The notes beneath the pieces are model-generated. The model searched no databases and had not been told where the DNA came from. It worked only from the letters and a program-made list of their open reading frames with translations. From positions 1 through 23,097 of IMG/VR virus record IMGVR_UViG_3300031757_000023: a DNA stretch of 23,097 bases, one strand, 5' to 3'. Below, piece after piece: positions 1 to 23,097 of the stretch; positions within the stretch are counted from its first letter, which is position 1, and each line of letters starts with the position of its first letter. The position numbers and the translations under genes were made by a program. Source of the DNA: a virus.

Positions 1-1610
1 GCCTTATTAACATCTGGTGGAAAGAATAAGTTTAAACTTTGGGATTGACAAATATACTCTTGTCTATGAGCAGCGTGGTCAATAAGCCAAGCCTGATTTA
101 TTTCAACTGCTGTCTTAAATACATTTCTCTCCCACTCACTTAAAAAGTCTAAATGTTGAACACTACCTTTTTGTGTTACTATACTTTTCCAAGTTTCTTC
201 ATTATTCCTATTATAGTTTTCCAATACTTTCTCTAAAAATTTATTTTTCATAAGGTTAGATCCAGACTTTGTTTTCTGGTTAAAAGCATTAGCACGGAAA
301 GGTTCTATACTAGGACTTGTGTTTCCACATATAATACTAGAACTTGCATTAGGGGCTATCGCTAATAGATGTGCATTTCTTACTGTGCATGTATCATCAT
401 CAGGACAAGCGCCCTTTTCGACTGCAAGTTTTCTAGTTGTTACTGAAGCATCTTCTTTAATGTGCGAGAACATTCTTAGGTTTGCGCCTGTGGCTTGTGC
501 ACTCTCGAAGGGTATATTGTTCTTCTGTAAGTAAGCATGAAACCCCATTGCGCCTAATCCTAAACTTCTTTCTCGCATAGCACTAAATTTTGCTTTGTGT
601 AGAGGTTCTGGAGCTCGGTTAATAAAATCTGTTAAAACATTATCTAACATTCTTATTAAATCTGGAATGAACGCAGGTCTGTCTTTCCATTCATCAAAAT
701 ATTCTAAATTGACACTAGAAAGACAACACACTGCAGTCCTTTCATCATTGGTGGCTAACGTTATTTCTGAACAAAGATTACTATGGTTTACCTTTAAACC
801 TTTGTCCTTTTGAAAGTCTGGTAGCTCTGCATCTATTGCGTCTTCAAACATAATATATGGTTCACCTGTTTCCATACGATTTTGTAAGAGCTTAACCCAT
901 AGGGTTCTTGCACTTATTCTTTTCCTAGTAACGCCGGTATGAGGATCAACCAGATCCCAGCCGTCGTCAAAATTATCGTACTTTGTTGCACTCCATATTC
1001 GTTCCATAAAGGCATCAGGAACCACGACGCCATGATGAAGGTTAGTAGATTTCCTATTAACGTCCCCACCCGTAGGTTTGCGAACATCTAAGAACTCCTC
1101 TATTTCGGGGTGTGATATATGTAGATATGCGGCGTAACTTCCCCGTCTTGTTACACCCTGAGAAAACGCTAGCATCTCAGCATCTACAACTTTTACAAAA
1201 GGTATTACTCCTGTACTTTCCGATCCTTTAGAAGTTGGCGTACCTTGAGATCTTACATCACTCCAAGTACCTCCAATTCCACCTCCAAAAGATGATAGAA
1301 AAGCATTTTCCACATAGTGGTCTGTAATACCCTCCCTACTGTCATCAACGTAGTTTAAGAAACAACTAATGGGTAACCCACGAGTTGTACCCCCATTAGA
1401 TAAAATGGGGGTTGCAAACATGAACCATAAGTTACTAACGTAATCGTATAGTCTTTGTGCGTGATCTTCATCATCAGCATAAGTCTCTGCCGCACGAGCA
1501 AATGCTTCTTGCGGAGAGTTCTCTCCCGCGACCATATACCTATCTCTTAGAGTATTCATTGCGAACTCATCTAAGAGGCTATCCTTGCTATAATCAATCT
1601 TTACTGACAT
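1..1610 (-). CDS. nrdA: Class I ribonucleotide reductase, large (alpha) subunit, 3' end outside window
   Basis: Reduces ribonucleoside diphosphates to deoxyribonucleotides, supplying dNTPs for phage DNA synthesis; it needs a small radical-generating subunit not present here. The ATG at 1610 is preceded by GTGAGGAATT, a good ribosome site, and about 536 codons lie in the window before the frame leaves the left edge. Visible motifs: ATPILSNGG, the first active-site Cys in SCFL, GGGIGGTWSDVRS, and NLCSEI carrying the catalytic Asn, thiyl-radical Cys and Glu. The CCLSS segment follows with the second redox Cys. The frame starts only about a dozen residues before the conserved N-terminal RNR domain, so the usual ATP-cone activity domain appears absent. 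No intein or frameshift was seen. The start overlaps the end of the exonuclease gene by 17 bases. Family assignment is sure; class Ia versus Ib is not decided. Confidence 0.95.
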   Translation of the reverse strand, partial: MSVKIDYSKDSLLDEFAMNTLRDRYMVAGENSPQEAFARAAETYADDEDHAQRLYDYVSNLWFMFATPILSNGGTTRGLPISCFLNYVDDSREGITDHYVENAFLSSFGGGIGGTWSDVRSQGTPTSKGSESTGVIPFVKVVDAEMLAFSQGVTRRGSYAAYLHISHPEIEEFLDVRKPTGGDVNRKSTNLHHGVVVPDAFMERIWSATKYDNFDDGWDLVDPHTGVTRKRISARTLWVKLLQNRMETGEPYIMFEDAIDAELPDFQKDKGLKVNHSNLCSEITLATNDERTAVCCLSSVNLEYFDEWKDRPAFIPDLIRMLDNVLTDFINRAPEPLHKAKFSAMRERSLGLGAMGFHAYLQKNNIPFESAQATGANLRMFSHIKEDASVTTRKLAVEKGACPDDDTCTVRNAHLLAIAPNASSSIICGNTSPSIEPFRANAFNQKTKSGSNLMKNKFLEKVLENYNRNNEETWKSIVTQKGSVQHLDFLSEWERNVFKTAVEINQAWLIDHAAHRQEYICQSQSLNLFFPPDVNK

Positions 1611-2445
1611 AATTCCTCACTAATCCTATTATTTCATTTCGTTTGCCCAATACTTGTGCATCTGGGTCATATGTCAAATCCATTAACTCTATATTAGTCT
1701 CAAGTTTTTCTGCTCCGAACTCATTTAAGTTCTGCATAAACTTGTATCTACTTTCTATTGGTAGAGTTGTCATGATGTCAAAGACATCACCATAATCTTC
1801 AATAATACCAGAAGCACGTTTTGGACCAATTCCACTTACACCTGGGACATTATCCCCTTTATCTCCAGTTAAACACTTGAAAGTCAAGTAGTATTCTGGA
1901 TCAAAGTCATAATGTTCGTCCCAATTATCCATTGTTGTTTCTTTTCTTGTTACGGTTGAGAACCGTGATATGCTCTCATTTACTAGAAGATCCCAGTCTT
2001 TATCCGAAGATACTAACCAGATACTATCTATCCCTAACTCTTCTCTTGCGAGACTTATTACTGCAGCGATATCGTCCGCCTCAACTCCATTATATCTAAT
2101 GGTAAGGTATCCTTTTTTACTACATAATTCGAAGGTTTTTTGAAATTCTGCCATAAACTGTTCAAATTCCAACCGTTCTTCTTCGGTTTGGTCTTTATAC
2201 CGCTCTTTACGGTTTGCTTTATACTCAGGATCTATGTTTTTTCTATAGTCACTTCCCCCATCTCCTAATACAACTATCTCTCCACAGTTGTAGGACTTTG
2301 CGAGGCTCTCTACTGTTCTTACATATTCTAGTTTATAAAACTCTTTTCTTTGGTGTTTCCATCGGAAAGCTAAGTTGAGACCATCAACTATCAGCAAGTT
2401 CCCATTCGGGGCTGGCTTTCCAAGGTTCGTAAATTCTATTGCCAT
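1594..2445 (-). CDS. 5'-3' exonuclease / flap endonuclease (T4 RNase H-like)
   Basis: 283 aa. A FEN-family nuclease that should remove RNA primers and 5' flaps; it would provide the activity missing from the separate family A polymerase. Metal-binding acidic residues are seen in order: Asp21 in IVDGLNLAF, the GDGGSDYRK segment with Asp62, Glu122/Asp124/Asp125 in GVEADD, Asp148/Asp150 in SSDKDW, and Asp195/Asp198 in LTGDKGDNVPG. The following GVSGIGPKRA is the helix-3-turn-helix DNA-binding element. The ATG at 2445 has ACGGAATTTAGTA in front, a fair ribosome site, and no better ATG lies before the first catalytic Asp. This start gives an unusually long overlap of 62 bases with the upstream nuclease gene. 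Function is sure; the exact start is slightly less so. Confidence 0.93.
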   Translation of the reverse strand: MAIEFTNLGKPAPNGNLLIVDGLNLAFRWKHQRKEFYKLEYVRTVESLAKSYNCGEIVVLGDGGSDYRKNIDPEYKANRKERYKDQTEEERLEFEQFMAEFQKTFELCSKKGYLTIRYNGVEADDIAAVISLAREELGIDSIWLVSSDKDWDLLVNESISRFSTVTRKETTMDNWDEHYDFDPEYYLTFKCLTGDKGDNVPGVSGIGPKRASGIIEDYGDVFDIMTTLPIESRYKFMQNLNEFGAEKLETNIELMDLTYDPDAQVLGKRNEIIGLVRNYVSKD

Positions 2446-2875
2446 TACTAAATTCCGTTATTTCATGTTCTAACCACTTTTCAGCAAGACATACATATAC
2501 CCCTAACCAAGAGACATACATATACCTAATATTACTTTGTGGTTTTCGTACTGTTGCTACAAAAAATTGTGCATAATTAGCTTTATAAAATAGTAAAGGC
2601 TCAAGACTATTATCCTGTGCTTGTTTTACTACTTTTGTCCACCATTGCACAAAGTTATTACTTTTATTAGTAAAGAGTTTAGAGGTTACCGAATCATCTC
2701 TATAGAATTTTACTTCTATAAGAAATATGTTATGCTTGTGTTCAAGGTATATGTCACCTTTTATTTTACCACTACCTGAACCCGGCGTTTGAACAAAGCC
2801 CAGTCCTGTGTATCGATTCAGCATATTAACGACTAAGGCTTCTGCCTTAGCCCCTTTCTGGCGACTATTAACCAT
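2384..2875 (-). CDS. PD-(D/E)XK nuclease, Holliday-junction-resolvase (Hjc)-like
   Basis: 163 aa. The N-terminal half has the layout of archaeal Hjc and related resolvases: SRQKGAKAE with Glu12, a TPGSGSGKIKGD segment with Asp41, and IEVK with Glu54 and Lys56. These are the expected metal ligands and catalytic lysine of the PD-(D/E)XK fold. It probably cuts branched or recombining DNA, which fits neighbours FEN and gp46/gp47. The C-terminal half is aromatic-rich and unrecognised. The start overlaps the end of the acyl carrier protein gene by 8 bases, and the end overlaps the FEN gene by 62. The fold is well supported; resolvase rather than another structure-specific nuclease is an inference. 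Confidence 0.75.
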   Translation of the reverse strand: MVNSRQKGAKAEALVVNMLNRYTGLGFVQTPGSGSGKIKGDIYLEHKHNIFLIEVKFYRDDSVTSKLFTNKSNNFVQWWTKVVKQAQDNSLEPLLFYKANYAQFFVATVRKPQSNIRYMYVSWLGVYVCLAEKWLEHEITEFSNGNRIYEPWKASPEWELADS

Positions 2876-3089
2876 TATCTTCGATATATTTTATTAGTTC
2901 CTCTACTGTATGGATATTCTCCACATCTTCGTCTGGAATTTCCAATTCAAAATGTTCTTCTAAATTCATTACTAATTCAACTATATCTAACGAGTCTGCT
3001 CCTATATCGTCCATAAAACTGCCTCTAACAGCATCTGTGTCTATGTCGAAATGTTTAGCTACTATGCCTTTAACTTGATCCGCGATCAT
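2868..3089 (-). CDS. acpP: Acyl carrier protein
   Basis: 73 aa, close to the roughly 78 aa of bacterial AcpP. It carries GADSLDIVELVM, in which Ser33 of the DSL motif is the site for the 4'-phosphopantetheine arm. The acidic helix II and the IHTVEELIKYI segment complete the four-helix ACP pattern. A holo-ACP synthase of the host would have to activate it. ACPs carry acyl chains for lipid, lipid A or acyl-amino-acid synthesis, or bind partner proteins. Its neighbours are nucleases rather than lipid genes, so its role here is open; the one candidate partner in the window is the acyltransferase-fold protein at 12145-12741. The ATG overlaps the stop of the upstream CxxC gene (ATGA), after a GGAGATACATT ribosome site. 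Identity is near certain. Confidence 0.93.
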   Translation of the reverse strand: MIADQVKGIVAKHFDIDTDAVRGSFMDDIGADSLDIVELVMNLEEHFELEIPDEDVENIHTVEELIKYIEDNG

Positions 3090-3265
3090 AATGTATCTCC
3101 TTTTAATTCGTCTCTATATTCTTCTTGTCTAATCCTTGCCTGTTCTAGTGGACTTAATCCATTCCACCAACAATCAGGACACTTTTTTCCTGTGGGTATG
3201 TATGCCATGCGATTAGTAACTTCACATACATGATACCAAAAGGTATCGCCCTCTTTTATTACCAT
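3086..3265 (-). CDS. Small CxxC protein, unknown function
   Basis: 59 aa, found by reading the gap between gp46 and the acyl carrier protein. The frame opens with ATG at 3265, four bases after the gp46 stop, and ends in a TGA that shares ATGA with the acyl carrier protein start. The sequence has YHVCEV near residue 14 and KKCPDCWW with Cys29 and Cys32, so a His/Cys zinc site or zinc ribbon is possible. The C-terminal 20 residues are charged and probably helical. No family is recognised. The tight fit between two secure genes and the coherent composition support a real gene. Co-translation with the acyl carrier protein is likely. Confidence 0.7.
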   Translation of the reverse strand: MVIKEGDTFWYHVCEVTNRMAYIPTGKKCPDCWWNGLSPLEQARIRQEEYRDELKGDTL

Positions 3266-3269
3266 TTGA

Positions 3270-5117
3270 TTACTCTAAATGACTTATATTGTCCTCTTTA
3301 ATAATTTCTACTTTCTCAAGTAATGGGTGTGTCCACCCATGAGAAACCAGATAAGTATTAAGATTTTCTTCTTTAAGGAGAATTTCTACGACCTTCTCCT
3401 TACCTGCTTCGTCGAGTGCTTGATTCACTTCATCAAGGAATAGCACATTTATTTGACTTCTACTTATAGAAGTCATTAGTTTTCTAATAGCTACAAGTGT
3501 AGCAATATTAACTCTAGCAAGCTCACCGCTAGAAAGAGCCAAAATATCAATAATATTCCCATTGTCAGATACTTCAACATTTAACTTATCATTCTCCACC
3601 ACAAAATTGATAGAGAAACGTCCGTCGCTAAACTCTGCCAAATACTCATTTGTCAAGTCCTCTAGCTCTTTGACGAGGGATTCGATTTTATAGGCAAGGA
3701 GCCCGTTTGTACTAAATGCCTTTTTAAGTATCTCAAGAATCGAAAGCTTATCTTCGAGAAGTCCGAGTTTATTCGTGACTCCATCCAATTCTGTTTCAAA
3801 TGACTCAGTTTGCTCTCCAATAATACTAATTCTAGTATTATGTCTTTCTCTTCTTGTGTTTTCATCTATTATCTCATTGAGGGCTTCACGCGCTTTTTCA
3901 ACTTTGTTTTCCAATTCTCGAATTTGACTTTCCACTTGTTCTTTGTCAAGTACTCTCGTTGGGAGTCCAGAGTCAATACTCCTGAAGAGTCTTTCCCATT
4001 CTTGTACTGTTCTGGTTGATTGCCTATATATTTGATTTTCATTTTCTATTATCTCTAATTCTTCTTGGACTTGTTCTATTGCTAAACTGTGTCCTTGTAC
4101 ATTTAAACTATGCTTAGACCATTGGTCGTTTACAAACTTCTTATCTATTTCTTGATTACAAGTGGGGCATGTCATAGCCTCCGCTTGTTTAGTTTTTACA
4201 TCATATGATCTTTCCTTACTACGAAGAGTTTCATATTTCTCCTGCATAGCCAACTCTTGTTCTTTACGAGATTCTAAACCTCCAATCTTAGAAACTAAAA
4301 GTGCGGTTGGTTTAACCTTCTCGTATTTTTCCACATCAGCTTGTATCTGTTCTATATCTATTGATTTTAACCTTTCCAATAAGTTATTATTATCATTTAT
4401 TTTTCGATTTTTCTCATGGATATTTTCAATTTCTACATGGAGAGAACGCAGTTGCTTCTCGTCTTTTTCTTCAATTTTTGGTAGATCCAACTTTGTGAGT
4501 ATATCTGTACTCTCCAATTTGTTGTCTGTTAACCATTTAACGATTGTATCAGTTTTTGCGTTCAGGATTGTAATTTCTTGAGACACCAAGCGTACTGCAT
4601 CTTTAAATGTCTCGAAATGGGCTACATAGTCATCAAGTTTCAGTAAATCAATTAAGAACTTCTTCCTATTAGTATCGGTAGCAGTTAAGAACTGCAAACT
4701 TGCGTTTGTATTTTGATAAACTAATTGAGAGAAAGTTTTAAAATCAATACCTAATATATTAAATAATGTTTTATAAGTATTACTAGCCGTATGACTACTA
4801 ATATCTTCTCCATTTTTTGTTAACTTACACTTTAAAGTTGCTCGTCTAGCTACTGTTATATTATAACTATCTTCGTCAACGCTAAAGTCTAAACTAATAT
4901 CATACCCTTGATTCACATATCTATTAGCTATGTCAGCCTTCTTTACATTTTTACTATTCTTGTTGAACATTACTTCTTCAAGAATAAGCGGGACAGATGA
5001 TTTTCCTACTCCATTAGTACCAACTAATTGAGTGAGAGTGTCTCTGTCTAAATTGATAACATTATTACTACCATAGGAGAAACAGTTATCCCAGCTCAGT
5101 TTTTGTAGAATAATCAT
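3270..5117 (-). CDS. gp46: Recombination endonuclease subunit gp46 (SbcC/Rad50-like ATPase)
   Basis: 615 aa. Rad50/SbcC-type ATPase that, with gp47, processes DNA ends during recombination-dependent replication and host DNA breakdown. Walker A is GTNGVGKS at 33-40. A long coiled coil of Glu/Lys-rich heptads runs through the middle and is broken by the zinc hook CPTC at Cys316/Cys319, where two molecules join. The ABC signature LSSGE is at 528-532, Walker B LFLDE at 559-563, and the switch His is in LVSHG. Length is like T4 gp46 (about 560 aa) and far shorter than bacterial SbcC. The ATG at 5117 follows AGGAGTGTATA. It overlaps the gp47 gene by 32 bases, as expected for a co-translated complex. 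Confidence 0.96.
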   Translation of the reverse strand: MIILQKLSWDNCFSYGSNNVINLDRDTLTQLVGTNGVGKSSVPLILEEVMFNKNSKNVKKADIANRYVNQGYDISLDFSVDEDSYNITVARRATLKCKLTKNGEDISSHTASNTYKTLFNILGIDFKTFSQLVYQNTNASLQFLTATDTNRKKFLIDLLKLDDYVAHFETFKDAVRLVSQEITILNAKTDTIVKWLTDNKLESTDILTKLDLPKIEEKDEKQLRSLHVEIENIHEKNRKINDNNNLLERLKSIDIEQIQADVEKYEKVKPTALLVSKIGGLESRKEQELAMQEKYETLRSKERSYDVKTKQAEAMTCPTCNQEIDKKFVNDQWSKHSLNVQGHSLAIEQVQEELEIIENENQIYRQSTRTVQEWERLFRSIDSGLPTRVLDKEQVESQIRELENKVEKAREALNEIIDENTRRERHNTRISIIGEQTESFETELDGVTNKLGLLEDKLSILEILKKAFSTNGLLAYKIESLVKELEDLTNEYLAEFSDGRFSINFVVENDKLNVEVSDNGNIIDILALSSGELARVNIATLVAIRKLMTSISRSQINVLFLDEVNQALDEAGKEKVVEILLKEENLNTYLVSHGWTHPLLEKVEIIKEDNISHLE

Positions 5118-6042
5118 TATACACTCCTATAATATTTTTTATTTTATTCCCATCTAAACTTAGTATTTTATCTAAATATACTATTAGTTCATCACTAATA
5201 GTCATTTCAGAAGTAAGATTTAAAGTTGCTTCAACCTCTCGTTTTACAACTTTTTTATCTAATAATTCCGAGTTCTTTACTAAAGCTAAGTCCTGTACAT
5301 CTCCTTCGAGTTCATATATTGTATGATCCCAATCAGTTGCTATCATGTCATCTGGGCTGTCTACTGTTTTTCTAAGTAATTGGGGCAGGTTAAATTCCCC
5401 CCACTTCCAACTAAAATCTTCGTCTATCAGTAAATAGCCCGTCCGAACATTGGTTCGATGAAATGATGTTGTCATTGGACTACCAGGATATACTATGTTC
5501 CTTTGAGTATTCTCGTGGGCATGTAAATCCCCCGCAAAAACAAGATCAAATTTATCAAACCTATCTAAATCAACTTCAGGTATCACATGAGGTGGAATTT
5601 CACCCCTTACATGAGTAAACAAATATGGGATACCGCTTATTGATTCAATACTATTTTTTCTATGCAAGTCAGCATAAGGTAATATAGCAAAACCTTTTTC
5701 TGGATACAGCATAGTTACATCTACTATCTCAACCAGAGAGTTTATTTCTTTTGTTGCTTTCTTTAGATTAGAAAAGAAAGTTTTATTTTTCCTAGTGGCT
5801 TCATGATTACCGTCATATATAATAGTCGGTATCGTTACTCCACTAATAAAATCGAAATAAAGTGTTAATTCGTCCATAGAGGGAACTCGATCAAACAAGT
5901 CCCCACCTATGATATGCATATCACAGTCAGTTTCCAACTCTTTTATTTGGTCGAAAAATAACTTATAACGAGCGCACGCCCATTCCATTGGTACATTCTT
6001 CTGCCCTAGCTTTAAGTGCCAGTCTGCTGTGAATAAAATCAT
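5086..6042 (-). CDS. gp47: Recombination nuclease subunit gp47 (SbcD/Mre11-like)
   Basis: 318 aa. Calcineurin-like metallophosphoesterase forming the nuclease part of the gp46/gp47 complex. Metal ligands are visible in order: Asp7 and His9 in FTADWHL, Asp48 in GGDLFDR, Asn79/His80 in YDGNHE, His144 in FTHVRG, and His174/His176 in GDLHAHEN. Length is close to T4 gp47 (about 340 aa). The C-terminal third is the less conserved capping and partner-binding part. The ATG at 6042 overlaps the peroxiredoxin stop (ATGA) and has an AGAGGA ribosome site about 9 bases ahead, inside the peroxiredoxin gene. Confidence 0.95.
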   Translation of the reverse strand: MILFTADWHLKLGQKNVPMEWACARYKLFFDQIKELETDCDMHIIGGDLFDRVPSMDELTLYFDFISGVTIPTIIYDGNHEATRKNKTFFSNLKKATKEINSLVEIVDVTMLYPEKGFAILPYADLHRKNSIESISGIPYLFTHVRGEIPPHVIPEVDLDRFDKFDLVFAGDLHAHENTQRNIVYPGSPMTTSFHRTNVRTGYLLIDEDFSWKWGEFNLPQLLRKTVDSPDDMIATDWDHTIYELEGDVQDLALVKNSELLDKKVVKREVEATLNLTSEMTISDELIVYLDKILSLDGNKIKNIIGVYNDYSTKTELG

Positions 6043-6548
6043 GCTACGAAGTCCTCTCCGTTGTGCCAGTTACAACCAGTAAGTCCGCCAGCTCTGAGAG
6101 CCTCAAGTGTCCTTTCGACTTCATAGTGGTTTCTTCCTGTATCGAGAGCATTCACTGCTAAAGATTGAATGACGTTATCCTCATCGAGGATAAAGGTGGC
6201 TCTGTATGGAACCCATTCATTAGATACTATTCCTACTTCCATAGCAAGTTGATTACTACAATCTGCTACTAGAGTATGTTCTATATCACGGATAAGCTCA
6301 TTGTCTTCTTTCCATGCTATTTTACAGAACTCGTTATCTGGACTGAATCCCAGAACGTCTACATCATTTCCTACTAATGCATCGAAACCCTGTATTTCTG
6401 TAGGACATATAAAAGTGAAGTCTTTTGGATAAAAGTATAGTACAGACCAACTTCCTAAAAGTCCGTTGTCATCTATATCTACAAAGTTATTATCCTTGTC
6501 AACACCTGTTAGTTCAAATTCAGGGAATACATCGCCTACCGTAATCAT
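6039..6548 (-). CDS. 2-Cys peroxiredoxin (AhpC/Prx1 type)
   Basis: 169 aa. Thiol peroxidase that reduces hydrogen peroxide and organic peroxides. The peroxidatic Cys48 lies in DFTFICPTE, the family signature, and the conserved Arg lies in VPYRATF. A likely resolving cysteine is Cys159 in GCNWHNGEDF, matching the C-terminal motif of typical 2-Cys AhpC enzymes. Length is slightly shorter than bacterial AhpC (about 187 aa). No dedicated reductase such as AhpF is seen, so it would use host thioredoxin or similar. It sits between the ssDNA-binding protein and gp47, joined by ATGA overlaps on both sides, so it is expressed with the replication genes and may protect infected cells or replication proteins from oxidation. 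Confidence 0.92.
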   Translation of the reverse strand: MITVGDVFPEFELTGVDKDNNFVDIDDNGLLGSWSVLYFYPKDFTFICPTEIQGFDALVGNDVDVLGFSPDNEFCKIAWKEDNELIRDIEHTLVADCSNQLAMEVGIVSNEWVPYRATFILDEDNVIQSLAVNALDTGRNHYEVERTLEALRAGGLTGCNWHNGEDFVA

Positions 6549-7171
6549 GATACGTCAAACTCCTCATCAACAGTTTCTTCTTTGCCCGCAGCTGTAATTC
6601 TCTTTAGTAACTCTAGTTGAGCATCAGGGGTAGGACGCGGAAGTACGTCGTCCATAGACTTTAGTTCTCCAACTAAGTCTGATTCCCAATCTTCTAAAGC
6701 ACGAGGCTTACATTTGAGTGCCTGTAATTGGTACTCTACATTAAAGACCTGCGGTCCAGTCTTCAATCTTTTAAAATAAACGTCCCAGCCAGATTCATTA
6801 TCTGTTGGGTTGCCTAAGTCTTCCATAGCGACCATAATTTGATCGAAAAGTTTTCTTTTCAAATTAACTACTTTGATTTTATTATCAGCGTAGTCTATGC
6901 CTTGGACAGCGTATGCCCAACCACATTTTAAGTCTGGGTAAAAATCACGAACGTGATCGTGTTCCTTGTTGTTAAAGGTTTCGGTTTCCCTGTCGAACGA
7001 CAAACATTCCATTGGAATATTTTTGTTGTTCTCGCCTTTAACCCAATAAACGTAACGAGGAAGTAGATCGCCTACTAGACGAACTTTGTGATCCTCTTTG
7101 TTGCCAAAATTGTAAGTTTCAATTTTGTCTTTTTGGGCAGAGCCCTTGGTTTGATTAAAGCTAATTGCCAT
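6545..7171 (-). CDS. Single-stranded DNA-binding protein (T4 gp32-like)
   Basis: 208 aa from the ATG at 7171, which has CGGAGAAATATT directly ahead; the frame is open 30 codons further up but that part lies in the preceding gene. The protein is a basic and aromatic OB-fold candidate with segments such as NIPMECLSF, KCGWAYAVQG and WDVYFKRLKTGPQ that resemble phage gp32-type proteins. The end is acidic (EETVDEEFDVS), the usual partner-binding tail of ssDNA-binding proteins. No clear gp32 zinc motif is seen. It would coat ssDNA for the polymerase, primase and helicase and for gp46/gp47 recombination. The assignment rests on overall pattern, tail and context. Confidence 0.72.
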   Translation of the reverse strand: MAISFNQTKGSAQKDKIETYNFGNKEDHKVRLVGDLLPRYVYWVKGENNKNIPMECLSFDRETETFNNKEHDHVRDFYPDLKCGWAYAVQGIDYADNKIKVVNLKRKLFDQIMVAMEDLGNPTDNESGWDVYFKRLKTGPQVFNVEYQLQALKCKPRALEDWESDLVGELKSMDDVLPRPTPDAQLELLKRITAAGKEETVDEEFDVS

Positions 7172-7571
7172 AATATTTCTCCGTTGTTGTCTCCTCAAAT
7201 TTAAAGTGAATAAACCCCTCTCTAATTTCGAGCAGTCTGTTTTTTCTAATAATGTCCTCACTAACTTTACAGAAAATGAGGTCTAAGTTGGTATCTTTAG
7301 TTTTTACGTACTCATGATAATTGCGGTATGATGCGACACCAACATATTCTGCAACTTCTTTATCACTATATTGAGCACGACCAGTAGTAAGTAGTTTATC
7401 TGGGTTTATCAGAAAACTACTACCACCAAAATTCTTTTCATAAAACTTAAACGTTTTATCATAATAATTCTTAGGTGTAATTCTATAAGTAATTATTCTA
7501 AGGATTGTAATAATGTCACCAACGTTTCCGTTGCTCGCTTCTACAATCTTTTTCCAATTATAATATATCAT
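7161..7571 (-). CDS. Conserved-looking protein of unknown function downstream of a consensus promoter
   Basis: 136 aa, not recognised. It starts MIYYNWKKIVEASNG and is rich in Tyr, Lys and Phe, with helices predicted around 8-30 and a segment YSDKEVAEYVGVASYRNY that resembles a helix-turn-helix (residues about 68-85). It could therefore bind DNA, but this is weak. The end overlaps the ssDNA-binding protein start by 11 bases, after a GAGGAGACAAC stretch. The ATG at 7571 lies only 2 bases after a perfect TATAAT, so the mRNA made from that promoter would start at or just inside this codon. Translation would then be leaderless or would use a later start. Read-through from the upstream helicase gene could also supply it. 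Confidence 0.7.
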   Translation of the reverse strand: MIYYNWKKIVEASNGNVGDIITILRIITYRITPKNYYDKTFKFYEKNFGGSSFLINPDKLLTTGRAQYSDKEVAEYVGVASYRNYHEYVKTKDTNLDLIFCKVSEDIIRKNRLLEIREGFIHFKFEETTTEKYYGN

Positions 7572-7648
7572 ATATTATACCAAAAATACAAGCGTTTGTC
7601 AAGCACTATTTTTTCTCTGCTCAACACATTCCCTTTAAACCCTTTCAT
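7568..7648 (-). CDS. Possible 26-residue micro-ORF spanning the promoter
   Basis: A short frame starts at ATG 7648, sharing ATGA with the UvsW-like helicase stop. It ends in a TGA that shares ATGA with the start of the next gene at 7571. The peptide is basic, begins MKGFKGNVLS and ends LYFWYNI. No clear ribosome site precedes it and the promoter hexamers lie inside it. It may be a coupling relay that carries ribosomes from the helicase to the next gene, or chance. Existence as a functional peptide is uncertain. Confidence 0.2.
   Translation of the reverse strand: MKGFKGNVLSREKIVLDKRLYFWYNI
7574..7602 (-). promoter_or_regulatory. Consensus sigma70-type promoter
   Basis: On the minus strand TTGACA (7602-7597) and TATAAT (7579-7574) are separated by exactly 17 bases, both hexamers being perfect. 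Upstream is an A-rich run. It would drive the block from the unknown 136-aa protein through the ssDNA-binding protein, peroxiredoxin, gp47/gp46 and ribonucleotide reductase. It indicates use of the host primary sigma factor. Its twin lies at 19671-19699. Confidence 0.85.
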
Positions 7649-8925
7649 AATACTCTAACCTTATAATCTTGTTTTATGTAATAACCCATTCTGGCGTTTG
7701 CCTGTCTAGTAGCTGTTTTACCTTTTAAATGAATATCTACAACAGTAGGCTGTAACTTGCCCTCTTTTTGTCGTATTACTCTACCAATTAACTGCGTTAA
7801 TAGTGGTTCATTATTTACTGGTGTAGCCAATACTAAACAACTAAGATCATCTAAAGATATACCTTCTGAAAATATTGCTTGTGTTCCAAACAGTATATTT
7901 TTAGATCTCCCAATTAGTTTCATAGTTTTCTCTCTTTCCACAAAGTCCATATCGCCTGTAATACATACTGAATTATCTCCTACCAATTTATGACAAACTT
8001 TTAGAAATGCAACTCTATCCGATACTACTAATACTTTATGCCCTTCAGCTGCATACTTAGAAGCAATCAAACTAATACTATGTACATATTCTTCTGTATT
8101 TACTAGATGATTAACTCTTTCTGCCCATGGGGTATAAGAACCGTCTAGAAATCGTACTTCCGATTTAATAACATGAACTTTTGGAGTCATGTAATTTTCT
8201 TTTGGTGGTTTTAGTACTGTACTTCCAAAGTAGTCTCTAAATACTACATGTCTTCCGTCTTTCCGTTCTAATGTTCCTGTCAGTCCAACCTTATATCTTG
8301 CAGGCATTTCATCTATTATTCGGGTAAATGTAGGGGACGAAACGTGATGCATCTCGTCTAAAATAACTGTTCCGAATAAACGTTTTATATCGTCTACGCG
8401 ACGGTATAAAGTCTGAATGTTCCCCACTACTATTGGGGGCGAAGTGTTCATTTCCCCTGACCCGATTCTGCCAGCCCGTATGCCGAAAGCTTTCTGTACT
8501 TCTTTTTCCCATTGATTCCTCAAATTAGTTGTATGTGTAACTACTAGTGTTTTTTGTCCAAGTTTCTTAGCTATTGCTAAAGCTGCTACTGTCTTTCCCC
8601 AACTTACCCAAGCGTTAATTATAGCGCTGTCTTCTACTTCATCAACTGTCATTTTTTGACTTTGCCTTAAAGTAAACTTAAATTCAGGAAAGTCTACAGG
8701 CACAGATACTCGCTTATCGATAATATCATAATCATCTGGGATTAAATCCAATCTTCCCATAGGTATAGAAACTAAACCATCTCTTAAAGGTCTTATTGTT
8801 TTTATAACCATAGGTGGATCTTGTGGCATACGGGGAGGTAATGTATATGTAAGTTCTTCCTCCATCTCCGTAAGCAACGCAGTATTTCCTTCTATTTGTA
8901 TTCTGTTACTTAAAACTGCCTTCAT
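7645..8925 (-). CDS. uvsW: SF2 DNA helicase, UvsW-like
   Basis: 426 aa from the ATG at 8925, preceded by the strong ribosome site GGAAGGACAA; the frame is open further up but inside the neighbouring gene. Superfamily 2 motifs: a Q-motif-like FTLRQSQ near 84-90, motif I AWVSWGKT at 105-112, motif II DEMHH at 190-194, motif III LTGT at 215-218, and motif VI QLIGRVIRQ in the C-terminal RecA-like domain. Motif I has Ser where most SF2 proteins have Gly. Such enzymes unwind or remodel branched DNA, R-loops and stalled forks and support recombination-dependent replication. A RAD25/XPB-like annotation would be the alternative. The N-terminal 80 residues are a probable substrate-binding domain. Confidence 0.88.
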   Translation of the reverse strand: MKAVLSNRIQIEGNTALLTEMEEELTYTLPPRMPQDPPMVIKTIRPLRDGLVSIPMGRLDLIPDDYDIIDKRVSVPVDFPEFKFTLRQSQKMTVDEVEDSAIINAWVSWGKTVAALAIAKKLGQKTLVVTHTTNLRNQWEKEVQKAFGIRAGRIGSGEMNTSPPIVVGNIQTLYRRVDDIKRLFGTVILDEMHHVSSPTFTRIIDEMPARYKVGLTGTLERKDGRHVVFRDYFGSTVLKPPKENYMTPKVHVIKSEVRFLDGSYTPWAERVNHLVNTEEYVHSISLIASKYAAEGHKVLVVSDRVAFLKVCHKLVGDNSVCITGDMDFVEREKTMKLIGRSKNILFGTQAIFSEGISLDDLSCLVLATPVNNEPLLTQLIGRVIRQKEGKLQPTVVDIHLKGKTATRQANARMGYYIKQDYKVRVL

Positions 8926-9020
8926 TTGTCCTTCCATGCAATATAGAATAATATAAAGCACATACTGAACAATATCAAGTAGCCTGTCCACACACCTATA
9001 GGTAATTCTTGAGGGGTCAT
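8922..9020 (-). CDS. 32-residue single-span membrane protein
   Basis: A tiny frame between the 90-aa membrane protein and the UvsW-like helicase. Its ATG shares ATGA with the upstream stop, and its TGA shares ATGA with the helicase start, so it fills the gap with no base unused. After MTPQELPIG comes one hydrophobic span of about 19 residues (10-28) ending in the basic tail WKDK. No good ribosome site is seen, so translation would depend on coupling. The fit and the clean membrane helix support a real gene; the function is unknown. The helicase ribosome site GGAAGGAC lies within its last codons. Confidence 0.6.
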   Translation of the reverse strand: MTPQELPIGVWTGYLILFSMCFILFYIAWKDK

Positions 9021-9289
9021 ACCAAATACATACTTATATAAGTTTTTGCTAGGAATAGTAAACCTACTCCATTTAATAAAATCAAAGCTCTATCTTTCCA
9101 CACAAGAGATACTATTAACCACATGAATACTCCTATAGTTGATAACATTAGATCCCACTCTGTTAGATGAGGAACCCCTCTTATAGACATAGCACAAAGT
9201 ATAACTACACTAGCTATCCACTTTAAGTACCAATCATAAGTAGTTGTTCTATATCTACCCCATAATTCTGATGTTTTTTGCTTTTTCAT
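9017..9289 (-). CDS. Small membrane protein, three predicted spans
   Basis: 90 aa. After a basic N-terminus (MKKQKTSELWGRYR) three hydrophobic segments are seen, near 20-37, 45-65 and 70-89. No lipobox, holin-type charged tail or known motif was recognised. The start shares ATGA with the stop of the L33-like gene. It could sit in the inner membrane; a holin role is possible by topology alone, but there are no lysis genes around, so no function is assigned. Confidence 0.65.
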   Translation of the reverse strand: MKKQKTSELWGRYRTTTYDWYLKWIASVVILCAMSIRGVPHLTEWDLMLSTIGVFMWLIVSLVWKDRALILLNGVGLLFLAKTYISMYLV

Positions 9290-9483
9290 TTTGTGTGTCT
9301 CGGTAACTTTGCTTCTACAAACATTTCATGTTTATTTTTTACTGGGTTAAACTTTCTTAGTCTAAGTTTTTTACCATCTGAAAGCATACTTTTAGTTTTA
9401 ATAGTGCTATAATGATAGGTATGGCTATCCCTAGATTCTCCTTCTGGAATCATATATACAATTTGTTGTTTAGCCTTTGCCAT
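9286..9483 (-). CDS. rpmG: Ribosomal protein L33 homologue (bL33)
   Basis: 65 aa. Bacterial L33 is a small protein of the 50S subunit near the E site. The match is the family's C-terminal signature: KKLRLRKFNPVKNKHEMFVE followed by AKLP, against the usual pattern KLxLKKFDPVxRKHVxYKEAK. The N-terminus MAKAK and the TYHYSTIKTKSM strand also match. It lacks the CxxC pairs of zinc-type L33, so it is the zinc-free form. It is about 10 residues longer than bacterial L33 (50-55 aa), with an insertion near 14-22. The ATG at 9483 forms TAATG with the asnB stop. It may enter host ribosomes and alter translation, which is an inference. Confidence 0.85.
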   Translation of the reverse strand: MAKAKQQIVYMIPEGESRDSHTYHYSTIKTKSMLSDGKKLRLRKFNPVKNKHEMFVEAKLPRHTK

Positions 9484-10997
9484 TATATCTGTGTCCTAAT
9501 AAATTGTGCTGCTTGTATTCTCCACTTAGGACTTAGTCTAGGGTGGTTATTATCCCACGGGCTCGACCAACCCACTTTTTGAGTCCTTAAGCGCACATGT
9601 TCAGGTAAGTAATCTTTCATTACTTCCCGCATTAAAAATTTGTTTGTACCTTTTTTGTACTTCTTTGTTTGTCTAAATTTTACACTTCCTTTAATACTTA
9701 AACAATACTTAGCAAAAGATTGAGTAAGTAAAGGAATTCTACTTTCCATTCCAAACATTCCAGCAGTTTGATCAGTTGCTAAAATATTCTGTTCTGATGT
9801 ACATAGTAAATCTGAAAAAAGAGAGTTATTTAGATGATCATCTCCAAACGCTTTATATGGAAACCATCTCTGTTGAGACATGAATCTAGTCATGTTTTCA
9901 CATTCATTTTCTCGAAATCTGTTTCTATGGTGATAGTATCCTGTAAATAATTCATCTCCACTATCTCCTGTAAGAACTACCTTACACCCTGCTGCTTTAG
10001 CTGCTTGGCATAGAAGATAACGAGGAGCCTGTCTATTATGATCAGCCCACATATAGTGTGTATTTGCTAACCACATCTTTCCAAAGTGCGCTCTATCATC
10101 TCTGTCTAGGGTTATTCTATGTACTTTATACCCCCAGTCTCTAGCAGTTTTAACTGCCATATCAGATTCCCAAGCGTGTTCTTTATGTAATCCGTGTAGC
10201 CCCTGTTGATTTAAGTCATACCCCATTGTAAAAATTTCTAAATCTAAATCAGAATCTCTTAAAAGGGAAGCAACTACTGTACTATCCATTCCACCACTTA
10301 AAAATAGTGCTGTCTTATTTATATTTTTTGCAACTTTATGGACTGCTTCTTTGATATTAAATCTAAATTCAGCCGTATCTAACGGCTCAGATCCAATATC
10401 AAAATAGCTCCATAGGTTTCTTCTATGAAGTTTAAAATTATCGTTTAAATCAAACTCTAACCACGCACCTGGCTCTACCTTATAGATAGACTTATAGATA
10501 CTTTGATCTCCAAAACTTTGAGTATTTTCTAAAAATTTACTACTAAATCTAGACTCATCAATTTCTTTACCTAGAAAACTAGTCAGAGTTGTACTAAATT
10601 CAAACTGCTTTCCGTCCCATCTCCACCATAAAGGTTTCGCCCCAAAATGATCTCGTATTAGAACTAGTTTGCCCTGCTTAGGTAGGTACCACGCGATTGA
10701 TCCATGCCAATCTGTATGCTCCAAAAATTTGAATCCATACTTGTCTAATGCTTTTCCTAGCCATTCTGTATCATTGGGAATTGTCGTGTCATACATCTCT
10801 CCATTAAATAATAATACATTGCCCTTAGGTGTTATATAAGGTTGTACTTGCCTTTCTCCATTGATGTCTAAGAGTACATGAGCAAAGGCAAAATTTTCAT
10901 CATTCCAATACTCAAGAGCATCAGGTCCGCGATGCTCCTGCTTCTTTATCATCATCTCTATTAGAGGGTGATTAGTAGTTCCTGCAAATCCGCACAT
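9483..10997 (-). CDS. asnB: Asparagine synthetase (glutamine-hydrolysing), AsnB type
   Basis: 504 aa from the ATG at 10997. This start places the nucleophile Cys at position 2 (MCGFAG), as required for class II amidotransferases; the frame is open 6 codons further up but those must be excluded. Glutaminase motifs: HRGPD at 22-26, FNGEMYD at 64-70, RDHFGAKPLWW at 115-125. Synthetase domain: PP-loop SGGMDS at 234-239 and GDSGDELFTGYY from 344. The Arg-Leu pair usual after the AHE segment is replaced (AHVLLDING), so one glutamine-contacting Arg may be missing. It makes Asn from Asp and Gln with ATP, or amidates another carboxyl group. The gene sits in an accessory island rather than the replication block. 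Overlaps TAATG on both sides. Confidence 0.92.
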   Translation of the reverse strand: MCGFAGTTNHPLIEMMIKKQEHRGPDALEYWNDENFAFAHVLLDINGERQVQPYITPKGNVLLFNGEMYDTTIPNDTEWLGKALDKYGFKFLEHTDWHGSIAWYLPKQGKLVLIRDHFGAKPLWWRWDGKQFEFSTTLTSFLGKEIDESRFSSKFLENTQSFGDQSIYKSIYKVEPGAWLEFDLNDNFKLHRRNLWSYFDIGSEPLDTAEFRFNIKEAVHKVAKNINKTALFLSGGMDSTVVASLLRDSDLDLEIFTMGYDLNQQGLHGLHKEHAWESDMAVKTARDWGYKVHRITLDRDDRAHFGKMWLANTHYMWADHNRQAPRYLLCQAAKAAGCKVVLTGDSGDELFTGYYHHRNRFRENECENMTRFMSQQRWFPYKAFGDDHLNNSLFSDLLCTSEQNILATDQTAGMFGMESRIPLLTQSFAKYCLSIKGSVKFRQTKKYKKGTNKFLMREVMKDYLPEHVRLRTQKVGWSSPWDNNHPRLSPKWRIQAAQFIRTQI

Positions 10998-11311
10998 TAA
11001 ACATTGCCGTCCCAATTAAGATCAGTTTGCTGTGCCATTTTTACTTTCCAATCTTTTCCTTCAATTTCTTGCCAAGCAACTATTGTATTTATATCAATAT
11101 CGTCCCATTTTTCAAATTCTAGATCATAACAAAGCATCTTCTGATCTGACGAATTTTGAGTCCAATCTTTATTAAATACTTGTGCGTTTCTTGGTAAGTA
11201 CTTATGACAAGTAGTTACTTCTCTTATTTTGTGTTTCCCACTAACTAAGCTAGTGTACTCTAATAAAATAATGCCTTCATGCATTTTGTCTATAATTTTT
11301 TGGTAATCCAT
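10997..11311 (-). CDS. Small WYL_2-like (SH3/Sm-fold) protein
   Basis: 104 aa. A basic segment GKHKIREVTTCHKYLP is followed by a variable linker and then KMLCYDLEFEKWDDIDINTI. This arrangement, with a strand-rich centre and an aromatic-acidic end, resembles the small WYL_2 / DUF2693 proteins common in marine phages. The C-terminal 30 residues are extra. Function is unknown for the family. Start and stop form TAATG junctions with the lipoprotein and asnB genes. The family call is tentative. Confidence 0.5.
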   Translation of the reverse strand: MDYQKIIDKMHEGIILLEYTSLVSGKHKIREVTTCHKYLPRNAQVFNKDWTQNSSDQKMLCYDLEFEKWDDIDINTIVAWQEIEGKDWKVKMAQQTDLNWDGNV

Positions 11312-11604
11312 TATGCTATCCTATGTATGTTTATGCACCAATGCCAAGCGTCAGTTTCCTGTAGCCCTTTACAATGCTCAAACATATCCATTGGAGGGTC
11401 TATAATTTGCTGTTCTATTTCTTTATCTAGTTCTCTTTCGATTTCTAGTGTTCTATCAGTTTCTTCACACAGATAAGTCCCTCTTTTATCTGTATAACAC
11501 AGCCCGTCTATTGGTTTATGTACACTACAGCCTACCATCATTATCAGTAAGACTAGTAGTACTAAAACTCCTTTTAAATATTCTTTTATCAAATCTTTCT
11601 CCAA
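11311..11604 (-). CDS. Predicted lipoprotein
   Basis: 97 aa from a TTG at 11604 that follows GAAAGGATAC; a second TTG 12 bases on (11592) with GGAG ahead is an alternative start. A charged N-terminus is followed by a hydrophobic core VLVLLVLLIMM and the lipobox MVGC with the lipidation Cys at 26. The mature part is acidic with four more Cys residues (in CYT, YLCE, HCK and WCI), which may form disulfides in the periplasm. It would be anchored to a membrane facing the periplasm. Possible roles include superinfection exclusion or envelope modification, but none is shown by the sequence. Confidence 0.7.
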   Translation of the reverse strand: MEKDLIKEYLKGVLVLLVLLIMMVGCSVHKPIDGLCYTDKRGTYLCEETDRTLEIERELDKEIEQQIIDPPMDMFEHCKGLQETDAWHWCINIHRIA

Positions 11605-12158
11605 GTATCCTTTCTTTTTTCTTCAGAAAACTCATATATCTTCCAAGGGATTCCGTGGTCGTATAAGACTCCTGCCCAAGTAATTTCTATATCGGGCGGG
11701 CTTTTTTCTGCGAATGGGAAGGGTACATCTTTAAGCCACAAGACTGTAGCTATTCCTTTCTTTTCTCTTTTTGCAATTTTATGATATTTTAACTTAAGAT
11801 TTCTTGTCTTTTCATAGTTTATGACTTTTCCGTCATTATCAATAAATGTGCTTCCCCTGTGCTTCATTAGTCCTATTTCATCTTCGATCATATACTTTAA
11901 GGGATAAATACTTTTCATTGGACTCTGTAATCTTCTTGCCCCTAAAGTTTCGCCTGGCATATTCAAGTCATCTAAAACTTGATCTTCAATCCACAGAATA
12001 CCATCTATTACTTCAGCACTATCTGTATGTATAACAAATAAGGGGAAAGTTAAGTCCTCTATAGTATACGCTCTGCTTTTTCGTAGTCTCATACATCTTC
12101 TCTGCGATTGCTGCCTTCTTCTTACTTTACTCTGGAATCGTCTTCTATGTCCTCTCAT
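11589..12158 (-). CDS. Unknown protein with basic N-terminus
   Basis: 189 aa from ATG 12158; a second ATG at 12092 with AGAGAAG five bases ahead gives 167 aa and is equally plausible. The longer form starts with a very Arg-rich stretch (MRGHRRRFQSKVRRRQQ), which overlaps the upstream gene and may not be translated. The rest is soluble and mixed alpha/beta, with landmarks TFPLFVIHTD, EVIDGILWIEDQVLDD, ATVLWLKDVPFPF and the end WKIYEFSEEKRKDTWRKI. The family is not recognised. The stop lies 16 bases inside the lipoprotein gene. Confidence 0.6.
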   Translation of the reverse strand: MRGHRRRFQSKVRRRQQSQRRCMRLRKSRAYTIEDLTFPLFVIHTDSAEVIDGILWIEDQVLDDLNMPGETLGARRLQSPMKSIYPLKYMIEDEIGLMKHRGSTFIDNDGKVINYEKTRNLKLKYHKIAKREKKGIATVLWLKDVPFPFAEKSPPDIEITWAGVLYDHGIPWKIYEFSEEKRKDTWRKI

Positions 12159-12741
12159 GTTTCTCTACATATGTAGCAAAAAGTTTCTCCGAATCCTGTT
12201 TATTTTCGGGTTCGTAAACCCACCTATATCCTATGTATCCCCATTGATCCATATGTTCCCCAATAAAATGCAAGTTTTTCTCTTGCTTTGCATATGCTAG
12301 TAATATTGGGTGTCCGTCTGCGTACGAATCTAGCATACCATTTTGAGTTCCTGCAATTCTTAATCCCCATTCAGGAGCCCACATGTGGCATACTGCATTG
12401 GAGGAGTCTGTAGGAAACATAGATACTCGCATATCTACTATTGTGCATTTATCCCATACAGGATATTGATACTCTACTCCTGTTTCTGCATGAGTATATA
12501 CATGAGTGTATGGATCACAAACTCTAGTACACCCTAGTAGCTTGTCTCGTTCCCAAATCAATATAAAATGTGCACTTTGATCGTGCTTATCAATTGGGTT
12601 CATTATACGTTTATTCCATACTACGAACTGATTCATTCGTTGTTCTAGTATTTTAAAGTATTCTTCTTTTGTTAAATCTTTGTAGTGTCGAATCTCTTTA
12701 ACGATTCCATCACTATATTCCTCTTTTACGATTGCTGACAT
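12145..12741 (-). CDS. GNAT-fold acyltransferase (LuxI / acyl-amino-acid-synthase-like)
   Basis: 198 aa. The region 35-75 has the order typical of the GNAT fold: Arg35 in EQRMNQFVVW, Asp51/Asp54/His58 in IDKHDQSAHF, then DKLLGCTRV. This order occurs both in general N-acetyltransferases (acetyl-CoA) and in autoinducer synthases and N-acyl amino acid synthases (acyl-ACP). A later VDMRVSMFP strand fits the acceptor side of the fold. Donor and acceptor cannot be told from sequence. The start at 12741 has AGGAG nine bases ahead and overlaps the 2OG oxygenase gene by 29 bases. The fold is moderately supported; the acyl-ACP version is only a hypothesis, of interest because the phage has its own ACP. 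Confidence 0.5.
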   Translation of the reverse strand: MSAIVKEEYSDGIVKEIRHYKDLTKEEYFKILEQRMNQFVVWNKRIMNPIDKHDQSAHFILIWERDKLLGCTRVCDPYTHVYTHAETGVEYQYPVWDKCTIVDMRVSMFPTDSSNAVCHMWAPEWGLRIAGTQNGMLDSYADGHPILLAYAKQEKNLHFIGEHMDQWGYIGYRWVYEPENKQDSEKLFATYVEKHERT

Positions 12742-13309
12742 CTTTTAAAATCTCCTGTTTTTCAAGCGTTCCGTAGCCTATTCTATTATCTTTATTATCT
12801 AGCGCACTATTCTTTTCAACATAATGTAAAAATAGATGCCTAGAAGTTTTATGAGGAAGGACGTTTCTACTGTGGTATATCTCGCAACCCTTATAAAAAA
12901 TAGCGTCTCCTCTTTGTAGTATTACTGAAGTTTGTGCTTCCCATAAACCACCTATATAATTTTCTGTAAAGTGCATTGGCCATACTCCTTTACTTACTTG
13001 TACAGTAATAGAGTATTCACATTGCCAACGATCCCTGTGCCATCTAAGTGAGGCACCTTTTTCATACTCTCTCATAAGTCCATAAGTAAGACTTAGAGTT
13101 TTACCTGTATATTTATTTATAACTGGAGTTTTATAAATTCCTATAGCTTCACAAAAGCTATCTCCATATAAATCAAAACTTTTCCCCTGTGGAAGTCCGT
13201 TGACATTTGCATACCTACATCTTCCTGCTTCTTTTTGTAGTCTTAAATGTTCTTCTAAAATATCACAGGTTTCTTGTTCTAAAAATCCTGATATAAGTTT
13301 ATGTTCCAT
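12713..13309 (-). CDS. 2OG-Fe(II) dioxygenase
   Basis: 198 aa. Iron ligands: His91 and Asp93 in RWHRDRW, and distal His146 in EIYHSR, with Arg157 in TSRHLFLHY as the 2-oxoglutarate-binding residue. The double-stranded beta-helix strands lie between them. This is the phage/prolyl-hydroxylase-like group; substrate may be protein, small molecule or nucleic acid. It lies between the QueC-like and acyltransferase genes, so it may act on the product of that island. Overlaps the upstream stop by 11 bases. Catalytic set complete. Confidence 0.8.
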   Translation of the reverse strand: MEHKLISGFLEQETCDILEEHLRLQKEAGRCRYANVNGLPQGKSFDLYGDSFCEAIGIYKTPVINKYTGKTLSLTYGLMREYEKGASLRWHRDRWQCEYSITVQVSKGVWPMHFTENYIGGLWEAQTSVILQRGDAIFYKGCEIYHSRNVLPHKTSRHLFLHYVEKNSALDNKDNRIGYGTLEKQEILKDVSNRKRGI

Positions 13310-14075
13310 CAGCTTTAAGAAAACGAGTATAATACTCTTTCCCTTCCTGATATCTAAACTTAGCGTCCTTTGCTAACTTATGTGCGGCTTTAAACTCTCC
13401 GCACTTGTAACATTCTCCACATGGAATATATCCAGTAATCTCATCATCTTTAGTAAGAGTTCCTTTAGGAGAAATACAAGTCCAAATCATTTTATATAGA
13501 TTTGGATCATGACGCATTATTAAAGAAAGCATTTCTGCTTTAGACATAAAATCTAAAGGATTTCTTACTTCTGGAACATCTCTGATTGCATCAAAGTGTA
13601 CACCAGATGTATCTAAACAATCGCTTAAATAATTTATCATAATTTTGCGGTACTCTCTAAACTGTAGACGCATACGCATATCATCTTCAGCGTTGCCTCC
13701 TAGCATAAACCATTTCCATTTAATACCTCCAGGAGCGCCTAATACACACCCCATAAAAGAACTAAGTCCACTTACAATAATTGGAACCTCTCGATGATAC
13801 CCACTCTTAGAAAGCATAGAAGTATCGTTTCCATACGGTAAATTAAAATATTCCGCCTGTTTTCTACTATAAAAAGCCATTGCGTCAGCAAAATCTCCAT
13901 AGCGTGGTTCGTACCAGTGAACACAGAAAGGTTTTATCTCTGGGTCTTTTACAGCATATAATAAAGTAGCTGTACTTTCTACTCCTGCACTAAGAGGCAT
14001 GTAAGCATTACAGTCAGAATTTTCTGCACACGCTTTGTTAATTTCTTCTGTCGATACTAATAAATCTTCTACCAT
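13299..14075 (-). CDS. QueC-like PP-loop enzyme (7-cyano-7-deazaguanine synthase family) with altered P-loop
   Basis: 258 aa. QueC makes preQ0 from 7-carboxy-7-deazaguanine using ATP and ammonia. Seen here: PP-loop-like PLSAGVESTATLLYA at 27-41, GGNAEDD at 126-132 (QueC has a GxNAxD segment), NPLDFMSKAEM at 172-182 (QueC: TPLxxLTKAEI), and a four-Cys zinc site, Cys200 plus CGECYKC with Cys219, 222 and 225. The standard P-loop SGGxDS is SAGVES here, with Gly to Ala and Asp to Glu, so activity or substrate may differ. No QueD, QueE, FolE, DpdA or other deazaguanine genes occur in the window. The ATG at 14075 follows AAAGGAAA and overlaps the stop of the small membrane gene. It could instead be a diverged ATP-dependent amide or nitrile-forming enzyme. 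Confidence 0.72.
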   Translation of the reverse strand: MVEDLLVSTEEINKACAENSDCNAYMPLSAGVESTATLLYAVKDPEIKPFCVHWYEPRYGDFADAMAFYSRKQAEYFNLPYGNDTSMLSKSGYHREVPIIVSGLSSFMGCVLGAPGGIKWKWFMLGGNAEDDMRMRLQFREYRKIMINYLSDCLDTSGVHFDAIRDVPEVRNPLDFMSKAEMLSLIMRHDPNLYKMIWTCISPKGTLTKDDEITGYIPCGECYKCGEFKAAHKLAKDAKFRYQEGKEYYTRFLKADGT

Positions 14076-14257
14076 TTTCCTTTAATCCATCGTTTTAATA
14101 CTATATCGCTAAAATGTTTTCCGCCTATCTTAATCATTATTGCAATCAAGCATAAACACATTACTGCGAATGAAGGGTTGTCGGGGGCTAATATCATACC
14201 TATTATACAAAATAATATGATAATTTTGTTTATATGTTTTTTAATTGTTTCTATCAT
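14069..14257 (-). CDS. Small two-span membrane protein
   Basis: 62 aa. A basic start (MIETIKKHINK) is followed by hydrophobic spans near 12-27 and 29-44, then a basic tail ending RWIKGKW, which places both ends in the cytoplasm by the positive-inside rule. No family recognised. It overlaps the sulfotransferase gene by 17 bases and the QueC-like gene by 7. Topology resembles small holins or regulators, but this alone is not evidence. Confidence 0.55.
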   Translation of the reverse strand: MIETIKKHINKIIILFCIIGMILAPDNPSFAVMCLCLIAIMIKIGGKHFSDIVLKRWIKGKW

Positions 14258-14861
14258 AATTTAATAATTCATAGTCTTTCTGATAGAATTTTTCCATCAG
14301 TTTTATACTATCTTTACTCCAGTTTATTGGTCTGTAAGTATTATTAGGAACATTAAAGTCATGCCGTGGCTGAATATTTAATGCTTCCCAAATTGTTTGT
14401 TCTTCTAATTTGTGTACCTCTGCTTCACCTATAAAATCTGTTTGAAAGTAAGGGTGATTCATATCTACTAAATATGGTTTATTATCTACTATTGTATCTG
14501 GTACATTATACATTAGTCCGTATATCATACGATAAATCCACTCCTCAAAAGGTGTATGTACTAACTTAGTCCATACAAAGAAGCGGTAAATACTCTCAAG
14601 TCTTGCTTGAGGGTGTCTTACTACAGTATAATATTTATAGTCTGGATAAAACTGAATCATCTCATGATACGTAGCGTGCTTCTTCTGAAGTTCTTTAGTA
14701 CCATGAGTGACTGTAGTCTGTTTCTGTATAGCTTGTTCCATTGGCTGCGGATTGACTAATGCCGTAGCGCTTCTATACTTTACTGCTAAAGCCCGTTCAA
14801 CACTTGTTCCACCCGTTCTCGGAATGTGAACAAATCCTAGTCTACCTTCGTTTACCAGCAT
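14241..14861 (-). CDS. Sulfotransferase family protein (PAPS-dependent)
   Basis: 206 aa from the ATG at 14861; a TTG at 14879 would add 6 residues. The 5'-phosphosulfate loop is FVHIPRTGGTSVE (residues 10-22) and the 3'-phosphate-binding element is VVRHPQARLESIYRF, with Arg82 and Ser90. This spacing fits the sulfotransferase family that includes heparan and chondroitin sulfotransferases (Sulfotransfer_2 type). It would move sulfate from PAPS to a carbohydrate, lipid or small-molecule hydroxyl or amine. No signal peptide or transmembrane anchor, so cytoplasmic. It lies directly after the dehydrogenase gene and before the QueC-like gene. Family call is firm; substrate unknown. Confidence 0.82.
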   Translation of the reverse strand: MLVNEGRLGFVHIPRTGGTSVERALAVKYRSATALVNPQPMEQAIQKQTTVTHGTKELQKKHATYHEMIQFYPDYKYYTVVRHPQARLESIYRFFVWTKLVHTPFEEWIYRMIYGLMYNVPDTIVDNKPYLVDMNHPYFQTDFIGEAEVHKLEEQTIWEALNIQPRHDFNVPNNTYRPINWSKDSIKLMEKFYQKDYELLNYDRNN

Positions 14862-15486
14862 CGATATTACTTTGTACAATAGAGTTAACTATATATTCAT
14901 TTGCTTTATTGACAACTTTTTCAATTTCTTCTCGTGGTATTTGTGGTGTCCCTATTACTAATTCAGGAACAACATACTTCTGTTCTTCTATTAAATTTAA
15001 CATTATTAGTGCGGCTGAGTAAGCATCTAAGAAATTCTCATTTTCCTCAACTACCATAGCGGTATTAACCCACCCCATACTAACATTAAAGATCCTACAT
15101 TTGTTATCCAAAGGCCATGTGTTAGCAGCCTCAATACAGTAGTCTCTTAATTCTGTTTTGTCTTTAGTATACGCATCGCCTGTTAAGCCAGGTTGATATA
15201 TACTTCCAGATCCAGTATTTACTATGTACTTACCTTCTCTGTCTCTCCATTGCCAATGTAAGACTTTTAAAATTTTGTTTTGAAGTCTAGGTAACCATGC
15301 GTTATTAAAAACATAATCTAAGTCTCTCCTTAGAATATCGTTAATAATATCATCTGCATCGTTAACTACCATATTAAAGCCTGTAGCTCTACTATAGCCA
15401 TGCACTTCGTACCCCTTAAACATGCAATGCTCATAGATTTCTTTACCTATTCCACTTGTATGTCCTGTAATTCCTACTTTTCTCAT
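14842..15486 (-). CDS. Short-chain dehydrogenase/reductase
   Basis: 214 aa. Rossmann-fold SDR: cofactor loop TGHTSGIG at 7-14, NNAW at 61-64 in the NNAG position, the Ser strand NTGSGS at 90-95, and the catalytic YTKDK with Tyr106 and Lys110. Catalytic Ser, Tyr and Lys are all present. It is slightly short for the classical SDR (about 250 aa). Oxidises or reduces a hydroxyl or keto group, perhaps a sugar, using NAD(P). The ATG at 15486 follows TAGGAAAGACA. It overlaps the sulfotransferase gene, suggesting consecutive steps in one pathway. Confidence 0.88.
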   Translation of the reverse strand: MRKVGITGHTSGIGKEIYEHCMFKGYEVHGYSRATGFNMVVNDADDIINDILRRDLDYVFNNAWLPRLQNKILKVLHWQWRDREGKYIVNTGSGSIYQPGLTGDAYTKDKTELRDYCIEAANTWPLDNKCRIFNVSMGWVNTAMVVEENENFLDAYSAALIMLNLIEEQKYVVPELVIGTPQIPREEIEKVVNKANEYIVNSIVQSNIDAGKRR

Positions 15487-15494
15487 TGTCTTTC

Positions 15495-15662
15495 CTAGTT
15501 AAATAATTCGTCTACGCTGCATGTATCTTGGCTTCTACATCTTAAAAGATTATCCTGAAATATTAAGGGTTCTACCCACTCAAATTCAGGTTGATCTAAA
15601 TAGTATTCGCCAGCACTACTGCAACTAACTAGAAGTACTGCCATCAGTAAATATCTAGTCAT
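15495..15662 (-). CDS. 55-residue lipoprotein
   Basis: Found by reading the gap between the polymerase and dehydrogenase genes. The ATG at 15662 follows a strong AAGGGGGAATCGAC ribosome site. The signal MTRYLLMAVLLVSC has a lipobox LVSC with the lipidation Cys at 14. The mature part is acidic, with two more Cys (near 42 and 48) that could form one disulfide. Likely anchored to the membrane on the periplasmic side. It resembles an Rz1-type outer spanin only in size; it is not proline-rich and no lysis genes are near. Confidence 0.72.
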   Translation of the reverse strand: MTRYLLMAVLLVSCSSAGEYYLDQPEFEWVEPLIFQDNLLRCRSQDTCSVDELFN

Positions 15663-15674
15663 GTCGATTCCCCC

Positions 15675-15821
15675 TTATAAAGTTGTTAATGAATAACACA
15701 TTGTTACGAAGATTATAATACACAAACCGACCAAGGCGGTGTCATCTGCTCTTCTAGCACTTCTTCGACGTGCGTAATCGTTCGGACCAAGTCTAGCCCG
15801 TTTCTTTTTATTAAGATCCAT
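15675..15821 (-). CDS. 48-residue single-span membrane protein
   Basis: Found in the gap after the DNA polymerase stop. The ATG at 15821 is 6 bases after the stop TAA. The N-terminal half is strongly basic (MDLNKKKRARLG and ARRRSARRAD), and one hydrophobic span (29-43) runs to the C-terminus, so the basic part should be cytoplasmic. The run of Arg may contact nucleic acid near the membrane. The ribosome site is weak (AAAGAA), so coupling to polymerase translation is likely. Function unknown. Confidence 0.6.
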   Translation of the reverse strand: MDLNKKKRARLGPNDYARRRSARRADDTALVGLCIIIFVTMCYSLTTL

Positions 15822-15827
15822 TTCTTT

Positions 15828-18086
15828 TTAATAATAATTTTCCCACTTACCAAAACTGTAGTCGTCCCCTATTTCAAAGTCGCAACCCACAGGGCAGCCT
15901 GGTATTGAAAAGCCTCGATCCTTTTGAACGAGGGATTTCAGTTGTTTACAATAGATTTCCATTTCATCTTCTGGTACTTCTGCTAGAATTGAATCATGCA
16001 CAAGTGCGAAGATTTTAGATTTCATTCCCGTCCTATTGATATATTTTTGCATATCTATTGCACCCAATAGGTTGATGTCCGATGCAACAGATTGAACCAA
16101 GAAGTTAATACCACTACGAATCTCGTGAGATGAGATACCTTTATCCTTGCTCTGGGCATTTGGAAGTCTACGCTTCCGCCCAAATTGACTATAAATAAAT
16201 GCATTTGCCCTAATATAAGCATTACAATCATCTAGCCACTTTTTAAGATTGGGGAATGACTCAAAGTATCCCGCAATAACTCTACTTGCTTCTCGTATGT
16301 TAAACTCTTTACCAGAGTCTTTCGTCACTTGCCAACTAATCTTAGCTGGGCCAGCTCCGTACATTATTCCAAATGTAACAGCTTTTGCTTGTTGACGCCT
16401 ATCTTTGTAGAGTTCATCTACTTGCTCAACTTCGCAAGGCAATTTAAAGACTTGTTTTGCAATCGTACTATGGAAGTTTCCTCCACTCTTAAATACATCT
16501 TGCAAACCTTTGTCTTTTGACAAAACTGCGGCAACATACACTTCCGCCGTAGTCAAATCCATTGAAACAATCTTTGTGCCTTCAGTTGCTTTTATGCAAC
16601 CTTTAACAGTCGGATTATCTCTAGGCAATTGCTGCATATTCAGTTTACCACTACTAGATAGTCTGCCGCTAGTAGTCCCATGTAAATTGAATCCTGTTCT
16701 TAATCTTTTGTCTCTATCTAAATTTGGTATGATTTTATCCAAATATGTAGATTTAATTTTTACTTTTTGCCGTATCTCGAGGATAAGTTTCGGAACTGCA
16801 TGACTCTCCGCTAATTGCCCTAAAACTTCGGCATCAGTGGAATCAGCCCCAGTACCCGTCTTTTTACCCGTTGGGGTTAGACCAATATAATCATATAAAA
16901 GTGATCGTAATTGAACTGTACTGTTGGGGTTGAAGTCAGATCCTTTAGCTTTCTCAAACTGTCTTACCTCAGGAAACTCATATAACTTTTCTATCGCAGC
17001 GTTAATATCTTTTTGCATAACTTCTTGTGCCATTTCTAATCTTTCCCTATCAAAAGGTACTCCATTACTTTCTACTTGCTTTAAGAAGTTACAACCTTCA
17101 AGTAATATATTGTCATATACCCACTTGAGTTTTTTATTCTTTACTATAGCTGCCGACATCTTTTCATATAATAAAAAGGTTACTACAGCGTCCATAGCTG
17201 CGTAGTTCTTCATTATATCAAAAGGTATCAAATCATAACTAAAGGCGGCTTTAAGTATACCGTGTTGTTTCCTATAGTTAGTACTCCAGTCATCTAATGG
17301 TTTTTCATAATCTCCATATGGAGTGTGCTTCATTGCAAGTTGTTTAAGACCATGCGTGCCTGGGTTTTCATCAAACATATAATGCATAAGCATTGTATCT
17401 TCAAACTTTGGAAATTTGAAGTTGAAATGATACTCGAACCATTGAAGGTCGAACTTAGCATTATGAAAGACTACTGTTTTCTTATTAAACAGTTCTTGCA
17501 TAGCTTCTTCTACATCAGAGTCTATAACATCAGCGTCACAATAGCAACCGTGATCAGGCTCGTAAGACATACTGAACCCAAGCATATAACCATCTCTAGC
17601 ATAGAGAGCGCTTGTTTCTGAGTCAAGGGCAATGTATCCTCGCGGAGCATCACTTGCCTTCTGTAAGAACTTAAGTATTCCTTCTTTGTCTTGTATTCCG
17701 TAGCATTTATCTTCATCTAATTTCTCTAATTTTAATTCTCCGCTAATATAACCACTAATACTTTCTAATGCTTCTTCAAAGCTTTTCTTTGCTTCAGGTT
17801 TGAACTTAATAATAGCAGGATTGATAAGAGCTAAAAACTTCTCATCAATGATCTTACCATTGTACTCTGTTATTGAGGTCTTTCTAGTAAAGTATTTGAA
17901 TGCTTCAGCTCCAACTAAGATAAGCCAGTCATAATCATCTGAATTTATTTCTAAATCCACATCTTTCTTTAATACCTTTTGTTTAGAACTGTCTGAACAT
18001 AAGGCAAACCTGTCAAATTCAAACTCAAAATACTTATCGTAATTCTGAGCAGTTGGTTTTGTTTCTATTAGTGCTACTGTAGCCAT
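15828..18086 (-). CDS. polA: DNA polymerase, family A, with 3'-5' exonuclease
   Basis: 752 aa, the length of a T7-like or Klenow-type enzyme with no 5' nuclease domain. Exo I is DSET (Asp155/Glu157), Exo II FHNAKFD (Asn209/Asp213), Exo III YAAMD (Asp299), so proofreading should be active. Motif A is SMDLTTAEVY with Asp510 and Glu515; the usual SQI-E-LR residues are largely changed. Motif B is RRQQAKAVTFGIMYG with Lys568, Phe572 and Tyr576; the position equal to E. coli Phe762 is Phe. Motif C is VHDSI with His697, Asp698 and Ser699, where Glu is usual. The first 150 residues are an unrecognised N-terminal extension. The ATG overlaps the upstream gene by 13 bases. This is the replicative polymerase of the phage. 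Confidence 0.96.
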   Translation of the reverse strand: MATVALIETKPTAQNYDKYFEFEFDRFALCSDSSKQKVLKKDVDLEINSDDYDWLILVGAEAFKYFTRKTSITEYNGKIIDEKFLALINPAIIKFKPEAKKSFEEALESISGYISGELKLEKLDEDKCYGIQDKEGILKFLQKASDAPRGYIALDSETSALYARDGYMLGFSMSYEPDHGCYCDADVIDSDVEEAMQELFNKKTVVFHNAKFDLQWFEYHFNFKFPKFEDTMLMHYMFDENPGTHGLKQLAMKHTPYGDYEKPLDDWSTNYRKQHGILKAAFSYDLIPFDIMKNYAAMDAVVTFLLYEKMSAAIVKNKKLKWVYDNILLEGCNFLKQVESNGVPFDRERLEMAQEVMQKDINAAIEKLYEFPEVRQFEKAKGSDFNPNSTVQLRSLLYDYIGLTPTGKKTGTGADSTDAEVLGQLAESHAVPKLILEIRQKVKIKSTYLDKIIPNLDRDKRLRTGFNLHGTTSGRLSSSGKLNMQQLPRDNPTVKGCIKATEGTKIVSMDLTTAEVYVAAVLSKDKGLQDVFKSGGNFHSTIAKQVFKLPCEVEQVDELYKDRRQQAKAVTFGIMYGAGPAKISWQVTKDSGKEFNIREASRVIAGYFESFPNLKKWLDDCNAYIRANAFIYSQFGRKRRLPNAQSKDKGISSHEIRSGINFLVQSVASDINLLGAIDMQKYINRTGMKSKIFALVHDSILAEVPEDEMEIYCKQLKSLVQKDRGFSIPGCPVGCDFEIGDDYSFGKWENYY

Positions 18087-18616
18087 TCTTGTAACTCGTT
18101 ATAACTTATATATTTATATAAGTGGTGTTTTAAATGATACTGGATATTCTTATTGTTCAAATGGAACTGTCCTTCTCCAGTATTTCCTCTGTGTTGTTTG
18201 TCGGAGTAGTTTACATTTTCTCCTATCTCATCAGCGTCTATTCTAAATATCGCTATAAGATCTGAGAAGAATACTCCGTAAAATAATTGGTCAAATTCAG
18301 ACTTTTTTACTTGTTGAATATTACTATCCCAATCATAATCTTCTCGGTCTGCGAATAGAATATGCCTATCAGTTTCAAACTGTAAAGCCTTTAGAACATT
18401 CTGCTCCGTTATTTTCACAGTATGTGATCTTTGTACTCGTGAAAATTTACACTCTATTCTCGTATTGTTAATTTTGTCAAAAAGATCGTAATTTAACTTT
18501 TCACTCATGTGTCCGTTAATTATCTTTTTAACCATGATCTCGGCAACTGTGCCGAATCTACGAGTATGCAATCCGAAGATAGCATCTCTTAATTCTTTTT
18601 CGTAATCTAAGTTCAT
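18074..18616 (-). CDS. Possible PD-(D/E)XK endonuclease
   Basis: 180 aa. The layout Glu26 in FGTVAE, Asp44/Asp47 in LNYDLFDKI and IECK with Glu55 and Lys57 fits the PD-(D/E)XK nuclease core, resembling some restriction enzymes. The rest is rich in His and aromatic residues, with no further recognised motif. It is placed between the primase and the polymerase, joined by ATGA to the small membrane gene upstream. It could process DNA during replication or degrade host DNA. The fold call rests on short motifs and is moderate. Confidence 0.5.
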   Translation of the reverse strand: MNLDYEKELRDAIFGLHTRRFGTVAEIMVKKIINGHMSEKLNYDLFDKINNTRIECKFSRVQRSHTVKITEQNVLKALQFETDRHILFADREDYDWDSNIQQVKKSEFDQLFYGVFFSDLIAIFRIDADEIGENVNYSDKQHRGNTGEGQFHLNNKNIQYHLKHHLYKYISYNELQEWLQ

Positions 18617-18822
18617 AATTTTATCGCCAATAGTAAAAATATTGCTAACAGTATCATATTAGCAAAAAACATAAGTCCCGCTAAGATTGTATGATACCAT
18701 ATCCATCTAGTCTTATACGCATTTTCTATGGTTAGATCATCGGGATCAGCGTCTGCATTGACTTTTTTCTCAAGTTCTCTTTCCTCTTTACTTTCCCACA
18801 GTTTTTGATACCATTTCTTCAT
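18613..18822 (-). CDS. Small single-span membrane protein
   Basis: 69 aa. The first 45 residues are charged and helical (KEERELEKKVNADADPDD), then one long hydrophobic segment runs from about 44 to the end (TILAGLMFFANMILLAIFLL). This is a tail-anchored layout with the soluble part in the cytoplasm. It shares ATGA with the primase stop and with the next start. It may tether replication proteins to the membrane; that is speculation from position. Confidence 0.6.
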   Translation of the reverse strand: MKKWYQKLWESKEERELEKKVNADADPDDLTIENAYKTRWIWYHTILAGLMFFANMILLAIFLLLAIKL

Positions 18823-19661
18823 TCTTTTCCGTATAATTGTTTCTTTAATCGTTTAATCATGTCAGCATTGAAGTTGCCTGGGTCTTGTCCGTCTGGTAGA
18901 TTTACTATTTGTACTCCCATTTCCATCTTCTCTGCTACGCCTTTCAGAGTCTCTGCTGCTTGTTTACCAGCATCGTCTCCGTCATACATTATGTCTATAC
19001 CCTGTACCCCTTGTAATTTTAAGAGGGAGAGTTTAACCCAATTCATTTGTTGAGTTCCAAAACAACATACTGTATTTTTTAATCCGTGATCCCATAAATT
19101 CAAAGCATCAAATATACCTTCTACTAGTATTACTCTATTATTTATGGGCTTAACCTTTGCTGGGCAGAAGGGCATTTCTACTCCTTGTGGATAGATATAA
19201 TACTTATCATTCATTCCACTAATCTTTCTGCCTAATAATGCTACGGTCTTTCCTGTAATGTCTCGAATGGGAAAGATGATGCGACCTTCAAACTTTGGAA
19301 CATTCCAAGTGAAAGCCTGCCATATCTTCAGAGTTTCCTCTGAGATGTTCCTAAAGGAACCACCTTTCCATTCTATTCTATCCTCTGGGAGTTGGATACC
19401 TACAGCTTGCGATTTTGATTTCGCAATTTTTGCTTTAAGTCTGTGTATTCTAACTTCTAATGGACTCTCTGGAGCCCCAAAGTATGTGAATAGGTTTCCT
19501 GAGAAACCACAGGAAAAACAATGCATTATGCCTGTTATTTTATCAACCCTACAGCTAGGGTTATTGTCATCATGTTCAGGATTTAGACATGATATAATAG
19601 CGTCCTGTCCTTTAACAGTAAAATCTATGTTGCGCTCGCTAAGTAAATCTATTGCTATCAT
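18819..19661 (-). CDS. DNA primase (CHC2 zinc finger plus Toprim)
   Basis: 280 aa. Makes RNA primers for lagging-strand synthesis; here it is separate from the DnaB helicase rather than fused as in T7. The zinc ligands are Cys25, His30, Cys48 and Cys51 (SCLNPEH and CFSCG). The Toprim domain has ILVEGIFDAL with Glu181 and YDGDDAG with Asp227 and Asp229. Length is like the catalytic core of DnaG without the helicase-binding domain. The ATG at 19661 is preceded by no ribosome site, only ATATAAATA after a perfect TATAAT, so translation is probably leaderless or nearly so. Confidence 0.93.
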   Translation of the reverse strand: MIAIDLLSERNIDFTVKGQDAIISCLNPEHDDNNPSCRVDKITGIMHCFSCGFSGNLFTYFGAPESPLEVRIHRLKAKIAKSKSQAVGIQLPEDRIEWKGGSFRNISEETLKIWQAFTWNVPKFEGRIIFPIRDITGKTVALLGRKISGMNDKYYIYPQGVEMPFCPAKVKPINNRVILVEGIFDALNLWDHGLKNTVCCFGTQQMNWVKLSLLKLQGVQGIDIMYDGDDAGKQAAETLKGVAEKMEMGVQIVNLPDGQDPGNFNADMIKRLKKQLYGKE

Positions 19662-19670
19662 TATTTATAT

Positions 19671-19699
19671 ATTATACTAAATTTTTAACCATTTGTCAA
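19671..19699 (-). promoter_or_regulatory. Consensus sigma70-type promoter before the primase gene
   Basis: Minus-strand TTGACA (19699-19694) and TATAAT (19676-19671) with a 17-base spacer, both perfect. After the -10 only 9 bases (ATATAAATA) remain before the primase ATG, so the transcript would start 1-4 bases ahead of it. It should drive primase, the small membrane protein, nuclease and polymerase. This is one of only two stretches in the window clearly outside secure genes; the 47-base gap otherwise holds only a short hairpin-like sequence. Confidence 0.88.
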
Positions 19700-19708
19700 G
19701 AAGTATTT

Positions 19709-20293
19709 TTAAGAGGACTTTCCGTCCTTGTTTATAGAGGGTTCTAATGGTGTCTTTATTAGATCCTTCAATCTTTTTGCTTTAATTCTTGCTTGCCCTA
19801 ATTCTGATTTATGATTCCATTCAAGTTCGTCCCCTTCCTTTTCAAAATCTGTCATCAATTTACCACTTGGATCTTGAGCTTCTTCATAGTACATGCTCTT
19901 CCAGACCAACTCAACCATTTGAAAATATATTGCTACTGCTTTATCTCTAAAATCTTTTTCACCCCAGAGGTACCATACTAGCCAATATTCTTTGTCTATA
20001 CGACAAACTCTTATTTCTTGATCTCCAAGCCAAGGATTAGTTGGAACTAACTCTGCCATACACCTCATTCTCTGACTACCCGCTATTGGGTACCAATTAG
20101 GCATGGTCAAAATAGGACTTAACATTCCATGTTCTGATAAGCTGTCCATTAAATTTTTATTCAATGGTACACTTTTTATATTTTCTTTAACTTTAGGTTG
20201 TTCTAAAAGCCAAGAAATCGTTTTAACATACCAAGTATGCGGGGGTAGTGGTACTAGCTCTGCTGTTGCTCTGCTTACTCTGTCATTTGCCAT
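19709..20293 (-). CDS. ParB-like nuclease-fold protein
   Basis: 194 aa. The region 44-84 has the ParB/Srx N-terminal pattern: LNKNLMDSLSEHGMLSPI, then NWYPIAGSQRMRCMAEL, where ParB has GxRRxxA. Such domains bind or cut DNA or bind CTP. The C-terminal part is basic and helical. The start overlaps the upstream stop within ATGGCAAATGA. It is not paired with a ParA, so plasmid-like partition is unlikely; a DNA-binding or regulatory role is more plausible. The end lies 10 bases before the primase promoter. Confidence 0.65.
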   Translation of the reverse strand: MANDRVSRATAELVPLPPHTWYVKTISWLLEQPKVKENIKSVPLNKNLMDSLSEHGMLSPILTMPNWYPIAGSQRMRCMAELVPTNPWLGDQEIRVCRIDKEYWLVWYLWGEKDFRDKAVAIYFQMVELVWKSMYYEEAQDPSGKLMTDFEKEGDELEWNHKSELGQARIKAKRLKDLIKTPLEPSINKDGKSS

Positions 20294-20576
20294 CTTCCTC
20301 TGCTTCCTTTCTAATTTCTTCTTCTAATTCTAGTATCTCTTCTTCTAAGCGTGTAAAATCTGAGATACCCCTTGTTACTTCTTGCTGTGCTTTTAGCTCG
20401 TCCAGTAGTTCTTGTTTTCCTACTTTTCTATCATAGTCTTTTTTAGACTTATGTGCGCCTGCGCCAGGCTTATTCCTTGATGCTTTCGCAACGGGGTTAA
20501 CTTTACTTATTTTTTTAATCTTCATAAATGCTCCTGCGTTATCTAATGTTTCAAACTCCAATGAAAATACTGTCAT
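20283..20576 (-). CDS. Small coiled-coil protein, unknown function
   Basis: 97 aa from the ATG at 20576, which shares ATGA with the oxygenase stop and has AAGGAAGA eight bases ahead. The N-terminus (MTVFSLEFETLDNAG) is a strand-like part. A basic middle (KVNPVAKASRNKPGAGAHKSKK) looks disordered and may bind nucleic acid. The C-terminal 40 residues are a Glu-rich heptad coiled coil. No family recognised. Confidence 0.65.
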   Translation of the reverse strand: MTVFSLEFETLDNAGAFMKIKKISKVNPVAKASRNKPGAGAHKSKKDYDRKVGKQELLDELKAQQEVTRGISDFTRLEEEILELEEEIRKEAEEDGK

Positions 20577-21184
20577 TGTTTGTTTTCTTCCTTGGGCCAA
20601 TTCCCTTTTCTAGTATCATGTGGGGCTCCTCCTAAAAATGCTGAAGTGTTGTGTAAATATGTTTGGTTTGCGTGCCATGTTATAAATACTTTTCTAAATC
20701 CTGTTCTTACTTTTGCCACTCCGTGCATTTGGTGTAAGAATAGTGTTTCTCCTACTTTTAAATCTACTACTCTAGGACATATAAAAGAACCATCAAAAGC
20801 ATAGTCTTTAGGATCTTGCCAAGAGAAAGTATGATATTCCTCATAGTGCTTCTTCTCGAATGGATCATTAACTATAGTCTCTCCACCCTCTAAATTATGA
20901 TCTTGATCTATTAGAGTTATAGTAGTTAGTGAGACATCATTATCGTGATGCATACGACAAAAAGAACCTTCTGTATAATTTAAATAATAATGTGCTACAG
21001 GAATAGAAGGGTGTAACTTAGAAGTTATATGTTCATGTACTTCTGGGGGAAATCTTTGTTCCAAGTGAAATAGATTTCCAAATCGTTTTATAACTTGTGG
21101 CTCATGTTTATCATAGTCATCATTTAAGAACTTAATATCCTCATTAGATAAAACTTTATTCGTATAAGCTAGAAAGTTATTCAT
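20573..21184 (-). CDS. 2OG-Fe(II) dioxygenase
   Basis: 203 aa. Iron ligands His79 and Asp81 in RMHHDND and distal His154 in HQMHGV, with Arg164 in GFRKVF for 2-oxoglutarate, ten residues after His as usual. This is the prolyl-4-hydroxylase-like group common in marine phages. It directly follows a cupin gene, sharing the start region. Substrate unknown. It shares little with the second oxygenase at 12713-13309 apart from motifs, so they are not recent duplicates. Confidence 0.85.
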   Translation of the reverse strand: MNNFLAYTNKVLSNEDIKFLNDDYDKHEPQVIKRFGNLFHLEQRFPPEVHEHITSKLHPSIPVAHYYLNYTEGSFCRMHHDNDVSLTTITLIDQDHNLEGGETIVNDPFEKKHYEEYHTFSWQDPKDYAFDGSFICPRVVDLKVGETLFLHQMHGVAKVRTGFRKVFITWHANQTYLHNTSAFLGGAPHDTRKGNWPKEENKQ

Positions 21185-21663
21185 TTGAATATTGATCCCT
21201 CTCCAAATACTTCGTTGTCATGAGGATCGTCTTTGTTTATTCGTTCCAATGCCTTTACCATAGGATCATCATAGTCTCGCTCTATATCAGAAGGATTATC
21301 TTCTGGTGGATAGGTCGTATAAGTTATACTACCTACTGAGCGTCTTTTAATATCGCCATGATTAAACTCTGCCCAATATAGTTCAAATGCTACTCCATCT
21401 TCTATGCCTTCAAATTGATGAATACAACCGGGCTTAACTTGTGTAAAGTCGCCTGGAAGTAATATAGTTTCATCAACTAAGTCATAATCATTTTGCCAAA
21501 CTCTGATGAGCATTTTGCCTGATTCTACAAAAAACCCATTCCATTTAAACTGGTGTTCATGTTCTGAACATTTTATACCAGCTTTATATTCTATTCTGTG
21601 GAACTCCAAAACTCCGTTGGCATGGATCAGTTCTGTTTGTCCCCATATTTTACCTGCTTTCAT
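21181..21663 (-). CDS. Cupin-domain protein
   Basis: 160 aa from the ATG at 21663, which has AGAGAAATATT ahead; a TTG at 21699 would lengthen it but is weaker. Cupin motifs: CSEHEHQFKWNGFF with His35 and His37, and PGCIHQF with His82. The Glu ligand normally four residues after the second His is replaced, with Asn at 42. It begins IWGQTEL, like the C-terminal domain of mannose-6-phosphate isomerase/guanylyltransferase. It may bind a metal and a sugar or small acid. The C-terminal third is acidic. Its stop shares ATGA with the oxygenase start. Confidence 0.72.
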   Translation of the reverse strand: MKAGKIWGQTELIHANGVLEFHRIEYKAGIKCSEHEHQFKWNGFFVESGKMLIRVWQNDYDLVDETILLPGDFTQVKPGCIHQFEGIEDGVAFELYWAEFNHGDIKRRSVGSITYTTYPPEDNPSDIERDYDDPMVKALERINKDDPHDNEVFGEGSIFK

Positions 21664-22390
21664 AATATTTCTCTTGCCATATGTCAGGGTTCCAATCAAA
21701 AAAGTGTTTTAAAAACAACTGATAGATCCCCGAAACTGTGTTAATTTCATACTGTATGGGGTCATTCCCACCAATATCGTAAAACTTCTCCCCTCTGTAC
21801 CAACACCCAAAGCCTCTGTGTGCTTCTTGTTTATATTCCCACCTCTCTTTCGTACCAATATAATATACATCTCCTAGATAGAGAGATCTTTTTGGGGAGA
21901 ATTCATACTGATCCTCTCCATTTGGTGTTGTTCTATGATCTAATTTCCACTTTAAATTATTATTCCCATTTTCATCTCTTGGTAGGGGTTTAATGTTTTC
22001 AAATATTCCTAAGTATTCATCTCTGTGTTGGCAATTAAAATCTATTACCCACCCATTTAAATCATACTTCTTTTTACGAGGCGTGATTATTTGATCTTTA
22101 ATTAGATCATATAAAATAAATTGATTTACGCCGGGGTGTATTCTCATTTTACCACTCTTAATATCGCTCCATATTATACAGGGGTCTCTGAATCCCTGAT
22201 TTAATACAGACTCTATAAAAGTAAATAAGCGTAAATGTATTCTTTCTTCCTGTCTTTCTAGCCAAATAGGAACGTACGCTCCTGAGTTTAATTCTTTAAA
22301 ATTGGCAGTAGGAAAGTCTCTCATACTAACTTCAAATATGGCAGCCTGAAAGGGAATGCTCTTTACGTCATAAGTCACTGTACGTCTCAC
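21650..22390 (-). CDS. Unknown protein, possible ParB-like segment
   Basis: 246 aa. The start is GTG at 22390, supported by GGGAGGCTCAG directly ahead. A segment NQGFRDPCIIWSDIKSGKMR followed by IHPGVNQFIL (about 67-96) resembles a ParB-type core in which the His-Gly-Arg element is altered; this is weak. The rest is rich in Trp, Tyr and charged residues with several short strand-like parts (YLGDVYYIG, GFGCWYRGEKFYDIGG). Not recognised. It follows the DnaB-type helicase and precedes the cupin. Confidence 0.6.
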   Translation of the reverse strand: MRRTVTYDVKSIPFQAAIFEVSMRDFPTANFKELNSGAYVPIWLERQEERIHLRLFTFIESVLNQGFRDPCIIWSDIKSGKMRIHPGVNQFILYDLIKDQIITPRKKKYDLNGWVIDFNCQHRDEYLGIFENIKPLPRDENGNNNLKWKLDHRTTPNGEDQYEFSPKRSLYLGDVYYIGTKERWEYKQEAHRGFGCWYRGEKFYDIGGNDPIQYEINTVSGIYQLFLKHFFDWNPDIWQEKYYESR

Positions 22391-23097
22391 CTGAGCCTCC
22401 CATTTGTTCTTTTAAATCTTCTTTATGATCTGGATCCAATGCAGTCATTGGACCGATCTTTAGTGTCTCCCAATCGAGCTCACTAACAAAAGATTTCATT
22501 TCACCATTTCTCATTTTATCACATTTGAACTTAATACAATTCTCCTCTTTGCCCCAATGTTCTAAGGTAAACGCAGCATCGACTGCATCAAGAATACCTC
22601 TTGAGAATCGGGCTTCGCCTTTAGGGTTGGTTTGATAAGCAGACAGAACCATACAATTTTGATCTTGAGCAAGTGTTTTCATTGCTTTACTAATCTCAAT
22701 TTGTTCTGTCCATTCGTATTGCCCAGAGCGACTCGGAGCGTTGTGGCGACGCACTTGGTTTAAATAGTCAATGACTACTAAACCGAGGTCGGGGTATTCT
22801 ACTTTCTTCTGTCTAACCGTGCTAATAACTTTAGCCATAGTTAAGCCAGGATCGTAGAACACATCAATCTGTCCTTCTTTCTTTATCTCACAATTTCTGG
22901 ATAGATCATAATGGAACTTATCGAAATCGTTGTAGATGTTATACTGTTTAAGTACTTCATCTCCTCCGATGAAACGATCTGCCCACCATTCTCCTACTTT
23001 GTTCCATTCTTTCTCATAAAGATTTCTCTTTATAAGTCTACCGAGTGGTACATTTGTAGCCATGCTACACATTCTTTGAAGTATTGGTCTGGAATCC
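22368..23097 (-). CDS. dnaB: DnaB-type replicative helicase, 5' end outside window
   Basis: C-terminal part of a RecA-like hexameric helicase. The frame stays open to the right edge (residues before MCSMAT include SRPILQRM), so the true start is outside. Visible: RMCSMATNVP, like the DnaB segment after Walker A; Walker B LGLVVIDYLNQ; a lid and sensor-like VLSAYQTNPKGE; and the C-terminal arm ending in GSGETYSDL. Walker A lies beyond the window. It unwinds DNA at the phage fork and works with the separate primase at 18819-19661. It overlaps the next gene by 23 bases. Confidence 0.85.
   Translation of the reverse strand, partial: DSRPILQRMCSMATNVPLGRLIKRNLYEKEWNKVGEWWADRFIGGDEVLKQYNIYNDFDKFHYDLSRNCEIKKEGQIDVFYDPGLTMAKVISTVRQKKVEYPDLGLVVIDYLNQVRRHNAPSRSGQYEWTEQIEISKAMKTLAQDQNCMVLSAYQTNPKGEARFSRGILDAVDAAFTLEHWGKEENCIKFKCDKMRNGEMKSFVSELDWETLKIGPMTALDPDHKEDLKEQMGGSGETYSDL

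Follow-up and report, generated by a model that had tools for sequence, protein, structure and literature searches.

The window analysed here, a stretch of viral DNA of 23,097 nucleotides identical to virus record G000 (23,097 bases), encodes the ribosomal protein bL33 in its cysteine-free form, and a bL33 of the same type is apparently the sole bL33 of living cells in one clade of the marine gammaproteobacterial order SAR86. Among 151 genomes of that order, 68 carry the canonical bL33, 59 carry the phage type and none carries both.

The bL33 gene and its phage setting

The bL33 gene (an rpmG homologue) occupies 9286-9483 on the minus strand, 65 codons and a stop, and its product, MAKAKQQIVYMIPEGESRDSHTYHYSTIKTKSMLSDGKKLRLRKFNPVKNKHEMFVEAKLPRHTK, contains no cysteine. 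The protein scores 28.5 bits against Pfam PF00471 (Ribosomal_L33; cut-off 25, E 2e-6) and 25.4 bits against NCBIfam TIGR01023 (rpmG_bact; cut-off 23.95), and it misses the cut-off of the NCBIfam model NF001860 (PRK00595) with 24.5 against 50 bits, which leaves it outside the NF001860 subfamily; that is, it stands only just above two cut-offs and below that of the NF001860 model. The PF00471 match covers the conserved L33 core (residues 24-59; 9307-9414, minus strand) over profile positions 14-47 of 47 and, because it starts at position 14, leaves the first strand unscored. At E 0.01 the same profile matches all 34 members of alignment A6, which includes the window protein and was used for its AlphaFold2 model. 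A phmmer search against solved structures placed bL33 chains at the top (E about 0.002), and the best match of the window protein in PHROGs had an E-value of 0.038.

The AlphaFold2 model (mean pLDDT 76.9) consists of four strands and a short helix, with ends of low confidence (block means of 66 at the N-terminus and 49 at the C-terminus). When it was searched with Foldseek, rows 1-28 were all ribosome or mitoribosome entries, with no E-value below 0.001 and with unrelated USP14 entries from row 29 on; with VIA, all 50 rows listed were ribosome or mitoribosome entries, with Z up to 7.2. Normalized by target length, the TM-score of the model against ribosome entries reached 0.85. Purifying selection acts on the gene as a whole, with dN/dS of the window gene at 0.12, 0.21 and 0.15 against L004, L022 and L023, respectively; dN/dS lay between 0.01 and 0.24 in 8 phage pairs out of 14 pairs tried, the other six being one identical pair and five in which dS was not computable. 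A chance match to bL33 is rejected by the two curated cut-offs passed, the many relatives described below and the purifying selection. The initial annotation had read the product as an L33 without zinc cysteines and had named a profile search against the L33 family and a structure prediction as ways to check it. The PF00471 and TIGR01023 scores, the predicted bL33 fold and the absence of cysteine from all 65 residues bear this reading out, and the identity of the protein as a cysteine-free bL33 is confirmed.

Two traits that the initial annotation had singled out turned out to be shared with cells. The two CxxC pairs of zinc-binding (C+) bL33 are absent from the 65 residues, and the alpha- and gammaproteobacterial bL33 sequences that we inspected likewise have no CxxC pair, so the missing cysteines are not a special feature. 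Nor are the "extra 10 residues" a phage novelty, because cellular SAR11 bL33 is 63 amino acids long and has matching insertions, namely a PE insertion, a mid-loop insertion and an LPPHSK tail. In the window, the IPEGE codons (residues 12-16; 9436-9450, minus strand) form an insertion after the first strand that, in the alignments, is common to SAR11, phage and phage-type SAR86 bL33 and missing from canonical bL33. The C-terminal tail LPRHTK (residues 60-65; 9289-9306, minus strand) reads LPPHSK in SAR11 and in many phage-type sequences, and canonical bL33 ends in K-I-K or similar. The length changes common to the phage type, SAR11 and alphaproteobacterial relatives such as L326 are the PE insertion, two residues before KL and an LPPHSK-like tail. 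Three alphaproteobacterial genomes of 1.2-1.6 Mb (G410, G541 and G498, loci L326-L328) have a bL33 that looks intermediate between the canonical alphaproteobacterial and SAR11 types.

The bL33 gene sits in the replication block of a phage genome. Upstream lies an asparagine synthase gene with a glutamine amidotransferase domain (9483-11015, minus strand; Pfam Asn_synthase, E 1.6e-38), whose stop codon shares one base with the bL33 start codon (TAATG), and downstream a 90-residue DUF6552 gene (9017-9289, minus strand; Pfam PF20189, E 7.6e-17), whose ATG overlaps the bL33 stop (ATGA). The ATGA overlap suggests coupled translation in this three-gene run. The window further encodes a DNA polymerase (phrog_17, E 4e-150), a Toprim/zinc-ribbon primase, a DnaB-type helicase, a 5'-3' exonuclease, a phage PDDEXK nuclease, a metallophosphoesterase and a ResIII-type helicase; no tRNA genes were found in it. 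A sulfotransferase-like gene (14241-14879; Sulfotransfer_2) belongs to the same block, and elsewhere in the window are an AhpC/TSA peroxiredoxin gene (6039-6548), an acyl-carrier-type gene (2868-3089) and a gene at 13299-14075 that matches QueC-like queuosine biosynthesis weakly (phrog_1550, E 7e-6) and has no Pfam match. The INPHARED phage set contained no real relative of the window bL33 (two matches at E 10), and its matches to the window DNA polymerase were all below 60% identity, so that no close named phage was found there.

Distribution of the phage type among phages and SAR86

Relatives of the window protein are widespread in viral sequences. A scan of viral loci with the window protein as query returned 18 loci, and scans of viral contigs returned 124 encoding a relative with an alignment as query (80 kept), 111 with divergent members as query (80 kept) and 25 with L093 alone; these sets overlap. 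Gene neighbourhoods were compared in 32 phage records, the window included. The order asparagine synthase, L33, DUF6552, helicase recurs in the near records L020 and L021, and Hsp20, L33, ClpS and SufB families stand in a row in six others (L027, L030, L031, L033, L044 and L075), the names having been checked with Pfam in L027 and assigned by neighbourhood pattern in the other five. In L027 this row (7451-13027) amounts to a block of stress, translation and Fe-S genes, which in most of the six records is followed by SufC-, SufD- and desulfurase-like genes. The varied neighbours elsewhere mark bL33 as a cargo gene that many marine phages carry and that has often been reshuffled. A second phage bL33 group of 27 loci (L353-L379), retrieved with a SAR11 bL33 as query and 54-65% identical to it, lies on contigs of up to 328 kb.

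Among the genomes of 84,980 species, one scan detected 187 relatives, of which the best 80 were kept. Among these best 80, 45 loci at 62-68% identity were titled SAR86 or Gammaproteobacteria, except L105, which was labelled Rickettsiales; the other 35 were from Pelagibacterales or other alphaproteobacteria at 39-50% identity, except the partial L140 (65%). On the complete SAR86 chromosome CP097968.1 the phage-type gene is the sole PF00471 match, and it lies near genes that, judged by eye, we take to be gcvT, gcvH and gcvP, with one gene of 130 codons in between.

The two types exclude each other within the order. Searched with PF00471 at E 0.01, 125 of the 151 SAR86-order genomes had one bL33 and none had two, and the scores were bimodal (68 canonical at 58-65 bits, 57 phage-type at 17.8-27 bits); alignment A3 of the phage type added two genomes, which brings the phage-type count to the 59 given above. 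Neither type was detected in the remaining 24, for which genome completeness was not given; of the 15 such genomes that the rpoB tree includes, 11 group on the phage-type side and 4 fall with the canonical clade. The native position of the gene is empty in phage-type genomes: rpmB and rpmG are adjacent in all 10 canonical loci examined, whereas no rpmG match stands beside rpmB in any of 7 phage-type genomes examined (one locus, L183, is short upstream of rpmB), where the phage-type gene lies elsewhere. At L181 the maf match starts 8 positions past the end of the rpmB match, so that rpmG is missing from the rpmB-rpmG-maf order of canonical genomes. Across the class, the phage type was detected at E 1e-9 in 2 of 229 genomes, both of them SAR86.

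On trees of rpoB, each type corresponds to one clade. A match to rpoB was present in 127 genomes, and in a fragment tree of 95 of them all 40 canonical genomes fell into one clade together with 4 of unknown type (SH-aLRT 96). A rooted tree of 54 thinned rows (46 of those genomes and 8 other gammaproteobacteria as outgroup) recovered canonical SAR86 as one clade (99/95) and phage-type SAR86 as another (93/78, not starred), the latter with two subclades at 100/100 each. Gene neighbourhoods were mapped for 15 of the 45 SAR86 loci: the phage-type gene lies close to the gcv-like genes at all 3 mapped loci of one subclade and precedes a gene of family f1 or f27 at all 12 of the other. These two chromosomal sites could reflect two acquisitions, or one acquisition and a move.

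Origin, direction of transfer and proposed role

The phage-type L33 is closer to the SAR11 protein than to gammaproteobacterial bL33. Phage-type SAR86 L33 has a mean identity of 68% to phages, 46% to SAR11 and 31% to canonical SAR86, and in a 139-row L33 tree it forms a clade with the phages (100/99) that lies within a node including SAR11 (98/95), away from canonical SAR86. Identical proteins were entered in this tree once, and L019 and L140 (partial), L105 and L138 (ambiguous letters) and L174-L178 (second copies of loci) were left out. The L33 trees and AU tests draw on 65-67 columns, and bootstraps had not settled in the 139-row tree or in a tree with 15 added gammaproteobacteria (other rows thinned, L386 and L396 left out). 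An AU test on the 139-row tree did not reject a branch that sets all SAR86 L33, of either type, to one side (p 0.168), and placing phage-type SAR86 with all gammaproteobacteria in the thinner set with the 15 additions gave p 0.041. An origin of the phage type outside the gammaproteobacteria is thus well supported by the indels and identities and moderately by the AU tests.

In which direction the gene moved between phages and SAR86 is more finely balanced. In an 84-row L33 tree, the one with the most phages (rows thinned, L485 and L486 also left out), SAR86 forms one clade (92/85) inside the phage diversity, grouped with the phages L050, L055, L058 and L063 (89/80) and with other phage lineages outside, which suggests replacement from phage to host. 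In each of the 400 ultrafast-bootstrap trees examined, SAR86 shares a clade with only part of the phages; none recovered the phages as one clade, and 356 had SAR86 as one clade. We give an even chance to the reading in which phages brought a SAR11-like bL33 into SAR86, the native rpmG was displaced, the whole clade inherited the newcomer, and such phages still carry the same version. Capture from host to phage, which we put somewhat short of even, would mean that a SAR86 ancestor gained the SAR11-like bL33 by ordinary transfer and lost rpmG, and that SAR86 phages later copied the gene, the phage copy being a plain host-derived auxiliary gene. The position of the SAR86 copies among the phages differs between the 139-row, the gammaproteobacteria-added and the 84-row trees, and the order in the 139-row tree (L091/L093 phages, two SAR86 groups, 45 phages), at weak support (95/75 and 92/74), would suit such a capture; so would the AU tests, which reject neither one phage clade (p 0.466 in the 139-row and 0.429 in the 84-row tree) nor one SAR86 phage-type clade (p 0.389, 139-row), and so would a published transfer in this direction, that of bS21 from Pelagibacter to phage HTVC008M (PMC6375957). 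The nesting of SAR86 among phages in the 84-row tree, next to L058 with its large terminase, and the bootstrap trees speak against it, as does the minimum identity of 0.36 in phage copies against 0.73 in SAR86 copies, a difference that faster phage evolution may explain. We regard it as highly improbable that the phage L33 genes are instead fragments of SAR86 chromosomes called viral through mis-assembly. Half of the 20 L33-bearing virus records tested contained Terminase_6N; the 10 without it include the window and the Hsp20-L33-ClpS-SufB contigs L027, L030 and L075, whose Suf genes are also cellular. Against this, a large terminase is present in 7 of 15 other records of the window's L33 group and in 3 of 4 of the SAR11-like group, in L058 it stands two genes before L33, the window has its phage polymerase, primase, DnaB-type helicase and PDDEXK nuclease, and the neighbours of L33 in the window differ from those in SAR86. 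For the window and the L058 group, mis-assembly is largely refuted.

As for what the phage does with the gene, we consider it probable that it makes a working bL33 that is placed on the 50S subunit of a SAR86-like host. The protein would be produced from the putatively coupled run of asparagine synthase, bL33 and DUF6552 and would occupy the bL33 position close to the E site on the host's 50S subunit, with uptake on ribosomes assembled or repaired during infection. bL33 touches the tRNA in the E site and belongs to the ribosomal proteins that can be exchanged, and phage bS21 and bL12 enter E. coli 70S ribosomes (PMC6375957). As bL33 is peripheral and exchangeable, a phage copy can replace that of the host, and exchange into host ribosomes is plausible. 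The strongest sign that the phage copy may be functional and able to enter ribosomes is that its type is apparently the sole bL33 of living cells. L33 similarity and base composition point to a SAR86-like marine gammaproteobacterium with its own bL33 of the same type as the most likely host: the window has 36.0% GC, whereas the SAR86 loci fetched average 35.6 and 32.1% and the SAR11 loci 28.9%. Tetranucleotide correlation hardly separates the hosts (0.34 and 0.38 with SAR86, 0.30 with SAR11). By supplying its host's own bL33 type, a phage would preserve or convert the ribosomes produced during infection, with whatever effect on translation this may have. bL33 is dispensable in E. coli, so that the benefit to the phage is not obvious; the gain could be supply during fast synthesis or replacement of the host version, both of which are possible.

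The protein might also have kept the L33 fold while serving an extra-ribosomal role, for instance in RNA binding or host takeover, or while blocking the bL33 site as a non-productive decoy, and we think this unlikely. Its N-terminal part is divergent, with the profile match starting only at position 14 of 47, and viral bS21 cut E. coli ribosomes to about 5% activity (PMC6375957), a near-stop which indicates that a foreign protein may harm rather than tune. Set against this are the purifying selection on the whole gene and the 59 of 151 SAR86-order genomes in which the phage type is the sole bL33 detected, where an ordinary job is to be expected.

Significance and relation to known systems

If the transfer ran from phage to host, an abundant free-living bacterium would owe a core ribosomal protein to phages, and a gene carried by viruses would have become a lasting part of the core machinery of translation in a major ocean lineage. 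Earlier functional arguments for phage ribosomal proteins drew on sequence, field expression or expression in E. coli. The SAR86 sister clades with canonical and phage-type bL33 offer a natural experiment, in which ribosome takeover can be tested by structure and proteomics.

The initial annotation had called L33 much less familiar in phages than other ribosomal proteins, a view that published work corrects (PMC6375957, PMC13157829). Phage bL33 is thus already known; the mutual exclusion of canonical and phage-type bL33 in SAR86 is apparently unpublished, as we found no report of a bL33 swap in SAR86 in the openly licensed literature. Mizuno et al. (2019) found more than 10 viral contigs with a bL33, noted its enrichment in aquatic viruses and reported at least two virus-host transfers (PMC6375957). 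The likeness to our case is the presence of bL33 in aquatic viral contigs, whereas the excerpted text of that paper names neither a SAR86 host nor the loss of a cellular gene, such as is apparent in SAR86 here. The closest cellular form, SAR11 (Pelagibacterales) bL33, shares the PE and mid-loop insertions and the LPPHSK tail in its 63 residues, at 39-50% identity, but has no RDxHTYHY stretch and falls outside the clade of phage and phage-type SAR86 proteins in three L33 trees. Phage bS21 resembles our proposal in being a phage ribosomal protein proposed to substitute into host ribosomes late in infection; it is, however, another protein of the other subunit and comes with expression data (PMC9723584), whereas the present bL33 is known from sequence.

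The jumbo cyanophage PhiMa05 also encodes bL33, and two host genomes with PhiMa05 prophages are described as having, apart from the prophage copies, no genes for the same six ribosomal proteins (PMC13157829). This is a precedent for cells leaning on phage-borne ribosomal genes, with the genes in an integrated prophage; one strain has a decayed prophage bL33 copy and a bL33 open reading frame elsewhere (PMC13157829). In SAR86, by contrast, the phage-type gene occupies two chromosomal sites, as seen in the 15 loci mapped, across a whole clade.
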